The translations under genes were made by a program, and so were the position numbers. Shown piece after piece: positions 1 through 64,000 of a stretch of 64,000 nucleotides of DNA; within the stretch, counting starts at the first letter, position 1; the number at the start of each line of letters is the position of its first letter. The DNA is taken from positions 1,218,501 to 1,282,500 of the forward strand of contig NZ_CP144374.1 of assembly GCF_040451425.1 (NCBI RefSeq), written 5' to 3'. A model generated the notes under the pieces. It made no database searches. It saw only the letters and a program-made list of their open reading frames with translations, and had not been told where the DNA came from. Source of the stretch: Thermodesulfovibrio sp. 3462-1 (lineage in GTDB: Bacteria > Nitrospirota > Thermodesulfovibrionia > Thermodesulfovibrionales > Thermodesulfovibrionaceae).

Positions 1-797
1 TACATTGATGGAAAATGCTTTGCTGTAGGTGGAACGAGTTTTTCATAAAAATGCTGAAGATACTCTTTGTAGTCCTTCCAGTTAAGTTTTATCTTGTTTA
101 TCTTTACCACATTGAATATTTCTTCAACAATTTTATTCATTATTTTTCTTGTTTCTTCGTGCTCTGCCAGAGTGCCATAACTACATTCAAGAATTGCTCC
201 AAGAGGATTTAATGCAGAGTTATAAAGAATTTTATCCCACAAGATAGCATAAACATCGTGAGATACTCTTGTAGGAAGTCCTGCTTCATTAAAAACTTTT
301 GCAATTTCAATTAATTTTTCCTCAGGAACTGCCTTATCTGGTTGTCCCACAATTATATCATCAGCAAAAACAGTGACTTCAGCTGTGCCAACTTCAACAA
401 TTTTTGCACCAAAAATTATTCTTGAAAGAATAACTTTTTGTCTGCCAACAATAGAGCTTGCCACTTCATAGTTTCCATATCCATTTTGAGCAAGTAAAAT
501 CAGAGTATTCTGCCCTACGATTGGTTTAATTTGATTAATAGCGGTTTCAGTATCATAAGCTTTTACTGAAACAATTATAAGGTGAGGAGCTTTGTTTTTA
601 ATTTGTTCGGTATTTGTAAAGATACCATCAAGTTGAGCTTCTTTATTGCCAAAAAGTCCTTTTATCCTTAGTTTTCTATCCTTTAAATGAGTGATGTATT
701 TTTCTTTTGTCAATCCAAAAACAGTATGTCCCTGAGATTTAAGACAGGTGGCAAAAACTGTTCCCAATGCACCCAGTCCAAAAACAACTATTTCCAT
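1..797 (-). CDS. panE: 2-dehydropantoate 2-reductase, 3' end cut by window edge
   Basis: Ketopantoate reductase, the NADPH-dependent step to pantoate in pantothenate/CoA synthesis. About 265 residues are in the window and no stop is reached, so the C-terminus lies beyond position 1; the family is usually about 300 residues. The N-terminus reads MEIVVFGLGALGTVFA, a Rossmann GxGxxG dinucleotide site. A Lys in SVKAYDT (about residue 79) and a later WDKILYN..NPLGA segment match the family's catalytic Lys and Asn regions. The ATG at 797 lies 13 nt before the PBP1A ATG-side stop, so it probably follows the PBP1A gene on the same transcript. Paralogues with other 2-ketoacid substrates exist, so the exact substrate is inferred. 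Confidence 0.85.
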   Translation of the reverse strand, partial: MEIVVFGLGALGTVFATCLKSQGHTVFGLTKEKYITHLKDRKLRIKGLFGNKEAQLDGIFTNTEQIKNKAPHLIIVSVKAYDTETAINQIKPIVGQNTLILLAQNGYGNYEVASSIVGRQKVILSRIIFGAKIVEVGTAEVTVFADDIIVGQPDKAVPEEKLIEIAKVFNEAGLPTRVSHDVYAILWDKILYNSALNPLGAILECSYGTLAEHEETRKIMNKIVEEIFNVVKINKIKLNWKDYKEYLQHFYEKLVPPTAKHFPSM

Positions 798-810
798 ATT
801 AAAACTCCGT

Positions 811-3015
811 TTATCTTGGCATAGATTTAATTTCTTTATTAGTAGAGTCTTTTGGAGATTCAGGATTTGAATTATCTGTGGTTTCCTGGGTAACAGCTGG
901 ACAGATAAAGTCCTGGATTTCTTTATTGGACAGAGCTTCTTTCATAAATTGTGCCCAAATTGGAGCAGAAACTCTTCCACCTGCCTCTCCAGCTCCAAGA
1001 CTTTTTCTCATGTCATCATAGCCAACCCATACACCTGCTACAAGTTGAGGAGTGTATCCAATAAACCAGGCATCCTTAAAATCGTTGCTTGTGCCAGTTT
1101 TACCTGCCACAGGTCTTCCAATATTTGCTCTTGTTCCTGTTCCATAATTTACAACATCTTTGAGCATATCAGTAATGGTATAAGCAACCTCAGGCGATAT
1201 TGCATCTTCCAATTGTGGTTCATTGTTAAGTAACACTTTTCCAGATGCATCACTTACATATTTTATTGCAATTGGTTTAATTTTTTTACCTCCATTTGCG
1301 AACACAGCAAAGGCTGAGGTTAACTCCAAAGGAGAGACACTGAGGCTACCAAGTGCTAAAGTCAGATCCGCAGGCATTTCTGAGTTAATTCCAGCTCTTC
1401 TGGCGAGGTTTACAATTGAATCAACTCCAAGCATTTCTGCTAATCTTACTGTTGGAACATTTCTTGAATAAGCCAAAGCTACCCTCAATGTAATCTCGCC
1501 CCAAAATTGACCATCATAATTTGATGGTGACCATTCTTTAAGTCCTGTTCTGTAACTAACCGGTTCATCAAGGATGGTGCTTTCAGGTTTAAATCCTTTT
1601 TCGATTGCTGTAGCATACACAAAGGGTTTAAAACTACTTCCAGGCTGTCTTCGTGCATAAACAGCTCTATTAAATTCTCCTCTTTGGAAACTGTATCCAC
1701 CAACCATTGCTCTTATATATCCTGTCTGCGGATCCAATGCAACAACTGCACCTTCTATTTCAGGTTCCTGCTCAAGGGCAAATAAAATTTCTTTACCAAT
1801 TGATTTGAATCTGACCATTATAACATCTCCTGGATGTAAGATATCCGTAAGATGGAAATTTTTTATTACTCTGACTTTTCCTGAAGAATCTATTACTTTA
1901 CTTGCCCATAAAGCATCTTGTAAATTCAGTTTTCCTTTCAATCCTCTTGCTTTAACAACTGCTTGATTTGGCAAAACTGAGATGACAACACCTTTTGCAA
2001 TATCTCCAACTGTTGGGCTAAAAGCAACCTTTTCTTCTTTTTGTTCATTATCTTTTAGAGAGACTTTTCCAATTGGTCCACGCCAACCAATTCTTTTATC
2101 AACATCTCTAAGCCCTTCCTGTAATGCTTTTTGAGCTGCCCGTTGAGCATGGGGGTCAAGGGTTGTGTAAACTTTTAAATTACCTTTGTAAATTTTTTCA
2201 ATATCAAAGTTCTCTTCAAGCTGTTTTCTCACATACTCAAGAAAATAATTGTAATTTTCAGTTGAAATTCTCAATGAACTCAGATGAATAGGTTGCATAG
2301 AGGCTCTTTTTCTTTCCTGAGGAGTAATCAACTCTTCCTTTTCCATTCTTTCAAGTACTGTTTCCTGACGCTGTTTTGCCCTGACAAGGTCATTGTATGG
2401 TGAGTATGTATTTGGAGCTCTTATTAATCCTGCAAGTAAAGCTGCCTCAGGCAGAGTAATTTCATGAACTGACTTGCCGAAATATATTCTTGATGCCATT
2501 TCAACACCATAGGCTCCATGTCCAAAATAAACATTGTTAAGATAAAGCTCGAGTATTTTGTCTTTGCTCAGTTCCTTTTCAATTTTCATGGCAAGATAGG
2601 CTTCCTTGATTTTTCTTGAAATTGTTTTCTCTGGAGTAAGAAACATTATTTTTGCAAGCTGTTGAGTAATTGTACTTCCACCTTCTTTAAGGCTCATATG
2701 TAAAATATCAGTGATTAAAGCTCTCCCTATCCCAATATAGTCAATTCCTTTATGTTTCCAGAAGCGATTATCCTCTGTGGCAACTACAGCATCTATGAGA
2801 TGTTTAGGAATTCGTTTTAATGGAACATATATACCCTTTTGAATCTTAAATTCACCTATTAAAGTTCCATCTTCTGCATATACTTTTGTACCTTGATATG
2901 GCTTTACCTTATCAAAATCTTTTATTGAAGGTATGTCTCTAAATAGAGCAAAACCCGCACCTGCCAGGAATGCAATAAGCACAACAACTGTGATTACTAT
3001 GACTTTAATTTTCAT
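811..3015 (-). CDS. Penicillin-binding protein 1A (bifunctional transglycosylase/transpeptidase)
   Basis: Class A PBP that polymerises and cross-links peptidoglycan at the outer face of the inner membrane. The 734-residue protein has one N-terminal membrane anchor (about residues 5-25). A GT51 glycosyltransferase domain follows, with EDNRFWKHKG, GGSTITQQLAK and KIKEAYLA motifs in the first 170 residues. The transpeptidase domain has the nucleophile motif SSFKPF (about 460), SRN (about 525) and KTGTS (about 645). The start is supported by a TATAAT box at 3022-3027, only 6 nt before the ATG, with no Shine-Dalgarno, as in a leaderless mRNA. It is divergent from the rubredoxin gene and upstream of panE. 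Length and motifs are normal for the family. Confidence 0.95.
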   Translation of the reverse strand: MKIKVIVITVVVLIAFLAGAGFALFRDIPSIKDFDKVKPYQGTKVYAEDGTLIGEFKIQKGIYVPLKRIPKHLIDAVVATEDNRFWKHKGIDYIGIGRALITDILHMSLKEGGSTITQQLAKIMFLTPEKTISRKIKEAYLAMKIEKELSKDKILELYLNNVYFGHGAYGVEMASRIYFGKSVHEITLPEAALLAGLIRAPNTYSPYNDLVRAKQRQETVLERMEKEELITPQERKRASMQPIHLSSLRISTENYNYFLEYVRKQLEENFDIEKIYKGNLKVYTTLDPHAQRAAQKALQEGLRDVDKRIGWRGPIGKVSLKDNEQKEEKVAFSPTVGDIAKGVVISVLPNQAVVKARGLKGKLNLQDALWASKVIDSSGKVRVIKNFHLTDILHPGDVIMVRFKSIGKEILFALEQEPEIEGAVVALDPQTGYIRAMVGGYSFQRGEFNRAVYARRQPGSSFKPFVYATAIEKGFKPESTILDEPVSYRTGLKEWSPSNYDGQFWGEITLRVALAYSRNVPTVRLAEMLGVDSIVNLARRAGINSEMPADLTLALGSLSVSPLELTSAFAVFANGGKKIKPIAIKYVSDASGKVLLNNEPQLEDAISPEVAYTITDMLKDVVNYGTGTRANIGRPVAGKTGTSNDFKDAWFIGYTPQLVAGVWVGYDDMRKSLGAGEAGGRVSAPIWAQFMKEALSNKEIQDFICPAVTQETTDNSNPESPKDSTNKEIKSMPR

Positions 3016-3021
3016 AACAAT

Positions 3022-3027
3022 ATTATA
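3022..3027 (-). promoter_or_regulatory. -10 box of a leaderless promoter for PBP1A
   Basis: A perfect TATAAT on the minus strand ends 6 nt before the PBP1A ATG, so transcription should begin at or beside the start codon. The -35 region is poor. Inferred from sequence only. Confidence 0.5.
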
Positions 3028-3030
3028 ACA

Positions 3031-3060
3031 TTGATTTATTAAAAAGAAATAGTTTAAAAT
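3031..3060 (+). promoter_or_regulatory. Candidate promoter for the rubredoxin gene
   Basis: TTGATT (3031-3036) and TAAAAT (3055-3060) are separated by 18 nt, upstream of an AAAAGGAG ribosome-binding site and the rubredoxin ATG at 3096. Confidence 0.45.
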
Positions 3061-3095
3061 GTTTTTAAAATAATTTTTATTAAAAGGAGAAAGCT

Positions 3096-3257
3096 ATGAA
3101 AAAGTACAAATGCAGTGTTTGTGGTTATGTTTATGATCCAGCACAGGGAGACCCTGACAGCGGTATTCCAGCAGGAACAGCTTTTGAAAATTTGCCGGAT
3201 ACCTGGAGTTGTCCTGTTTGTGGTGCCACAAAGGATATGTTTGAACCGGAAGAGTAA
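3096..3257 (+). CDS. Rubredoxin
   Basis: Small cytoplasmic one-electron carrier of 53 residues with a single Fe(Cys)4 site. Both metal-binding knuckles are present: C-S-V-C-G-Y near residues 6-11 and C-P-V-C-G-A near 39-44. The [16 protein letters not shown] loop and the Trp before the second knuckle are typical. A strong AAAAGGAG site precedes the ATG. It is followed at 14 nt by a broken ferritin-like gene; rubredoxin paired with ferritin-like diiron proteins is a common oxidative-stress arrangement in anaerobes. Confidence 0.95.
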
Positions 3258-3271
3258 TTTGGAGGAACTTT

Positions 3272-3495
3272 ATGAAATCAATTGAACTTGCTTTAAAAAT
3301 GGAAACAGATGCTGTAAAGTTTTACACAGAAGCAGCAGAGAAAGTTTCCCATCCTGTGGGCAAAAAATGTTTATGACTATTGCAGAAGACGAGAAAAATC
3401 ACATTAAGGTGATTGAAAAAGCCCTTGAAGGATTAGAAATCCCAGCGGATACTTTATCCTGTAAGCAAATTATGGTATATTATAGATATGTTTAA
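3272..3495 (+). pseudogene. Ferritin-like/rubrerythrin-type diiron protein fragment, frameshifted and truncated
   Basis: The first 34 codons read MKSIELALKMETDAVKFYTE and onward to VGKKCL, then stop at 3374-3376. The -1 frame continues from 3367 as MFMTIAEDEKNHIKVIEKAL and ends at 3493-3495. Together these form the first half of a ferritin-like diiron domain, with E..FY and AEDEKxHI helices. The junction is an A6 run (3362-3367); one additional A would join the frames. Even joined, it has only about 76 residues against about 140 for a full four-helix domain, and its tail (CKQIMVYYRYV) overlaps the next ATG. It looks like a decayed gene; a sequencing indel would explain the frameshift but not the missing second half. 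Confidence 0.7.
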
Positions 3496-4285
3496 AACTA
3501 AAGCCTTTGGTGATTCAAAGTTTAGAATTCAAAGTTTGGCTTTAGTATTTTATCTCACTGGTTTTTTAGTTGTATTAGCTGAAACCATCTTTCATATTTA
3601 TGGTAAGAGTCTCTGCACAACACAGGGATGTCGGATTGTTGAAAGTTTTGTTAAAGGAGGAGACCTTGTTCTCCTTCTGGCAGGTTTACTCTTATTTGGA
3701 ATCTTAATATTTATCTCTTTTTATAAATTTCCTCAGAAAATTAAAATATTAATTGAGTATATTCATTCAGGGATTCTTATCGCAGCATTATCAGTAGAAG
3801 GTTATTTGCTTGGTTTCCAACTATTTATAATTAAAGAACTATGTATCTTTTGTCTTACTGTCTTTGGAATTCTTTTCATAAGTAGTGTTGTAAGATTATT
3901 TAAAAAACGGTTAGAAATGGCTTATGCATTTGCTGGTTTTGTTTGTGTATTTTTAATAACTTACTTTGTAAATCCTGGGATTAATCTAATACCTTCTTCC
4001 AGGTATGTGATTGTTTATTCCAGAGGGTGTCCCCATTGTGAAGAGGTAATACAGTTCTGTAAAACGCATTCACTTTCAGTTCAGACTATTGAAGCAAAAG
4101 AAATTGTAGGCACTCTTAGAGCTCTAAAAATAGACCATGTCCCTGTTCTTTTTTGTGATGAAGGCACAACGAAAAAATTTATTGTTGGACAGAACAGTAT
4201 AAAAGAATATCTGCTCAGTAAAGCTCCTCAAACAAATACTCAGGAAGGAGTATGTCCTATTTTTGAGAATGGGAAATGCCAGTAA
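3488..4285 (+). CDS. VKOR-family membrane oxidoreductase fused to a thioredoxin-like domain
   Basis: Predicted disulfide-bond-forming enzyme of 265 residues in the inner membrane. The first 160 residues hold about five hydrophobic segments of the vitamin K epoxide reductase type, with a loop Cys pair (C43, C48) and the active-site C-I-F-C (119-122). A thioredoxin/glutaredoxin-like domain follows with C-P-H-C at 181-184. In bacterial VKOR proteins the membrane half passes electrons to quinone and reoxidises a DsbA-like partner. Here the partner-like domain is fused, and a separate DsbA-like candidate selenoprotein lies at 39851-40453. The gene overlaps the broken ferritin-like ORF at its start and the convergent DUF72 gene by 29 nt at its end. 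Confidence 0.85.
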   Translation: MFKTKAFGDSKFRIQSLALVFYLTGFLVVLAETIFHIYGKSLCTTQGCRIVESFVKGGDLVLLLAGLLLFGILIFISFYKFPQKIKILIEYIHSGILIAALSVEGYLLGFQLFIIKELCIFCLTVFGILFISSVVRLFKKRLEMAYAFAGFVCVFLITYFVNPGINLIPSSRYVIVYSRGCPHCEEVIQFCKTHSLSVQTIEAKEIVGTLRALKIDHVPVLFCDEGTTKKFIVGQNSIKEYLLSKAPQTNTQEGVCPIFENGKCQ

Positions 4286-5015
4286 GAAGCTCTTTAAGCC
4301 TCAATGCATTTTTTACAGCGTATCCCAGAAAGTCGTTGTCAAAATAAAAAAAGCTAGGCTTATTCCATACCTTAAGTTTTTGAGCCCACTGTCTTAATTC
4401 CTCATCTGTATATTCTGATGCATAAAGCCTTTGTGAGCCATGCAGCCTCACATAAACAAAATTTGCTGTAATGGCTTCGTAGTAAGGAAATCTTCCAGCA
4501 GAATCTGCTATACAGAACGCTATGTTATTTTGCTTCAAAATTTCAAAGAAATTATCGTTTATAAAGGTTTTATTTCTAACCTCAATTGCATATCTATATT
4601 TTTTGTCAATCAACGAGACAAAATCATTAAACAGAGATTCATCAAATTTTAATCCAGGCGGGAGTTGAATTAAAATGATACCCAATTTTTCTTTTAAAGA
4701 AGCATACTTTTCAATAAAACTGTTCAGCAAATTTTTATCCACTCTAAGTCTTTTAAAATGTGTTATCTGCCTTGAAAGTTTTACTGAAAATAGAAAATCT
4801 TCTGGTGTGAGAGTATACCATTTTTGAAATGTTGAAGGTCGTACGTCTCTATAAAAAGTTACATTTATTTCTACAGTTGAGAAATGCCTGCAATAATAAG
4901 ACAACCATTCTGAATATCTTAATTGTTCAGGATAAAAAATTCCTTTCCAGTGTCCGTATTGCCAGCCTGATGTGCCGATATAGTAATTTATTCTTCTTTG
5001 TATAACCTGCTCCAT
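4257..5015 (-). CDS. DUF72 family protein
   Basis: A 252-residue protein of the DUF72 (YecE-like) family, predicted TIM-barrel fold; the biochemical role is not established. Typical features are the N-terminal Y-I-G-T-S-G-W-x-Y-x-H-W-K-G-I-F-Y-P signature, the FYRDVRPSTFQKWY segment, and the LGIILIQLPP and YAIEVRN strands. The start overlaps the end of the upstream SDR gene by 28 nt; a later in-frame start is not obvious because the signature begins near residue 12. Its 3' end overlaps the convergent VKOR gene. Probably co-transcribed with the SDR gene. Confidence 0.85.
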   Translation of the reverse strand: MEQVIQRRINYYIGTSGWQYGHWKGIFYPEQLRYSEWLSYYCRHFSTVEINVTFYRDVRPSTFQKWYTLTPEDFLFSVKLSRQITHFKRLRVDKNLLNSFIEKYASLKEKLGIILIQLPPGLKFDESLFNDFVSLIDKKYRYAIEVRNKTFINDNFFEILKQNNIAFCIADSAGRFPYYEAITANFVYVRLHGSQRLYASEYTDEELRQWAQKLKVWNKPSFFYFDNDFLGYAVKNALRLKELLTGISHSQK

Positions 5016-5980
5016 AAGTCTTCATAATAAAACAACTTTTTAAAAAGCCATGTCCTGTTATTTAAATTCCACTCTACTGTATATTTTAATCCTGATTCAA
5101 GCTTTGTTAATGGTAACCAGCCTGTTTTGTTTTTAATTTTTTCACTACAAATGGCAATTCTTCTTTCATGCCCTGGACGGTCAGGCATAAATTTTATTAG
5201 AGTTTCTGGTTTTTCAAGCATTTTTAGTATCTGTTTTACAATATCTATGACCTGAAATCTTTCTCCACTTCCCACATTGTAGACTTCTCCTGGGTTGCCC
5301 TTTTCTAAGACTGCAAAGATTGCTCTTATACAATCACAAAGATATAACCATTCTCGGATTATATCGCCTGTACCATAAACCGGAATATGCTCATTTCGCA
5401 AAGCCTTAAGTATTGTCATAGGTATAAGTCTTTCAGGATTCTGCCATGGACCGTAAATACTGCAAAGTCTTAAAGTAATAACAGGAACTTTCAATGCTCT
5501 CCAGTAAACCTGCCCAAGCATATCTGCTGATGCTTTACTTACAGCATAGGGAGAACGAGGATTTAAAGGACAATCTTCATCTCTTTCTCCTTCTTTAATA
5601 TTCCCATATTCTTCATAAGAAGTAATATTTATAAATTTTTCTACTTCAAATTCTTTAACAAGCTCAAGAAGATATATAGTACCTATAATGTTTGTTTCCA
5701 TAAAAATGCTCGGCTCTATGACTGATCTGTCTATATTTGTCTCAGCTGCAAAATGTAATACTACTTTGGGTTTATGTTTTTCAAATATTTTTCTTAATTC
5801 TTCTTTGTTAAGAATATCTACATTATAGAAATCTATTCTGTCTTGAATTGGTTTAAGTCTTTCCATATCCCCTGCATAAGTCAATTTATCAACAACAGTA
5901 ACTTTCCAGCCTTTTCTCGCAGCCAGTTTTACAAAATCACTTCCTATAAAACCGGCTCCACCAGTTACAAGGACTTTCAT
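4988..5980 (-). CDS. NAD-dependent epimerase/dehydratase (extended SDR, RmlB-like)
   Basis: Sugar-nucleotide-modifying enzyme of 330 residues. It has the NAD-binding GGAGFIGSDF (7-16) and the catalytic YAVSK (145-149). Overall layout resembles dTDP-glucose 4,6-dehydratase. However, the segment that reads S-T-D-E-V-Y-G in dehydratases is T-S-Y-E-E-Y-G here (120-126), so the catalytic Asp is replaced by Tyr while the Glu remains. That argues against a simple RmlB assignment and suggests an epimerase or another NDP-sugar SDR. A clear AAGGAGGATT site precedes the ATG. It is divergent from fmdB; the downstream DUF72 gene overlaps it. Confidence 0.8.
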   Translation of the reverse strand: MKVLVTGGAGFIGSDFVKLAARKGWKVTVVDKLTYAGDMERLKPIQDRIDFYNVDILNKEELRKIFEKHKPKVVLHFAAETNIDRSVIEPSIFMETNIIGTIYLLELVKEFEVEKFINITSYEEYGNIKEGERDEDCPLNPRSPYAVSKASADMLGQVYWRALKVPVITLRLCSIYGPWQNPERLIPMTILKALRNEHIPVYGTGDIIREWLYLCDCIRAIFAVLEKGNPGEVYNVGSGERFQVIDIVKQILKMLEKPETLIKFMPDRPGHERRIAICSEKIKNKTGWLPLTKLESGLKYTVEWNLNNRTWLFKKLFYYEDLWSRLYKEE

Positions 5981-6085
5981 GCCTGAATCCTCCTTAAAAA
6001 ATTTTTACTTAATTATACCAAAAATAAACAAAGATATTTTAAAATAAAATCTATCAACATTTTCATGAAGGAGGTGTTTAGTTAA

Positions 6086-6334
6086 ATGCCAATTTATGAG
6101 TATGAATGTATGAAATGCCACAAAGTTCACGAAGTCATTCAGAAATTTAGCGAAGAACCCTTAAAAAATTGTCCTGTTTGCGGAGGAGAACTTAAAAAAC
6201 TTATATCCAAGTCTTCTTTTATTTTAAAGGGAAGTGGTTGGTATGTAACAGACTATGCAAGAAAAAACAACTCAGGAAATGGCTCTTCCAATTCAAATAC
6301 AAATTCCAAAAAATCAGAGGAAAAATCCACATAA
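6086..6334 (+). CDS. FmdB-family zinc ribbon protein
   Basis: An 82-residue putative regulatory zinc ribbon. The start [11 protein letters not shown], then H, then C-P-V-C-G-G gives the two-knuckle Cx2C pair typical of the FmdB/CxxC_CXXC_SSSS family. The tail is low-complexity Asn/Ser/Lys. The family was named for a gene near formylmethanofuran dehydrogenase but its function is unknown. A strong GAAGGAGGTG site precedes the ATG, and the stop TAA touches the ATG of the next gene. Confidence 0.85.
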
Positions 6335-7093
6335 ATGAAAAACATACATATCCATGTGCCATATAACAAAATTTATAATTACATTGATACCATTCAGAAA
6401 GAAAAACTTAACCTTGAAATATATTTTGACTCTCAATCACTTGATTGTATTACTACAAAGGATACAGAAAAACTTAAAAAAACTCTATTCTATGAGCCTG
6501 CATTATCTTTCCACGCACCTTTTATGGATTTATCTCCTGGTGCAGTTGATTCAAAGGTAAGAGAAGTGACCATAGAAAGATTTAATCAAGTTTTTGATAT
6601 TGCTGAGATATTAAATCCAGTATCAATAGTTTTTCATTCAGGCTATGAAAAATGGAAGTATGCCTTTAAAGTAGAAGTCTGGCTTGAGGCAAGCCTTAAA
6701 ACATGGGAAAAAATTTTACCAAGAGCTGAACAACTGAATATTAAAATCGCCATAGAAAACATTTTTGAAGAAGAACCTGAAAATCTTCTAATGCTTATGA
6801 AAGAACTTTCTTCACCTTATTTTGGAGTATGTTTTGATACAGGACATTTTAATCTTTTTTCAAAAAAGAGCATTGATGAATGGCTTGCATGTTTGAATGA
6901 TTACATTGTAGAGCTTCATCTTCATGATAACAATAAAAAATTTGATGAACATCTTTCTATTGGAAGTGGCTGCTTTGAATTTGAAAAATTTTTTAAATTA
7001 TTGAAAAATAAAAATTGTATTTACACAATTGAAGCCCATACGCCTGAAGAGGTATTCAAAAGCATAAAAATGCTTGATATATTGATTAGATAA
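6335..7093 (+). CDS. Sugar phosphate isomerase/epimerase-like TIM barrel protein
   Basis: A 252-residue protein of the xylose isomerase-like/AP endonuclease family 2 fold. Metal-site strands are visible: SFHAPF (about 67-72), VFHSGYE (about 100), IAIENIFEE (about 135-143), FDTGHFN (about 167) and ELHLHDN (about 190), with a final IEAH. The substrate cannot be told from sequence; members include sugar isomerases, endonuclease IV and uncharacterised proteins. It begins directly after the fmdB stop, so it is translationally linked to that gene. Confidence 0.75.
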   Translation: MKNIHIHVPYNKIYNYIDTIQKEKLNLEIYFDSQSLDCITTKDTEKLKKTLFYEPALSFHAPFMDLSPGAVDSKVREVTIERFNQVFDIAEILNPVSIVFHSGYEKWKYAFKVEVWLEASLKTWEKILPRAEQLNIKIAIENIFEEEPENLLMLMKELSSPYFGVCFDTGHFNLFSKKSIDEWLACLNDYIVELHLHDNNKKFDEHLSIGSGCFEFEKFFKLLKNKNCIYTIEAHTPEEVFKSIKMLDILIR

Positions 7094-7144
7094 AAATTAT
7101 TGTGGTATTCTATTGTTTAAAAATTATAAAATAAGGATATAGCC

Positions 7145-8875
7145 ATGGCAAAGATGAAAGGTGCAGAAATTTTAATTGAGTGCCTTAAGAGAGAGGGGGT
7201 AAAACATATTTTTGGATACCCCGGAGGAGTAATTCTTGATATCTTTGACCTTCTTTACGATGATCCAGATATAAAGCTAATTCTTACAAGGCATGAACAG
7301 GGAGCCACCCATGCTGCTGATGGATATGCAAGAGTAAGTGGGAAACCAGGGGTTGTATTGGTAACAAGTGGTCCTGGTGCAACAAATACTGTCACAGGTA
7401 TAGCAACTGCTTATATGGACTCTGTCCCTCTTGTTATTTTTACAGGTCAGGTGCCAACATTTCTTATTGGAAATGACGCTTTTCAGGAAGCAGATATTGT
7501 AGGAATTACAAGACCCTGCACAAAATACAACATCCTTGTAAAAGATGTTAAAGATTTGGCAAAACAGATAAGAGAAGCCTTCTATATTGCAACTACAGGA
7601 AGACCAGGACCTGTTCTTGTCGACCTTCCTAAGGATGTAACCCAGGGCAAGGCAGAGTTTATCTGGCCAGAGACAGTTCACATAAGAAGCTATAACCCAA
7701 CTTACGAAGGCAATATTTATATGATAAAAAAAGCAGCACAAGAAATTGCTAAAGCGAAGAAACCTGTAATTATTGCTGGAGGAGGTTGTATTATTTCTGA
7801 AGCTCATGAACATTTAAAAGAGCTTGCAGAGATGACACAAATTCCTGTTGCAAACACCCTTATGGGACTTGGTAGCTTTCCGCGCACTCATGAGCTTTCG
7901 CTGGGAATGCTTGGAATGCATGGCACTTACTACGCAAACATGGCAGTGCAGAACTCGGATCTAATAATCGCAATTGGAATGAGATTTGATGACAGAGTCA
8001 CAGGAAAAACAGATGCTTTTGCTCCTCAGGCAAAAATTATTCATATAGATATTGATCCTACATCAATTCGTAAAAATGTAAGAGTTGACATTCCCATAGT
8101 TGGAGATGTTAGCAGAGTGCTTCAGGTATTAAACAAGATTCTCAAAGAAGAAATAAAGCCTCAGTGGGAAGAAGTAAGAAAGGCATGGCTTAAACAGATA
8201 AATCAATGGAAAAAGGAAAAACCTCTTACATACGAATTTGACCCAGAAGTTATAAAACCTCAGTATGTTATTGAAAAGATATATGAGATTACAAAAGGAG
8301 ACGCAATTATTACAACAGAGGTTGGTCAGAATCAGATGTGGGCAGCACAGTTTTATAAATTTGACAAACCTCGCAGATTTGTAACATCAGGTGGACTTGG
8401 CACAATGGGATATGGTTTTCCTGCAGCAATTGGTGCTCAACTTGCATTTCCTCAGATGACAGTGATTGATATAGCAGGAGACGGAAGTATTCAGATGAAT
8501 ATTCAAGAACTGGCAACAGCTGTTGTTTATGATTTACCTGTAAAGGTTGCCATATTAAACAACAGCTATCTTGGAATGGTAAGACAATGGCAAGAGCTTT
8601 TTTATAATGAAAGATACTCTCATACTTATTTAAGCACAGCACCAGATTTTGTAAAAGTTGCCGAAGCTTACGGTGCAGTGGGATTAAGAGCAACAAAACC
8701 AAGTGAAGTAGAACCTGTAATAAAAGAAGCTTTATCAATAAGAAAGCCAGTATTTATGGATTTTGTTGTTGATTGGAAGGAAAAGGTTTATCCTATGGTG
8801 CCACCTGGAGCTCCTATTGATCAAATGATTTTGGAAGAAAAGAAAAAAGAGCGCAAGCTGAAAGCGGTCAAATAG
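7145..8875 (+). CDS. ilvB: Acetolactate synthase large (catalytic) subunit
   Basis: Thiamine diphosphate- and FAD-dependent enzyme that condenses pyruvate to acetolactate (or with 2-oxobutyrate to acetohydroxybutyrate), the first common step of valine, leucine and isoleucine synthesis. The 576-residue protein has the three expected domains. [15 protein letters not shown] carries the TPP-activating region, the [15 protein letters not shown] segment follows, and [15 protein letters not shown] is the Mg/TPP motif. The C-terminus [11 protein letters not shown] is typical of biosynthetic AHAS. An AAGGAT site precedes the ATG. The small subunit follows after 9 nt; no ilvC lies in the window. Confidence 0.95.
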
Positions 8876-8884
8876 GAGGAAAAA

Positions 8885-9373
8885 GTGAGACACACAATTT
8901 CTGTTTTAGTAGAAAACAAATTTGGAGTTCTGGCAAGAATTGCAGGATTGTTCAGTGGCAGAGGTTATAATATAGAAAGTCTTTCAGTTGGAGAAACAAT
9001 TGATCCTCAAATATCAATAATGACAATCGTAACAACAGGTGATGATAGAGTTATTGAACAAATTACAAAACAGCTTAACAGACTTGTTGATGTTATAAAA
9101 GTAGTTGATTTAACAGAAATAGATCATGTAGAAAGAGAAATGGTTTTAATTAAAATAGCACCAAGAAAGGAAAATAGACTTGAGGTATTAAAAACAGTTG
9201 AAATATTTCGTGGAAGAGTTGTTGATTCAGGGCCTACAACATATACAATAGAAGTCACAGGAGATGAAAAAAAGATTCAGGCTTTTATAGAACTTATGAA
9301 ACCCTTTGGAATAAAAGAATTTGTTAGAACAGGTAAAGTAGCCATTCCAAGAGAAATATCACAAAGAAAATAA
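8885..9373 (+). CDS. ilvN: Acetolactate synthase small (regulatory) subunit
   Basis: The 162-residue regulatory subunit of AHAS, which activates the large subunit and usually confers feedback inhibition by valine. An N-terminal ACT domain begins [31 protein letters not shown], here split as [19 protein letters not shown] then [12 protein letters not shown]. The C-terminal half has REMVLIKI..R and the second ACT-like domain. The start is a GTG at 8885 with GGAGG just upstream, overlapping the end region of ilvB. Length is standard for the IlvN/IlvH type. Confidence 0.95.
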
Positions 9374-9398
9374 CAAATTTTCAAAAAAGGAGGATTAA

Positions 9399-10640
9399 AT
9401 GGCAGACAAGCCAAAAGTTTATCTTATTGATGTAACAAATAGAGATGGCGTTCAGACTTCAAGAATACTGCTTCCAAAGCTTTCAAAAACAATGCTTAAT
9501 TTATATCTTGATGAGATGGGCGTTTATCAGAGTGAAATTGGATTCCCTACCCTAAAACATGAAATTAATTACATTAATGCCAATCTTGAACTTGCTGAGA
9601 TGGGAGTTTTTAAAAGAATTCATCTTGAAGGCTGGGCAAGAGCTATTCCTGAAGATGTGGAGTTAGCATTTAAAAACTGCCCAAAACTTAAACACTTAAA
9701 TCTTTCAATCTCTACATCTGAAATTATGATACAGGGTAAGTTTCAGGGAAGAAAAACATGGGATGATATAGTAAAAAGCATGTATAATGCTGTAAAACTT
9801 GCTAAAGAACTTGGAGCAGAAACAGTAGGATTTAATGCAGAAGATGCCTCTCGTACCGAACTCAGCAGACTCATTGAATTTATTCTTGCAGGTAAAGAAG
9901 CAGGTGGAGATAGATTCCGCTATTGTGATACACTGGGATGCGAAGACCCCATTACAATTTATGAAAGAATTCATACTCTTGCTCTGGCAACAAAATTCCC
10001 CATTGAAATGCACTGTCATAATGACCTTGGCATGGCAGAAGCAGTCTCTGTAGCAGGAGCTCAGGCTACAGTAGAAGCAGGAGTAGACAGTTACATAAAT
10101 ACAACAGTAAATGGATATGGTGAAAGAGCTGGCAATGCTGATTTAGTCTCAACAATTCTTGCTCTGAAGTTTTCCCATGGACTGAAAGAAAAGTGTCCTC
10201 TTGATGAACATGTTAATCTTAAAATGGCATGGAAGATTGCAAAATACGCCTCCTATGCTTTTAATATTCCAATTCCTATAAATCAGCCAGGCACTGGTGC
10301 AAATGCATTTGCTCATGAATCAGGCATTCATGCTGATGGAGTTTTAAAAGACAGAGCCAATTACGAACTTTACTCTCCAGAAGATGTTGGTCGTGGAGAG
10401 CCAGAACTTCTTGAAACAGGAAGGATTATCACCACTGGAGAATACGGTGGAATAAAAGGATTCAGATATGTATACAGCAAGCTTGGCATAGAATTTCATG
10501 ATGACAATGAAGCAAGAAAAATACTTGAACTTGTTCAGTATGCAAATTTACATACTCAGAAACCTCTCACTGATGATGAGCTTAGGTTTATAGCCCAGTA
10601 TCCTGACATCGTCAGGCAGATTCTTACAGTAACACCATAA
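9399..10640 (+). CDS. Homocitrate synthase-family enzyme, probable (Re)-citrate synthase
   Basis: Acyl-CoA/2-oxoacid condensing enzyme (DRE-TIM metallolyase superfamily) of 413 residues. The metal and catalytic motifs are seen in DVTNRDGVQTSR (11-22), MHCHNDLGMAEA (about 205) and NGYGERAGNAD (about 238). FAHESGIHADGVLKD (about 303) is the typical distal His motif. Known relatives include homocitrate synthase, isopropylmalate synthase and the (Re)-citrate synthases of anaerobes. The next gene, 13 nt downstream, is an isocitrate dehydrogenase, so citrate formation from oxaloacetate and acetyl-CoA is the best inference. Homocitrate synthase (lysine or nitrogenase cofactor) is the main alternative. 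A GGAGG site precedes the ATG. Confidence 0.7.
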   Translation: MADKPKVYLIDVTNRDGVQTSRILLPKLSKTMLNLYLDEMGVYQSEIGFPTLKHEINYINANLELAEMGVFKRIHLEGWARAIPEDVELAFKNCPKLKHLNLSISTSEIMIQGKFQGRKTWDDIVKSMYNAVKLAKELGAETVGFNAEDASRTELSRLIEFILAGKEAGGDRFRYCDTLGCEDPITIYERIHTLALATKFPIEMHCHNDLGMAEAVSVAGAQATVEAGVDSYINTTVNGYGERAGNADLVSTILALKFSHGLKEKCPLDEHVNLKMAWKIAKYASYAFNIPIPINQPGTGANAFAHESGIHADGVLKDRANYELYSPEDVGRGEPELLETGRIITTGEYGGIKGFRYVYSKLGIEFHDDNEARKILELVQYANLHTQKPLTDDELRFIAQYPDIVRQILTVTP

Positions 10641-10653
10641 GGAGGACTGATAA

Positions 10654-11736
10654 ATGTATACTATCACACTCATTCCAGGAGATGGAATTGGTCCTGAAAT
10701 ATCAGAAGCAATGATGCGAGTTGTAGAAGCCACAGGAGTAAAAATTAACTGGGAGATTCAGAATGCTGGTGAGGAAGTTTATTTAAAAGAGGGAAATCCT
10801 CTACCAGATAGAGTAATAAATTCAATTAAAAAAAATAAAATAGCAATAAAAGGACCAATAACAACACCTGTTGGAACAGGTTTCAGAAGTGTAAATGTCA
10901 CCCTCAGGCAGGCTTTAGACCTTTATGCCTGTGTAAGACCTTGCAAAAGCTTTAAAGGTGCAAGAACAAAATATGAAAATATCGATCTTGTCATAATAAG
11001 AGAAAACACTGAAGACCTTTACGCAGGAATTGAATTTAAGAAAGATGAAGCTGATACTCTTCAGTTGATTAAATTTATTGAAGAAAAAACAGGAAAAAGA
11101 ATAAGACAGGATTCTGGAATAAGTATTAAACCAATTTCAGTTTTTGCAACAGATCGAATTGTCCGATTTGCATTTGAATATGCAAGAAAAAACGGAAGAA
11201 AAAAAGTTACTGCTGTGCACAAAGCAAATATTATGAAATACACTGACGGACTTTTCCTTGAAGTTGCACGACAGGTAGCAACCAGTTATCCAGACATAGA
11301 GTTTGAAGATAAAATAGTGGATAACATGTGTATGCAACTCGTTCAAAAACCAGAGCTTTATGATGTGCTTGTACTACCAAATCTTTATGGAGACATTATA
11401 AGTGACCTTGCAGCAGGATTAATTGGAGGACTTGGACTGGCACCAGGTGCAAACATTGGTGATGAATATGCTGTTTTTGAGCCCACTCATGGAAGTGCAC
11501 CAAAATATAAAGGATTGAATAAAGTAAATCCTTTTGCAATAATATTAAGTGCAGTTATGATGTTAAAACATCTTGGTGAAACAGAGGCTGCTAACAAAAT
11601 AGAAAAAGCTGTAGCAGAAATCATAGAAGAAGGAAAATTTGTAACCTATGATATGAAATCACCTGATGATCCAAATCCACCAGCAGGAACACAGGAGGTA
11701 GCAGAGGCACTGGCTAAAAAAATTTCAACAATATGA
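10654..11736 (+). CDS. icd: Isocitrate dehydrogenase (decarboxylating)
   Basis: Oxidative decarboxylation of isocitrate to 2-oxoglutarate, 360 residues. [10 protein letters not shown] opens the beta-decarboxylating dehydrogenase fold. The substrate loop [14 protein letters not shown] has Ser79 and Asn81, the S-x-N pattern of isocitrate rather than isopropylmalate or homoisocitrate dehydrogenases. [17 protein letters not shown] carries the metal-binding Asp residues. The HGSAPKYKG segment has the Lys-Tyr pair seen in NADP-dependent enzymes, though the later Arg of the E. coli NADP site seems absent, so cofactor is uncertain. With the upstream synthase it gives the oxidative branch to glutamate. 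The stop overlaps the next ATG by 4 nt. Confidence 0.88.
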
Positions 11737-13022
11737 ACGAAATTTTTTTAATATTTTTTTTGATTATTTTAAACAGTTTTTTTGCTGCAGCTGAAATTGG
11801 AGTTGTTACATTAAGAAGATCAAGACTTAAACAGCTAATTGAAGAAAAAAATCCAAATGCTGAAATAGTTAAAAAATTCAAAGAAAATCCAGATAAATTC
11901 CTTGCGACAATTCAAGTTGGAATTACCCTTATAGGCAGCCTTGCTTCAGCTCTGGCAGGTGCTTATGCAGTAGAAAATATAAAACCATTGATTGAACTTC
12001 TACCATTCAATTTTTTAAAAGTTTCTGCTGAAGCAATCTCTTTAGCTATAGTTGTCATATTAGTTACCTACTTTTTAGTAGTACTCGGTGAACTAATTCC
12101 AAAGTCCATTGCTCTTGTTCATCCTGATTGGGTAAGTTTAAAAACTGCAAAATTTATCGATAAGTTTTCAAAATTAACATTTATTTTTGTAAAAATTCTC
12201 ACTATTAGCACAAATTTTGTTCTCAAACCCTTTGGACTCAAAGCATTTTCCCAGAGAGGCTTTATTTCTCAAGAAGAATTAAAGCTTCTAATTGAAGAGG
12301 GAGAAGAAAAAGGCATATTTGAACCTGAAGAGCGTCAACTCATTCACAGTGCATTTAGTTTTAGTGAAATAACAGTTAAAGAAATAATGGTCCCGGCTCC
12401 TCAAATGGTTACTGTTAGTATTTACATGAGCATTGATGAGATTAAAAAGATTATCATGGATGAAAAGTTTTCAAGATATCCTGCACTGGGAAAAGACTTA
12501 AATGACATCAGAGGAATACTTCATGCAAAGGATTTTTATAATGCACTTATTAAAAATCCAGAAACACTGGATATAAAAAGACTTCTAAAGCCTCCAATGT
12601 TTGTTCCTGAAACAATGAAAATTAACATTCTTCTTAAAGAGATGCAGAAAAAAAGAGTTCATATGGCATTGGTTGTTGATGAATACGGTATTGTAACTGG
12701 TCTTGTAACTCTTGAGGATATTATTGAAGAATTGGTAGGTGAGATACGAGATGAGTATGATACTGAAATGCCTGTAATAATGCTTGCAGATGGTTCAATG
12801 ATAATTGATGCAACCATCTCAATAAGAGATTTAAAAGAAGACTATGGAATAGAAATTGAAGAATCAGAAGAGTATGATACTCTTGGAGGATTTATTCTTA
12901 CAGCTCTTCAAAGAATTCCCCGCGTTGGTGACACTGTAAATGTTAATGGTAAAGTTTTCAAAGTTATTGAAATGGTAGGTCAAAGAATATCAAAGATAAA
13001 GTATGAACCGTTAAAAATGTAA
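11733..13022 (+). CDS. CNNM/CorC-family membrane protein with CBS domains
   Basis: A 429-residue protein with an N-terminal DUF21/CNNM transmembrane domain (residues 1 to about 185, four hydrophobic stretches), a CBS pair (about 205-330) and a C-terminal CorC/HlyC transporter-associated domain (about 345-425). Members are linked to Mg2+ or other divalent-cation efflux and are often misannotated as hemolysins. The [16 protein letters not shown] linker and [23 protein letters not shown], here split as [13 protein letters not shown] and [10 protein letters not shown], are diagnostic. The ATG overlaps the icd stop (ATGA), so it is probably translated from the icd mRNA. Confidence 0.88.
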
Positions 13023-13025
13023 ACT

Positions 13026-14039
13026 CTATGACAAAATAGGCATTCTTCTGACAATGAATCTATAAAAAAGAATTATTAATGTAACAACTCCCAGAGAGAG
13101 CGCCACTTCCATCCAGGTAGGATAGTATTTATCAGAAAGAGGAATATACCAGTTGTAGGCAATGAGACTTACATTAAAACGATTAACAATTACTCCAAAA
13201 GCAACGACAAAGGCTATTACTCTAACTACTTTAGCATTATTTGTTTTTATTGCATTTATTAAAATCAATGCAGGAGTCATTACAAATCCGACAATTTCAA
13301 AAAGATACCAGTAGCCATAATCAGTATTTAGATAATGCCAGTTATCGTAATGGGTAAGGTCAAGAATTTTAAGAATTAAATATACAAAAAGCGATACAAC
13401 AAGAGCCTTAGCAAGCCCTATTGTCTTTCTATCGAAGTCTTTTTCATCAAACTCTTTTATGTATTCTTTAAAGATTTTATGTGATATAGTGCTTTCAATT
13501 ATGACCATTGAAATTCCAGCAAAAACTGCAGAGATGAGGAAAAACAACGGCAGTAATGCCGAATACCAGAGAGGATGAATCTTAGATGGTGCTATGAGAA
13601 ACAGTATTGAATTTAATCCCCATGACCAGCCAATTACATAGGGAACACGGTAGTATCTACCAAGGTCAAACATCAATGCAAAGACTGCAAAAACATAACC
13701 AAGAAGACTTGAAAGAATTGCTGGACGAGCAAATTTTTTGTAGTCTTTTAGGCCGAAGAGATAAACTGCTGTGCCTACTGTAAGTCCCGGTGCTGCAAGG
13801 GCAATTCCTGCAAGAATGTCAAAGCTAATCCACAATCCCCATGGATATGTATCAGAGAGATTTGTTGCAGGACCAAGTCCATAAAGGAGCCTGTATGCCA
13901 TTGAATAAAAAGAAAAGGCAAGAATTAAAAAGGCAATGAAAAATGGCAATGTAGCATGTTTTGAAACATACTCTTTAAAGTCCATTCCCAAAAGTATTTT
14001 TTCCTTAAACCAGCTATTGTTTCTCATTGCTCTGCACAT
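13026..14039 (-). CDS. hmcC: NrfD/HmcC-type integral membrane subunit of the redox complex
   Basis: Quinone-interacting membrane subunit of the Hmc-type complex, 337 residues with about ten hydrophobic helices and no cofactor motifs. Landmarks such as [17 protein letters not shown] and [12 protein letters not shown] near the N-terminal third are typical of the HmcC/DsrP branch of the NrfD family. It follows the FeS subunit and overlaps its end; in-frame ATGs at 14039 and 14027 are both possible. It is the last gene of the minus-strand operon and ends 3 nt from the convergent CorC-type gene. Known role in the family: electron transfer between the periplasmic FeS/cytochrome module and menaquinone. 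Confidence 0.85.
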
Positions 14040-15015
14040 CCTGTGATTCTTTTTTCTTTCTGTTTTTTGAAATCATGTAATAGGCTCCCCAAACAAGTGG
14101 TGCTGCAGCAATAATCTCAAGCACCTTTACTGTAAATAGAAAATTTTTACTGTAAGATGGAATAGGATTTTTGTCAAGCTTTGGAAATCCTAATTTTTCA
14201 AATGAAACTCCTGAAATATAAAGCCAGTTTGTTCCACCTGCTTCATGCTCTCCATAAACATGAGGTATATATCTTTCAGGATTTTTATTTATTGTCTCAT
14301 AGGCAAGCTTCAGCATCTCATTTCTTGGTCCAAATCTTAAAGCATCAGCAGAACATATTTCTACACAAGCAGGAATCTGAGACTCTGTTATTCTATCAAA
14401 GCACATTGTGCACTTTGTAATCTGGGGTGTAATTGGATCATAGTATTCATAAGCTGGAATATCAAAAGGACATGCAATCATGCAGTAACGACAGCCCACG
14501 CATAAAGAAGGATTATAAAGCACTGCTCCATGAGGAGTTTTCTTAAAGGCATCTACAAAACATGCAGCCTGACAGGCAGGTTCAGTGCAATGCATGCATT
14601 GTTTTTTTACATAAACAGGGCGACCATTTTCGTAAAATCTATTAACAACTGTAAATGCTCCAGCAGAGGTTCTTCGTATTTTATCAAAGACTGAAGGTTT
14701 TTTATCTTTTGATTCCTCAAACTCTTTAATTGGCTTATTCGGATTTTTATTCCATTCATTGCATGCCCATTCACATCTTCTGCATCCAATACATTTTGTA
14801 AGGTCAACAAGCACAGCATAGGGCTCCTTTGGCTTTTGCTTGTCTTTTAATGCTTCATATTTTAACCAATTCTTTCTATTTGCAATGTTACCTGTTGATT
14901 TCACAGCTCTCTGAGATAAATCTGAAGGTGATTCTCCGTAAACATTTCCTTTTCCACCAATCAGACTAATTCCTGCAATTGTCAATATCCTCTTTAAAAA
15001 TTCTCTTCTTTTCAT
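14014..15015 (-). CDS. hmcB: Tat-exported 4Fe-4S ferredoxin subunit, HmcB-type
   Basis: Periplasmic iron-sulfur subunit. The preferred start [15 protein letters not shown] (15015) gives a Tat signal with RRxFL; an ATG at 15030 adds five residues. Four cysteine clusters are present: [23 protein letters not shown] with PFDIP, and C-T-M-C...C-V-E-I-C. They imply up to four [4Fe-4S] centres. A C-terminal hydrophobic helix ([20 protein letters not shown]) anchors it to the membrane as in HmcB. It lies between the small HmcD-like gene and the NrfD subunit and should wire the 16-heme cytochrome to it. Confidence 0.88.
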
Positions 15016-15034
15016 ACCGTGGTACTCCATAAAC

Positions 15035-15151
15035 TCAATATCTTTTCCTTTCCCTTAGCATTCCCACAATAACAATAAATGCAAATATTGAAAGCACAGC
15101 AATGGCATACTCAGCTCCATGATGAGAAAAAAGCTGTTCAAGGATGTACAT
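15035..15151 (-). CDS. hmcD: Small membrane subunit, HmcD-like
   Basis: A 38-residue peptide, [19 protein letters not shown] at the start, with one hydrophobic helix (about 14-31) and a basic tail (RERKRY). Position between the 16-heme cytochrome gene (3 nt away) and the FeS subunit matches the tiny HmcD subunit of Hmc operons. An AAGGAGGGAT site precedes the ATG. Function of HmcD is unknown; identification rests on size, topology and context. Confidence 0.65.
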
Positions 15152-15153
15152 TT

Positions 15154-16730
15154 TTATATCCCTCCTTTTCTTTCATGACAATCAGTGCAGGTTTTTGGTT
15201 TCTGTAACTCCATGTTTTCATGACAACTAATACACATTCCATGATAAGCAGATTGAAGTCTTGGTCTTGCAGGCACCTGAGAGTCAAATGATACACTGTG
15301 GCAACTAACACAAAGAGGTGCTGTCTTTGCTTCGGCTTCTTCTTTACTTTTATGATGACAACCTTTACAAATTGTATTTAAATCCTTATGGAAATATGTT
15401 GCAACCTTGCTTTGATTTGATATTTCTGCAAGTTTTTTTACCATTTTATAATGAGGCATCTTAACAGGATTAAACTCCTTTTCAATATGTTTTATCGCAA
15501 CTTCTTCCTTCACTTTTTGAGGTGAAACAATGAATGGAGCAACCTTTTCAATCTCTTTTTTACCACTGTGGCATCTGCTACATATTTCTTTGTTTGCCAC
15601 CTCTGTTTTAACTGGTGCAATAAAGTAATGACAGCCAATGCATTCTTTCTTACTGGTTAAATTTCTATGACAGCCCTGACAGCTCATCTGCGAGTTTTGC
15701 GAATGATAGGCTGTAAGAATATTTACAAATCCACCTTCCTGTTTGCCTTTTAAATTATGACATTCTCTACAACTTTTTAGTGTTTCATGATGGCAGCTTC
15801 TACATGTCTTATTATTCTTTTCGTGAAACTCATGATCAAACGAAACTCCTTTCATTTTTGCTTCTTCAATGTTTATGAAGGCAATCTTTGGCTGATCCCT
15901 TTCAGGTCTTGGAATATCTTTAAGTTCCTCAATTGTTTTATATTTTCCTGTATGACACTTTGAACACTTTAGTGGTCCTGCTTCCTTAGCCTCTAACTTA
16001 TTATGTAAATGACAGTTTAAACACAAGCTGTGAAAGGCTCTTTCAATATTCCAATTGTCCTGTTTTGCTATTTTTACTATTTTTGAAAGTTCCGGTCCTT
16101 TCTTCTTATTTAAATCATGACAGTAATAACAGGACTGCTCAGTTCCTTTCTCATATACCAGTGCAAGTTCTTTGTTTTTCTCTTCAATGTCATATATATG
16201 ATGGCAAAGACTACAGTCTTTTTTTATGTTTTTTCACATGTTTGTCATGAAGGGAAAAATCAAACTCCACTGAAGGATGTTTAACTATCATATCATCATT
16301 TTCTTTCTTATGGCATTCCCTGCAGGAGAGAATTACAGGCCCTGTTTTAATTTTTTCAAAGCTTAATTTTTGATGACATCTCAGGCACTGCTCATGATAG
16401 GCATTCTTAAGCAGTGAAGAATCCTTTCTATCAATGTTTTTAGGAAACTCAAAGGAAAATTCACCGAATTTGTCCTGAACATGACAATCCTGACAAATTC
16501 TTTCATCAGGCTTTTTAAAAGCCTTTGTCAGAGCTTCAACATGCTTTTGATGTTCAAATAAGACCGTGCCATATTCAAGTCTGCCAAAATATTTCTTTAT
16601 GTGCAATTGCGATAATATCTTTACCTGCCTCTGGGCTTTTACTGACAGGTTCTGAAGACAGCGAAGCATAGATACCTAATCCAGAGAAAACTACAAACAG
16701 CAAAATTCCTATAAACCCAATTTTCCTCAT
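15154..16730 (-). pseudogene. hmcA: 16-heme cytochrome c (HmcA-type), frame disrupted twice
   Basis: Periplasmic multiheme cytochrome that exchanges electrons with hydrogenase/c3 partners in Hmc complexes. Summed over frames there are 16 C-x2-C-H motifs, the count of Desulfovibrio HmcA, in about 525 residues. The ATG at 16730 overlaps the hmcF stop (ATGA) and begins a signal peptide, MRKIGFIGILLFVVFSGLG. That frame stops after about 50 codons (FWQT, stop) near a T4 run (16586-16589), while the heme-bearing frame starts alongside it. A second break is at an A7 run (plus-strand T7, 16219-16225). There the upstream frame ends KKHKKRL, and a +1 shift restores KKDCSLCHH, a heme site. Either this gene is decaying, or it contains sequence errors or recoding. 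Confidence 0.8.
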
Positions 16731-18055
16731 GCTCTCATCTCTTCAGGAATTTCCATTTGCTCTGCAATCATGTCTGTTAAAAACTTTACATGAACTCCAA
16801 GCTTGTAATAGTCATTTAAGTCTTCAATTCCCTTATGACAGGTATGACATGGTGCAATCACTATTTTTGCTCCTGTGTCTTTTATCTGTTCTGCCTTTAT
16901 TCTACCGCCTTCAATTCTTGCCATCTTCCATGGCGGACCCGCATCAATCATTCCTCCGCCAGCAGAACAACAGTAGTTATGGTCATCTTTTGGCGACATC
17001 TCTATAAAGTTTTCGCAAAGACTGTTTACAATATATCTGAGTTTTTCTCTTAGTCCTCTATATCTGATGATATTACAGGGATCCTGCAATGTTACAGGTT
17101 CTTTAATTTTTTGGCTGATTTTTATTCTGTTGTTTTTTAAGAGTTCGTAGAAGAACTCAACACCATATAGATAGGGAATTGGATTTTCCTTCCAGCCAAT
17201 AAGTCTTGTTCCTTCATATATGCCTGTTCTGTAGGCATGTCCGCACTCTCCCATAACAATTCTCTTAACATTCAATTTAAAGGCAACTTCATAGTGAGTT
17301 CTCACCACTTTCTGAAAAGTTTCATGATCCTGAGCATAAAAAGATTTGTTTGTATAATCCCATCCATCACAATCAGGCATTGTCCAGTCAACCTTTGCCA
17401 CATTCATTATCTTTGCCATGTTAGCAAGAAGCCCAGTCATGTATTTTGCCTCAAGTCCATGGGCAAGATAAAGAATTTCAGCGTCTTTTTTACCCACTGG
17501 AATTCTTGCATTTTTAATTTCTGCCCTCAGTTCATCTTCAAGCCATTGAACTGTATCAAGCCATTCATCCTGTCTAAACCACAACATATTTGTTGTCTGC
17601 ATGTGACTCAATGCCTGATCCTGAATATACTGAGGAACTGCGCCAATAAGGCAACATATTCTTCTTACAAGGCTAATTAAATAAGCAATATCAATACCAA
17701 AGGGACAGAACTGAACACATCTCCGGCAAAGATTGCATTCAGAGAAGGCAATTCTTGCATATTTTTTTATGTCCTCCTTACCAACATTGCCATTTTTATT
17801 GAGTATATCCCATATTGTTTGCTTTACTTTGGCTGCAGGTGCATAGGTTGGATCATTATCATGGGATAAATAATGATGACAGGAAGTAGAACACATTCCA
17901 CATCTAACACAGGTATCTACAAAGACTTTAAGCCTTGCAGAGGCTTCTCTTTTTAAAACCCAATCAATAGCCTTTTTTATTCTAACTTCATCAATTTCTT
18001 CTAAGGTTTTGTCAATTCCTATGTCTGCTACTGTCTTTCTAACAAACTCTGTCAT
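16727..18055 (-). CDS. HdrD-like iron-sulfur subunit, HmcF/TmcB/DsrK family
   Basis: Cytoplasmic [4Fe-4S] subunit of 442 residues, related to heterodisulfide reductase HdrD. Two ferredoxin-like clusters lie near the N-terminus: C-V-R-C-G-M-C-S-T-S-C-H and C-N-L-C-R-R-C-V-Q-F-C-P. Two cysteine-rich CCG-type segments follow in the C-terminal half, including CGHAYRTG, DPCNIIRY, CCSAGGGM and APCHTC. In the family these carry a catalytic-type cluster that takes electrons from the membrane cytochrome b toward cytoplasmic sulfate-reduction steps. It starts 1 nt after the cytochrome b gene and overlaps hmcA by 4 nt. Unlike its neighbours its frame is intact. Confidence 0.88.
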   Translation of the reverse strand: MTEFVRKTVADIGIDKTLEEIDEVRIKKAIDWVLKREASARLKVFVDTCVRCGMCSTSCHHYLSHDNDPTYAPAAKVKQTIWDILNKNGNVGKEDIKKYARIAFSECNLCRRCVQFCPFGIDIAYLISLVRRICCLIGAVPQYIQDQALSHMQTTNMLWFRQDEWLDTVQWLEDELRAEIKNARIPVGKKDAEILYLAHGLEAKYMTGLLANMAKIMNVAKVDWTMPDCDGWDYTNKSFYAQDHETFQKVVRTHYEVAFKLNVKRIVMGECGHAYRTGIYEGTRLIGWKENPIPYLYGVEFFYELLKNNRIKISQKIKEPVTLQDPCNIIRYRGLREKLRYIVNSLCENFIEMSPKDDHNYCCSAGGGMIDAGPPWKMARIEGGRIKAEQIKDTGAKIVIAPCHTCHKGIEDLNDYYKLGVHVKFLTDMIAEQMEIPEEMRA

Positions 18056-18056
18056 A

Positions 18057-18733
18057 TCAATAATCCCTTGAATGTCTTACTGCACCAAACTCACTTCCAA
18101 TATGAGTCCTTATGAGCCAGAAGAAAAACATGTGGCTGAGTCTCGTAAAAGGAATAGTAGCAAGCATGATTTCTCCCGTAATCATGTGAATCGTAAGCAT
18201 TATTCTATACTCAAAGAAAAGCTCATAATGGGCAAGAAATCCTGTTATAAAAGGTGCAGCTACAATAATAATTGCCATATAATCTCCCTACCAGTAAGAA
18301 ATCTCACATCTGGTTGAATTATTCTACGGATAACAAGCAGAATTATAGCAAATATGACAAGCAATGTCATTGCATCAGCCAGGGACTGAGGCAAACTCCA
18401 CCAGCTAATCTTCCATGAGTCATACCACAGCTCGATATGACCGGCTAAAAATAAAGGAGTTAAAATAACGCATATGTGAAAAACAAAAGTCAGCAATGTA
18501 AACCATGGATGTCTTCTCATACTTATACTTCCAAAGGGTATAAGCCAATGAATGATAGAACGAAGAGTGTATTTAAAGCTCAGATAAGGATATATTACCT
18601 TTTCTTTTTTTGCAAGCTGAATGCTGTGATAAACACGATAAAATATCCCGGCAAAAAACATCACAAAGGCAAGCCAGACAAGTGGACCTCTCGCCAGTGT
18701 ATAAATTGATGGATCTCTGAAAAACTGCTCCAT
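18057..18733 (-). pseudogene. Cytochrome b membrane subunit, HmcE/TmcC (NarI-like), single frameshift
   Basis: Membrane heme b subunit expected to have about 225 residues. The first frame (from ATG 18733) gives 157 residues with helices LVWLAFVMFFAGIFYRVYH, FTLLTFVFHICVILTP and LVIFAIILLVIRRI, and ends FLTGREIIWQLLL. The remainder, DYMAIIIVAAPFITGFLAHYE, continues to the natural C-terminus RHSRDY in a second frame. A -1 step at GAGATTAT (about 18280-18288) rejoins them as FLTGRE-DYMAII, so one G appears lost. The start overlaps the propeller gene stop, and the end lies 1 nt from the HdrD-like subunit. Whether the cell makes a functional subunit depends on recoding or on a sequence error. Confidence 0.8.
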
Positions 18734-19986
18734 TATCTTAAAATCTCTCCAATTGTAAAAATTTTTCTATAATACTTTCCATTTTTGAGACATCTTACTA
18801 AAATTTTTTCTCCATCAGGACTGAAAACAGGCTCCCACAGCATCTCAAAAACATCCTTTCCAATCTTTCCATCAAGCACTATAAAGAAAACTCCGTCCCT
18901 TTCTACTTTTGCAACAATGTGAGAACCATCAGGGCTGAATTGGGGTGTCCATACTCTTTCAAAGCCTTCGCTCCATGCAATTCCGTCAACAGCCACTGTC
19001 CATAAATTGTTTTCCCTTACAACAGATGCTACTTTTTTACCATCAGGACTGAATTGAGGAGGCAGAACAGCCTGAGAGAATGTCTTTGTCCATGCAACTC
19101 CGTCAACAGCTACTGTCCATTTTCCAAACTCTGTGGCAACAACTGCTGCAATCCTTTTCCCATCAGGACTAACTCTCTGATTCCATAGCTGGACAAAATA
19201 CTTATCCCATAAAGGTTTTCCATTCAAAACCAGTGTCCATCCTTTATCTGTTTTAACAGGAACGCATACATCATTTTCATTGATGAAAGCAGGCTCCCAT
19301 GCATTAGGAAAAATCTCCTTCCACAGAGCTCCATCAACTGCCACTGTAAATTCCTGCTGGGAAAGCCTGACTGTAGCAGCAATCCTTTTCCCATCAGGAC
19401 TGAAAGTTAATCCAAAAACAGAAATAAAGTTTTTATCCCACGGAACTCCATTAACTGCAACTGTCCATACTCCTTCTTTAAAACTAAATATATCAAGCAC
19501 CTGAGGATTTTTTGTCCTTACATAGCAGGCTGTTTTTTTGGCATCAGGTGAGATAAATAAATCCCTCGCATCAAAAAAGAGATTATCCCAAACCTTTCCA
19601 TTTACACAGGCTCCATAGGAATCTCCTTTTTTTATATTAAAGGCTGCGCATGATGCATCTTTGCTGAACTGAAGATTCCATGCATAATCAAAAGTTTCAT
19701 CAAGCAAAACCTCATCCTTTGCCATTGTCCATTCATAATTCTTCAAAACAAGGCAGGTAACAGAACCATCAGGAATAAGCCTTAAAAAACAAACTCTTTC
19801 AAATGTGTCATCCCATGTTTTTCCATTTATGCATGGCGTAACCTTTTTGTCTTCAATTTCAACAACTGCAGCAATCTTTTCTCCATCAGGACTTGGGACA
19901 AATTCATGGACAAAATTGAATCTGTTTTTCCAGTCGTTCACATCACATACTAATTTTTCCTTTGTTTGCCAATCCCAGTTGAACAT
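18733..19986 (-). CDS. tmcD: Tryptophan-rich beta-propeller protein, TmcD-like
   Basis: A 417-residue protein with no signal peptide and about nine or ten WD40/TolB-like repeats. Each repeat has a FSPDGKRIAAVV-type strand followed by W-T-V-A-V-D-G-x-x-W. The high Trp content, repeat pattern and position directly before the cytochrome b and HdrD-like genes match TmcD, the cytoplasmic Trp-rich subunit of the Tmc redox complex of sulfate reducers, whose function is unknown. It is the first gene of the operon; a promoter lies just upstream and the leader is very short, without a Shine-Dalgarno. The repeats are regular and intact. Confidence 0.75.
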   Translation of the reverse strand: MFNWDWQTKEKLVCDVNDWKNRFNFVHEFVPSPDGEKIAAVVEIEDKKVTPCINGKTWDDTFERVCFLRLIPDGSVTCLVLKNYEWTMAKDEVLLDETFDYAWNLQFSKDASCAAFNIKKGDSYGACVNGKVWDNLFFDARDLFISPDAKKTACYVRTKNPQVLDIFSFKEGVWTVAVNGVPWDKNFISVFGLTFSPDGKRIAATVRLSQQEFTVAVDGALWKEIFPNAWEPAFINENDVCVPVKTDKGWTLVLNGKPLWDKYFVQLWNQRVSPDGKRIAAVVATEFGKWTVAVDGVAWTKTFSQAVLPPQFSPDGKKVASVVRENNLWTVAVDGIAWSEGFERVWTPQFSPDGSHIVAKVERDGVFFIVLDGKIGKDVFEMLWEPVFSPDGEKILVRCLKNGKYYRKIFTIGEILR

Positions 19987-20000
19987 GTTAATCGTTATCT

Positions 20001-20029
20001 ATTAAAAAACAGAATTAAAAAAAAGTCAA
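20001..20029 (-). promoter_or_regulatory. Promoter of the Tmc/Hmc operon
   Basis: On the minus strand TTGACT (20029-20024) and TTTAAT (20006-20001) are separated by exactly 17 nt. The -10 ends 14 nt before the tmcD-like ATG, predicting a leader of about 8 nt with no Shine-Dalgarno. Confidence 0.6.
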
Positions 20030-20263
20030 GTGGGTATGCGCAAACCTATATCTTCGCATACATCACTTCAACGCCTCCATGATGTCTCTCCCTTTTTTTC
20101 TAAAAATCTTTAACAAAAACTAATGCCAGATAATCCTCTAAAATTTTCCCTTTAACCTCCAGTGGCAAAAGACCGCTAAGAATACTTATTTTCAAAGAAG
20201 GAGAAATGAATAGAAATTTTAAAAGTTTTTTCAGCTTTTGTTTGATCATCTAATTTCCATTTT

Positions 20264-23200
20264 CTACCATTCATTTCTTGCCCCTCCAATTATTTTTATT
20301 TCTTCCTCTGTTAAATCATAGAGTTTATAAACCAATTTATCTATTTCTTTTTCAAGTTCTTTGACTTTTGCTTGTTTTTGTGGATTTGTTTCGTAGTCCG
20401 GAGATTGGGTGAGGGAGAGGATTTGGGAGACGAGATTTTCTATCTCTTTGACTATGTGATGGTTTTGGGGGGGTGATGGGGGGAATGAAAATTCTTTCAA
20501 CATACTGGTTTGACAATAAAAAGCCCGTGTCAGCATATTGATGGACGTATGTTTTGACATAAAAATCAACTAATTTTGAATTTAAAATTCCCAATAAAAA
20601 TCTTAAATTTTCTCCAGTCATAAAAGCCATCGAATCAAGAATGTATAAACCTTTTGGAACAAAACAAAATGAAAATTGTTGTGTCACCCTCTGCCACACA
20701 ATCTTTTCCTTTTCAAATTCGGGGTAGTAGTCTGATGCCCATCTTTGTAAAGCATACCACTCATACCTTTTGCAAGTCTCTTCTTTGTTCCTTTGCATAA
20801 GTCCATCTTTATATTGAAGTAAATAACTGTATAAAGCTGGATATTTCTTTCTAAATTCACTTTCTGCTAATTCAGAAGCTCCTGTAATATTTTGATTTTT
20901 GTGTAATGGAAAATGCCAAGGTATATATATCAACCACAATCCTGCCCACTTGTATCTCCACCTTTCTATATCCCTTCCTCTCAAAACTGGTTTTATTATC
21001 TCTTCTGTTCTTTTTCTCTCTTCTTCTGTTTTGCAGTTAGCCAAAATCCTGTTTCTTGTTTCTGTATCAATTATAAATGCCTCGTTAAAGCCTGTTTTTA
21101 TTCCAAAGTAAATTTTTACATCCCAATCTTTTAATGGCTTTCCAATCTTTTCTATCTTTTCTTTGAGTGCTAAAACCTTTTCATCAGCAAGTGTCCAGGC
21201 ATTTTCAGAGAGTTTTTGTTGTGGGATTGTGTTTTGATTTTTACTGATATATTCAATTACATCACCATCAACTTTACCTACATTTACAAATTTCACTTTG
21301 TGGTTATCATCTGGTTTTGCTTTTTGAAACAGTATTATGTTTGTATCAACAGTTTGTTCAAATACAGGGTAACCACTAAAATCAACGAGGGTTAAAACTT
21401 TTGTGTTTTCTTTAAGAAGCTTTCTTAATTTCTCTCCATACTTTGCCCTCATCCATTTGTTGCTTGAAATAAAACAAAGGATACCTTGTGGCAAAAGCAA
21501 GTTATAGCCTTTTTCATAAAAATAAACATAAATGTCTGCTGTCGATGCAAATACCTTGTACCCTTGCTGTTGAAGAATTGGCTTTAATTCCTTGATCCTC
21601 TCCTGCCTCACATAAGGCGGGTTGCCTATCACTATGTCAAAGCCATCCTCTACCCCAAACATCCATTCTGAATCAAACCAATCCGCTTTTGCCATTTGCG
21701 AAAAAATATCAATTTCTACTATCTTTTGAACTGAAGTTTCAGGCCAGCCAGATTTAATAAGTAAACTCTTTATTTCTTCTCTTATTTCTTTGGCTTTATT
21801 TTCAATTCTCTTTTTCTCTTTGCGATTTTTTATTCTAAAAAATTTTTTATGTAAGGTTTTCAAATCCTCTTTGGGTTTTTCAATTTCCTGTGGAATAAGC
21901 GCAAGTTGCTTAGGTCTTTCAAGACTAATCAAGGTATCTGCAGAAACAAATTTAGTCTCTAAGTGAGGAAGGGGTCTAATCCCAAAATTGGGTTTATTAA
22001 AATCAACCTTTTGGTCTATCAATAAGCTCAGAAAGAATCTTAACTTACATATTTGAATAGCTATAGGTTGAATATCAACACCATAGATGGAATTCTCAAT
22101 AATATAAAGTTTTCTTGCATAATCTGGATAATTTATAGATTCATCAAAGATTTCATTCACTTCTTTGAGTAAATTTTCTCTCTCCTCTTTATTATCTATT
22201 TTCAAAACCTTCTCAACTTCCAGTAAAGCTTTATTAAATTGAAGTTCATACCATAATTTATTATCCGGATCTATTTTACTCAAAACATGGACTAATTTAT
22301 GAACTACTCCCATTGGAAAAGCACCAGAGCCAACTGCAGGATCTATAACTTTAAGAGAATCTATAGCCTTTATTAAATTATCTTTTTCAAAGGGAGTCAA
22401 ACCTACCTCTCTTTCTTCGTAAGAAAGAATTTTCTTAAGTTTTTCTTCATCAATAGCTGTTTTTGTCTTAAAGTATTCAAGAAGAGCTTCTTCAACCATA
22501 AAATCAACAATTTCTTTGGGAGTATAATAGGAGCCTGTTGCTTTTCTTGCAGTAGTTTGAGTTTCTGGATTATAACAAGCAAGAAGATTTTCAAATATAT
22601 GTCCTAAAAGTTCTGGATCAAGAGAAACTTCTACATCAATAGGCGAGGATTCATCTGCAGTAAAGTTGTAATCTTTTAAAATATTAATAAGCCCTCTAAC
22701 TTTTGCCTTCTTCTTTTCTCCATAGAAATCACTTAAATCCACTTCTCTTTCAGAAGAAAAGAAGAGAAAATCTGGAATCTTTGCCCTTTTGTCTTCTCTA
22801 CGACTAAAACCATCTATATAGTTGGAATCTTCATCTAAGCATTCAAAAAGGCCACCATTAATAAAAGGAACCTTGCTAAAAAGCTTTATAAATTCGTCCT
22901 CAGAGATAAGAAGTTTATTTTTGTATCTATAAAGAGTTTTTACTCCATAGTGCGTTCTATTTTCCAAAAAGGTTCCATCTTTTGTAAATTCTCTCTCTTC
23001 AGGATATCTATTTAAAGTTGCAAAAAACAAATTCTGAAGAACGGCATTGTAATAATTATCAACCTCTCCAAAGTCTTTGACTATCTTAGTCAAAAAGGAT
23101 TCCTCAAAAATCTCTTCAGGAATTAACTTCTTTTCTTTCAAAAACCAAACAAAAATAAGCCTTGTAAGAAGCCTTATTAGATTTTCCTCAGAAACTCCCC

Positions 23201-23798
23201 CAGGAAACCAGACATTTTTTAGAGCCCAGGCATACCAGTTTTGAATCTCTGTATAAAACTCTTTGGTAAGGGGAAGGGTTGAAAAGGCTGAAATTAGGGT
23301 TTTTAATTGGAAAAAATCTCCCTCATATAGGGCTTTAAGAAAAGTTCTATATGGCCTTCCTCTTTCTACAAAATAGGTATACCTCTTGTAATAGCTGAAA
23401 GCTGTTTTGCCAGGTTCATAAATCTTATGAACCAAAGAAAACCTGAAATTTCCCTCTAAATCATAAAAGGTAAAAAGACCTGCATCAACCCCTATGTTGT
23501 CTGTTGTTCTTAAGATTTTTTTAGCAAGCTCAAATTGTCTTTTCTTGCTTGACCTATCAGAAAGCTCATACTCTACCTTTACACCAAAGGCTTTTAAAGT
23601 GTTATTATCTCTTAATCTAACCGTCAAAATTTCTCTTATATCCGAGAACTTTTCATCCTCAAAATCAAAAAGCCTCTTTTCATAAAATTGAGGATCTAAT
23701 TTTTTGAACTTCCAATAAAGAACATCATCTTTTAAGGTTTTTAAAGAAAAATTATGAACTAACTTCTCCAGAGCTTCACGAAGAATATCGCTTGACAT
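20264..23798 (-). CDS. Eco57I-like adenine-N6 DNA methyltransferase (type IIG-like), C-terminus off-frame at a C7 tract
   Basis: Large DNA-modifying enzyme paired with a helicase. The SAM motif DPAVGSGAFPMGV and the target-base motif IGNPPYVRQ mark a gamma-class N6-adenine methyltransferase. The N-terminal third (ALEKLVHNF onward) and the C-terminal third resemble type IIG enzymes with a TaqI-like target-recognition region. Reading from ATG 23798, the frame as given ends at 20352 (1148 residues) with an unlikely tail PKPSHSQRDRKSRLP. At a C7 run (plus-strand G7, 20467-20473) the other frame continues QNHHIVKEIENLVSQIL to 20264, with the conserved tail KELEKEIDKLVYKLYDLTEEE. An in-frame ATG at 23834 exists but lies well inside the helicase end. 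Nuclease activity is not evident. Confidence 0.8.
20467..20483 (-). repeat. Poly-C tracts (C6 and C7) in the methyltransferase gene
   Basis: The plus strand shows G7 (20467-20473), TGAT, then G6 (20478-20483); on the coding strand these are C6 and C7. They are the longest G/C homopolymers I noticed in this AT-rich window and sit at the point where the conserved C-terminal tail changes frame. Such tracts change length by slipped-strand pairing. Confidence 0.75.
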
Positions 23799-26700
23799 AG
23801 GACTTACCATCAATCTTTTGGTTTTCAATAGCAATTATTACCTCTTCTGGCTTTTCTTTAAGGAATTTTTCAATTTTATCGAGAAAATCTTCCCCTATCT
23901 CAGATTTTATTTCTTCTAATTTGCTAACAAGCTTTTCCAAAAGCCCTTTTAATTTCTCCTTGTTTCCTTCTTGCTCATAATTTCTTATTTTTTTACAGAT
24001 ATCTTCAAAATCTGCAATTTTTCCTATTACATATTCAGAGAGCGTACGATACCTTGTTATGTCTTCTATAAGATCTGAAATGAAGGAGTGATAATTATTG
24101 AGTTCTTCATAGGGCATTTCAAGAATTAGTTTTAATGCCCTTTGAGAGGACTCAAATAAATCTTTAGAAGATGTCCTAATATCATTCTTTGCAGGAAAAG
24201 ATTTTTCAAGAATTTGATGATAAACTTCCCAGAAGTCAGAGCTTAAAGGTAACTGCCTTTCTTCAGGATGGGCTTTTATTTTCTCAAACACTTCTTCAAA
24301 GGTTGTAGTTTTTGCCGCTCTTTCATCGTATCTTTGATATCCAACGAAAAGGTCTTTACCTCTTTTGATAAAAACCATAAGTTCATTTTCTGATTCGGTT
24401 TTAGCAACTTTAATTCTACTTGGGAGATCTTTTAGGCTTTCAACAAGCTCACGATGCTCTGTTAAAATGCGGTCATATTCTTTAAACACTTTGGTATAGA
24501 AACTTTCCTCCTCTTCATCCTGAGGCTTAGTTGTAAGTCTCCGATAGAGTTCGGAGGACTGGGGCTCTTCATCGGGACTAAAAATTTTGGCATCCTCACC
24601 AAGAACATTGTGAATCATGAACATTTTAGTTTGAGCAATTTCTCTTGACCGCACATAGTCTGCACCTTTTTGTGTTGGGAAAAAGTTTACAATGTAAATT
24701 TCATCATAGACCTTTTTGGCAATACGATTTATACGTCCAACTCTTTGAATAACTCTCACAGGATTCCAGGGAATATCATAGTTTATAACCTCTCCGGCTC
24801 TGTTTAAGTTAAAACCCTCTGAAAGTTTATCTGTTGTAAGAAGTATATCATACTCATCTCTTTGTTCTTTATATTGAGCATCAAAATTGGCATATATTTT
24901 TTTTATGATAGTTTTGCTTAAATTTCCAGCAGCTGTAAGAACTCGACTACCAAAGTGTTCATTAAGAATTTCTTTTAGATACTTTGCAGTATCTATATAT
25001 TCTGTATAAATTACAACTTTTCTTCTCTTTTCGTTAAACTCTTTAACAACTTCTACAAGTTTCTGAGCCTTTGGATCTTCTTCAAGTAAATTTAGATCTT
25101 CCATTTCCTCCTTTAGCTCTTTGAATAACTGAATATCTGATTCAATATCCCTGAAGAATTCATCCCTTAATTTAAACTTATTGATATCATAAACTTTGTA
25201 AAAAGAAGAGTCCAATTTTTCCTCTTCTAATTGCTTTTTGTAATTCTCTAATATTTCTAAAATTTCCTCTTCGTCTTTTTCATAAATTCGCTCTATAAGC
25301 CTCCTATCAAGAATAAATTTATTGGTTTTTTGAGCAAACTCTAAAGCTTTCTCATAAACTTTCATAAAATTCCCAAGGCTCTCATAGAAAGCTTTAAAAC
25401 TACTTTCAAACCTTTTAACAAGAAGCCTTCGCATAAGATCATAAAGACTTTTCTGATAAGTATAGAGAAAAGGATCTTCCTTTTTTTCTAAATATATTTC
25501 TGGCTCGTCGAAAAGATCCCTTGAGATGCCCTTTTCATATAAAATTGGTAAATAAATAGCTCCTTTAAATCTTCCACCTTCATCAACAGTGTAAAATGAG
25601 TTTATAACTTTATCGTAAAATTCAAGTTGCTCATCTGTTAATTCATAAAAAGCCTCGATTGGGTCTTTTACTTCAGGAAATTCAATTCTCTCTTTATCTT
25701 TGAAATATTTTAAATCCAGGCGATTTCTCCTTATTACCACAGGCTCAAGAATAGAGCGAATTTTTCTTGCAATTTTTTTTACTCTCTGATTGACTTCGAT
25801 CAGATGTTCTGAATTTAGAGAACTTACTTTTTTTAAGAAAAGATCTTGATAAAATCTTAGAGCTCTACTTTTGCGTTTAGGATCACTTGAATTCCAATAT
25901 TTTTTTATATAGGCCAGTTTTTTGAATTCGGTTTCGTATTGTTTAAAGCGGGCTTCAAGATCTCCATCATAAACTATTGATGATTTTTTGGGAATAGTAA
26001 AAAGTTTAAGAAGAGCAAATATGTCTGATGGGCTGTTATTAAAGGGAGTTGCGGAAAGAAGAAGAACTGTTTTTCCTCTGCAAATTTCTCTCAAGTAGTG
26101 GTAGTTTTGTGTTCTTTCATTTCTAAAGCGATGAGCTTCATCTACTATGACCATTTCAAAATCGTGATTATTATTGACAAATTTCAGAGCATCTTCCAAT
26201 TTTCCAAGAGACCATACCTCCCAATCCCAAAGTTTAAAATCTTCCAGATATTTTTTCCAACCTGAAGTTTTAGCATTATCTCCAATAAGATGTGGAGGAC
26301 AAATCACTATTCCTCTTTTACCAAGAGCTTTGGCGGTAAGACATGCAATTATAGTTTTCCCAAGTCCCACAACATCTGCAAGAATGCAGCCACTGTGAGC
26401 TTCACAATTAGCAACTGCCTGAGAAACAGCTGAAAGTTGATAATCATAAGGTTTGTATTTCCTTTCAAGTAAAAGTCTTCTTAAATCTTGAACAGGATAC
26501 AGACCTTGATGTAAATCTAAGTATATTTTTAACAAATATGCATAGGCTTCAAAAGGAGTTATGTTTCGGAAAAAAGTTTCATTCTCAAGAATTTCTATAA
26601 GTTTTTGGACATCTTCAGGAGTTAACTCAATAGCTCTTTCCCAAAAATTGTCAAAATAGTTTTTTGCATCCTCAAAACCATAATCTTTTATTTCTACATT

Positions 26701-27222
26701 AAATTCATCTTGGGATTCAAGACCTGCTCGCGTTAAATTGCTACTGCCTGTTATAAAAAGTCCTGGAAGTATGACCTTCGAATTTTCATCCATGCTGAAT
26801 ATGTATAATTTGGCATGATTGGGTTCTTTGGTTTTTCTAATAATGAGTTTATTTTCTAAAAAAAGTCTTTTGAAAAAATCAACCTGTTCATAAACCTCAG
26901 AATTATCAAGATCAGCTGAAGTAAAAGCTTTTTTAAAGGATTGAAAAAAATCATCTTTAATTATGTTTGAATTAAAAACTTTTAATCTTTTTGCACCTTC
27001 GTATATACCATAAACTCCACTATCAATATTAAGCCCTACAAGGATTTTAAGAAATCCTTCTTTAAGTTTGCCCTCTTCATAAAGTTCCCTTAAAATCTTG
27101 TATAAAACTTTAAAACCTGAAAAATAGAAAAAGCCTACCAGAAATTTAAGTTCAGCACTATTCTTAATTAGTTCCTTAAGTCGTTTTTCAAGATTCTTTT
27201 CAGAAGTATTGGTTATAAACAT
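23776..27222 (-). CDS. Phospholipase D-like/SNF2-type helicase fusion (defence-type)
   Basis: A protein of 1148 residues from the chosen start. The N-terminal ~200 residues form a PLD-like domain with H-A-K-L-Y-I-F and GSSNLTRAGLES, the half-site of HKD nucleases. A superfamily 2 helicase follows: DVVGLGKTIIACL (motif I), IVDEAHRFRNE (II), LLLSATPFNN (III), and QRVGRINRIAKK (VI) in the RecA2 lobe. The C-terminal ~350 residues are charged and helical. ATGs exist at 27234 and 27222; the promoter -10 ends 3 nt before the first, so the second is more likely. It overlaps the methyltransferase gene downstream. Similar helicase-methyltransferase pairs occur in restriction-like and BREX/DISARM-like defence systems; restriction activity is inferred. 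Confidence 0.8.
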   Translation of the reverse strand: MFITNTSEKNLEKRLKELIKNSAELKFLVGFFYFSGFKVLYKILRELYEEGKLKEGFLKILVGLNIDSGVYGIYEGAKRLKVFNSNIIKDDFFQSFKKAFTSADLDNSEVYEQVDFFKRLFLENKLIIRKTKEPNHAKLYIFSMDENSKVILPGLFITGSSNLTRAGLESQDEFNVEIKDYGFEDAKNYFDNFWERAIELTPEDVQKLIEILENETFFRNITPFEAYAYLLKIYLDLHQGLYPVQDLRRLLLERKYKPYDYQLSAVSQAVANCEAHSGCILADVVGLGKTIIACLTAKALGKRGIVICPPHLIGDNAKTSGWKKYLEDFKLWDWEVWSLGKLEDALKFVNNNHDFEMVIVDEAHRFRNERTQNYHYLREICRGKTVLLLSATPFNNSPSDIFALLKLFTIPKKSSIVYDGDLEARFKQYETEFKKLAYIKKYWNSSDPKRKSRALRFYQDLFLKKVSSLNSEHLIEVNQRVKKIARKIRSILEPVVIRRNRLDLKYFKDKERIEFPEVKDPIEAFYELTDEQLEFYDKVINSFYTVDEGGRFKGAIYLPILYEKGISRDLFDEPEIYLEKKEDPFLYTYQKSLYDLMRRLLVKRFESSFKAFYESLGNFMKVYEKALEFAQKTNKFILDRRLIERIYEKDEEEILEILENYKKQLEEEKLDSSFYKVYDINKFKLRDEFFRDIESDIQLFKELKEEMEDLNLLEEDPKAQKLVEVVKEFNEKRRKVVIYTEYIDTAKYLKEILNEHFGSRVLTAAGNLSKTIIKKIYANFDAQYKEQRDEYDILLTTDKLSEGFNLNRAGEVINYDIPWNPVRVIQRVGRINRIAKKVYDEIYIVNFFPTQKGADYVRSREIAQTKMFMIHNVLGEDAKIFSPDEEPQSSELYRRLTTKPQDEEEESFYTKVFKEYDRILTEHRELVESLKDLPSRIKVAKTESENELMVFIKRGKDLFVGYQRYDERAAKTTTFEEVFEKIKAHPEERQLPLSSDFWEVYHQILEKSFPAKNDIRTSSKDLFESSQRALKLILEMPYEELNNYHSFISDLIEDITRYRTLSEYVIGKIADFEDICKKIRNYEQEGNKEKLKGLLEKLVSKLEEIKSEIGEDFLDKIEKFLKEKPEEVIIAIENQKIDGKSYVKRYSS

Positions 27223-27237
27223 GTCAAATCCCATTTT

Positions 27238-27265
27238 TATATAACAGTAATTCCCTATTTGTCAA
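27238..27265 (-). promoter_or_regulatory. Promoter of the helicase-methyltransferase operon
   Basis: Minus-strand TTGACA (27265-27260) and TATATA (27243-27238) with a 16-nt spacer, directly before the helicase gene. The predicted start site is near 27231, which favours translation from the ATG at 27222. Between this promoter and the feo promoter (27266-27411) I see no gene, only an imperfect hairpin near 27336-27353. Confidence 0.5.
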
Positions 27266-27411
27266 GCTTATTGCATCACATAAAAATCTATTCAAAAGGA
27301 GTTTTTACCTTTTTCTTGACACCGTGTTGTCCTTGCATCCCTTGTGGGTGCGAAAAGGAATCTGTAACGAATGGTATTTCAAGTAGATTTTAAATGAGGC
27401 AATTCGGGGGC

Positions 27412-27455
27412 TTGACAAAATTAGAATTTATGTTCAATAATTAGAATTATCTAAT
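27412..27455 (+). promoter_or_regulatory. feoAB promoter with palindromic candidate operator
   Basis: TTGACA (27412-27417) lies 18 nt before AATAAT (27436-27441). A perfect inverted repeat ATTAGA-ATTA-TCTAAT (27440-27455) covers the predicted start region, and AATTAGAATT occurs twice (27419-27428 and 27439-27448), 20 nt apart. Two half-sites two helical turns apart over an iron-transport promoter suggest an iron-responsive repressor site; the regulator is unknown. Confidence 0.5.
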
Positions 27456-27510
27456 AAAATTGGAAAAATATATGTACCATTTATAGAAGGTTTAAATAAG
27501 GAGGCTTGCA

Positions 27511-27738
27511 ATGAAGACATTGCTTGATATAGAGAATGGCAAAAAAGCCAAAATTGTAAAAATTTTAGGAGGAAAAGGTATTCGCCAACACCTTCAATGC
27601 CTTGGAATACATATTGGTGATATTGTGACATTGAAAAAAAGCTCTTTTCTGGGCGGTCCTGTGCTTCTGGAAGTAAATGGGGTTGATGTAGCACTGGGTA
27701 GAGGAGTTGCTTCAAAGATAGAAGTGGAGGAATTGTAA
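27511..27738 (+). CDS. feoA: Ferrous iron transport protein A
   Basis: A 75-residue SH3-like cytoplasmic protein that assists FeoB. KAKIVKILGGKGIRQHLQCLGIHIGD (here in part: KILGGKGIRQHLQCLGI) and the VDVALGRGVASKIEV end match the FeoA domain. AAGGAGG precedes the ATG, and the last base of the stop is shared with the feoB ATG region (TAATG), so the pair is translationally coupled. Confidence 0.92.
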   Translation: MKTLLDIENGKKAKIVKILGGKGIRQHLQCLGIHIGDIVTLKKSSFLGGPVLLEVNGVDVALGRGVASKIEVEEL

Positions 27739-29651
27739 TGAAAATCGCCTTTGTAGGACAGCCCAATGCAGGTAAAAGCACAATCTTTAATGGACTTGCA
27801 GGATATAAAACCATAACTGCCAACTTTCCAGGACAAACAGTTCATTATACAGTAAGCAAAGTAAAGGTTGGAGACGAAACCTTTGAAATAGTCGACTTAC
27901 CGGGAATTTATTCTCTCACAGCCATTGATATGGCTGAACTGGAGTCAAGAAAATATATTTTGTCCGGACAGGCAGATGTTGTTGTAAATGTAATTGATGC
28001 CTCCAGTCTCTCAAGAAGCCTTGAACTTACACTTCAAGTTGCAGAGCTTCAGGTTCCAATGGTTATCTGTTTAAACATGGTAGACGAAGCTCGCAGAAAA
28101 GGCATTGAAATCAACAGTGAGAAACTCTCTCAAATTTTTGGAGTTCCTGTTATTGAAACTGTTGCAAATAAAGGAATCGGGCTTGATAAAATCTTTCCAT
28201 CCGTAAAACAGACTTACTATAAAAAACTTATTCCTAAAATACAGTATTTCCACAAAGATATAGAAGAAAAAATTGAAGAAATTGAAAAAATTATCCCATC
28301 AGAGTTTCTGCAAAATATTCCAAGAAGATATATTGCTGTAAAATTACTGGAAGGTGATAAAGAACTTTTTGATGAAATTAAAAAATTTCCTGAAATTCTG
28401 GAAAAAATTGAGAATATAAGAGAAGAAATTAAGGCAAGCCATGGAAGACACGCTGATACTGTTATATCCTCTGAAAGACATGCTCTTACAATGAATATCT
28501 TTGAAGATGTAGCAAAAGTGGGAGAGCCTTTAAAATCTTTCAGAGAGCGAATTGATGATTTGCTCACAAACAAATATCTTGGATATCCTTTATTGTTTTT
28601 AATTCTTTTTGGAATTTTCTTCATGGTTTTTGAAGTGGGAAAAATCATTGAAGAGCCTATCACAGATGCTTTTGATTCCTTGATTCAGAAATTGCCAGGG
28701 CTTATTGAAGAAAACACTTTATTATACTTTATTGTCAAAGGATTGCTTGAAGGCTTCTCTGGAGGAGTTGGCGTTGCCATTCCTTATTTAATACCATTTT
28801 TTATTGGATTAACTGTTCTGGAAGACATAGGTTACCTGCCAAGAATGGCTTTTTTGATGGATACAGTAATGCATAGAATTGGATTGCATGGAAAAAGTAT
28901 TCTTCCATTTGTAATTTCCTATGGATGCAATGTTCCTGGAGTTATGGCGACAAGAATCCTCGAGTCTCCAAGAGACCGCTTTATTACAGCAACTCTCTCT
29001 GTTTTAATTCCGTGTGCAGCTCGAACAGCAATAATATTCGGATTAGTCGGAGCGTATATCGGAGGATTGGCTACTGCAGCACTTTATCTTTTTAATATTC
29101 TTGTAATTATGATTTTAGGTGCTGTGTTAACAAAATTTATTCCTGAAATTACTCCTGGCTTAATAATGGAAATTCCACCTTTAAGAATTCCTACATTAAA
29201 AAATGTTTTTATGAAAACATGGCTAAGACTCAAGGATTTTATGCTTGTTGCCTGGCCACTGCTAATCATAAGCAGTATTACTCTCAGTCTTCTGGAATAT
29301 TTAAAGATAGATTTAATTTTAAACAAAATGGTTGCTCCTGTAGTGAGCTTGCTTCTTGGACTGCCTGAACAAACAGGAATTACGCTTCTTTTTGGAATTC
29401 TCAGGAAAGAACTTTCAATGATAATGCTTTTTCAGGCAATGCATACAACTGAGCTTAACACTGTGATGACAGATCTTCAATTAATTGTTTATACCATATT
29501 TACCCTCTTTTACATACCCTGCGTTGGAACAATTGGAGTACTGATAAAAGAACTTGGATTTAAGAGAATGATTTTCATCTCAGGCTTAACTACACTTATA
29601 GCATTAATACTGGCTGTGATTTCAAGAATAATACTGTCAGTGGTCATTTGA
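27738..29651 (+). CDS. feoB: Ferrous iron transporter B
   Basis: GTP-gated Fe2+ uptake permease, 637 residues. The N-terminal G domain has G1 GQPNAGKST (7-15), G3 DLPGIY (about 54) and G4 NMVD (about 112). A GDI-like helical region follows. From about residue 275 there are eight or more membrane helices, with the Nramp-like gate motifs GYLPRMAFLMD and YGCNVPGVMATR typical of FeoB. The C-terminus lacks a FeoC-like extension. It overlaps feoA by one base; hflX follows after about 48 nt. Iron supply fits the heme- and FeS-rich physiology of this genome. Confidence 0.95.
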   Translation: MKIAFVGQPNAGKSTIFNGLAGYKTITANFPGQTVHYTVSKVKVGDETFEIVDLPGIYSLTAIDMAELESRKYILSGQADVVVNVIDASSLSRSLELTLQVAELQVPMVICLNMVDEARRKGIEINSEKLSQIFGVPVIETVANKGIGLDKIFPSVKQTYYKKLIPKIQYFHKDIEEKIEEIEKIIPSEFLQNIPRRYIAVKLLEGDKELFDEIKKFPEILEKIENIREEIKASHGRHADTVISSERHALTMNIFEDVAKVGEPLKSFRERIDDLLTNKYLGYPLLFLILFGIFFMVFEVGKIIEEPITDAFDSLIQKLPGLIEENTLLYFIVKGLLEGFSGGVGVAIPYLIPFFIGLTVLEDIGYLPRMAFLMDTVMHRIGLHGKSILPFVISYGCNVPGVMATRILESPRDRFITATLSVLIPCAARTAIIFGLVGAYIGGLATAALYLFNILVIMILGAVLTKFIPEITPGLIMEIPPLRIPTLKNVFMKTWLRLKDFMLVAWPLLIISSITLSLLEYLKIDLILNKMVAPVVSLLLGLPEQTGITLLFGILRKELSMIMLFQAMHTTELNTVMTDLQLIVYTIFTLFYIPCVGTIGVLIKELGFKRMIFISGLTTLIALILAVISRIILSVVI

Positions 29652-29698
29652 TAAAAATCTAAAAATTTGCTATCTTTAAATTAAGGAGGCAGCTAAAA

Positions 29699-31333
29699 AT
29701 AGCTAAAGTTTACGGCAATACAACAGGATTAAAAAAAAGCATTATTTATGCAATAGAAAAGCTTTACAGAAAAAAACAGCCTGTAGAAGTCTTTATAACT
29801 CCTGAATTAGCAAAATCTTTATGTGCTCTGTCCTTTGAAATTAACAGACAAATTGGAGTCTTAATTGACAGGGCAGGAAATATAACCCATGTTATAATTG
29901 GCACTGCTCATTCCATTTTAATCCCTTCACTTGAAGATTTTAATATAGGGAAAAAACCTTTAAGAGGCTTAAGATACATCCATACTCACTTAAATAAAGA
30001 AATGCCTGACAGAGAAGATATTACAGATCTGAGACTTTTAAGATTTGATGCTCTGGCTGTTTTAACCCTTGAAAAAGGACTCCCGGAGCTCATTCATATT
30101 GTTCATCTCTTACCTTATGGGAAAGAAAATCAAATTGAAGTTATTTCATCAAATTTTTACTCTCTAAGGCTTAATTTTAAAGAATTTATCAATAATCTTG
30201 AGGCAGAAATGAATAGAGCAAGAGCTATTGATGTAAACGATCCACGAGAAAAGGCTATTCTTATCAGTGTGTCCACAGCGCCAAAATACATTCTTGAAGA
30301 ACACATGGAGGAATTAGAAGAACTCGCAAAGTCAGCTGATGTGCTCGTAATAGATAAAATCATTCAGAGGGTAAAACAGATAAATCCAAAATATCTTCTT
30401 GGAGAAGGTAAACTCAGAGAATTGATTATCAATGCAATGGATATGGGAGCAACTCTTCTTGTGTTTGATCAGAATTTAACGCCCTCTCAGATAAGAGCAA
30501 TAACTGATATGACAGAGTTAAAAGTAATAGACCGTAGCCAGCTTATACTTGATATTTTTGCAAAGAGAGCTCAAACAAGAGATGGAAAAGTTCAGGTGGA
30601 GCTTGCTCAGTTAAGATATATGCTTCCAAGACTCACAGGTAAAGGAACTGCCATGTCAAGGCTTGCTGGTGGAATTGGAGGAAGAGGTCCTGGAGAGACA
30701 AAACTGGAGATTGATAGGCGGAGAATAAAGGAACGGATTCATCATCTTGAAAATGAACTTGAAAAACTCACACTGGCAAGACTGGAAAGAAAAAAACGCA
30801 GAAAGGAACTTTCTATTCCCATTGTTTCAATTATAGGTTATACAAATGCTGGCAAGTCTACACTTCTTAATGCGCTTACAAAAAGTAATGTTTTTGTAGA
30901 AGATAAAATGTTCGCAACCCTTGATACATCTTCAAGAAGATTGAAATTTCCCGAAGAAAAGGAGCTTATAATTACTGATACAGTTGGTTTTATAAGAGAC
31001 CTGCCAGAGGACCTTGTTGCAGCATTTAAGGCTACACTGGAAGAACTGGAAGACGCTTCTTTACTTATTCATCTTATTGATATTTCAAATCCACAGTTTG
31101 AAAATCACATTGATTCTGTAAATAAAATCCTTAAAGAGTTGGAACTTGATACAAAACCTGTAATTCTTGTCTTTAACAAAATTGACAAAATTCCGTTTTT
31201 TGAGGTTAAGCAGATCTGTAGCAGATACAATGCAATAGGAATCTCGGCAAAAGACAGAAACACACTTATTCCATTAATAGATGAAATAAAAAACAGGCTT
31301 TGGCAAGAAGTTACCTGTAACGCTCCACTTTAA
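29699..31333 (+). CDS. hflX: GTPase HflX, apparent AUA start codon
   Basis: Ribosome-associated GTPase that splits or rescues stalled ribosomes. Full length is 544 residues. The N-terminal segment [21 protein letters not shown], given here as [13 protein letters not shown] then IIYAIEKL, and on to [20 protein letters not shown], matches the long HflX form. The HflX domain and the G domain follow: [14 protein letters not shown] (G1), [10 protein letters not shown] (G3), NKID (G4). The frame is open back to a TAA at 29660 but has no ATG, GTG or TTG before an internal ATG at 30002, which would delete about 100 conserved residues. A perfect AAGGAGG (29683-29689) lies 9 nt before ATA (29699). I therefore place the start at ATA; a point mutation or error of ATG is the alternative. 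Confidence 0.82.
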
Positions 31334-31820
31334 ATTTGTAAATCTCCACATCAGGGTCATATGGATCAATACCTGCCTTCAATTTGGCAATTCTTAGCTG
31401 ATCATCAACAGTATTTACACCTTCTATATCTGGAAGAAGTAGACCCTTCTGCCATCCTTTTACTACAATAACTCCGTATTTTTTGGGATCAAGTTCATCA
31501 AGACTTTTTACAGGTTCTGGAGGACTTAATATATCCACCGAATATTCCAGATCTTCAAGCTCCTGAGGCTGAACAGGAGAAAAACGAGGGTCTTCAGTTG
31601 CTGCAGCTATAGCATTCCTCACTATTTCTGTGTATATATTTTCAGTGGCAGGCAAAAATGTGCCGATGCATCCACGAAGTTGACCTTTTTTCTTTATTGA
31701 AACAAATACTCCTGCTTTTCTTTTCATCTCAGCAGGAATATTTTTAGGAATTGGAGGTATTTTCCCGGTTGTCACATACTCTTCTACAGTTTTCTTAGCC
31801 AGTTCTACATAGGGATGCAT
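31311..31820 (-). CDS. AMMECR1-domain protein (AmmeMemoRadiSam system protein A)
   Basis: A 169-residue AMMECR1-fold protein. The diagnostic core is G-Q-L-R-G-C-I-G-T (about 47-55), followed by [20 protein letters not shown] and [12 protein letters not shown]. In many prokaryotes it belongs with a Memo-like protein and a radical SAM enzyme, but neither is adjacent here. Molecular function is not established. Its end overlaps the convergent hflX by 23 nt. Confidence 0.88.
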
Positions 31821-31893
31821 AATTAAGTATATACCAACTTATGGATACAAATTCAATGATTTAACCATCAATATAGATTAAGGCTTTAATAGT

Positions 31894-31922
31894 TTGACAA
31901 TTTAAATGGTTTTATGATATAT
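31894..31922 (+). promoter_or_regulatory. Promoter of the tRNA-Gln/tRNA-Glu unit
   Basis: TTGACA (31894-31899) with an AT-rich -10 (ATATAT at 31917-31922, 17-nt spacer) 11 nt before the first tRNA. The -10 is imperfect. Confidence 0.45.
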
Positions 31923-31933
31923 CAATAAAAGAT

Positions 31934-32004
31934 TGGGGAGTCGTCTAACGGCAGGACGGCAGACTCTGGATCTGCTTGTAGGGGTTCGAATCCTCTCTCC
32001 CCAG
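31934..32004 (+). tRNA. tRNA-Gln (CTG)
   Basis: Acceptor TGGGGAG pairs with CTCCCCA, with discriminator G. The anticodon stem GCAGA/TCTGC encloses loop CTCTGGA, anticodon CTG. The T-loop GGTTCGAATCC is present and CCA is not encoded. Length is 71 nt. Confidence 0.93.
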
Positions 32005-32015
32005 TATTTTTTAAA

Positions 32016-32090
32016 GGTCCCATCGTCTAGCCAGGTCGAGGACGTAGCCCTCTCAAGGCTAAAGCACGGGTTCGAATCCCGTTGGGACCG
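32016..32090 (+). tRNA. tRNA-Glu (CTC)
   Basis: Acceptor GGTCCCA pairs with TGGGACC, with discriminator G. The anticodon stem TAGCC/GGCTA encloses loop CTCTCAA, anticodon CTC. GGGTTCGAATCCC forms the T arm. It lies 11 nt after tRNA-Gln, probably on one transcript. Confidence 0.93.
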
Positions 32091-32113
32091 TTTTGCTTAA
32101 AAAATAACTACAT

Positions 32114-33040
32114 ATGAAAAAGTTGTTTTATTTAACAATTGTATTTTTTACTGTCAATTCTATCATGTGTTTTGCAGAGACCTTTTCTGTCTCGCAGGAT
32201 ACAACAATTATTGGAAAACTGCAAACTCATATAATAAAAAATAAAGAATCTCTCATTGAAATCGCAAGACATTACGATTTAGGCTATAACGAAATAGTAG
32301 ATGCTAATCCTCTGATGGATCCTTTTGTTCCAGGAGATGGAAATAAAGCAATAATTCCTACTTTTTGGATCCTGCCTGACAGACCAGCGAATTTTCAGGG
32401 AATAATTATAAATCTCTCTGAAATGAGACTTTATTATTTTCATAAAAAATCTAAAGAACAATTAGTGACAACATTTCCAATTGGCATAGGGGATGATGGA
32501 GTGGAAACTCCAGTAGGTAAATTCAAGATATCTCATAAAATTGTTAATCCTCCGTGGTATGTTCCTGAGTCAATCAGAAAAGAAAGGCCTGAGCTTCCAG
32601 CAGTGGTGCCTCCTGGACCTGAAAATCCTCTTGGAACACATGCAATGAGACTTTCAGGATTGAGTTATCTTATTCATGGAACAAACAGGCCATGGGCTGT
32701 TGGAAGAAAAGTTACCCATGGCTGCATAAGGCTGTATCCTGAAGATATTCCAAAACTTTTTGAAATAGTTCCTGTAGGAACTGAAGTTTTAATCGTAAGA
32801 CAACCTGTAAAAGTTGGAAAAATTGGACAGGATGTCTATATTGAGGTGCACAGGGACGATCAGCTAAAAGATTTTGATTATCTTAAAGATGCAATGGAAC
32901 AACTTGCTAAAAAAGGACTTTTAAAATATGTTGATACATTCAGACTTTACAATGCTGTTAAACAAAAAAGCGGAATTCCAACTTCCATAAGCATAAAAAA
33001 TAAAGAGCCACAGATCCTGCCACAGGATCCATGGCTCTGA
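32114..33040 (+). CDS. L,D-transpeptidase (YkuD domain) with LysM-like segment
   Basis: Exported peptidoglycan cross-linking enzyme of 308 residues. A signal peptide ends near residue 22 (IMCFAET). A LysM-like segment (about 36-80, HIIKNKESLIEIARHYDLGYNE in part: SLIEIARHYDLGYNE) is followed by a YkuD catalytic domain with H-G-T-N and the nucleophile motif THGCIRLYPED (about 207-217). It is of the ErfK/YbiS type. There is no Shine-Dalgarno; the gene starts 24 nt after tRNA-Glu with no terminator between, so it may be read from the tRNA transcript. The last codons encode one arm of the hairpin that ends the opposite-strand lipoprotein gene. Confidence 0.9.
   Translation: MKKLFYLTIVFFTVNSIMCFAETFSVSQDTTIIGKLQTHIIKNKESLIEIARHYDLGYNEIVDANPLMDPFVPGDGNKAIIPTFWILPDRPANFQGIIINLSEMRLYYFHKKSKEQLVTTFPIGIGDDGVETPVGKFKISHKIVNPPWYVPESIRKERPELPAVVPPGPENPLGTHAMRLSGLSYLIHGTNRPWAVGRKVTHGCIRLYPEDIPKLFEIVPVGTEVLIVRQPVKVGKIGQDVYIEVHRDDQLKDFDYLKDAMEQLAKKGLLKYVDTFRLYNAVKQKSGIPTSISIKNKEPQILPQDPWL
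33004..33038 (-). terminator. Terminator of the lipoprotein gene, embedded in the L,D-transpeptidase coding end
   Basis: Two perfect stem blocks, AGAGCCA/TGGCTCT and GATCCTG/CAGGATC, are stacked with a CA/CA internal loop and a CCA apical loop. On the minus strand the stem is followed by a U-rich run (TTTATTTTTTA), so it terminates the minus-strand transcript. On the plus strand no U-run follows. Confidence 0.75.
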
Positions 33041-33052
33041 AAAAATTCTAAA

Positions 33053-33361
33053 TTATTTCTTCTGCTGAAGCTCAAATGCCTTTCCTGCTTTCTGTGAAGC
33101 AGCCTCTGCTCTCTTTGCTGCATCTTCTGCTCTCTGTGCTGCAGCCTCTGCTCTCTTTGCTGCATCGTCAGCCTTAGTGCAGCAGTCATCAATCTTTTTG
33201 TCAAGAGTATTAATCTTTGATTCAAGATTGTTTACCTTTGATTCAAGCTTACCTATTCTGTCAACAAGTGGATCAATCTCCTGCTTCACATAATCCTTTG
33301 TTGCGCAACCAAAAGCAAAAATGAACATTGCTGCTACCATAACGGTTAAAAGTTTTTTCAT
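33053..33361 (-). CDS. Lpp-like alanine-zipper lipoprotein
   Basis: A 102-residue predicted lipoprotein. A short lipoprotein signal ends in the lipobox F-A-F-G-C (Cys19). The mature part is a long heptad-patterned helix: IGKLESKVNNLESKINTLDK, then Ala-rich AAKRAEAAAQRAEDAAKRAE repeats. This resembles outer-membrane Lpp/OprI-type alanine-zipper trimers, though there is no C-terminal Lys-Arg for peptidoglycan linkage and the end is QQKK. A very strong AGGAGGTGA site precedes the ATG, and a strong terminator follows, both consistent with an abundant structural protein. Its neighbour is an L,D-transpeptidase, a class of enzyme that can attach such lipoproteins to peptidoglycan. Confidence 0.85.
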   Translation of the reverse strand: MKKLLTVMVAAMFIFAFGCATKDYVKQEIDPLVDRIGKLESKVNNLESKINTLDKKIDDCCTKADDAAKRAEAAAQRAEDAAKRAEAASQKAGKAFELQQKK

Positions 33362-33427
33362 TCTGTCTCACCTCCTTTCCTAACAAAATCTTAATTAATA
33401 CAACTTTAGCTCAAATTTAAAAATTTT

Positions 33428-34519
33428 TCAAGCCTTTTTTAAATATCCTTCTATAAGAATGTCAGATGATATTCTTTTTATTTTTAAATTCTCAATTTTA
33501 AAGGCTTCGTTAAGATCTTTATAAATTTTTCCACCAATACTTGGATAAGAATCTGCACCTCCTATTATCTTTGGTGCAATAAAAATCATGAATTTATCAA
33601 CAATTCCACTCCATAAGGCATAGCTATTAAGTGATGAGCCTCCTTCAATCATCAAAGAAGTAATCTCTCTTTTGCCAAGCTCTTTCATAAGCCATTTTAA
33701 ATCAACTTTTTCAGAAGAAAAAAAGAGAATTTCTATGCCTCTGCTTTGTAAGATTTTTACTTTATCATCAGTTAATTTACTTTCATGCACTATAGCTATT
33801 GTATCTGGTGGAGGAGTGTAGACATGGTAATTTAAAGGGATTACCAATTCAGGGTCTATAATAACTCTTAATGGATTTTTGCCTCCTTTTATTCTTGATG
33901 TAAACATTGGATTGTCTTTCAGCACAGTTCCACAGGCAGAAAGTAAAGCATCAACTCTTGAACGCATAAGATGTACAAGTTTTCTTGATTTTTCTGAAGT
34001 AATCCACTTAGATTCACCTGTAGGAGTTGCAATCTTACCATCAAGTGTCATTGCTATTTTTAGAATTACAAAAGGTGTTTTAGTGGTTATGTATTTTATA
34101 TAAAACTCGTTTAATTTTTTAGCTTCTTCCTCACAAATTCCTTCAATTACTTCAATTCCGTGAGACTTTAATATCTCTATACCTTTTCCTGATACCTTTG
34201 GATTCGGATCTCGCATGGCAATTACAACTTTTTTTATACCTGAACTTATAATCGCATCTGTACAAGGAGGTGTTTTTTTGTCTCTGTGACAGCATGGTTC
34301 AAGTGTTACATAGAGGGTTGCACCATGTAAAGACTCTTTTGCACTCATTATAGCTTCAGCTTCTGCATGGGGTAAGCCTGCTTTTTTATGATATCCCTCT
34401 GATATAATCTTCCCATCTTTTACAATCACAGCACCAACCATTGGATTTGGAGAAGTTCTCCAGTTTCCCTTTTTTGCAAGAAAGAGTGCTCTTTTCATAA
34501 AGAATTTATCATCCAACAT
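33428..34519 (-). CDS. ribD: Bifunctional riboflavin deaminase/reductase RibD
   Basis: Riboflavin synthesis: deaminates then reduces the pyrimidine intermediate formed from GTP. 363 residues. The N-terminal zinc deaminase domain has HAE (51-53) and P-C-C-H-R-D..P-P-C (about 75-86). The C-terminal reductase domain (from about 145) has KIAMTLDGKIATPTGESKWI and the MIEGGSSLNSY cofactor segment. Length is standard. The gene is divergent from scpB and has no Shine-Dalgarno. A TACAAT box lies 5 nt before the ATG, another possible leaderless start. The rest of the riboflavin pathway is not in the window. Confidence 0.94.
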   Translation of the reverse strand: MLDDKFFMKRALFLAKKGNWRTSPNPMVGAVIVKDGKIISEGYHKKAGLPHAEAEAIMSAKESLHGATLYVTLEPCCHRDKKTPPCTDAIISSGIKKVVIAMRDPNPKVSGKGIEILKSHGIEVIEGICEEEAKKLNEFYIKYITTKTPFVILKIAMTLDGKIATPTGESKWITSEKSRKLVHLMRSRVDALLSACGTVLKDNPMFTSRIKGGKNPLRVIIDPELVIPLNYHVYTPPPDTIAIVHESKLTDDKVKILQSRGIEILFFSSEKVDLKWLMKELGKREITSLMIEGGSSLNSYALWSGIVDKFMIFIAPKIIGGADSYPSIGGKIYKDLNEAFKIENLKIKRISSDILIEGYLKKA

Positions 34520-34569
34520 ATTTCATTGTAACATATGAATAATTTTTTTCTGTGCTTGCCCTGATGGCA

Positions 34570-34598
34570 TTGATTTTTTAAAAATGATTCTGTATAAT
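34570..34598 (+). promoter_or_regulatory. scpB promoter
   Basis: TTGATT (34570-34575), a 17-nt spacer and a perfect TATAAT (34593-34598). It covers an in-frame upstream ATG (34584), showing that translation must start later. The ATG at 34608 is 9 nt after the -10, implying a leaderless mRNA. Confidence 0.65.
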
Positions 34599-34607
34599 AT
34601 GAAAGTC

Positions 34608-35147
34608 ATGAATTTGTTCACCCAGAGAGAACAGATAAAGGGAGTTTTAGAGTCCTTGCTGTTCGTCGCAGAAAAACCTCTCTCAATAAAATTTCTCCAT
34701 ACCATGTTAAACATTCCTGAAACTTATCTTAAAGAAGTAATCAATGAACTTGCTGAAGAATATAGAGCCAGAAATTCAGGAATTATGATTATCAAAATGG
34801 AAGATTCCTATCAGATGCTTACAAATCCCCAGTATGCCGAATGGATAAAAATATTTAAACAGCATACAAACAATAAACTCTCCGAACAGGCACTTGAAAC
34901 ACTCGCTATCATAGCTTATAAACAACCAATTACCAAAGCTGAAATAGAAAAAATAAGGGGTGTAAACTCTGATTATGCAATAAAAACTCTGATTGAAAAA
35001 AAACTTATAAAAATTGTAGGTAAAAAGGAAGTGCCTGGCAGACCTTTTCTTTATGGAACTACGAAGGAATTCTTGAAAACTTTCGGTATTTCAAGTTTAA
35101 ATGAATTGCCAGCAGTTTTTGATTTTAATAATGCTAACGCTGCATAA
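34608..35147 (+). CDS. scpB: Segregation and condensation protein B
   Basis: Kleisin-binding winged-helix subunit of the SMC-ScpAB chromosome condensation complex. It has 179 residues from the chosen start. LESLLFVAEKPLSIKFL, the tandem winged-helix domains, LETLAIIAYKQPITKAEIE and VPGRPFLYGTTKEFLKTFGI are family signatures. In-frame ATGs at 34584 and 34599 are upstream or within a few bases of the promoter -10, so 34608 is preferred. No scpA lies adjacent. The following NlpC/P60 gene begins 11 nt downstream with its own AAGGAGGTGA site. Confidence 0.92.
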   Translation: MNLFTQREQIKGVLESLLFVAEKPLSIKFLHTMLNIPETYLKEVINELAEEYRARNSGIMIIKMEDSYQMLTNPQYAEWIKIFKQHTNNKLSEQALETLAIIAYKQPITKAEIEKIRGVNSDYAIKTLIEKKLIKIVGKKEVPGRPFLYGTTKEFLKTFGISSLNELPAVFDFNNANAA

Positions 35148-35158
35148 GGAGGTGATTT

Positions 35159-36100
35159 ATGAGTAAAATATTTGTCTTTTTAATAATAATTCTTTTTCCC
35201 TGCCTTGTATTTGCCCAGACTTACACAGTAAAAAAAGGTGACAGTATTTATAAAATTGCAGAGAAATTTAATGTTTCCGTTAATGAAATAAAAAAGGCAA
35301 ATAATCTAAAAAGCAATAAACTGCAAATAGGAATGAAACTGCAAATTCCTGAAAAAAATGAAAAAAAATCTAATTCAAAATCAATAAATGAAAACAAACC
35401 ACAGTATCACACTGTGAAAAAGGGTGAAACACTGTATAGAATTGCAAAAAAATACAATATATCAGTAGATGAACTTAAAAGACTCAATAGCTTAAGCAGC
35501 AACAAACTTAAGACAGGACAGAATCTTTTAGTAAAGGCTCAAAATGATACAACACAAAACCTATCAATAAGAGAGAATGAAAAAGTTCCAACCATTCATT
35601 CAGCTAAATTAGATATAGAAGAAAAGAAAGAAGAATTAGAAGAGATAAAAGCATCGGAAAATATCTCTCAGTTGAGCATAACAGAAAGATTGCTTCTTTT
35701 TGCCAAAAAGATGCTTCATCTACCATACAGATTTGGTGGAAATAGTTTTAGCGGATTTGACTGCTCCTTTTTTGTTAAAAAAGTTTATTCAATGGTTGGA
35801 ATTGAACTGCCAAGAAGCGCAAGAGAGCAGTTTACTATGGGAGTTCCTGTAAAAAAAGATGAACTCCAACCAGGAGACCTTGTATTTTTCAGAACCTATG
35901 CAAAATTTCCCTCTCATGTTGGAATTTATCTGGGAGACAACTTGTTCATCCATGCATCAACGAGATCAAAAAAGGTAACAATTGACAGTTTAGAAGCTCC
36001 CTATTATCTGAGCAGATTTATTGGTGCAAAAAGAATTCTTGGAATTGATAAGGAATCCCTTGAAAAAGCTATCGAGGAAGTTAAAAAGCAGGAAAATTAA
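35159..36100 (+). CDS. NlpC/P60 endopeptidase with two LysM domains
   Basis: Exported peptidoglycan hydrolase of 313 residues. A signal peptide (to about FAQ, residue 20) is followed by two LysM repeats: TYTVKKGDSIYKIAEKFNVS (about 21-64) and YHTVKKGETLYRIAKKYNIS (about 82-125). After a charged linker comes an NlpC/P60 domain with catalytic F-D-C-S-F-F (Cys about 202) and SHVGIYLGDN with the catalytic His. It cuts stem peptides in growing or dividing cells, by family analogy. It follows scpB closely and ends overlapping the convergent MoeA fusion by 4 nt. Confidence 0.92.
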   Translation: MSKIFVFLIIILFPCLVFAQTYTVKKGDSIYKIAEKFNVSVNEIKKANNLKSNKLQIGMKLQIPEKNEKKSNSKSINENKPQYHTVKKGETLYRIAKKYNISVDELKRLNSLSSNKLKTGQNLLVKAQNDTTQNLSIRENEKVPTIHSAKLDIEEKKEELEEIKASENISQLSITERLLLFAKKMLHLPYRFGGNSFSGFDCSFFVKKVYSMVGIELPRSAREQFTMGVPVKKDELQPGDLVFFRTYAKFPSHVGIYLGDNLFIHASTRSKKVTIDSLEAPYYLSRFIGAKRILGIDKESLEKAIEEVKKQEN

Positions 36101-38028
36101 TTAGAATACATTATCTTACCCATATCACGAGTATCATATCCACCAAGGAAGTTCACTGCTTTTTTAAACTCTTCGTCTTCTTTTATGACTTTTAAAACTG
36201 CCTGAATTATTGGCAATTCAAGAAAATCCTGAGGAATCAAAACATCGTATCTTTCTTCAGTAATAGGAATAAAATCAAGTCCAAGAGCTTCGGCAGCGGA
36301 AAGAATGCCCAGTCCCACATCAGCTCTTCCAGTAAGCACTGCTGAAGCAACTGCCATGTGGGTGTATTCATCTCTGTCATAACCTTTTATAGCATCAGGA
36401 GATATCCCAAGTTCCTTTAAATGTTTATCAAGAAGAAGTCTTGTGCCTGAACCTGCCTGTCTGTTTATAAAAACTACATCGTCACGAGTAAGATCTTCAA
36501 ATCCTTTAATGTTTTTTGGATTACCTTTTTTAACGATAAAACCCTGAATTCTATAAACAAGATTAATAAGAACAACTTTTTTCTCTGGCAAAAGTCTTTT
36601 TATAAAAGGCACATTATACTCCCCGGTTGCTTCATCAAGAAGATGAGTCCCAGCAATATGTGCTTCACCTTTTTTAATTGCAATAAGACCTCCCATTGAA
36701 CCAACATGTGCAGATGAAAGAGTTACTTGGGGAAATCTTTTTCTTAAAAAATTATACAAAACATCAAGAGTATTATCATGACTGCCAATGCAGACTACAG
36801 TATTGTCAATCTCCTCTTTGCTACGCCATAAATAAACGGGTATCTCAGACCCCTGAGAAAATCCTTCTGAACCTCTGGGAACAACAATATATCCATCAGC
36901 TCTAACAACACTCATTAAAAGTCCTGCACCTCTTCCCATTGGAGTTACAATGTATTTATCTCCTACCCTACCCACCTTCACTCTTACAAATTCATCAACC
37001 CCTATGCTTGATGATATCTGTCTTGAAAGTATTGCCTTAAGTACTTCTTCTTTTTTTGTTGATACACCAAGATAAAGCTCTATAAGAGGTTTAACAAAAA
37101 TGTCAAAGCATAAGAAGGCTGATACAGGATAACCCGGTATTCCTAAAACTGCTTTCTCTCTAATAAATCCTGCAATAAAGGGTTTACCAGGTTTTATGGC
37201 AACACCATTTATGATAACTTCACCAAGTTCATTGATTACTTTATAAGTAAAATCTTCCTTTCCATATCCAGAACCAGCATTCAACAAAACAATGTCACAC
37301 TCGTTTAAAGCATGCAAAATTGCATTTTTTATTTTATCTTCCTCATCTGGAACTACTGAATAAATTTTAGCTTCAGCTCCCACCTCAGTTACGAGACTGC
37401 TAAGAACGGCTGAATTATACTCTATAAGCTCAGGAGGATTTGGCATTCTCTCTTTAATTGTTTCAGCGTCAATTAGTTCTGAACCTGTTGGAATTATCCC
37501 AATAACAGGCTTTCTGCGAACTTTTATCTCTGTTATTCCGCTTGCAAGCATTGCTCCAATGTCAGCAGCACGCACAACATGACTTTCAGGAATAATTAAC
37601 TCTGTTGCCACAATATCTTCTCCAATAGGTCTTACATCATTGTAAGGAGGCACAGATGCATAAATCTCTATATATCCATTCTTTATATTGACATCTTCCA
37701 CTGGTATTACTGCATCAAAATCCTCTGGAAGTGGGTCTCCTGTTTCAATCCAGTGAGCATCAACACCAATTTTGAGCCTTACTGGCTCTCTCTCAGTTGC
37801 AGTGAAAGTATCACGAGCTCTAACAGCATATCCATCCATTGCAGCAGAATGAAAATAGGGTGAGGAAAATTTCGCAAAAACAGGCTCTGCTGTGACTCTT
37901 CCTAAGGCGGATTTAACCGAAATTACTTCTGCATCAATGGGAATTGAAACCCTTTCTTTAAAAAAATTTAAAAGCCTCTGTCTTGCCTCATCCAAAGATA
38001 TAAGTTCATGAAAAACCTTCTTACCCAT
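36097..38028 (-). CDS. MoeA-type molybdopterin molybdotransferase fused to a periplasmic-binding-like domain
   Basis: Molybdenum cofactor synthesis: MoeA inserts molybdate into adenylated molybdopterin. The N-terminal ~410 residues are MoeA-like, with AMDGYAVRARD, IETGDPLPEDFDAV, the GDI-like IGIIPTGSEL strand and GSGYGKEDFTYKV. The C-terminal ~230 residues resemble a type 2 periplasmic-binding/LysR-substrate domain (GSHDNTLDVLYNFLRKRFP, INRQAGSGTRLLLD). This domain may sense molybdate or the cofactor; that is inference. Such fusions are known in archaea and anaerobic bacteria. It starts on the last base of fdhE, which fits delivery of cofactor to formate dehydrogenase. Confidence 0.88.
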   Translation of the reverse strand: MGKKVFHELISLDEARQRLLNFFKERVSIPIDAEVISVKSALGRVTAEPVFAKFSSPYFHSAAMDGYAVRARDTFTATEREPVRLKIGVDAHWIETGDPLPEDFDAVIPVEDVNIKNGYIEIYASVPPYNDVRPIGEDIVATELIIPESHVVRAADIGAMLASGITEIKVRRKPVIGIIPTGSELIDAETIKERMPNPPELIEYNSAVLSSLVTEVGAEAKIYSVVPDEEDKIKNAILHALNECDIVLLNAGSGYGKEDFTYKVINELGEVIINGVAIKPGKPFIAGFIREKAVLGIPGYPVSAFLCFDIFVKPLIELYLGVSTKKEEVLKAILSRQISSSIGVDEFVRVKVGRVGDKYIVTPMGRGAGLLMSVVRADGYIVVPRGSEGFSQGSEIPVYLWRSKEEIDNTVVCIGSHDNTLDVLYNFLRKRFPQVTLSSAHVGSMGGLIAIKKGEAHIAGTHLLDEATGEYNVPFIKRLLPEKKVVLINLVYRIQGFIVKKGNPKNIKGFEDLTRDDVVFINRQAGSGTRLLLDKHLKELGISPDAIKGYDRDEYTHMAVASAVLTGRADVGLGILSAAEALGLDFIPITEERYDVLIPQDFLELPIIQAVLKVIKEDEEFKKAVNFLGGYDTRDMGKIMYSN

Positions 38029-38765
38029 TATGCAATTGTTCTTAAACCTATAATATTTGGAGATCTTCTTATGTAGCCACGCTTCTGAACCACAATATCA
38101 AGAGGCAAACTAACCAGGTCAATTAAAAATGGATCTCTGTATTTCATATAATGATCTTCTTTAAAGCTTTTTATGTAAGTATTACATTCAAGACAGAGTT
38201 CAGCTCTTATTTCTTCATCATCAAGAAGGATTTCTATTCTGGTTGAATCTTTATTAAAACAATAGGGACATCCAATCCTGAAAAAGCTTCCTCTATGCCC
38301 ACAAAGTGGACAGATCATTATTTTTTCATTATTCTCTGTAATCATTGCAAGAGATGAATCTGTTCCACAGACTGGGCATTTTCCTGTATCCATAAAAGAT
38401 GCCTGCTCGCCTTCTTTTCTTAAAAAGACAAAAAAGGGCTTGCTTAATATAAAAAGCATTCTTTCAGCTTCTTCCTTTGAAATCTCCTCGCCTTGAACCT
38501 GAAGTGTCCACAAACTATGAGGCTCCTTAACAGGATTTTTACCGCTTTTTAAAATCTCATCCTTTAAGAACAAAACTGATTCATAGGGGATCTGAAAAAC
38601 TAATGAGAAATTTTTAAGAACAATATCAATCAATGCAGTATCGCTGTCAAGATTTAGCATTTCTTTGTCTTTTTTGCACTGTTCTGTTAAATTTTTAATT
38701 TTTCCATAAAATTCAAGGGGGCTTCGTAAATATGGTTTTTCGTTTATTACTTCTTCAATTTTCAT
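38028..38765 (-). CDS. fdhE: Formate dehydrogenase accessory protein FdhE
   Basis: A 245-residue rubredoxin-like accessory protein needed for assembly of respiratory formate dehydrogenase. The C-terminal half has four zinc/iron knuckles: C-P-V-C-G-T, C-P-L-C-G-H, C-P-Y-C and C-L-E-C. The N-terminal half is helical. The closing RSPNIIGL..A is family-like. It lies between a di-heme peroxidase (13 nt) and the MoeA fusion (overlap). The formate dehydrogenase itself is not in this window; it is often a selenoprotein, which agrees with the selenium signs here. Confidence 0.85.
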   Translation of the reverse strand: MKIEEVINEKPYLRSPLEFYGKIKNLTEQCKKDKEMLNLDSDTALIDIVLKNFSLVFQIPYESVLFLKDEILKSGKNPVKEPHSLWTLQVQGEEISKEEAERMLFILSKPFFVFLRKEGEQASFMDTGKCPVCGTDSSLAMITENNEKIMICPLCGHRGSFFRIGCPYCFNKDSTRIEILLDDEEIRAELCLECNTYIKSFKEDHYMKYRDPFLIDLVSLPLDIVVQKRGYIRRSPNIIGLRTIA

Positions 38766-38778
38766 ATCTCCTCCAGGT

Positions 38779-39906
38779 TTATGGAATTTCTGGTGGTTTT
38801 ATATTCAAATCATCACCAGATAGAGCTTCCACAAGAAAGGTTTTCAGTGCTTTCTTTTCATCATCAGTTAAATTAAGAGGTTTCAACACCTTATTCCCCT
38901 TTCCTCCGCCTTTATTAAAGAAATCAATTACCTCGTCAAGGCTCTTAAATATACCATTATGCATATAAGGTGCAGTTTTTGCAACTTCTCTTAAGGTAGG
39001 AGTTTTAAAAGCTTTGTAATCCTTTTTTTTCTTCGTTTTAAAGTATCTTCCAAGGTCCTCTTTTACATTCATGTAGTCTGGATATCTATTAATTTTAGCC
39101 ACATAGCGCCTTGTAGTTATAAACTTTGGCTCATTAACATATTTTGGATTTTCTGGAACCTCCAAAGCATGAAATTCCTGATCACTGAGATAAGCTCCAT
39201 AATGGCATTCTATACATTTTCCTTTTCCTGTAAAGATTTTAAGTCCCTTTTTAGCTTCTGCAGTTAATGCATTTTCATCTCCCCTTAAATAACGGTCAAT
39301 TGGTGCATTTCTCGATATTAGCGTTCTTTCAAAGGCTGCAATTGCTTTTGCAATAAGTTTTATATTTACATCATTACCAAAAATTCTCTTAAAGGCTTCT
39401 CTGTATTCAGGAACAATTCTTATTTCTTCCTCTAAAAAATCAAGATTCTGGTTCATTTCAAAAGGTGACATAATTGGAAACTCTGCCTGTTCTTCAAGAG
39501 TCTTTGCTCTTCCATCCCAGAAAAGATATTTTGCATAGGCTACATTCATTAAAGTAGGAGCATTTCTGAAGTTTCTTGTTGTTGGATAACTGAGAGATAT
39601 TTCAGAACCATCTGTAAATGCTTTTTCAGGATCATGGCAATTGGCACAGCTTGTAGTTGCATCTCCTGAAAGTCTTCGGTCAAAGAAAAGCTTTTTACCA
39701 AGTTCAATTTTCTCTGAAGTCATTGGATTGTCCTTTGGAACAGGTGGAGGAGGAAGGGGTTCAAGTTGTTTTTTCTTTTTGTCAGAGGCAAAGCCTTCAA
39801 TATGGAAATAGATAAAAAAAACAAAAATAGCGCAGAGAAAGTAAATGATGCTATTTTTTAGTAGCACTTTTAAGTTCTTGTAAAATAATTTCCTTGAAAT
39901 AATCAT
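38779..39906 (-). CDS. Di-heme cytochrome c peroxidase (CcpA/MauG family)
   Basis: Periplasmic peroxidase reducing H2O2 with electrons from c-type cytochromes. 375 residues with an N-terminal hydrophobic anchor or signal (about 18-40) and a Pro-rich linker. Two heme c sites are seen: C-A-N-C-H (87-91) in the peroxidatic half and C-I-E-C-H (about 230) in the electron-entry half. FDRRLSGDATTSCANCHDPE, split as FDRRLSGDATTS and CANCHDPE, FRNAPTLMNVAY and TPTLREVAKTAPYMHNG are family signatures. Its start overlaps the end of the candidate selenoprotein gene by 56 nt, so the two are translationally linked, suggesting a shared redox or oxidative-stress role. Confidence 0.92.
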   Translation of the reverse strand: MIISRKLFYKNLKVLLKNSIIYFLCAIFVFFIYFHIEGFASDKKKKQLEPLPPPPVPKDNPMTSEKIELGKKLFFDRRLSGDATTSCANCHDPEKAFTDGSEISLSYPTTRNFRNAPTLMNVAYAKYLFWDGRAKTLEEQAEFPIMSPFEMNQNLDFLEEEIRIVPEYREAFKRIFGNDVNIKLIAKAIAAFERTLISRNAPIDRYLRGDENALTAEAKKGLKIFTGKGKCIECHYGAYLSDQEFHALEVPENPKYVNEPKFITTRRYVAKINRYPDYMNVKEDLGRYFKTKKKKDYKAFKTPTLREVAKTAPYMHNGIFKSLDEVIDFFNKGGGKGNKVLKPLNLTDDEKKALKTFLVEALSGDDLNIKPPEIP

Positions 39907-40453
39907 AGTCTCTTACTCCAAGAATTTTTAATCCATTGATATAAAAAGCAGGAGTTACATAAAGTTCCATCTCCTTGGCAAGTTTCAAATCTCTTTCAAT
40001 AATTGAAGCACCTTCTTGATTGTCTATTGCCTTTATAAATTTTTCAATATCAAGATTGAGTTCTTTTGCATATGCTATTAAAGATTCCCTGTCAAGCTTT
40101 GGAGATCTTTTTATTAATAATTCATGCATTTCAGCAAATTTTCCCTGCTTCCATGCTTCAACTGCGGCCTCTGCTGCAACTCTTGAATAATCTCTGTAGC
40201 GATATGGGAAAAACTTAATCACAAGTTTTACCTTTCCTGTAAACTCTTTAACCAATCCTTCGATGGTCGGACCGACCTCAACACAATGCGGTCATTGATA
40301 GTCAATAAATTCAACAATGGTAACGGGTGCATTCTCATATCCAATATAAGGTGATTCTTCCAGAGGCAAACTGTATCTTTTTTCAGCTGCAAAAGAACTG
40401 GATAAAATAGATAAAACTAACAAAATCAACAAAAGCTGTTTAATAATTTTCAT
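39851..40453 (-). CDS. DsbA-like thioredoxin-fold protein, candidate selenoprotein (UPHC)
   Basis: Exported thioredoxin-fold oxidoreductase of 200 residues if the in-frame UGA at 40294-40292 (codon 54) is read as selenocysteine. The frame from ATG 40453 gives a signal peptide (KQLLLILLVLSILSSSFAA), then ENAPVTIVEFIDYQ, UGA, PHCVEVGPTIEGL and an uninterrupted DsbA fold (VKFFPYRYRDY-like segment, ELNLDIEKFIKAID, VTPAFYING with the cis-Pro). The UGA sits exactly where the first Cys of the CPHC active site belongs. A hairpin at 40281-40260 has SECIS-like placement. The part after the UGA alone (from 40255) would lack signal and active site. A nonsense mutation of TGC/TGT is the alternative. Confidence 0.8.
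40260..40281 (-). promoter_or_regulatory. Candidate bacterial SECIS element
   Basis: Downstream of UGA 40294-40292, bases +15 to +27 form GGUCG-GUC-CGACC, a perfect 5-bp stem with a G-first apical loop. With a bulged A the stem extends by A-U, G-C, U-G and U-A to 9 bp. The loop begins 20 nt after the UGA, within the usual 16-37 nt window for bacterial SECIS. Confidence 0.65.
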
Positions 40454-40489
40454 ATTTTTTCTCCTAGTGTTTAATTATAACACATTTAA

Positions 40490-41596
40490 TCATACAATAT
40501 CAGTCTCGTAAATTCGCAAAGTTTTATACCTACGGGCATTAATTATCTGGGTCAGATTAATTGTATCAAAGTTATCTTCAAGAATCCACGAAAATTCAAC
40601 TTTTTTAAAGCCATATTTTCTGGCACCCTTGAAAGCTTCCCTGAGCATTATTGATTCCACTCCTTTGTGTCTCATCTCTTTTTTTACTCCAAAAAGAAGA
40701 AGCCTTATTGATTGAATTTTCCTTCTGTAATACAGAGCCTTAATTATTGCCCATGGCGTAAGTCTTCCTTTTATTTTTCTTAATACTTCATTAAAATCAG
40801 GAATGGCACCAAAAAAACCAACAGGCTTACCTTCTTTTTCAGCAACAATAACCAATTCTGGCAAAGCTATTGGCTTTAGCTTTTCAGCCATGTAATCAAT
40901 TTCTTCCTTTGTTATAGGAATAAATCCCCAATTTGAAGCCCATGCTTCATTATAAACTTCCATGAATGCATAAAGCTCTTCAGTTAAATTTTTTAATTTC
41001 ACTGTTCTTGCCATGATTCCCTGTTTTTCAGCAAACTGTGCGATTCTTTCAATATTTGAAGGAAGCATCTCAGGAACATCAGCTAAAAAACAGTAAAGAT
41101 CCTTTGCCTTTTTCATTCCATAGGATTCAGCAAGACTGTTGTAATATGGTGGATTATAGGGAATCATTATCATCGAAGGACAATCAAATCCTTCATAAAG
41201 AAATCCGCATTCTTCATTTGTTGAAAGATTCATTGGACCACGCATTATGGAAAGATTATTTTCTTTAAGAAACTCCTTTGCTTTATTAAATAAGGCATTT
41301 GCAACAGCCTGGTCATTTATGCACTCAAAAAGACCAAAAAAGCCTACATTGTCCTTATGATATTCAAGATGAGCATAATTAACTATGGCAGCGATTCTTC
41401 CTGCAGGTTTTCCATCCTTGTAAGCAATATAAAATTTAGCCTTTGCTCTTTTAAAAAAAGGATTTTTCGCAGTAAGATGCTCTATCTGATCTTTAATTAA
41501 TGGAGAAGCGTAAAAGGAATCCTCTTTATAAAGTTTCAATGGCAGGGTTACGAATTCTCTGAGCTGTTTCTTATTTATAATTTCTTTTATTTCCAA
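40490..41596 (-). CDS. GNAT-type N-acetyltransferase domain protein
   Basis: A 368-residue uncharacterised protein with two GNAT-like halves. AKFYIAYKDGKPAGRIAAIVNYAHLEYH, here in part YIAYKDGKPAGRIAAIVN, and FFGLFECINDQAVANALF lie near residues 53-105. A C-terminal half has VIVAEKEGKPVGFFGAIPD and GVKKEMRHKGVESIMLREA, an acetyl-CoA-binding Q/RxxGxG/A-like loop. Related proteins are common in anaerobes (YghO-like) with no known substrate. It lies upstream of the selenoprotein group on the same strand, 37 nt away. Confidence 0.7.
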   Translation of the reverse strand: MEIKEIINKKQLREFVTLPLKLYKEDSFYASPLIKDQIEHLTAKNPFFKRAKAKFYIAYKDGKPAGRIAAIVNYAHLEYHKDNVGFFGLFECINDQAVANALFNKAKEFLKENNLSIMRGPMNLSTNEECGFLYEGFDCPSMIMIPYNPPYYNSLAESYGMKKAKDLYCFLADVPEMLPSNIERIAQFAEKQGIMARTVKLKNLTEELYAFMEVYNEAWASNWGFIPITKEEIDYMAEKLKPIALPELVIVAEKEGKPVGFFGAIPDFNEVLRKIKGRLTPWAIIKALYYRRKIQSIRLLLFGVKKEMRHKGVESIMLREAFKGARKYGFKKVEFSWILEDNFDTINLTQIINARRYKTLRIYETDIV

Positions 41597-41834
41597 AGCC
41601 CTTCATCCAGAAAAACTTTTTAAGCTCCAATCCTGCACAGGATATAATTAAAGTGTAAATTTCATTACCTTTTATTGTCAATATAAACATTTGAAACTGA
41701 TGAAAGAGGTTGTTTCTTACAAATGCTTTTGAACTTTGTGTTAAAAAGGGAATCCCTGAGTTCAGAGGCTGAGACAAGTAAGGTATAAGAGCTGCTTATC
41801 TGAAATCTCTTTTTCTTTATTCGGTATTTTAGGC

Positions 41835-41840
41835 TATAAT
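41835..41840 (+). promoter_or_regulatory. -10 box of the IMPase-like gene
   Basis: A perfect TATAAT ends 8 nt before ATG 41849, with no Shine-Dalgarno, predicting a leaderless mRNA. The -35 is weak. The rest of the 252-bp gap (41597-41848) shows no gene or RNA that I can recognise. Confidence 0.5.
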
Positions 41841-41848
41841 AAAAGCTT

Positions 41849-42631
41849 ATGGAGATAGAGTTTTTAAGAGACATCGGACAAAGACTGTTTAAAGAAATCT
41901 CTCTATTTAAGCCTCAGTTCAATACAACTGCCTTGGGAAGAGGTGCCTCGGGAGATACCACATTTCCCATTGATAAATTGGCTGAAGACAGAATAATTGA
42001 GGCATTTGAAAAAGCAGGCGCCAAAATTAATATAATTTCCGAGGAAAGAGGCTCAAAACTAATACAGGAAAATTATCCAAGCCTTATAATTGACCCAATT
42101 GATGGTAGTAAAAACGCTGTATCAGGCATTCCATTTTTTTCTACATCAATTGCAATAGCTGAGGGAGAAACTTTAAAAAGTCTTAAATTAGGTTACATAA
42201 TAAACCTCGTAAATGGTGATGAATTCTGGGCTAAAAGAGATGAGGGCGCTTTTTTCAATGGACAGAGGATTAAAACCAGAGACAATACAATGCCTGTAAT
42301 AATTGCCTTTGAAGCATCAACTCCACATAATGCTGTAAAGCAAATTCTTCCTGTACTGAAAATCGCAAACAGAGTAAGATGTTTTGGAAGCACTGCCTTG
42401 GATCTTGCATATCTTTCCCGAGGAGCTTTGAGCATATTCATTGTTCCAACACCATCAAGAATATTTGATTTTTCAGCAGGTGTGTTAATCGCAAAAGAAT
42501 CCTCTGCAATCGTCACAGACATTGAAGGTAATTCAATTGAAAATCTGAAAATTGCCTTTAATACGAAAACAACCCTGTTAGTTTCTGCCAATGAAACACT
42601 TCATAAAAAAGCTCTGGATTTAATAAAATAA
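41849..42631 (+). CDS. Inositol monophosphatase family protein
   Basis: A 260-residue Mg2+-dependent sugar phosphatase. Metal-site motifs are EERGS (about 64-68), I-D-P-I-D-G-S-K-N (about 82-90) and the C-terminal F-D-F-S-A-G, equivalent to the W-D-x-A-G motif but with Phe and Ser. Members hydrolyse inositol-1-phosphate, fructose-1,6-bisphosphate or NADP-like substrates; this divergent archaeal/fructose bisphosphatase-like form cannot be assigned further. The CDF transporter begins 3 nt after its stop. Confidence 0.85.
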   Translation: MEIEFLRDIGQRLFKEISLFKPQFNTTALGRGASGDTTFPIDKLAEDRIIEAFEKAGAKINIISEERGSKLIQENYPSLIIDPIDGSKNAVSGIPFFSTSIAIAEGETLKSLKLGYIINLVNGDEFWAKRDEGAFFNGQRIKTRDNTMPVIIAFEASTPHNAVKQILPVLKIANRVRCFGSTALDLAYLSRGALSIFIVPTPSRIFDFSAGVLIAKESSAIVTDIEGNSIENLKIAFNTKTTLLVSANETLHKKALDLIK

Positions 42632-42634
42632 ACA

Positions 42635-43525
42635 GTGAAGCACTCATCTATGAAAAAATTGTCTTTCGCTGTCGGAATAACTTTTTTTATTTTCATTGTT
42701 GAGATTATCGGTGGACTAATAAGTAATAGTCTTGCTCTGTTCAGTGATGCTGGACATGTTTTTACAGATGCTTTTGCATTGATTTTAAGCCTTATTGCCT
42801 CAATTATTACTAAAAAACCATCTGGCAGAAAAGCTACCTATGGATATCATAAAATTGGAATACTTGCCGCATTTATAAATGGAGTAAGTCTTATTGTAAT
42901 TGCCGGTTTGATATTTTTTGAAGGTTATCAAAGACTGCTTAATCCTCCAAAAATTGACTCTGATATAATGCTTCCTGTAGCAGTATTTGGTTTTCTGGGA
43001 AATCTTCTTATGGCGTGGATTCTTGGGCACAGGCACGAAGATTTAAATATTAAAAGTGCGTGGTTACATGTAATTGGAGATACTATATCATCAGCAGGTG
43101 TCATTATAGGAGGCTTAATTATAAAATACACAGACTGGCTAATAATTGATCCAATAATAAGCTGGTTTATAGGCTTTATTATAATTACTGGAGGAGTAAG
43201 AGTTATTAAAGATTCCCTCTGGATTTTTCTTGATTTTGTTCCAAAGGGATTTGATGTGGAGGAAATAACAGAGAAAATTAAAAAAATTAAAGGAATTATT
43301 GATATTCATGATATTCATATCTGGTCAATTGGTTACGGTGTTCCAGCCTTTTCAGCTCATGTGGTAGTTGATAATCAGCTTTTAAGTGAAGCTGATAAAA
43401 TAAGAAAAAAGATTGAAAAGGAACTGGTGAGCATAGGCATTAAACACAGTGTCATTCAAGTAGAATGTATTAAGTGCGAAAATAGTTCAATTTATTGTAA
43501 TTTTGAAAATCATAAACACCACTGA
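42635..43525 (+). CDS. Cation diffusion facilitator transporter (CzcD-like)
   Basis: Metal2+/H+ antiporter, 296 residues, probably exporting Zn2+ or similar ions. Six helices are visible, with the metal-site segment ALFSDAGHVFTDAFAL (helix 2) and SAWLHVIGDTISSAGVI (helix 5), both with H/D pairs typical of zinc-type CDFs. The C-terminal cytoplasmic domain has IHDIHIWSIGYGVPAFSAHV. The tail CIKCENSSIYCNFENHKHH is Cys/His-rich. The start is GTG 42635 or ATG 42650. The 3' end overlaps the convergent Cys-rich gene by 56 nt. Confidence 0.9.
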   Translation: MKHSSMKKLSFAVGITFFIFIVEIIGGLISNSLALFSDAGHVFTDAFALILSLIASIITKKPSGRKATYGYHKIGILAAFINGVSLIVIAGLIFFEGYQRLLNPPKIDSDIMLPVAVFGFLGNLLMAWILGHRHEDLNIKSAWLHVIGDTISSAGVIIGGLIIKYTDWLIIDPIISWFIGFIIITGGVRVIKDSLWIFLDFVPKGFDVEEITEKIKKIKGIIDIHDIHIWSIGYGVPAFSAHVVVDNQLLSEADKIRKKIEKELVSIGIKHSVIQVECIKCENSSIYCNFENHKHH

Positions 43526-43991
43526 ATTTTTTAAGCATTTGTTCAACCTGAAACTGAAGGTTTAAATGAAGCCCTTCCAGTTGCCTGAGTTTTTTTAGTT
43601 TTTCCAGTGGAATCTGTTCTTTGATTTTATCACAGATGAAATTTATACAAAAGGCATCTCTTGCAAAGAGGACACATCCTGATTCATTAAGAAAAAGACA
43701 CATGTCAGGAAATTCAGGTTCCTCGGGAATTTTTACTCCATACAGGAGATTTATTAAAAGAAGCTCGTCAGAGTACTTAAATTCTATATTCTTTCCGCAA
43801 CAGGCTTTACCTTCCTTCCCACATTGAGCACATATTAAACTCATTCCACAGACAGTTCGTTCTCTGTTTTCCTGAATGATAAATTCTTTTAGCTGATTAA
43901 GTAGCGGTTGTATTCTGGATAACTGTCCTTTTGTCTCAAGTTCTTTTATCCTGTTTTTTAAATCTTCTATTTTTTCAGTTATAAGATGCAT
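43470..43991 (-). CDS. Cysteine-rich protein of unknown function
   Basis: A 173-residue protein I do not recognise by name. An N-terminal coiled coil (about 1-42) precedes a Cys-rich core: ICAQCGKEGKACCGKNIEF, then DMCLFLNESGCVLFARDAFC and FICDKIKEQIP, with about nine Cys in 75 residues. The pattern resembles putative metal-binding YkgJ-type proteins (Cx2C...CC...C). The C-terminal ~40 residues are again helical. Coding appears real from the conserved-looking Cys spacing and clean frame, although it overlaps the CDF gene by 56 nt at the 3' end. Confidence 0.65.
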   Translation of the reverse strand: MHLITEKIEDLKNRIKELETKGQLSRIQPLLNQLKEFIIQENRERTVCGMSLICAQCGKEGKACCGKNIEFKYSDELLLINLLYGVKIPEEPEFPDMCLFLNESGCVLFARDAFCINFICDKIKEQIPLEKLKKLRQLEGLHLNLQFQVEQMLKKFSGVYDFQNYNKLNYFRT

Positions 43992-44038
43992 AAATAATTT
44001 TAACCTGTGAGCATCTTCAATTATGATAAAATATTTAA

Positions 44039-44887
44039 ATGCAGAGTTTAATTATAATTATTTTATTGCTTCTTCCATCTCTTATTTTTGCCAGTGAATC
44101 AGCCTATGTTTTTGTTATTGACGAAAACTATAATCCAGTGCAAGGTTATAAACTCCTTGAAACTCAGAGAGATGATATTTATATCAGTAAGATAGAACCT
44201 ATAAAAAAATGGATTACTACTTTGCGTTCGCAATTAATTGTTGTACAGGATGGTTATATTTATCCTGTAAGAGATTCCATTATTGTGGATAAAAAAAAGG
44301 GAATTGCATTGCTACTGATTGATTTTTCACAGAGAAAACCTCTTTATTTTAATCCAGAAGAATTTTTAATTGACAGAGACATAAATGTGCTCATTGCAAA
44401 TAAAAAGGTAACCTATTTAAAAGTTAAAACCCTATTTCCTTCAGAAATAAAGAAAGAAGCCAAAAAAGGAAAAATTTCTGATTATACTGCTTTAGCTGAA
44501 CAATACGAAAAAACAGGGCAGTGGAACATGGCTTTATCAGTTTATGAAGACATACTCAAACAAAAGCAAGAGAGCAACATTATAAATAAAATTGGTGTTC
44601 TTTATTACCGTCTTGGCAATTTTAAGAAAGCAAGGGAATACTTTCAGATGCTTTCAAAGGATGAAAAGACTATTGCGAGGCTTGTTGGAATCTGTATTAT
44701 TGAGAAAGATTTTGAAGAAGCTTTAAAACTTATCAATAACTCAGGCTTAAATTCTGCTTATATGCATTATCTTAAAGGTATTATTTATTATTTAATCGGC
44801 AATAAAGATAGAGCTTACATAGAAGTCTTCATGCTCATTCCTCTGAACAATGAACTTGCTCAAAACCTCAGAGATCTTCTGAGATAG
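44039..44887 (+). CDS. Exported TPR-containing protein
   Basis: A 282-residue hypothetical protein with a signal peptide (SLIIIILLLLPSLIFASES). A beta-rich segment follows (about 20-135), then two or three tetratricopeptide repeats (about 155-270): YTALAEQYEKTGQWNMALSVYE, here in part ALAEQYEKTGQWNMALS, and IGVLYYRLGNFKKAREYF. TPRs mediate protein contacts; the specific role is unknown. A TATGAT-like box lies 11 nt before the ATG, without a Shine-Dalgarno. It ends 1 nt before the convergent Pif1 gene. Confidence 0.75.
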   Translation: MQSLIIIILLLLPSLIFASESAYVFVIDENYNPVQGYKLLETQRDDIYISKIEPIKKWITTLRSQLIVVQDGYIYPVRDSIIVDKKKGIALLLIDFSQRKPLYFNPEEFLIDRDINVLIANKKVTYLKVKTLFPSEIKKEAKKGKISDYTALAEQYEKTGQWNMALSVYEDILKQKQESNIINKIGVLYYRLGNFKKAREYFQMLSKDEKTIARLVGICIIEKDFEEALKLINNSGLNSAYMHYLKGIIYYLIGNKDRAYIEVFMLIPLNNELAQNLRDLLR

Positions 44888-44888
44888 G

Positions 44889-46439
44889 CTAATCTACAGG
44901 CTTTAAATCAAGAATTTTTTCCACATTGAAGTTTCTTTCCTCATTTCTGAGCATACAGAATGCTTTTAAACCAAGAAATGTCTTATCACCGTACTGCATT
45001 GGTCCTATGTAAATAGGCTTTAGCAGTCTTTTTGACTTTATATCTGTAGATTTAAGATAAACAATCTCTAATTTTTTCCCATTCTTTATGGCATTCTCTA
45101 TTATTGAGATTTTTTCCTGAATGGGAAGATTTTTTTCTGCATGTTTATACTGAAATTGAGTGAGAAATCTCACAATTCTCCTGTCAAGAAGAACATGTTT
45201 CTGGCATACAGGTCTTTTTAATATCAGTCCGTCCAGAGAGCGACATCTTGAAAGTGCCACATAAAGCTGTCCATGAGAAAAAGTTCCTCTTCCTATGTCA
45301 AGTATTAATTTATCAAAAGTTAAACCCTGACTTTTATGAATTGTTATAGCCCATGCAAGCTTCAGCGGATATTGAGTAAACTGTCCAACAGTGTGAGTTA
45401 AAATTTTTTTCCTTTCTTTATCATAGTAAAATTCATACATCTCCCAGGTAAAAGGAGTAACCTCAACAGTTTCTCCATTTTGAAGTTCAACAACTATTAT
45501 ATCTGGTTCAATTTTTCTTGACTTTATCTCAACTATTTTTCCTATATCTCCATTTATCCATCTTCCTTTTAAATTATTATTAAGAAGCATTACCTGAGAG
45601 TCAACTTTAAGTATAAGTTCCTGTGATGTGGGAAGGTCCTGTTCTTTGAATTCTCCATCAACAAAGCCATAATACTTGAATTCTTTATTTTTTATCTTTG
45701 AAAGCTTCTCCGAATTTATCTTTTCTGCCATTTTATTTGTTGTCGTAAGATAAACATAAAAATCGTTCTCATCTGGCTCGAAATCAGGATTAAACCTTTT
45801 ATTCAGTCTTTCAATGATTTCATCGTTAACAGTGTTGTTTCTTATTGAATTGAGAATTTCAAGGAATTGAATGTCAGACTGTCTATAAACCTTTTCAAGC
45901 TCAATGAATTCAAATTCAGATTCATTAAAAACACCGGAGCTAAAAAAATAGGGAGTTTTATAAAATTCTCTGAAAATGGTCTTTTCTTTTGATGTTACAA
46001 CAGGAGGTAGCTGATATAAATCACCGATGAAAATCATCTGAATTCCGCCAAAGGGCTTCTTTTTCTTTGGACCATGGATTCTTAAAAAAGCATCAATGCA
46101 ATCAAGAATATCAGCCCTTACCATTGATATTTCATCAATAACAATACAGTCAAGTTTTTTATAAAGATCTGGATGCCTTGGCTTTATCTCCTTTATTTTA
46201 TGAATGGTGATGTCAGGTTTGAAATTAAAAAAAGAATAAATTGTCTGTCCTTTAACATTTACTGCTGCTACTCCTGTTGAGGCAAGAACTGCAACTTCTT
46301 TTTTTGTATTTTCTCTGAAATAATTTAAAAATGTTGATTTTCCTGTCCCTGCCCTTCCTGTTATAAATAGGTTTTTATCTGTGTTTTCCGCTAAGTTTAA
46401 AGCTTTAAGAAATTCATCATTTAACTCAATCTCATTCAT
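44889..46439 (-). CDS. Pif1-family DNA helicase with C-terminal WYL domain
   Basis: Superfamily 1B 5'-3' helicase of 516 residues. Walker A ITGRAGTGKST (about 26-36), VIDEISMVRADILD (motif II, about 98), GDLYQLPPV (motif III), and the late YPLKLAWAITIHKSQGLTF and YVALSRCRS (motifs V/VI) are all present. The last ~75 residues (IENAIKNGKKLEIVYL..RLLKPIYIG) form a WYL domain, known in thermophile Pif1 proteins such as that of Thermotoga elfii as a single-strand DNA-binding module. The start overlaps the L,D-transpeptidase stop (ATGA). Confidence 0.92.
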   Translation of the reverse strand: MNEIELNDEFLKALNLAENTDKNLFITGRAGTGKSTFLNYFRENTKKEVAVLASTGVAAVNVKGQTIYSFFNFKPDITIHKIKEIKPRHPDLYKKLDCIVIDEISMVRADILDCIDAFLRIHGPKKKKPFGGIQMIFIGDLYQLPPVVTSKEKTIFREFYKTPYFFSSGVFNESEFEFIELEKVYRQSDIQFLEILNSIRNNTVNDEIIERLNKRFNPDFEPDENDFYVYLTTTNKMAEKINSEKLSKIKNKEFKYYGFVDGEFKEQDLPTSQELILKVDSQVMLLNNNLKGRWINGDIGKIVEIKSRKIEPDIIVVELQNGETVEVTPFTWEMYEFYYDKERKKILTHTVGQFTQYPLKLAWAITIHKSQGLTFDKLILDIGRGTFSHGQLYVALSRCRSLDGLILKRPVCQKHVLLDRRIVRFLTQFQYKHAEKNLPIQEKISIIENAIKNGKKLEIVYLKSTDIKSKRLLKPIYIGPMQYGDKTFLGLKAFCMLRNEERNFNVEKILDLKPVD

Positions 46440-46954
46440 GGCAGTATCTCTATTGTAGTCCCATCAGGAACCATCCTCCATATTTCATCCATTTCTTCAT
46501 TTGTAACAGCAATACAGCCTTCAGTCCAATCATCAATTATGTGATATTTGCCAAGATATTCCACTTTTTTGGAAAGCCCATGTATCATTATTCCACCACC
46601 AGGGTTCACCTTCAGTCTTGCTGCCTGTTCAATATCTTTTTCATTGGGATACGATATCTTGAGTGCCTTATAAAAACTACTATTGGGATTTCTTCCCACT
46701 ATGTAATATCTTCCTTCAGGAGTTTTTCCATCTCCCTGAGATGTTTTTCTTCCCGAAGGATTTTTTCCAAGAGCAACTCTATAGGCTTTGAGTATCTTAC
46801 CCTCCTTCATGAGAAACATCACTCTTTTTGATTTGATAACAATAACTAAATCAGCTGTTTCATATGCAAAGGCATTGTTAAAAGAAAAAATGAAAATTAA
46901 AACGCTAAAAAGAAGCATTCTTAAGAGCATCTTTGCAAGAACAGTTCCTTTCAT
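46436..46954 (-). CDS. L,D-transpeptidase family protein (YkuD domain)
   Basis: Exported peptidoglycan-modifying enzyme of up to 172 residues; in-frame ATGs at 46954 and 46930 are both possible. A signal sequence (LLFSVLIFIFSFNNAFA) leads to a minimal YkuD domain with IMIHGLS (catalytic His) and D-W-T-E-G-C-I-A-V-T (nucleophile Cys about 148). It lacks the LysM part of the other transpeptidase in this window (32114-33040). It lies between the MTAP-family gene (50-nt overlap) and pif1 on one strand. Confidence 0.88.
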   Translation of the reverse strand: MKGTVLAKMLLRMLLFSVLIFIFSFNNAFAYETADLVIVIKSKRVMFLMKEGKILKAYRVALGKNPSGRKTSQGDGKTPEGRYYIVGRNPNSSFYKALKISYPNEKDIEQAARLKVNPGGGIMIHGLSKKVEYLGKYHIIDDWTEGCIAVTNEEMDEIWRMVPDGTTIEILP

Positions 46955-47702
46955 GGGGTAGTTTTTTGATAGTTTCTCTTATAAGTAAACCCAACGTATC
47001 AAGTGAATTTTTCATTGTTTCAACAACTTCTTTAACTGTGAGAGGCAGTTTTGATATTCCAGCAGCATAATTACCAACAACAGCAACTGCAGCATAGCAA
47101 ATTTCTAATTCTCTTGCCAGCACAGCCTCTGGCATAATTGTCATACCAATAATATCAGCACCCATATTTTTAAAAAATCTTATTTCAGCAGCTGTTTCAA
47201 GTCTTGGACCAGTTACACATATGTATGTCCCATGGGGAATTACATCAATTCTAAATCTTTTTGCTGTTTCTAATAAATGCTCTCTCATTTCACTGCAGAA
47301 CGGTTCTGTAAAATCTATATGAACGACCTTTCCTTCTTCATAGAAAGTATTAGGTCTCATTCCTTGAGTTAAATCTATTATTTGATGAGGAATCACAATA
47401 CTACCTGGTGGTATGTTTTCGTTTAATGAACCTGTGGCAAAAACTCCGAATATCCTTTCTATGCCGCAGAGTTTAAATCCATAAATATTGGCTCTGTAAT
47501 TAACTTTATGGGGTGGTATGCTGTGCCTTTCACCGTGACGCCTGAGAAATAGGACTTTTATGGTTTCAATTTCTTCTATTTCATAGGGAGAAGAAGGTTC
47601 ACCATAGGGAGTTTTTATGGTGATTACTTCTTTTTTTACCTCTGATTCACTGAGTCCGCTACCACCAATTATTCCTATTTTCACCTGTTTTATGCTCTGC
47701 AT
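46905..47702 (-). CDS. MTAP/PNP-family nucleoside phosphorylase, probably 6-oxopurine (methylthioinosine) type
   Basis: Phosphorolytic cleavage of a (methylthio)nucleoside, 265 residues. GGSGL (13-17), RRHGERHSIPPHKVNYRANI (about 54-72) and MTIMPEAVLARELEICYA are signatures of the MTA phosphorylase branch. The base-recognition segment, D-Y-D in adenine-specific MTAP, is N-Y-A-A-G here (Asn211, Ala213). That pattern belongs to 6-oxopurine enzymes such as methylthioinosine phosphorylase or guanosine/inosine phosphorylase. It would fit salvage in which MTA is first deaminated; this is inference. tRNA-Arg lies 11 nt upstream. Confidence 0.85.
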   Translation of the reverse strand: MQSIKQVKIGIIGGSGLSESEVKKEVITIKTPYGEPSSPYEIEEIETIKVLFLRRHGERHSIPPHKVNYRANIYGFKLCGIERIFGVFATGSLNENIPPGSIVIPHQIIDLTQGMRPNTFYEEGKVVHIDFTEPFCSEMREHLLETAKRFRIDVIPHGTYICVTGPRLETAAEIRFFKNMGADIIGMTIMPEAVLARELEICYAAVAVVGNYAAGISKLPLTVKEVVETMKNSLDTLGLLIRETIKKLPHERNCSCKDALKNASF

Positions 47703-47713
47703 TTATTTATAAA

Positions 47714-47787
47714 TGCGCCCAGGAGGATTTGAACCCCCGACCTACGGATTCGTAGTCCGCCGCTCTATCCTACTGAGCTATGGGCGC
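47714..47787 (-). tRNA. tRNA-Arg (ACG)
   Basis: Acceptor GCGCCCA pairs with TGGGCGC, with discriminator A. The anticodon loop CTACGAA in the GCGGA/TCCGT stem gives ACG, read as ICG after deamination. The T arm has GGGTTCAAATCC. Length is 74 nt with CCA not encoded. It lies between queF and the phosphorylase gene on the same strand. Confidence 0.93.
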
Positions 47788-47807
47788 TAAAAATATTATA
47801 ACATAGT

Positions 47808-48176
47808 TTATTTACTCTCAGAGGAGACCTTTATTACTGTTTTTACATTTCCTCGTGGATTAAAATCACCTATTACCTCCAAGGCTCTTGGTTGAAGAAG
47901 GTTATATAGGTCTTCATAAATTTTATTTGTTACCGCTTCATGAGAGATGTATTTGTCTCTGTAGGAATTAAGATAAAGTTTTAAAGATTTAAGTTCAACA
48001 ATTTTTTTATCAGGAATATAACTTATCCTTATTGTTGCAAAATCAGGATATCCAGATCTTGGGCATAAACAGGTAAATTCAGGAAAACTTATCTCAATTC
48101 TGTAATCCCTCTCTGGATATGGATTATCCCATGCTTCAAGTTTAGCTTCTTTTATAGCTTTTTCACCGTAAAGCAT
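47808..48176 (-). CDS. queF: NADPH-dependent 7-cyano-7-deazaguanine reductase, short type
   Basis: Reduces preQ0 to preQ1 in queuosine tRNA modification, 122 residues (unimodular QueF). The catalytic segment [14 protein letters not shown] contains the nucleophile Cys38 and the Asp45. The substrate/NADPH motif [20 protein letters not shown], in part [13 protein letters not shown], follows, and [10 protein letters not shown] closes the fold. The start overlaps the hemH end by 14 nt. tRNA-Arg follows downstream. No other que genes lie nearby. Confidence 0.93.
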
Positions 48177-49113
48177 TTTCCATTTCTCCTTGTAAACATT
48201 CTAATACAAGATTTTTCAAAGCTTCAATGAATTTTGAAGAAGTATTCAATGAGTCAACCCGATAAAGTTGCAATCCTAAATCATTAGCCATTTTTTTATA
48301 TACAAAATCAATCTCATAAAGAGTCTCAATATGATCAGAAACAAAACTTACAGGAACTATCAGAATTTTTCTTATTTCTGTTTTGGTTAGTTCTTTAATC
48401 ACTTCTTCAGTTGAAGGCTTTACCCACTGAATAGGTCCTGTTGTACTCTGAAAGCATATTTTAAAATCTTTTAACCTCATTTTACTGGCAATGGCATTTA
48501 CAGTTTTTTGCACTTCTGAAATATAAGGGTCTCCTTTTTTATGAAGGGAAAGAGGAATTCCATGGGCACTGAAAAGAACAAAACACTCACCACCATGCCT
48601 TTCAAATGCCTTTTCAATTTGTTCAATCCATGCCTCAATAAATAAAGGATAATCACACCAGGAACTTATTATCTTGAATTCAAAATTTCCCTTTGTAAGC
48701 TTCTTGAATCTCTCAACAGCTGAAGATGTAGTGGCACTGCAAAACTGCGGATAAAGTAAAACTGCCACAACTTTTTTTATGTTTGATTTTTTAAACTCCT
48801 CCACAGACTCTTCAATAAAAGGATGCCAGTATCGCATCCCAACGAGAACTTTAAATCCCTCTCCCAAGGCTTTCTGAAGAGCCTCTGCCTGTGCCTCTGT
48901 GATTTCTTTTAAAGGAGACTTTCCACCAATTTTTTTATAAGCTTTTTTTACTTTACCTGCTCTTACATTAGAAATAAGCCATGCAAGAGGTTTCTGCATA
49001 AATCCAAAGTTTGCTATGTAAGGATCAGTAAAAAGGTTATAAAGAAAAGGTTTAACTGCGGACAGGCTGTCAGGTCCGCCCATATTAAGTAACAACACTC
49101 CGATTTTATCCAT
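48163..49113 (-). CDS. hemH: Ferrochelatase (protoporphyrin or coproporphyrin type)
   Basis: Inserts Fe2+ into a porphyrin, 316 residues from the chosen start. [20 protein letters not shown] begins the class II chelatase fold; [17 protein letters not shown] has the catalytic His (about 183) and [15 protein letters not shown] the second conserved His/Glu segment. An AGGAGAT site 5 nt upstream supports ATG 49113 over the ATG at 49155, which lies deep inside ubiX. With HemE and AhbD encoded nearby, coproporphyrin III is a plausible substrate; that is inference. It overlaps ubiX by 8 nt and queF by 14 nt. Confidence 0.92.
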
Positions 49114-49675
49114 TCCATCTCCTGTAAAGATTGTTTTCAATTCCCATGCTGTCAAGAAGTTTTCCCACTATAAAGTTCACCATATCATCAATTGTTTGAG
49201 GATTATGATAAAATGCAGGCATGGGTGGTACTATAATAACTCCAATTCTGGCAAGTTTCAGCATATTTTCAATATGAATGGCACTGAGGGGAGTTTCTCT
49301 TGGAGAAATTATAAGTCTTCTTCCCTCTTTAATTATTACATCAGCAGCTCTTGTTATTAAATTGTCAGCGTAACCAGTAGCAATTGCAGAGAGAGTTTTC
49401 ATTGAACATGGAACAATAAACATCCCCCGGGTTTTATAAGAGCCACTTGCCACAGAAGCATCAATCTGATTTTCAGAATAAATTTTTATGTTTGGATCTC
49501 TAAACTTCTCTTTAAACTCATGTAAATTTTTAATTTCTGTCTCATGCTCCATTACCTTTATGGCAGAGCTGGATAAAATTACTAATACTTCAAAATTTTT
49601 AGAAATTTCCTCAAGAAGTCTTATTCCATAAATTATGCCTGAAGCTCCTGTTATTGCCAGTATTAATTTTTCCAT
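49106..49675 (-). CDS. ubiX: Flavin prenyltransferase UbiX
   Basis: Makes prenylated FMN, the cofactor of UbiD-type decarboxylases. 189 residues. TGASGIIYGIRLLEE is the nucleotide-binding start, SSSAIKVM the FMN-site serines, FIVPCSMKTLSAIATGYADNLI, in part VPCSMKTLSAIATGYADN, and RRLIISPRETPLSAIHIENML, in part LIISPRETPLSA, are diagnostic. No ubiD is in the window. A MITE-like element lies upstream. Overlap with hemH indicates a shared transcript. Confidence 0.93.
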   Translation of the reverse strand: MEKLILAITGASGIIYGIRLLEEISKNFEVLVILSSSAIKVMEHETEIKNLHEFKEKFRDPNIKIYSENQIDASVASGSYKTRGMFIVPCSMKTLSAIATGYADNLITRAADVIIKEGRRLIISPRETPLSAIHIENMLKLARIGVIIVPPMPAFYHNPQTIDDMVNFIVGKLLDSMGIENNLYRRWNG

Positions 49676-49727
49676 TATTTTATCCTAACATATTGATAAA
49701 CCTTCTTGAAAATAAATTAAAATAAAA

Positions 49728-49841
49728 GAGGCTGTTCAATAAAAATGATTAAATTATTATGTCATCCCGGGCGATGGCGAAGAATTATTTAGGCTTACAA
49801 CTTCTTGATTTTTATGAAGTTGTAAATTTTTGAACAATCTC
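49728..49841. mobile_element. MITE-like short inverted-repeat element
   Basis: About 114 bp bounded by near-perfect inverted termini: GAGGCTGTTCAAT.. at the left and ..TTGAACAATCTC at the right. Inside lies a perfect 10-bp hairpin TTACAACTTC/GAAGTTGTAA (49795-49804 and 49816-49825) and a TGTCATCCCGGGCGATGGCG segment like the dispersed repeats of many bacteria. It has no coding capacity and sits between ubiX and yedF, ending 22 nt before the yedF ATG. No target duplication is clear. Confidence 0.55.
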
Positions 49842-49862
49842 ATAAAAACATTGGAGGAAAAT

Positions 49863-50447
49863 ATGGAAATTGATGCAAGAGGTTTAGGATGTCCAAAACC
49901 CATCATCCTTGCTGAAGAAGCATTGTCAAAGATAGAAGAAGGAATTGTAACAGTAATTGTTGACAATGAAGGTTCTATGGAGAATTTAAAAAAATATGCG
50001 ACGAGATTTGGTTACTATTATGAAGTTGAGGAGAAGGAAAACTACTGGAAGGTAAAGATTGTTAAAGGTTATACCTGTCAGATTTCCCCAACAGTACAAA
50101 AGCAGACAAAAAAGGATTTACTGGTTATTATTTCATCAGATGTAATTGGTAAGGATGAAAAATTAGGAAGAATCCTTATGAAAGCTTATCTTGAAACAAT
50201 GATAGCCACCCTACAACTTCCCCAGATGATTTTTTTAATGAATACAGCTGTTAAACTCTCTACCATAGATGAGGAGTTTATTCCACTTCTTAAAAAAATT
50301 GAAGAAATGGGAACAGAGGTATTCACTTGTGGAACATGCCTTAAGTATTACAATCTTGAAGATAGTTTAAGAGTGGGGTTCAGAGGCACAACAAATCATT
50401 TTGTTGAAGGAATGTTTGATTTTAATAAAACTGTATGGATCGGTTAA
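49863..50447 (+). CDS. yedF: Sulfurtransferase-like selenium metabolism protein YedF
   Basis: A 194-residue protein with an N-terminal TusA/SirA domain (IDARGLGCPKPII, Cys10 in the CPxP motif) and a C-terminal DsrE-like domain ending VFTCGTCLKYYNLEDSLRVG, in part TCGTCLKYYNLED. This two-domain form is the YedF family used as a marker for selenium utilisation; its exact reaction is not established. TTGGAGGAAAAT supports ATG 49863. Its presence agrees with the in-frame UGA gene at 39851-40453. The following TPR gene is on the same strand, 42 nt away. Confidence 0.88.
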   Translation: MEIDARGLGCPKPIILAEEALSKIEEGIVTVIVDNEGSMENLKKYATRFGYYYEVEEKENYWKVKIVKGYTCQISPTVQKQTKKDLLVIISSDVIGKDEKLGRILMKAYLETMIATLQLPQMIFLMNTAVKLSTIDEEFIPLLKKIEEMGTEVFTCGTCLKYYNLEDSLRVGFRGTTNHFVEGMFDFNKTVWIG

Positions 50448-50489
50448 TTTTTCTTGAAATAAAAATACAAAACAAAATAAAATTTAAAT

Positions 50490-51101
50490 ATGTCACAGGT
50501 AAAGAAAAATTTAAAATTTATAAAAAGAAAAAAACATGATATTGCAATTGCAAAATACACAAAAATAATAGAGAAAGAGCCAGATAATTATCAAGCTTAT
50601 AAAGAAAGAGGGAATGCTTACTATAGAAAGAAACTTTATCACCTTGCAATAGCAGATTATACGAAGGCTATTGAGCTTAAACCAGATTATTTTCTTGCAT
50701 ACAATAATCGCGGAATAGTTTATTCAGTTTTAGGTCTATATGAGCTGGCAATTGCTGATTATAATAAAGCTATTGAATTAAAGCCAAACAATGGAATGCC
50801 TTACAACAATAGAGGATTCACTTATTTATTAATGGGCAAATTAGAAGAAGCTGAAAGAGATATTAGAAAATCAATTGAACTTAATCCTAACAATATATAC
50901 GCATTAAACAGTATGGCAGAGCTTTTTGCCATGAAAGGAATGCCTGAAGAAGCCTGTAAATGGCTTATAAAAGCAATTGAGAAAGGTTATAACAATTGGA
51001 AATATCTTAAAACATCTAAAACATATGATCTTATAAGAAATCATCCGTGTTTTCAGTCTATTCTTGAAAAAATTTTTCATGGTCTTCCTACACTAAAATA
51101 A
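50490..51101 (+). CDS. Tetratricopeptide repeat protein
   Basis: A 203-residue cytoplasmic protein with no signal peptide. Four TPR units of 34 residues are visible from about residue 15: IAIAKYTKIIEKEPDNYQAY, then AIADYTKAIELKPDYFLAYN, AIADYNKAIELKPNNGMPYN and AERDIRKSIELNPNNIYALN. A degenerate fifth and a capping segment follow. It is presumably a protein-interaction scaffold; the partner is unknown. The 3' end overlaps the convergent ugd gene by 25 nt. Confidence 0.8.
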   Translation: MSQVKKNLKFIKRKKHDIAIAKYTKIIEKEPDNYQAYKERGNAYYRKKLYHLAIADYTKAIELKPDYFLAYNNRGIVYSVLGLYELAIADYNKAIELKPNNGMPYNNRGFTYLLMGKLEEAERDIRKSIELNPNNIYALNSMAELFAMKGMPEEACKWLIKAIEKGYNNWKYLKTSKTYDLIRNHPCFQSILEKIFHGLPTLK

Positions 51102-52381
51102 CTAAATCCTGATTGTCTTACTTTCACTGGATCGTAAATGTTTCTGAAGTCAAAGAACAAACTTCCCTTCATAAGTTTTTTAATTCTTTCAAGATCAAGA
51201 TTTCTGAATTGATTCCATTCAGTAACAACTACCACAGCATCAGCATCTTTTGCTACAGAGTAAGCATCTGAGCAGTAAATTATGTTTGGAAAAACTCTTT
51301 TGGTGTTTTCCATAGCCTGAGGGTCATAAACTTTAAGTGTTGCTTTTTTATTTAGCAGACTCTGAATAATATATAATGCAGGAGACTCTCTTATATCATC
51401 AGTATTGGGTTTAAATGATAAGCCAAGGATACCTATGATTTTTCCCTCAATTTTGTCGTTAAATGCTTTTATTATTTTTTGAGTTAATCTTTCCCTTTGA
51501 TTTTGATTTGCCTCAATGGCAGCCTTAACAATGCGAAGCTCTACCCCTTTTTCTTCAGCAATTTTAACAAGTGCCATTGTATCCTTTGGCAAGCATGAAC
51601 CACCAAACCCTATGCCTGCATGAAGAAATTTAGGGCCAATTCTTCCATCAAGCCCCATTGCCTTTGCTATTGTATTGACATTTGCACCCACTGCTTCGCA
51701 GAGTGCTGATATTTCATTAATAAATGAGATTTTTGTTGCAAGAAAACTGTTGGTAGCATACTTTATTAATTCAGCTGTAGCTATATCAGTGATTACAAAA
51801 GGAGTTTCTATCAAATACAAAGGTCTATAAAGGTCTTTCATTATGGCAACTGCCTGTTCACTTTCTGCACCGATTACAACTCTATTAGGACGCATGAAAT
51901 CCTCAACAGCAGAGCCTTCTCTTAAGAATTCAGGATTTGAGACAATATCAAATTCAACGCTTTTTTCAAGATTTTTTTTGATAATTTCTTTTATCTTCAA
52001 TCCTGTTCCAACAGGAACTGTGCTCTTCGTGACAATAACTTTGTAACTATTCATATTTTTTGCAATTTCTTTTGCAACTTCTTCAACATAATCAAGATTT
52101 GCAGAACCATCTCCCCTTGGAGGTGTTCCTACAGCGATAAATATTACAAGAGATTCATTAACTGCCTCATCAATGCGGGTAGTAAATTTTAACCTCTTTT
52201 CCTTTAAATTTCTTTTTACAATGTCCTCAAGCCCTGGTTCATAAAAGGGGATTATACCCTTTTTTAGTTTTTCAATTTTTTCCATGTCTTTATCAACGCA
52301 TGTTACAAAAACTCCAAATTCAGCAAAGCATGCACCAGTTACAAGTCCTACATATCCTGTGCCGATTATAGCTATATGCAT
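51077..52381 (-). CDS. ugd: UDP-glucose 6-dehydrogenase
   Basis: Oxidises UDP-glucose to UDP-glucuronate for surface polysaccharides, 434 residues. The NAD site is IIGTGYVGLVTGACFAE (4-20), the central segment AELIKYATNSFLATKISFINE, in part AELIKYATNSFLA, and the catalytic Cys lies in GFGGSCLPKDT (about 258-268). The C-terminal domain begins near GILGLSFKPNTDDIRESPA (about 317). Length is normal. No glycosyltransferase genes are adjacent; the RmlB-like SDR at 4988-5980 is the only other sugar-nucleotide gene here. Confidence 0.94.
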   Translation of the reverse strand: MHIAIIGTGYVGLVTGACFAEFGVFVTCVDKDMEKIEKLKKGIIPFYEPGLEDIVKRNLKEKRLKFTTRIDEAVNESLVIFIAVGTPPRGDGSANLDYVEEVAKEIAKNMNSYKVIVTKSTVPVGTGLKIKEIIKKNLEKSVEFDIVSNPEFLREGSAVEDFMRPNRVVIGAESEQAVAIMKDLYRPLYLIETPFVITDIATAELIKYATNSFLATKISFINEISALCEAVGANVNTIAKAMGLDGRIGPKFLHAGIGFGGSCLPKDTMALVKIAEEKGVELRIVKAAIEANQNQRERLTQKIIKAFNDKIEGKIIGILGLSFKPNTDDIRESPALYIIQSLLNKKATLKVYDPQAMENTKRVFPNIIYCSDAYSVAKDADAVVVVTEWNQFRNLDLERIKKLMKGSLFFDFRNIYDPVKVRQSGFSYFSVGRP

Positions 52382-52450
52382 TAATTATCCTCCATAAAGA
52401 TTGATAAATTATTATAACCCATTTTATTTATCAGTTTAAAACAGGTCTAA

Positions 52451-52479
52451 TTGACTTTATAAATATTTTTATTTAAAAT
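52451..52479 (+). promoter_or_regulatory. Promoter of the small rubredoxin-like gene pair
   Basis: TTGACT (52451-52456), a 17-nt spacer and TAAAAT (52474-52479), followed by ACAAGGAGGTGA and the ATG at 52508. Confidence 0.6.
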
Positions 52480-52507
52480 AAAGTAAAACTTACAAGGAGG
52501 TGAAAAA

Positions 52508-52615
52508 ATGGCAATTTTTAAATGTAGCAATTGCGGGGCTACAAAAGAGGGAAAATGTAAACCTCAGAAATGTCCAAAATGTGGACAGAAAGGAACAATG
52601 CAAAAAGTATCATAA
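52508..52615 (+). CDS. RCKP-type rubredoxin-like small protein
   Basis: A 35-residue peptide with two Cys knuckles, C-S-N-C-G and C-P-K-C-G, joined by the short motif GKCKPQK. This is the 'RCKP' variant of the rubredoxin-like zinc ribbon; function is unknown, with metal binding likely. Shine-Dalgarno AAGGAGGTGA is strong. The next rubredoxin-like gene begins 14 nt downstream. Confidence 0.8.
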   Translation: MAIFKCSNCGATKEGKCKPQKCPKCGQKGTMQKVS

Positions 52616-52629
52616 AAATGGAGGCTTAA

Positions 52630-52815
52630 ATGATGGAAGAAAATAAGAAAAAACTAATATCTTACAGATGTTGTCACTGTGGATACATATATGAACCTTT
52701 AAAGGGATGTGAGAAAAATAAAGTAAAACCTGGAACATGTTTTGAAGAAGTACCACAAGATTACCGCTGCCCTGTATGCAAATCTAAAAAGTCAGGATTT
52801 GTTCCAGTAAAATAA
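52630..52815 (+). CDS. Rubredoxin-like protein
   Basis: A 61-residue protein with rubredoxin knuckles C-C-H-C-G-Y-I-Y-E-P and Y-R-C-P-V-C-K-S-K-K-S-G-F. The middle loop is unusual: it contains two extra Cys (GCEKNKVKPGTCFEEVP) instead of the standard GDPxxGIxPGT, so it may bind metal differently from the rubredoxin at 3096. ATG at 52630 or 52633; AAATGGAGG precedes. It is transcribed with the RCKP-type gene and ends at a strong bidirectional terminator. Confidence 0.82.
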   Translation: MMEENKKKLISYRCCHCGYIYEPLKGCEKNKVKPGTCFEEVPQDYRCPVCKSKKSGFVPVK

Positions 52816-52844
52816 AAAGCCGCAGATTTTCTCTGCGGCTTTTT
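52814..52844. terminator. Bidirectional intrinsic terminator
   Basis: Perfect 8-bp stem GCCGCAGA/TCTGCGGC with a TTTTC loop, flanked by A5 and T5. It serves the plus-strand rubredoxin-like genes and the minus-strand tRNA cluster. Confidence 0.9.
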
Positions 52845-52846
52845 AA

Positions 52847-52921
52847 CGTCCCCAAGGGGATTTGAACCCCTGTTACCGCCTTGAAAGGGCGATGTCCTAG
52901 GCCTGGCTAGACGATGGGGAC
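52847..52921 (-). tRNA. tRNA-Glu (TTC)
   Basis: Acceptor GTCCCCA pairs with TGGGGAC, with discriminator G. The anticodon stem TCGCC/GGCGG encloses loop CTTTCAA, anticodon TTC. Length is 75 nt. It is last in a three-tRNA unit ending at the shared terminator. Confidence 0.93.
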
Positions 52922-52928
52922 ATATCAA

Positions 52929-53001
52929 TGAGCCGCGTTGGATTCGAACCAACGACACCCGCCTTAAAAGGGCGGTGCTCTGCCTGCTGAGCTAGCGGCC
53001 C
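52929..53001 (-). tRNA. tRNA-Lys (TTT)
   Basis: Acceptor GGGCCGC pairs with GCGGCTC (one G-T pair), with discriminator A. The anticodon stem CCGCC/GGCGG encloses loop CTTTTAA, anticodon TTT. GGTTCGAATCC forms the T arm. Length is 73 nt. Confidence 0.93.
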
Positions 53002-53060
53002 ATGAATAACTTTAATAATTTAAACTTTTAAATAGATTTTTGTCAATCAACAGAATTAAA

Positions 53061-53133
53061 TGGGCAGGGGCGGAATCGAACCGTCGACACGGGGCTTTTC
53101 AGGCCCCTGCTCTACCGACTGAGCTACCTGCCC
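53061..53133 (-). tRNA. tRNA-Phe (GAA)
   Basis: Acceptor GGGCAGG pairs with CCTGCCC, with discriminator A. The anticodon stem GGGGC/GCCCC encloses loop CTGAAAA, anticodon GAA. Length is 73 nt. It is first in the three-tRNA unit. Confidence 0.93.
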
Positions 53134-53159
53134 ATTTGAAACATCGTAGACTATTTAAA

Positions 53160-53186
53160 ATAATACATTTTACCTTAAAAAGTCAA
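53160..53186 (-). promoter_or_regulatory. Promoter of the tRNA-Phe/Lys/Glu unit
   Basis: On the minus strand TTGACT (53186-53181) and TATTAT (53165-53160) with a 15-nt spacer, 26 nt before tRNA-Phe. Spacing is short, so the exact -10 is uncertain. Confidence 0.45.
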
Positions 53187-53208
53187 ACAGAAACCCAGGG
53201 TTTGCTCA

Positions 53209-53700
53209 TTAAACTCTGCCTTTAAATTTTTTCTTTAGTGCCTTTTCCACAATTGCAGGTACAAGATTTTTTACAGAGCCTCCAAAGTATACAATTTCTT
53301 TAACAATACTAGAGGAAAGAAAAGAGTATTCTTCAGAAGGCATTAAAAATACTGTTTCAGCCTCTTTAAAAAGTCTCCGATTTGCATGAGCAAGCTGAAG
53401 TTCAAACTCGTAATCTGATACTGCTCTTAAGCCTCTAACAATAGCTACCGCTTTTTTTTCTTTTAAAAAGTCAACGAGGAGACCATCAAAGGGTTCTACT
53501 TTCAAATTCTCAAGTTCCTTTGTAGTTTCTCTGATAAAATAGAGTCTTTCTTCAACAGTAAAAAGAGGATTTTTTTTATAACTTGACACAGCAACAGCAA
53601 CTATAAGTTCATCAAAAATTTTAAGAGCCCGTTTTATTACATCAAGATGTCCATTTGTTACAGGATCAAATGTTCCTGGATAAACTCCTATTTTTTTCAC
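53209..53700 (-). CDS. coaD: Phosphopantetheine adenylyltransferase
   Basis: Penultimate CoA synthesis step, joining ATP and 4'-phosphopantetheine. 163 residues from GTG 53700. It begins KKIGVYPGTFDPVTNGHLDVI, in part GVYPGTFDPVTNGHLD, with the T/HxGH nucleotide motif; RGLRAVSDYEFELQLA and EYSFLSSSIVKEI carry the other active-site parts. The GTG overlaps the rsmD stop (GTGA) and GGAGG lies just before it; an upstream ATG at 53748 would add 16 residues inside rsmD and is rejected. The rsmD-coaD pairing is common in bacteria. Confidence 0.95.
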   Translation of the reverse strand: MKKIGVYPGTFDPVTNGHLDVIKRALKIFDELIVAVAVSSYKKNPLFTVEERLYFIRETTKELENLKVEPFDGLLVDFLKEKKAVAIVRGLRAVSDYEFELQLAHANRRLFKEAETVFLMPSEEYSFLSSSIVKEIVYFGGSVKNLVPAIVEKALKKKFKGRV

Positions 53701-54206
53701 TCTTGCCTCCTGTAAACTGTTAAAAGAGTATCTCCATATCTGTAACATTTATGTATTTTAAGAGTTTTAAGCTTTTCCCTTAATGATTCATTTTTGTAGT
53801 GCTGAAGTATCAACACCCCATTTTCTTTTACAATATTCTTTTTTTCAAGTATTTTAAACAGTCTTTCCAATTCTCCAGATTCATATGGAGGGTCTGCAAA
53901 AATTATATCATATTTTTGAGAACTATGGATAAGGAACTCTACTGCATCTGAGTTGTAAACTTTTGCTCTCTGAGAAAGTTTCTTTTTTTGAAGTGTATTT
54001 TTTATAAAAATGCATAAAACAGGGTCCTTTTCTACAAATATTACTTCACGGGCACCTCTTTTTAATGCCTCTATTCCAACAAAGCCTTTACCTGCATACA
54101 GGTCAATAAATGTTTTATCCTCTACATCCTGCAAAATATCAAAAATAGCCTTTCTCACTACAGAAGGAGTTGGTCTTACTGTATTTTGTGTTCTAAATTT
54201 ATTCAT
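53697..54206 (-). CDS. rsmD: 16S rRNA (guanine966-N2)-methyltransferase
   Basis: SAM-dependent methyltransferase that modifies G966 of 16S rRNA, 169 residues. RPTPSVVRKAIFDIL is the N-terminal signature, DLYAGKGFVGIEALKRGA the SAM-binding motif I, and F-A-D-P-P-Y-E the catalytic DPPY motif (about 105). It overlaps coaD by 4 nt and lies 1 nt after purN, so the three genes form one operon. Confidence 0.94.
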   Translation of the reverse strand: MNKFRTQNTVRPTPSVVRKAIFDILQDVEDKTFIDLYAGKGFVGIEALKRGAREVIFVEKDPVLCIFIKNTLQKKKLSQRAKVYNSDAVEFLIHSSQKYDIIFADPPYESGELERLFKILEKKNIVKENGVLILQHYKNESLREKLKTLKIHKCYRYGDTLLTVYRRQE

Positions 54207-54207
54207 T

Positions 54208-54858
54208 TCACTGTCCTAATTCAGGATTTGTAAAATGCTTTTGTGGAAGGCAATAGTTTAAAATTTTTACCTTTCTTCCCTCAACCTTAAGCCTTCCCTG
54301 AGCAAAAAGTCTTATTGCTTCAGGATAAATCTTATGCTCAAGTTTCAGAATTCTCTCAGAAAGACTTTCTTCTGTATCATCAGGATGAACTGGTACAGCT
54401 GCCTGAATAATTATAGGACCTGAATCAACTCCTTCATCAACAAAATGAACTGTGCATCCACTTATTCTAACTCCGTAATCAACTGCCTGTTTCTGTCCAT
54501 GAAGCCCCGGGAAAGAAGGAAGCAAAGCAGGATGAATATTCATAATTCTCATTGGAAAAGCATCAAGCAATGGCTTTTTCACAATCCTCATAAAGCCAGC
54601 TAAAACTACCAGTTCAACTCCTCTTGCTAAAAGCTCATCCCTTATTTTTTCATAAAAGGCTTCCTTAGTAGGAAACTCTTTTGGATTGATGTAAAGATAA
54701 GGAATTCCATGCTTTTTGGCTCTTTCAATTGCGTAAGCCTCTGGATTATCAACTATAAGAATCTCTATCTTTGCTTGAAGCCTGCCAGCTTCAATCTCGT
54801 CAATTATTGCCTGAAAATTAGAACCTCTTCCTGATGCTAAAACTCCTATTTTAAGCAT
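54208..54858 (-). CDS. purN: Phosphoribosylglycinamide formyltransferase
   Basis: Third step of purine synthesis, transferring a formyl group from 10-formyl-THF to GAR. 216 residues. [15 protein letters not shown] (phosphate loop, 6-20), [28 protein letters not shown] with the catalytic Asn and His (about 106-110), and [16 protein letters not shown] with the catalytic Asp are present. A slightly long C-terminus ([14 protein letters not shown]) is normal. It follows hemE at 9 nt. Confidence 0.95.
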
Positions 54859-54867
54859 AGCAACCTC

Positions 54868-55878
54868 CTAAAACCTGAATTCATGAATAAAATCAACAAC
54901 TTTTTTTAATACATCTACACTGGTATTAATATTAACTCCATGACCGAGATTAAAAATATGAGACTTTGCACATTGAGCTTGTATTAAAAGATTTTTAATT
55001 CTTTTAAAAATCTCGTTTTCTCTACCAAGAAGGACAAGCGGATCAAGATTCCCCTGAAGAGGCTGAAAGTTAAGAGTCAAGCATGCATCCCTGATATCAC
55101 TTCTCCAATCAAGGCTTACAACATCTACTTCTAAATCTTTAATGTGATGAAGAAGTCCTGAAGTATTAGAGCAGAAATAGATTACTGGAACATAGGATTT
55201 TAACTTTTCCACAATTTTTTTTACATATGGTTTACAAAATACTTCATAATCATATGGAGAAAGAATTCCAGCCCATGTATCAAAAATTTGAATAGCATGA
55301 ACTCCTGCTTTTGCTTGCTCAATAAGATACTGAATGGTTGCATCAGTAAGGATTTCCATGAGATTATGAAAGCTCTCTGGCTCAGAGAAAATAAATCTTT
55401 TTGTATTTATAAACTCTTTTGAGCTTCTACCTTCGATAACATATGTTGCAAGAGTAAATGGAGATGCAGAAAAACCTATTAGTGGGACATCAAGCTCTTT
55501 TGTCAAAATTTTGATTGTTTCAAAAACAAAGTTTATAATTGGTAGTTCCACAGGTCTTAAATTTTTTAAATCACTGCCTGTTCTTACTGTTGGTGAAACC
55601 TTTGGTCCAGAGGAATCAGCAAACTCAATTTTAAAACCCATTGCTTCAAGAGGAATCAAAATGTCGGAAAAAAGAATTGCAGCATCAACATTTAAAATTT
55701 TTACAGGCTGCATAGTTACTTCTGCAGCAATTTCAGGAGTTTTACACATTGTGAGAAAATCGTATTTCTGCCTTATTTTTTGATACTCTGGCATATATCT
55801 TCCTGCCTGTCTCATAAACCACACAGGAGTGTATGTAGGTCTAATGCCTCTGCAGGCTTGAAGAAATGCATCTTTCAT
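54868..55878 (-). CDS. hemE: Uroporphyrinogen III decarboxylase
   Basis: Converts uroporphyrinogen III to coproporphyrinogen III, 336 residues. The N-terminal [16 protein letters not shown] signature (with Arg residues that bind substrate carboxylates), [12 protein letters not shown] with the catalytic Asp, and [16 protein letters not shown] are diagnostic. The ATG overlaps the AhbD-type stop by 4 nt, so this decarboxylase and the radical SAM gene are translationally coupled. That supports a heme route through coproporphyrinogen rather than through siroheme alone. Confidence 0.95.
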
Positions 55879-56933
55879 TCATATCTCCTTGGAATGTATT
55901 TACACTGGGGATCTTCTTCCATGTAATCATCTTTTAGACAATATGCACGAGCTCTACATCCTCCGCATACATTTAAATATTCACAGACTCTGCAACGACC
56001 TTTGTAGGAAGCAAAGTCTCGTAAATCATTAAAAAGCTTTGAATTTTCCCATATCTCCCGAAAACTCTGTTTTTTTAAGTTGCCTGCTGAAAGTGGGAAA
56101 TAACTACAAGGCATTACATCTTCATCAACATTTATAAGACATATAAGCTGAGCTGCCACGCATCCTTTGGCTCCTCCTGTGGAAAATTTAAGAGACCTCC
56201 TTTCAAACTTTTCACCTTCCTGTTTTGATCTCTGCAAAATAACTCTATAATACTGTGGAGCACATGTTGGTCTTACAAGTATATCCTTTTCATTTTTTTC
56301 CATATCATAATGCCATTGAAGGATTTTTTCATAGTCTTCTTCATCTATGAGCTCATTAAGTAAATTCTCACCTCTTCCTGTTGGAACAATCATAAACATA
56401 TACCATGCAGTTGCTCCAAGCTGTTTTGCAAGACGATAGGTTTCAGGGATTGTATGCTGATTTCTCTTTGTAAATGAAGAATTTATTAAAAAGGGGATAT
56501 CATATTTTTTTAAAAGCTTTGTAGCTTCAATGGTTGCAGTAAAAGCACCTTTTTGCTGCCGAAAGTTGTCATGGGTTTTTTCATCAGGACCATCAAGACT
56601 AAGAGAAATCATTTTTATATCAACATCTTTAATTTTTTTACAGACTTCGTCATTAATCAGTGTTCCATTTGTAGCCATACATACTCTTAAACCTTTCATC
56701 CTACCGTATTCTGCTATTTCAAATACATCCTCTCTTAAAAGAGGCTCACCACCTGTAAGAACTATAACTGGTTGAGCATATGAGGAGATGTCATCTATAA
56801 TTCTAAAACATTCTTCCTTTGAAGGATCAGGGTGCTTCATCACTACTTCTTCTGAAGAGGAGCGGCAGTGAATGCAGTGAAGATTACATCTACGAGTTAT
56901 TTCCCATGCTATCCATCTTGGCTCAAATTTCAT
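55875..56933 (-). CDS. ahbD: Radical SAM/SPASM protein, probable heme b synthase AhbD
   Basis: A 352-residue radical SAM enzyme. The SAM cluster C-N-L-H-C-I-H-C (Cys16, 20, 23) follows the AhbC/D/NirJ-like [20 protein letters not shown] is the next SAM motif. The C-terminal SPASM-type clusters include [24 protein letters not shown], in part [11 protein letters not shown], and [31 protein letters not shown], in part [15 protein letters not shown]. AhbD oxidatively decarboxylates two propionates of Fe-coproporphyrin III to give heme b. It overlaps hemE, which makes the precursor coproporphyrinogen. AhbC or a NirJ-like maturase is the alternative. Confidence 0.82.
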
Positions 56934-56946
56934 TTTTTATTATAAT
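56918..56946 (+). promoter_or_regulatory. Symporter-bioBW promoter (leaderless)
   Basis: TTGGCT (56918-56923), a 17-nt spacer and a perfect TATAAT (56941-56946), which ends 7 nt before ATG 56954. No Shine-Dalgarno lies between. It overlaps the 5' end of the divergent ahbD gene. Confidence 0.6.
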
Positions 56947-56953
56947 ATTTTTT

Positions 56954-58477
56954 ATGCAACAGAGAGTATCATGGAATTCAAAATTAGGTTTAATTCTTGC
57001 TGCAGCAGGCAATGCTGTTGGATTAGGAAACATTCTCAGATTTCCTTCAAAGGCTGCCCTTTATGGTGGTGGAGCCTTTATGGTTCCCTATTTTGTTGCT
57101 TTAGTTCTTATGGGATTACCACTGATGATTATTGAATGGGTTATAGGAAGATATGCGGGCAGACATGGTCATGGCTCAATGACTGGAATCTTAGGACTTT
57201 TTTTTAATCATGCAAGCTGGGCAAGAGTGCTTGGCTCCATAGGAGTTGCTATACCTTTACTTATTTGCATGTATTACATATACATTGAATCTTGGACATT
57301 GGGTTTTGCTTTTCTTTCTCTTTTCGGCAAGATGCCAACTCCTGTAATCAATTCTGATGCTCATGAAGCAGTCAAGCCCTATGTGAATTTTTTTAAAGAA
57401 TATACAAAGCCTTCTATTATGGCTTATTTTTTCCTTGTTTTAACTCTTTTAATTAACTGGTTTATCCTCCAAAAAGGTATAAGACGAGGAATAGAAATTA
57501 CAGCAAAAATTGGTATGCCTGCAATAATTGTCTTTGGAGTTTTTCTTGGAATAATATGCATTTCAGCAAATAACTGGAAGGGATTTGAAGGTCTAAAATT
57601 TATTTACAATCTTAATTTTTCAGGAATTACAAATCCTGTTGTATGGGTTGAAGCAGCCGGGCAGATATTTTTTACTCTCTCTCTTGGAATGGGAGCAATT
57701 GCAGTATATGCAAGCTATGTCAATCCAAAAGAGGATGTTATAAAAGCAGGAATATGGACTGCTCTAATTAATGAATTTGTAGAAGTTGTTATAGGTGCTT
57801 CAATTGCAATTCCTGCAGCATTTGCAATGTTTTCTTCAGTAGTAATTCCTGAACTTGCTCAGGAAGGCACATTCAGACTTGGATTTATGACAATGCCTGC
57901 TGTGTTTATGAGTTTTCCACTTGGATGGCTTATTTCATTTATCTGGTTCATGTTACTTTTCTTGGCAGCTCTTACATCTTCCTTAGCATTGATACAGCCT
58001 CTAATAGCTCTTTTTGAAGATGAGATGAAGTGGGGGCATACAAAATCTGTCAGTGTATCAATGATTTTTGTGATCATAGGAGCTCATTTTTCAGCTTTTA
58101 TACCAAATTTTATAGACGAGCTTGATTTCTGGGCAGGCTGTTTTATGCTTCTTTTATTTGGCTTGCTTGAAATAATTATTTTTATCTGGATTTTTGGAAT
58201 GAATAATTTTTACAAGGAGCTCACACAGAATACTAAAATAATATTGCCAAAGGCTTTTTTTTATGTTGTAGCTGTTGTTTCACCATTTTTTATTTTTTCA
58301 ATTCTTTATTTCTGGGTAGTTAAAGATTTTAAAAATATAGTTTTTACAGAGGAGCCTACGAAAATTGTAGCAAGACTATTTATTTTGTTATTTCTTGTAT
58401 TTCTGTCAATCATTGCAGTAAAAAGTCGTAAGATTATCATGAGAGACATAAGATACACAAAGGTGATGAAAAAGTGA
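56954..58477 (+). CDS. Sodium-dependent transporter (SNF/NSS family)
   Basis: Na+:amino acid-type symporter of the neurotransmitter sodium symporter family, 507 residues with about twelve helices. KLGLILAAAGNAVGLGNILRFP, in part LAAAGNAVGLGNILRFP, is the conserved TM1 Na+/substrate site. FTLSLGMGAIAVYASY (TM6) and the LAALTSSLALIQPL TM8 Na+ site with the Ser pair follow. The in-frame start region before 56954 overlaps ahbD and the promoter, so ATG 56954 is used. Substrate cannot be told. Its stop overlaps the bioB GTG by 4 nt, linking it with biotin synthesis. Confidence 0.9.
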   Translation: MQQRVSWNSKLGLILAAAGNAVGLGNILRFPSKAALYGGGAFMVPYFVALVLMGLPLMIIEWVIGRYAGRHGHGSMTGILGLFFNHASWARVLGSIGVAIPLLICMYYIYIESWTLGFAFLSLFGKMPTPVINSDAHEAVKPYVNFFKEYTKPSIMAYFFLVLTLLINWFILQKGIRRGIEITAKIGMPAIIVFGVFLGIICISANNWKGFEGLKFIYNLNFSGITNPVVWVEAAGQIFFTLSLGMGAIAVYASYVNPKEDVIKAGIWTALINEFVEVVIGASIAIPAAFAMFSSVVIPELAQEGTFRLGFMTMPAVFMSFPLGWLISFIWFMLLFLAALTSSLALIQPLIALFEDEMKWGHTKSVSVSMIFVIIGAHFSAFIPNFIDELDFWAGCFMLLLFGLLEIIIFIWIFGMNNFYKELTQNTKIILPKAFFYVVAVVSPFFIFSILYFWVVKDFKNIVFTEEPTKIVARLFILLFLVFLSIIAVKSRKIIMRDIRYTKVMKK

Positions 58478-59412
58478 TTGTAAAATTGCACTCAAAAGAG
58501 GAAGCATTAAATTTTTTAGAGAAAACAGATTTTTATGATTTGCTTTTTTTGGCAAATTCTGGAAGAAAAAAATACAAAGGCAACAAAATAGAGCTCTGCG
58601 CAATAGTTAATGCAAAAAGTGGAGCCTGCCCAGAAGACTGTTCCTTTTGCTGTCAATCTTTAAAATGGAAAACCCATGCTCCAGTTTATCCTTTGATGGA
58701 CAGATATGAAATTTTAAAAAAAGCTCTGGAAGCAAAAAATTACAAAGTTAAAAGATTTTCAATTGTAATAAGTGGAATAAAGCCTTCAAAACAAGAAATG
58801 AAAAAAATTGCTGAGGCTATAGAGAGTCTTCGAAAAAATGGAATTAATAGTTGCGCTTCCTTAGGACTTTTAAACTATGATGAAATTTCATATTTAAAAG
58901 ATTACGGACTTCAGAGACTTCATTGTAATATTGAAACTTCCGAAGAATTTTTTCCAAAAATATGCACAACTCACAAATTTTCAGATAAAGTTAAAACATT
59001 AGAAGCAGCTAAAAAAGCTGGTGTTTCAATATGTTCAGGTGGAGTTTTTGGAATGGGAGAGTCCTGGAAAGATATAGTTAGCATGGCATATTTTTTAAAA
59101 GAATTTAATGTAGATTCTGTTCCAATTAATTTTCTTACACCTATTAAAGGAACTCCTCTGGAAAACCAGCCTGTGTTGTCCCCTTTGGAAGCTTTAAAGA
59201 TTATTGCAATGTTTAGATTGATTTTACCAGAAAAGGACATAAGAGTATGTGGAGGAAGACCATTGCTTGGTGAATTTTCTTCATGGATTTTTATTTCTGG
59301 AGCAAATGCTTTAATGACAGGTGATTATTTAACGACTCAAGGAAGAAGTTATATTGACGATTTGAAATTCATCGAGAACCACAATCTTGAGATTGATTAT
59401 GTGGTCCCTTAG
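58474..59412 (+). CDS. bioB: Biotin synthase
   Basis: Radical SAM enzyme that inserts sulfur into dethiobiotin, 312 residues. SGACPEDCSFCCQS carries the [4Fe-4S] Cys (52, 56, 59). The second-cluster ligands appear in NSCASLG and LHCNIETS (Cys about 129 and 149) and C-S-G-G-V-F-G-M-G-E. The distal R-V-C-G-G-R-P has the conserved Arg that binds the second cluster. The start is GTG 58474 overlapping the symporter stop. The BioW gene overlaps its 3' end. Confidence 0.93.
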   Translation: MIVKLHSKEEALNFLEKTDFYDLLFLANSGRKKYKGNKIELCAIVNAKSGACPEDCSFCCQSLKWKTHAPVYPLMDRYEILKKALEAKNYKVKRFSIVISGIKPSKQEMKKIAEAIESLRKNGINSCASLGLLNYDEISYLKDYGLQRLHCNIETSEEFFPKICTTHKFSDKVKTLEAAKKAGVSICSGGVFGMGESWKDIVSMAYFLKEFNVDSVPINFLTPIKGTPLENQPVLSPLEALKIIAMFRLILPEKDIRVCGGRPLLGEFSSWIFISGANALMTGDYLTTQGRSYIDDLKFIENHNLEIDYVVP

Positions 59413-60136
59413 AATGAGAGCCTCAAGAATTGAAAACTCTAAAGAAATTCACATCTCTGGTGCTGAGGGAATTTATGAATTTTATGAATTAGAGAAGTTT
59501 CTTAAAAAATTTTTTAAAAGAGCCATTGAACATCCGAAAGGTTTACCTGACAAAATTGTTTTTACATTAGAGAAAATAAAGGAAGAAATTCAGCCTGTTG
59601 AAGCCCTTTCAGTAAAAACAGTGTTCTGCGAGTCTTCGGAGGAGGCTCAAAAAGTTATTAATGAGCATTTAATTAATCTTGGAATTTCAGAAAAAGCAAT
59701 CACAGTAGCATGGAGTGTAATAAAAGGACAAAAAATGCGAGGAGCCACATTAATTGATTATTTAACTGCAGAGCGTCTTGAACCTGATAAAGAAAGAGGT
59801 GTGAGAGTTTCAAGAATTCAGATGGACAAAAAAAGAAGAATGCAGGTTTTAAAAAAAATAAAAAATCTCTCATCTGAGCCTCAAAGAGTTATTGAAGCAG
59901 TAACAATTGCATCAAAGGTAGCATTCTGTCCTGAAGTAGTAGCTGAAATTTGCGTTTCTGACAATCCAGATTATACCACAGGATATATTGCATCAAAGGA
60001 GCATGGATATTTAAGAATAACAAATATTAAAAAACAGGGAGAAAACACTGGAGGAAGAGCCTTTTTTGTTAAAACGCCACTGGATATTGAAAAACTGATA
60101 AAATTTCTTGAAAAAACCCCTGTAGTCGTCTTATGA
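59399..60136 (+). CDS. bioW: 6-carboxyhexanoate-CoA ligase (pimeloyl-CoA synthetase)
   Basis: Activates pimelate to pimeloyl-CoA for biotin synthesis, 245 residues. MWSLRMRASRIENSKEIHISG, in part SLRMRASR and EIHISGAE, is the BioW N-terminal signature with the acyl-adenylate site; RGATLIDYLTAERLEPDKERG, in part RGATLIDYLTAERLEPD, and GVRVSRIQMD follow, then EICVSDNPDYTTGYIAS. The ATG at 59399 overlaps bioB by 14 nt; an upstream TTG is less likely. Using BioW implies a free-pimelate source rather than the BioC-BioH route. No bioF, bioA or bioD lies in the window. Confidence 0.9.
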   Translation: MWSLRMRASRIENSKEIHISGAEGIYEFYELEKFLKKFFKRAIEHPKGLPDKIVFTLEKIKEEIQPVEALSVKTVFCESSEEAQKVINEHLINLGISEKAITVAWSVIKGQKMRGATLIDYLTAERLEPDKERGVRVSRIQMDKKRRMQVLKKIKNLSSEPQRVIEAVTIASKVAFCPEVVAEICVSDNPDYTTGYIASKEHGYLRITNIKKQGENTGGRAFFVKTPLDIEKLIKFLEKTPVVVL

Positions 60137-61011
60137 AATACGAAAAAGTCTTTTTAATAGGAAATCCTATAGCAGGTGGAAGTGCTTTTAAGAAAATTAC
60201 AAAAGCTGAAAATATATTGAAAAATAAAGGCGTTTCAGTAGAAACCCTGCTTACTGAAAAACAGGGGGATGCTGAAAGATTTGCAAAACAAATAAAAGGC
60301 AGTAAAATACTTGTTATTGCTGCAGGTGGAGATGGAACATACAATGAAGTTGTAAATGGGCTTGCTTTCTCTCAGATTCCAATGGCAGTTCTTCCCATGG
60401 GAACAACCTCAGTTCTTGCAAAGGAGTTGAAAATTCCTAAAAATACTGAAAAAGCAATTGATATTGCTCTTAAAGGAAGAGTTCAAAAAATTCATCTTGG
60501 AAGAATAAAAAATAAAGAAAAACAAAGACTTTTCATACTTATGGCAGGCATTGGCTTTGATGCACTGGCAGTATTTAATGTAGATTCACAGAAAAAGAGA
60601 TATTTTAAGAAAATTGCCTATATTTTAAGCGGTATAAAAACTTTGCTTAATTACGCACCTACAGAGCTAAGAATTTCCAATTCAGAAATTAAAAAAGCAT
60701 TCAGTGCTGTAGTATGCAATGCTTCATGCTATGGAGGCTCTTTTAAACTTGCACCAGATGCAGATTTAAGAAAACCCTGTTTTTACGCATTTCTTTCTCA
60801 AACTCGCTCTAAGTTTGAGCTTGCTCTTCAGATATCAGGAGTAATTTTTGGAAAGCATATCAAAATGAGGAATACTGAGTATTTTAGAACTGAATTCTTA
60901 GAAATCACAGGAGATGCCCATGTTCAAATAGATGGTGATTATTTCGGGAAAACTCCTGCCCAGATTGAAATAGTAAAAGATGCTCTTAACCTTGTTTTTC
61001 CTGAAGAGTAG
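60133..61011 (+). CDS. Diacylglycerol kinase-family lipid kinase (YegS/BmrU-like)
   Basis: A 292-residue lipid kinase of the DagK/YegS fold. I-G-N-P-I-A-G-G (nucleotide site), A-A-G-G-D-G-T-Y-N-E-V-V-N-G (about 64-77, the catalytic GGDGT) and LPMGTTSVLAKEL are diagnostic. The C-terminal half with GIGFDALAVFNVD and VQIDGDYFGKTP matches the substrate domain. Acceptor lipid not determined. It begins within the bioW stop (ATGA overlap) and overlaps the convergent motB by 26 nt. Confidence 0.9.
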   Translation: MKYEKVFLIGNPIAGGSAFKKITKAENILKNKGVSVETLLTEKQGDAERFAKQIKGSKILVIAAGGDGTYNEVVNGLAFSQIPMAVLPMGTTSVLAKELKIPKNTEKAIDIALKGRVQKIHLGRIKNKEKQRLFILMAGIGFDALAVFNVDSQKKRYFKKIAYILSGIKTLLNYAPTELRISNSEIKKAFSAVVCNASCYGGSFKLAPDADLRKPCFYAFLSQTRSKFELALQISGVIFGKHIKMRNTEYFRTEFLEITGDAHVQIDGDYFGKTPAQIEIVKDALNLVFPEE

Positions 61012-61762
61012 AAACGCCCGCTTTTTGCCCCTTTTCAAACATTAAAATAATACTAATTCTACGATTTCTTGGATCTTTTGGATCATCCTTTATAAGTGGC
61101 ATTGTATCAGCATAACCCACAACTCTTGCAATTTTTTCTGGTGCCACTCCATTTTTTTCAAGCTCTCTTCTTGCTGAAGATGCTCTTGCAGTTGAAAGCT
61201 CCCAGTTTGTAGTTTTACCTCCTTTGAAAGGCACAGCATCTGTATGTCCTTCTACTGCTATTTTTGCTGGTTCATCTTTTATGTTTTCTGCAACAACTTT
61301 TAAAATTTCCCGAGCCTTTTCAGTTGGCTCAGCAGAGGAAAGGGGAAACATTGGCTCACCTTCAAGGTCTACAATCTGGATTCTAACACCACCTTCAACT
61401 GTGTCTATCATAATGTGGTCTTTTAGTTCTTTAAGTTTTTCCTCGATTGACTTTTTCATCTGCTCTTTAAATCTCTCTGCAGGATTTTCTTTAACCTCAG
61501 GTTGTTTCATTTCTTCATGAATTGCTGATGTCTGTTGCATAAAAGACTGACCGGACTGAAAAAGATTAAAATTAGTAAAGTAATCGGCAATTGCAGCTCT
61601 TTTTGCAGGCTCAAGCATGGAAATTAACCACAGAAGTAAAAAGAAAGCCATCATGGCTGTTGTAAAATCAGCATAGGCTACTTTCCAACTACCACCATGA
61701 TGGGCTTCATGTCCTTTTTTAATCTTTTTTACTATTATTGTTGTTTTAGATTTATCTGCCAC
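60986..61762 (-). CDS. motB: Flagellar stator protein MotB
   Basis: Peptidoglycan-anchored stator subunit, 258 residues. A basic cytoplasmic N-terminus leads to GSWKVAYADFTTAMMAFFLLLW, in part AYADFTTAMMAFFLLL, the single helix with the ion-binding Asp (about residue 31). A linker precedes an OmpA-like domain (about 130-245) with VEGHTDAVPF, NWELSTARAS and RNRRISIILMF. It overlaps motA by 11 nt. It is the last gene of the stator cluster. Confidence 0.93.
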   Translation of the reverse strand: MADKSKTTIIVKKIKKGHEAHHGGSWKVAYADFTTAMMAFFLLLWLISMLEPAKRAAIADYFTNFNLFQSGQSFMQQTSAIHEEMKQPEVKENPAERFKEQMKKSIEEKLKELKDHIMIDTVEGGVRIQIVDLEGEPMFPLSSAEPTEKAREILKVVAENIKDEPAKIAVEGHTDAVPFKGGKTTNWELSTARASSARRELEKNGVAPEKIARVVGYADTMPLIKDDPKDPRNRRISIILMFEKGQKAGVSTLQEKQG

Positions 61763-62618
61763 TCTTTAATGCTCTTAGTTCTTCTTCTAATTCATGAAAA
61801 CTGGGTCTCAAGTGCGGAGGAATATTTCTACGGGCAAACTCAACAGCAATCTGAGGAGCTGCTCCGCCTACAAAAGCTATTAATGCAGATTTTATCACCT
61901 GTAAATATTCTTTTTCATTATTTACACTTGCTTCAAGCCTTCTTGCAAGAGGACCAACAAACCCATAGCACATCAGCACTCCCATAAATGTTCCAACTAA
62001 AGCAGCTCCTACGGAATGGCCTATAACCTCTGGAGGCTCCTTCATTTTTCCCATAGTTAAAACAACTCCTAAAACTGCTGCTACAATTCCAAGACCTGGT
62101 AAACTGTCAGCAATATTAAGAAGATTTCTTACAGGTCCTGATTCTGTTTCATGGAGTGTTTCAATTTCACTGTCAAGAATGCTTTCAAGTTCATAAGAAG
62201 AAACAGTTGTTGTCATAACTGTTCTTAGTGTATCCGTAAGGAGGCTTAAAGCATGATGATTTTTCATAAATTTAGGATATTTAGAAAAAATAGCACTGTT
62301 TTCAGGCTCTTCCACATCCTGCTCAATTGAAATCAGTCCTTCTTTTCTGATTTTTGTAAAAAGTTCAGTTAAAAGTAATAATGTATCCATATAATCTCCT
62401 TTTGAATATCCGCCACCACCTGTGATTGTTTTAATTGTTCCTTTTATTACCCCCTTTAAAACATGAGGAGGGGAAGCTATTACAAGTGCGCCTATAGCAG
62501 CACCAAATATTATTATGACTTCTGCAGGCTGGAATAAAACTGAAAGATTTCCCTTTTCAAGAAGATAACCACCTACTATACTACCTAAGACAACCAGTCC
62601 TCCGACTATTACAAGCAT
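61752..62618 (-). CDS. motA: Flagellar stator protein MotA
   Basis: Ion-conducting stator subunit, 288 residues with four helices: two near the N-terminus (VGGLVVLGSIVGGYLL and VIIFGAAIGALVIAS) and two late (LPGLGIVAAVLGVVLTMG and LVGTFMGVLMCYGFVGPL). The IADSLPGLGIVAA segment and the charged cytoplasmic loop are typical of the E. coli-like MotA group. It starts on the last base of the PilZ gene and overlaps motB by 11 nt. Confidence 0.93.
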   Translation of the reverse strand: MLVIVGGLVVLGSIVGGYLLEKGNLSVLFQPAEVIIIFGAAIGALVIASPPHVLKGVIKGTIKTITGGGGYSKGDYMDTLLLLTELFTKIRKEGLISIEQDVEEPENSAIFSKYPKFMKNHHALSLLTDTLRTVMTTTVSSYELESILDSEIETLHETESGPVRNLLNIADSLPGLGIVAAVLGVVLTMGKMKEPPEVIGHSVGAALVGTFMGVLMCYGFVGPLARRLEASVNNEKEYLQVIKSALIAFVGGAAPQIAVEFARRNIPPHLRPSFHELEEELRALKSGR

Positions 62619-63154
62619 TATATTTCCCTTTTTTGTCTTATTAGTTGTCTTTGACGATGGAAAACAAATCTTACAATATAGTCTCTGATATCTTCATCTA
62701 TATTGATAAATTTTACAGCTATTTTATAGGAATTGTTTATTCTTTCACATTTTACAACTTCTCCGTAAACAAACATTGCAATAGATTGGGGGGACTCAAG
62801 AACCATTTTTAATTCAAGAATATCTCCTTTACTGTAGCATTCATGAGAGATAAAACTCATTCCACCTCCACTTATATTTACCTCAGTTAGTGGGAGTTCA
62901 CAAAAACCTTCTTGTCTTAAGCTCCATAAACTAATTAGATAATCCAGTTTTGAATTGATTAACTTTATCCATTGAGCCAGTGCCTTATCAGCTGGTTCAT
63001 CGACTGGAGCAGAAAAAAAACTTACTTCTCCAAAGATTCGTGCCTTTATCTTCTGTCTTTCTTCAGGACAAACCAATCTTACTTGAAGAGGTATAACAGC
63101 ATCTACTCTTGAAAATTCTCTCATTTTCTGATATGATTCTTCCATATTTATCAT
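62618..63154 (-). CDS. PilZ domain protein (c-di-GMP-binding type)
   Basis: A 178-residue protein. The N-terminal ~85 residues carry SRVDAVIPLQVRLV. A PilZ core follows with T-E-V-N-I-S-G-G-G-M-S-F (about 99-110), the D/NxSxxG c-di-GMP motif. The upstream Arg motif is not clearly RxxxR, so binding needs proof. Placed between two stator pairs and overlapping motA by one base, it may adjust motor function in response to c-di-GMP, as YcgR does; that is inference. Confidence 0.8.
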   Translation of the reverse strand: MINMEESYQKMREFSRVDAVIPLQVRLVCPEERQKIKARIFGEVSFFSAPVDEPADKALAQWIKLINSKLDYLISLWSLRQEGFCELPLTEVNISGGGMSFISHECYSKGDILELKMVLESPQSIAMFVYGEVVKCERINNSYKIAVKFINIDEDIRDYIVRFVFHRQRQLIRQKREI

Positions 63155-63159
63155 TATAC

Positions 63160-63801
63160 TTATCTCAGTATAATAAGTTCAACCCTTCTGTTTTTTGCCC
63201 TACCCTCTTCAGTATCATTGGAAGCTACAGGTCTGTATTCACCATAACCTGCAATCATGAATCTGTCTGGATTGAGTCCTTTTTGAAGGAGAAAATGAAG
63301 CACCGAGGAAGCTCTTGCTGCAGATAGCTCCCAGTTTGATCTGTAAACAGAAGAACTGATTGGGACATTATCCGTATGTCCTTCTATTGCCACTTTGCCT
63401 GGAATTTCTTTTAATTTTTCAGCAATTCTTGTAAGTGCCTCAGTGGCTTCAGGCTTTAGCTCAGCAGAGCCTGAACTGAACAAAAGAGTATCTGGCAGAG
63501 TTATTACTACACCTCTTGCATCTGACTTTATATTTATTCCTGAAATATCGTTCAAGAGTTTTTTGAGGTCTTCAATAATTGCTTTATTGCGATCTTCTTC
63601 AAAAGATATTGGTTCATCAATAACTTTAAATACTTTTCTTAACGAAGAGGTCATTTTTTCAGCCTTTGTAATGTCAACACTGGACAGAGCATAAAGAGCA
63701 ACGAAAAATGTAAATAAAAGAGTTAAAAAATCAGAATATGATATGAGCCAACGATGAATATTCTCCTCTTCATTGTTATTATTTCTCTTTCTTACTCTCA
63801 T
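63160..63801 (-). CDS. MotB-type stator protein, second copy
   Basis: A 213-residue MotB/OmpA-family protein. W-L-I-S-Y-S-D-F-L-T-L-L-F-T-F-F (about 18-33) is the anchoring helix with the ion-binding Asp. The OmpA-like domain has IEGHTDNVPI, NWELSAARASSV and AKNRRVELIIL. It is shorter than the other MotB here (258 residues) and differs in the helix, YSDFLTLLFTFFVALYALSS, in part YSDFLTLLFTFFVALY. It overlaps the upstream MotA-type stop by 4 nt. Confidence 0.92.
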   Translation of the reverse strand: MRVRKRNNNNEEENIHRWLISYSDFLTLLFTFFVALYALSSVDITKAEKMTSSLRKVFKVIDEPISFEEDRNKAIIEDLKKLLNDISGINIKSDARGVVITLPDTLLFSSGSAELKPEATEALTRIAEKLKEIPGKVAIEGHTDNVPISSSVYRSNWELSAARASSVLHFLLQKGLNPDRFMIAGYGEYRPVASNDTEEGRAKNRRVELIILR

Positions 63802-64000
63802 ATTCTTTCCTTCTGACGTTCTCTAAGGAAAGATTCAAGCTTTGTTCTTAAGAAGTAAGGATTCATTCCAGCTTCTATACCGAGAATTCCTTCCACCATG
63901 AGTTCCATAAGAAGAATTTCATCCTCAAGCTTGTTAATTATTCTTTTTGCTATTGGAATAAATATAAGATTTGCAGAACCAACTCCATAAATAGTTGCTA
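63798..64000 (-). CDS. MotA-type stator protein, second copy, C-terminal part only
   Basis: The last 67 residues of a MotA/PomA-type protein; the rest lies beyond the window edge. ATIYGVGSANLIFIPIAKRI (helix 4 and following) and LLMELMVEGILGIEAGMNP, in part ELMVEGILGIEAGMNP, are typical of the PomA-like branch, where the tail ends FLRERQKERI. The stop overlaps the start of the second motB (ATGA). Confidence 0.88.
   Translation of the reverse strand, partial: ATIYGVGSANLIFIPIAKRIINKLEDEILLMELMVEGILGIEAGMNPYFLRTKLESFLRERQKERI

What the first reader, a model, noticed from the sequence alone, without database searches (positions are those of the whole stretch)
20467..20483. Possible phase-variable switch in a DNA methyltransferase
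A C6-ATCA-C7 double tract lies where the TaqI-like C-terminal tail changes frame. With one C less in the second tract the conserved helical tail (KELEKEIDKLVYKLYDL) is in frame; as given, the protein ends with an unrelated 30-residue tail. Tract-length variation is a known on/off or specificity switch in type IIG genes of other bacteria.
Basis: partly seen in the sequence, partly recalled or inferred. Interest (0 to 1): 0.65.

Follow-up and report, generated by a model that had tools for sequence, protein, structure and literature searches.

The report
Frame slip in a DNA methyltransferase
A one-base slip in a run of Cs cuts the usual end off a DNA-methylating enzyme in a heat-loving sulfate-reducing bacterium; it looks more like a sequencing error or one-off mutation than an evolved on/off switch, though a switch is not ruled out.

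Summary
On the coding (minus) strand, C6-ATCA-C7 lies at 20483-20467, and a conserved 67-residue helical tail continues one frame away; the protein as given ends with 37 unrelated residues (not 30). The gene is an Eco57I/TaqI_C-type N6-adenine methyltransferase, the second gene of a 7.4-kb island with a PLD-SNF2 helicase. Calling it type IIG is not established.

A phase-variable switch is not supported by what can be tested. C7 runs are no more common in this genome than composition predicts. No in-frame relative has 7 Cs there (0 of 42; 3 have 6), and the C-rich codons spell a conserved IPPITPQ peptide. The same assembly carries 6 other frame breaks in 5 genes out of 113 compared with one close relative, most of them one-base indels in A/T runs; the reverse comparison gave 0-1 in 114. 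The tail keeps 13 of 13 conserved positions, so the slip is new, reversible or a sequence error.

I favour an error or one-off slip (0.60) over a true switch (0.25). The switch stays open because the genus carries very long poly-C/G tracts beside chemosensory genes, and M.TaqI works without such a tail. Raw reads or a second isolate would decide.

The parts
20352..23834 (-). N6-adenine DNA methyltransferase ORF as given (1160 aa), Eco57I + TaqI_C domains
20467..20473 (-). second C tract, C7 on the coding strand; the reading frame leaves the conserved tail here
20478..20483 (-). first C tract, C6 on the coding strand, codes PP of the conserved IPPIT
20264..20472 (-). conserved C-terminal tail, one frame away from the body (part of ORF 20264-20569); helical hairpin in a homologue's model
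20352..20466 (-). 37-residue unrelated tail read in the body's frame
23776..27234 (-). partner gene: N-terminal PLD-like domain + SNF2 helicase (1152 aa), overlaps the methyltransferase ORF
   Evidence: relative of it found on the same strand beside the methyltransferase relative in 65 of 79 loci
20031..27410 (.). inserted two-gene island; in same-genus genome G014 the two flanks lie about 20 bases apart
18287..18290 (-). another frame break nearby: a base missing in a membrane cytochrome-b-type (DsrM-like) gene
16217..16223 (-). another frame break: A7, one base too many, in a multihaem cytochrome gene
16587..16597 (-). another frame break: extra T in a T4 run in the same cytochrome gene
3355..3370 (+). 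another frame break: A run one base short in a rubrerythrin-like gene, whose 3' part is also missing

Best explanation
The frame change is a one-base length difference in a short C run that exists only because it codes the conserved peptide IPPITPQ. It is either a sequencing/assembly error (about 0.35) or a one-off, recent slip in the sequenced culture (about 0.25), not an evolved switch. The gene itself is the methylating and, by its TaqI_C domain, DNA-recognising subunit of a two-gene restriction-modification-like island with a PLD-SNF2 helicase partner. Shown: the frame change, the conserved tail, the island, the partner, and other frame breaks in the assembly. Inferred: that the C7 is erroneous or fortuitous, and that the partner cuts DNA.
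For: Relatives carry body and tail in one open frame: 42 of 48 distinct loci that had both parts (103 loci given, 51 without a pair, 1 without hits, the window's own copy and 2 duplicates set aside). In those 42 the longest C run near the junction is 6 (3 loci), never 7. 10 runs of 7 or more in the genome vs 10-31 expected. In the same genome accB has an in-frame C8, so such a run alone says little. ORFs of close relative G012 show 4 frame breaks in 3 genes of 57 matched in the window and 2 in 2 genes of 56 in 60 kb elsewhere; the reverse gives 1 of 57 (a gene-start difference, my judgement) and 0 of 57. Of the 6, 5 are one-base indels, 4 of them in A or T runs. Only 1 mid-gene stop codon was seen against these indels. 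The tail keeps 13 of 13 family-conserved positions, so there has been no decay behind the slip.
Against: The other breaks are clustered (three in one electron-transfer gene cluster, two in adjacent phoU/pit genes, one in a rubrerythrin-like gene that is also shortened), which fits true gene decay as well as local errors. The single contig is rated 99.98% complete. The genus does carry long poly-C/G tracts beyond chance. An intact tail behind the slip is also what a reversible switch predicts.
Confidence: 0.6

Rival explanations
1. Phase-variable switch: replication slippage changes the second C tract, so that cells alternate between a full-length methyltransferase and a tail-less form (off, or altered).
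For: C7 meets the cut-off of 7 or more G/C used for Campylobacter (PMC6321876). Type IIG enzymes of H. pylori switch by C tracts (PMC3936762). The tail in the other frame is intact, 13 of 13 conserved positions. Same-genus genomes have C/G tracts of 8-17, some at orthologous places with different lengths.
Against: The tract is short and no longer than composition predicts. It is not kept in relatives (0 of 42 with 7). PMC6321876 reports isolate variation for tracts of 8 or more in C. jejuni. Other one-base breaks in the assembly lie in genes not expected to switch.
Confidence: 0.25
2. True, irreversible frameshift: early decay of an acquired restriction-modification gene, like the broken electron-transfer and phosphate genes of the same strain.
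For: The strain's breaks come in clusters and include larger deletions. A same-genus homologue, SKYB9 (L106), is a multi-stop pseudogene.
Against: No other lesion in 3.5 kb of this gene or in the 1152-aa partner. The tail has not drifted.
Confidence: 0.12
3. Programmed +1 ribosomal frameshifting on the C run makes some full-length protein from the C7 gene.
For: The tail lies in the +1 frame after CCC-C, a proline context known to favour +1 slips (recalled, no call).
Against: 42 of 48 distinct relatives with both parts need no shift, and no relative keeps a shift site at the junction except the SKYB9 pseudogene.
Confidence: 0.03

Closest known systems
Helicobacter pylori JHP1272 / HP1353-HP1354 type IIG enzymes with C tracts (PMC3936762, passages read)
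   Same: An adenine methyltransferase gene in which a 3' C tract decides whether a C-terminal extension is read
   Different: There the added part is a TRD-like domain that changes specificity, and two tract states were observed; here the tail is a helical hairpin (homologue model) and only one state is known
CamA, BrxX/PglX, M.BseCI, LlaBIII, MmeI and M.TaqI methyltransferases (structure matches)
   Same: Same methyltransferase plus recognition-domain fold; CamA rows reach the tail region (Z 28-30, model range up to 1146)
   Different: The M.TaqI rows end at model residues 1090-1092, before the tail, although M.TaqI is an active enzyme (activity recalled)
Type-2 BREX-related (BR) systems (PMC12839542, passages read)
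   Same: An HKD(PLD)-SNF2 helicase with an N6-adenine methyltransferase
   Different: Those have a DUF499 ATPase and nearly always DUF3780; the island here holds only two genes
DISARM (DrmD/DrmMI; PADLOC and NCBIfam matches)
   Same: SNF2 helicase and adenine methyltransferase related to DrmD and DrmMI
   Different: The helicase scores far below the NCBIfam DrmD cut-off (165 vs 610 bits) and there are no further genes in the island

Membership tests
SSR phase-variable gene | mononucleotide tract long enough to slip (7 or more G/C as a cut-off, 8 or more with isolate evidence in C. jejuni) | tested here: inconclusive
   C7; cut-offs from PMC6321876 passages; not above composition
SSR phase-variable gene | tract kept at this place in relatives | tested here: not met
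   longest C run 6, in 3 of 42 in-frame relatives; none with 7
SSR phase-variable gene | one-unit change moves the gene between a conserved full product and a truncated one | tested here: met
SSR phase-variable gene | different tract lengths within a culture or between isolates | not testable with these tools
   no reads and no second isolate of the species were available
Eco57I/TaqI_C-type N6-adenine methyltransferase | N6-methyltransferase core with NPPY motif and TaqI_C recognition domain | tested here: met
   Pfam hits above curated cut-offs; NPPY invariant in the alignment
Type IIG restriction-modification enzyme | endonuclease and methyltransferase in one polypeptide | tested here: inconclusive
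   best PADLOC names are type IIG but no nuclease family in this protein; PLD domain in the partner
DISARM | core genes drmA, drmB, drmC in the locus | tested here: not met
   island 20031-27410 holds only the helicase and the methyltransferase
Type-2 BREX-related system | DUF499 ATPase (and DUF3780) beside helicase and methyltransferase | tested here: not met
   no third gene in the island; definition from PMC12839542 passages
H. pylori-type specificity switch | the optional C-terminal part resembles a recognition (TRD) domain | tested here: not met
   tail is three helices (1094-1114, 1123-1144, 1148-1156) in the L040 homologue model

The most novel reading that the evidence does not exclude
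The C run is a real slippage switch of a new sort: it toggles the enzyme between a tail-less form, equivalent to M.TaqI and still able to methylate, and a tailed form whose helical hairpin is needed to work with the PLD-SNF2 helicase. Cells would thereby turn restriction on and off while keeping self-methylation, in a thermophilic Nitrospirota genus that also carries long poly-C/G tracts beside chemosensory genes.
Probability: 0.08. Interest if true: 0.65.

Novelty: not a real feature. Interest (0 to 1): 0.25.

Why it matters
If the switch were real, it would extend slippage-controlled DNA methylation to a deep-branching thermophile and give a case in which methylation and restriction are uncoupled by a tail. 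As it stands, the case shows that a C run spelling a conserved peptide, in an assembly with other one-base frame breaks, should be checked in reads before it is called a switch. The long tracts beside chemosensory genes in the same genus are a better place to look for phase variation.

Tried and rejected
Old or programmed frameshift: rejected as the main account, because 42 of 48 distinct relatives with both parts read through in one frame and the window's tail has not drifted.

A same-place frame change in the same-genus SKYB9 copy (L009/L089/L106) first looked like a recurrence. It is a pseudogene with many stops, so I do not count it. The frame breaks of L008, L065, L068 and L101 lie elsewhere in their genes; the stop counted for L096 lies near the end of its tail.

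Two tail-like pieces elsewhere in the same genome (L002, L005) are remnants beside another methyltransferase or a small ORF, not alternative tails at this locus.

Viral contigs: no relative found. Tandem repeats around the site: none. Papers: no paper in the library holds 'Thermodesulfovibrio' with 'phase variation' or with 'homopolymeric tract'; a wider search listed nothing on this genus.

Fold comparison: families that are not listed are not excluded by it.

Full report
What is there. On the plus strand 20467-20483 reads G7-TGAT-G6, i.e. C6-ATCA-C7 on the coding strand of a 1160-aa ORF, 20352-23834. Pfam finds Eco57I (E 1.7e-43), N6_Mtase and TaqI_C. After the second tract the ORF reads 37 unrelated residues. 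One frame on, an open stretch carries QNHHIVKEIENLVSQIL...LEKEIDKLVYKLYDLTEEEIKII. The PADLOC profile PDLC03612 covers the body to position 1190 and the other-frame piece at 1157-1244 of 1247, so the two belong together.

Where it is. The window lies in a 1,818,996-base single-contig genome. Its genus appears to be Thermodesulfovibrio: the same-genus handle G003 has a matching 6697-base contig that is recorded as Thermodesulfovibrio sp. SKW4. The gene overlaps an upstream gene for a PLD-like plus SNF2 helicase protein. A relative of that helicase lies on the same strand in 65 of 79 genome-contig loci that hold a relative of the methyltransferase; at least 5 of the other 14 had 5 kb of room upstream. 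In L028 both are one open frame of 2210 codons. The pair occupies 20031-27410; in same-genus G014 the matching flanks lie about 20 bases apart, so the pair is an inserted island. No third gene is present, so DISARM and type-2 BREX-related systems are not met as memberships. The best profile names are type IIG, but no nuclease family was found in this protein.

Relatives at the junction. Of 103 loci, 51 held body and tail together, including the window's own copy and two duplicates; 42 of the remaining 48 read both in one open frame. Of the other six, L008, L065, L068 and L101 are broken elsewhere, L096 has a stop near the end of the tail, and L009 (=L089) is a many-stop pseudogene. The typical peptide is IPIPPITPQNQ, so the C-rich codons are explained by coding. 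The longest C run in 30 bases around the junction is 6 in 3 of 42 in-frame relatives and shorter in 39; none has 7. The tract is thus not a kept feature.

Is the tract unusual? The genome has 10 C/G runs of 7 or more. Markov models of order 1, 2 and 3 predict 31, 10 and 15. For 8 or more, 6 are observed vs 6.2, 1.6 and 2.4; for 10 or more, 2 vs 0.8, 0 and 0. Only the very long tracts exceed chance. One C8 lies in frame inside accB, a gene not expected to switch.

How clean is the assembly? I compared ORFs of close relative G012 with the window's genome. In the window, 57 of 67 ORFs matched and gave 4 frame breaks in 3 genes: a rubrerythrin-like gene, a multihaem cytochrome gene (two) and a DsrM-like gene. 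In three stretches of 20 kb elsewhere, 56 of 59 matched and gave 2 breaks in 2 adjacent genes (PhoU-like and PiT-like). In reverse, 57 of 59 window ORFs gave 1 (a gene-start difference, my judgement) and 57 of 58 gave 0. ORFs of G014 and G002 confirm the DsrM break and one of the two cytochrome breaks, and DNA alignments to five relatives agree for the DsrM break and the A7. Five of the six are one-base indels, four of them in A or T runs; the sixth goes with a deletion of about 120 bases. A mid-gene stop was seen once. This pattern suits homopolymer sequencing errors, but the clustering and the deletions suit true decay. I cannot separate the two without reads.

The tail. Behind the slip the tail keeps 13 of 13 family-conserved positions, so the slip is recent, reversible or an artefact. 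A model of homologue L040 (mean pLDDT 75.9; tail blocks mostly around 90) makes the tail a helical hairpin. CamA, BrxX and M.BseCI align into that region, while the M.TaqI rows stop at model residues 1090-1092. M.TaqI is an active enzyme (recalled), so loss of the tail need not mean loss of methylation. This is the basis of the novel reading, which nothing here tests.

Known cases. H. pylori JHP1272 and HP1353-HP1354 switch activity and specificity through C tracts (PMC3936762, passages). There the extra part resembles a recognition domain, unlike the hairpin here. PhasomeIt uses 7 or more G/C as a cut-off and cites isolate variation for 8 or more in C. jejuni (PMC6321876, passages).

Verdict. 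Observation confirmed; switch not shown. Error or one-off slip 0.60, switch 0.25, decay 0.12, programmed shift 0.03.

Noticed in passing
G000:C1:1451276 (L193), G012:C1:1925411 (L190), G002:C1:1330336 (L182): Poly-C/G tracts of 11, 10 and 15 lie about 58-61 bases upstream of the same PAS sensor-kinase gene in three species: an orthologous tract with varying length, a candidate promoter-type phase-variable site.
   Followed up: partly
L169 (G012, C15) and L189 (G008, G16): A C/G tract near the start of a chemoreceptor (MCP) gene next to cheY differs by one base between two species: with 16 the ORF runs through the tract from an upstream ATG, with 15 only a start just before the tract remains open.
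   Followed up: partly
L172, L173, L176, L185, L194: Further tracts of 8-17 upstream of or beside MCP-like genes in the genus.
   Followed up: partly
L170, L174, L175: G8-G9 tracts inside small SAM-methyltransferase genes in three same-genus genomes, in frame as given.
   Followed up: no
window 15154-18733: Electron-transfer gene cluster (DsrMKJOP-like) with three frame-breaking indels in two genes that are intact in same-genus genomes.
   Followed up: partly
L153:1054-2290: Adjacent PhoU-like and PiT-like genes are both broken in this genome but intact in G012 and G014.
   Followed up: partly
L028:1671-8300: PLD-SNF2 helicase and adenine methyltransferase fused in one 2210-codon open frame in MAG ZGR_13_1_3.bins.10.
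   Followed up: no
L104:15617-18739 and L005: Another methyltransferase of this genome has its own, different C-terminal end and a leftover conserved tail just downstream; a second tail piece sits on a small ORF about 11 kb away. This may record past exchange of recognition domains.
   Followed up: no

Follow-up and report, generated by a model that had tools for sequence, protein, structure and literature searches.

The window analysed here, a stretch of 64,000 nucleotides from Thermodesulfovibrio sp. 3462-1 (contig NZ_CP144374.1, positions 1,218,501 to 1,282,500), almost certainly carries a gene for an exported oxidoreductase of the DsbA/BdbD fold in which an in-frame UGA codon is read as selenocysteine (Sec) through SelB, tRNA-Sec and a downstream hairpin (Table 1). 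Both the incorporation of Sec and the export of the protein are predicted from sequence. Sequencing error, pseudogene formation and chance are effectively excluded as causes of the UGA. By gene context, the gene for the Sec-containing DsbA opens a two-gene unit whose second member encodes a di-haem peroxidase, and this unit is part of a formate dehydrogenase gene set. An earlier note on the window had proposed the selenoprotein and its hairpin. What is added here is the conservation of the gene across the phylum, its link to a peroxidase and its setting among formate dehydrogenase genes.

Table 1. Features of the selenoprotein locus, numbered from the first nucleotide of the window
Feature	Position	Strand	Basis
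Fusion of MoeA (molybdopterin synthesis) with a PBP-like substrate-binding domain (PF12727) at the C-terminus	36097..38028	-	domain search; adjoins FdhE
FdhE, formate dehydrogenase accessory protein	38028..38765	-	PF24860, 8.8e-11
Di-haem cytochrome c peroxidase/MauG-family protein	38779..39906	-	PF03150, 1.8e-54
DsbA-like selenoprotein CDS, 200 aa, Sec at residue 54 (UPHC)	39851..40453	-	frame reading, Pfam, orthologues
Predicted SECIS hairpin: core GGUCG-GUC-CGACC (40277-40265), extension UUGA/UCGA, one bulged A	40260..40281	-	fold and covariation
In-frame UGA codon, predicted Sec, first active-site residue	40292..40294	-	TGA in 72/72 distinct orthologues
Predicted signal peptide MKIIKQLLLILLVLSILSSSFA, putative cleavage after FA	40388..40453	-	sequence reading by eye
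AGGAG ribosome-binding site, ATG 7 nt further on	40461..40465	-	sequence

The in-frame UGA and its hairpin

The minus-strand frame that runs from 40453 to 39851 has 200 codons and a single internal stop, the TGA at codon 54 (40294-40292); the residues around it read FIDYQ-U-PHC. This re-reading confirmed the earlier note on both the sole stop and its position. When the window was scanned for UGA-interrupted frames, the DsbA-like gene was the only convincing case. Its leader (the first 22 residues) resembles an export signal when read by eye, and a hydrophobic leader recurs among the relatives within the genus. The plain list of open reading frames for the window holds just a 134-aa C-terminal fragment of the protein, with a TTG start at 40255. 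Since this fragment starts past the UGA, the active site would be lost together with the signal peptide, which is the truncation that had been predicted of gene callers.

The host genome (1.82 Mb, one contig) contains selA (617 bits), selB (398.7 bits), selD and selC, the gene for a tRNA-Sec with the anticodon UCA. The search that the earlier note had suggested thus found all four genes, including selB and selC, on whose presence that note had made its reading depend. The host has other ordinary selenoprotein genes, as selD itself and fdhA (formate dehydrogenase alpha) each carry one in-frame TGA; hairpins are found downstream of these two UGAs as well. Among the genomes that bear the DsbA-like gene, four drafts that are 56-96% complete (G009, G012, G040 and G167) gave no selB match. 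Co-occurrence of the selenoprotein gene with selB is uninformative and was dropped as evidence, since almost every genome of the order (159 of 176) has selB.

The gene is found in 14 of the 16 Thermodesulfovibrio genomes, always with TGA at codon 54; the two genomes without it are 68-72% complete. Seventy-two distinct orthologues, from about twelve families of Nitrospirota, all have the TGA (72/72), in a UPHC motif in 71 cases and UTHC in one, and none of the 72 has Cys at the Sec position. Distant homologues have TGC or TGT at the aligned codon. The alignment thus bears out the proposal that the UGA takes the place of the first Cys of a CPHC site, with Cys in distant relatives and UGA in all the orthologues. 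An in-frame UGA that faces a homologous Cys, in a genome with SelA, SelB, SelD and tRNA-Sec, places the gene among the predicted selenoprotein genes. A quick tree that also included 29 Cys relatives and 10 further Sec relatives placed the orthologues in one group (99% SH-aLRT) with zero Cys members. The single-protein search of genome contigs used a Cys-codon pattern at the active site and is blind at a Sec codon, so that the search beyond Nitrospirota is not exhaustive. A second UGA, seen in locus L098, is the normal terminator of the gene.

The stem GGUCG/CGACC of the predicted hairpin occupies nucleotides +15 to +19 and +23 to +27 after the UGA. It encloses a GUC loop whose first G lies at +20, so that the UGA and the loop are 19 nt apart. 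With one bulged A, the stem can be lengthened to 9 bp, and the local minimum free energy (MFE) is -8.6 kcal/mol. The bSECIS model specifies a loop of 3-9 nt, a stem of 4-16 bp, a G in loop positions 1-2, a spacing of 16-37 nt and an MFE of -7.5 or lower (PMC13188914). The window hairpin lies within all these limits (loop GUC, 5-9 bp, 19 nt, -8.6 kcal/mol), and the SECIS-like hairpin originally described, with its G-first loop and 9-bp extension, therefore agrees with the published constraints. The short hairpins of some relatives are weaker than -7.5 (-6.5 in L080 and -4.3 in L044), and a search of the hairpin region against Rfam matched no family. Of 200 shuffled sequences, 7 fold as stably as the window hairpin. 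On energy alone the hairpin is thus just modestly better than chance. What decides the matter is comparison, with third bases that are frozen within the genus and compensatory changes over the wider phylum.

In 68 of the 72 orthologues the local minimum-energy fold contains four or more of the five core pairs, and the first loop position is G in all 72. Within the genus, the hairpin codons GAG GTC GGT CCG ACC are invariant (GTC in 13 of 14); the other fully conserved fourfold codons mostly occur as 2-4 synonyms each. The fourfold columns of V-G-P-T in the hairpin have the four lowest entropies of 24, a level equally low in 31 of 200000 random sets. Two of the pairs join third codon positions on both sides. 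Among the 72 sequences, the pair +15/+27 occurs as G-C, U-A, A-U, C-G and G-U, and the pair +18/+24 as C-G, U-A and U-G, with one mismatch each. The covariation score, 0.222 against 0.145 +/- 0.011 after shuffling, was as high in none of 500 shuffles. Paired cells, double-change cells and pair types each exceeded all 500 shuffles, and the count of pairs changed on both sides was reached by 30 of them. A control register slid by +3 gave a covariation of 0.254, as high as the true register, with 67.9% of cells paired vs 88.2%.

These comparisons also bear on whether the UGA could be a real stop, either in a pseudogene or behind a short leader that is followed by an internally initiated 134-aa protein. 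Such a protein is indeed present in the list of open reading frames, but it would be without an active site; conservation of the protein on both sides of the UGA across the phylum, the covariation of the SECIS and the lack of any other stop or sense codon at this place in the 72 orthologues make a real stop very improbable. A misread TGC or TGT at 40292-40294, which the earlier note had named as the observation to look for against its reading, is excluded by the UGA in all orthologues: the identical TGA recurs in many independently sequenced genomes, no point in favour of an error was found, and its probability is negligible.

Fold and known relatives

The protein belongs to the DsbA/Thioredoxin_4 family by Pfam gathering scores. 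PF13462 (Thioredoxin_4) matches residues 33-190 with 5.8e-26 and 92.1 bits (gathering score 23.2), and PF01323 (DSBA) matches with 3.9e-15 and 56.6 bits (gathering score 25.6). The predicted structure (pLDDT 95.4) shows a thioredoxin fold with a helical insert and a cis-Pro loop, in which T167-P168 is invariant, and its best solved match is BdbD (3eu3, E 1.2e-13). In sequence, the proteins of solved structure nearest to it are BdbD, ScsC and other DsbA proteins. These (3eu3, 4gxz, 6mhh) have the same fold, active-site region and TP loop, but their identity is about 25-32% and they have Cys where the selenoprotein has Sec. We know of no linkage of these solved proteins to formate dehydrogenase or to a peroxidase.

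The nearest curated model is NF041057, the Rcas_1661 thioredoxin-like (seleno)lipoprotein, which represents a family of DsbG-like selenoproteins (PMC13188914). The fold is shared, and the family has named selenoprotein members. The window protein scores 79.2 bits, well below the curated cut-off of 190, so that the model does not cover its clade; two further clade members score 80.8 and 102.7 bits. The window protein also differs from this family in being shorter, in having a leader without the lipoprotein Cys and in belonging to a clade that is all-Sec.

DsbA-like and DsbG-like UxxC selenoproteins were described in 2005-2008 (PMC1088965, PMC1794560, PMC2398784), and 45 DsbA-like selenoproteins had been counted in 41 organisms by 2016 (PMC5029168). 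One of this kind, Dde_1263 of Desulfovibrio desulfuricans, is named in PMC1914089. The DsbA-like selenoproteins known from the work of Zhang, Gladyshev and co-workers (UxxC, PF01323/COG2761) are likewise thioredoxin-fold proteins in which Sec is the first residue of the active site, with a bacterial SECIS shortly downstream; their Pfam family is PF01323, and the best Pfam match of the window protein is PF13462. Nitrospirota or Thermodesulfovibrio, a peroxidase partner and a formate dehydrogenase operon are unmentioned in the available parts of PMC1088965, PMC1794560, PMC2398784 and PMC5029168. In the open-licence literature, which excludes most subscription papers, no account was found of this family in Thermodesulfovibrio or Nitrospirota, of the peroxidase that accompanies it or of its place beside formate dehydrogenase, and a search of open-licence papers for a link between selenoproteins and MauG returned nothing relevant. 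Since DsbA-like selenoproteins have been known since 2005, the clade of the window protein is a new subfamily and not a new class. The earlier note's reading of the UGA as Sec is supported, but the note overstated how unusual the protein is, as Sec proteins of the DsbA type were already known.

Two side observations concern other frames with an in-frame UGA. A second set of Nitrospirota DsbA-like frames has an in-frame TGA in a UPYC or UPFC motif (L140, L141, L142, L143, L144 and L156; also L134, L154 and L155). L140 scores 71 bits against NF041057, below the cut-off, and a peroxidase neighbour is absent in the whole set. At locus L104 (3480-4790) the selenoprotein gene stands twice in tandem behind fdhA; the peroxidase is absent there, and the second copy has UTHC and not UPHC.

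The peroxidase partner and the formate dehydrogenase gene set

The peroxidase gene is predicted to start inside the selenoprotein gene, so that the last 56 nt of the latter belong to both, and the open frames overlap across the genomes of the genus. A peroxidase homologue lies directly downstream in 68 of the 70 loci with room for it (in L121 the match is to the C-terminal part only). Across the 176 genomes of the order, such a peroxidase is present in 60 of 64 genomes with the selenoprotein vs 2 of 112 without it (Fisher p 1.6e-39), and some of the exceptions are contig ends. Two exceptions indicate that neither protein strictly requires the other: G031 has two tandem selenoprotein copies behind fdhA with no such peroxidase nearby, and G049 (L180, 5033-6082), the sole clear orphan in the order, has kept the peroxidase and MoeA without the selenoprotein. 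A 559-aa frame that fuses selenoprotein and peroxidase in Thermodesulfovibrio sp. N1 (L003/L045) is most simply explained by one A missing from a run of A7/A8; one added A would restore both usual frames, and the fusion is therefore not taken as meaningful.

The mature peroxidase has only four conserved Cys, those of two CXXCH haem sites, and together with its PF03150 match these assign it to the di-haem CCP_MauG proteins. It aligns over most of its length with di-haem peroxidases (Geobacter MacA/CcpA) and MauG/MbnH, but falls below the curated cut-offs for MauG (239 vs 444 bits) and MbnH (236 vs 363 bits). The apparent sixth-ligand position of the high-potential haem (F330) is Phe in 59 and Leu in 7 of 67 homologues. 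In Geobacter MacA the residue aligned with F330 is the axial Met, as is usual for cytochrome c peroxidases. With Phe or Leu in place of this Met, the partner is probably not an ordinary cytochrome c peroxidase, and its low scores against MauG and MbnH further suggest that it may represent an undescribed subfamily.

Outside Thermodesulfovibrio, the catalytic subunit of formate dehydrogenase is encoded just upstream of the pair in 26 of the 30 loci with enough upstream sequence. Also encoded in the operon upstream of the pair are an Fe-S subunit, which carries the formate dehydrogenase transmembrane domain, and a membrane subunit of the cytochrome b561 or NrfD type. In longer stretches the catalytic subunit is found in 18 of 20, with 62-67% identity to that of the host genome, and 17 of these 18 have a UGA at a UHSPT/UHSAT motif. 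Downstream of the pair, FdhE is present in 10 and MoeA in 5 of 34 loci, three loci of the genus included. The fdhA gene of the host genome lies ~540 kb from the selenoprotein gene. Gene context thus shows the pair to be part of a larger set of formate dehydrogenase genes (Sec-FdhA, Fe-S subunit, membrane subunit, Sec-DsbA, peroxidase and sometimes FdhE and MoeA). Many Nitrospirota have this set in one piece, and in Thermodesulfovibrio it is partly scattered. As to the other side of the gene, an apparent tRNA-Arg (CCT) gene lies immediately upstream in most other Thermodesulfovibrio genomes (L045-L048, L052-L056); in the window its place is taken by a GNAT-family gene (40490-41596).

Possible role of the pair

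The selenoprotein would be the product of the first of the two genes in the unit, the second encoding the divergent di-haem peroxidase/MauG-family protein; SelB and tRNA-Sec would insert its Sec at the UGA under the guidance of the hairpin, whose loop starts 20 nt downstream. From the gene context we tentatively suggest, as the likeliest role, a redox factor dedicated to a periplasmic formate dehydrogenase/peroxidase module, in which the UPHC site may maintain the working state of thiols or selenols. Its substrates would be the CXXCH cysteines of the peroxidase, to be reduced or isomerised ahead of haem attachment, and/or oxidised Sec or Cys of the formate dehydrogenase, to be rescued. The haem enzyme would clear peroxide close to the oxidant-sensitive formate dehydrogenase. 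Sec at the attacking position of a thioredoxin fold should quicken the first attack and ease recovery from over-oxidation. Gene context is likewise the basis on which we infer the substrate of the Sec-DsbA and the direction of its electron flow, reducing or oxidising. A bolder and more doubtful extension is that the exported Sec-DsbA and the non-canonical di-haem enzyme mature or protect the Sec site or cysteines of the formate dehydrogenase, which would make it a case of one selenoprotein servicing another.

The CPHC-type motif is like that of classical DsbA, and the top structural match, BdbD, is an oxidase. Both points fit a general periplasmic disulfide-forming oxidase that fills the role of DsbA or BdbD with Sec, its peroxidase and formate dehydrogenase neighbours being a matter of regulatory convenience. 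We consider this unlikely, as the selenoprotein comes and goes in step with one peroxidase subfamily and, unlike a housekeeping oxidase, is missing from most genomes of the order. In addition, VKOR, the one re-oxidation partner that the search covered, was not found in the host genome. This result for VKOR, the haem CXXCH sites and the Sec-enzyme neighbours lead us to favour, tentatively, a reducing or rescuing role over general disulfide formation.

Less likely still is a joint catalytic pair made up of the Sec protein and the di-haem enzyme. In it, the MauG-like enzyme would oxidise the selenol or be reduced by it, for instance in a peroxide-driven selenenic/disulfide relay. The overlapping genes, their near-perfect co-occurrence and the Phe or Leu at the place of the axial ligand, by which the haem enzyme may not be an ordinary cytochrome peroxidase, would all suit such a pair, but the Sec protein occurs twice in G031 without the peroxidase. 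To our knowledge, there is also no precedent for a thiol partner of di-haem/MauG-like enzymes, which we count against it.

The retention of Sec in every orthologue found implies that Cys is apparently insufficient here, and the old question of why Sec is used rather than Cys becomes testable in a simple thioredoxin-fold protein. Because standard gene calling removes both the signal peptide and the active site, the exported selenoenzyme is probably missing or truncated in annotations of Nitrospirota. The gene linkage provides a concrete lead on the maturation or protection of periplasmic selenium-dependent formate dehydrogenases. If the more doubtful proposal of one selenoprotein servicing another is true, such a selenoprotein would be conserved throughout the phylum, with Cys never substituting for its Sec.
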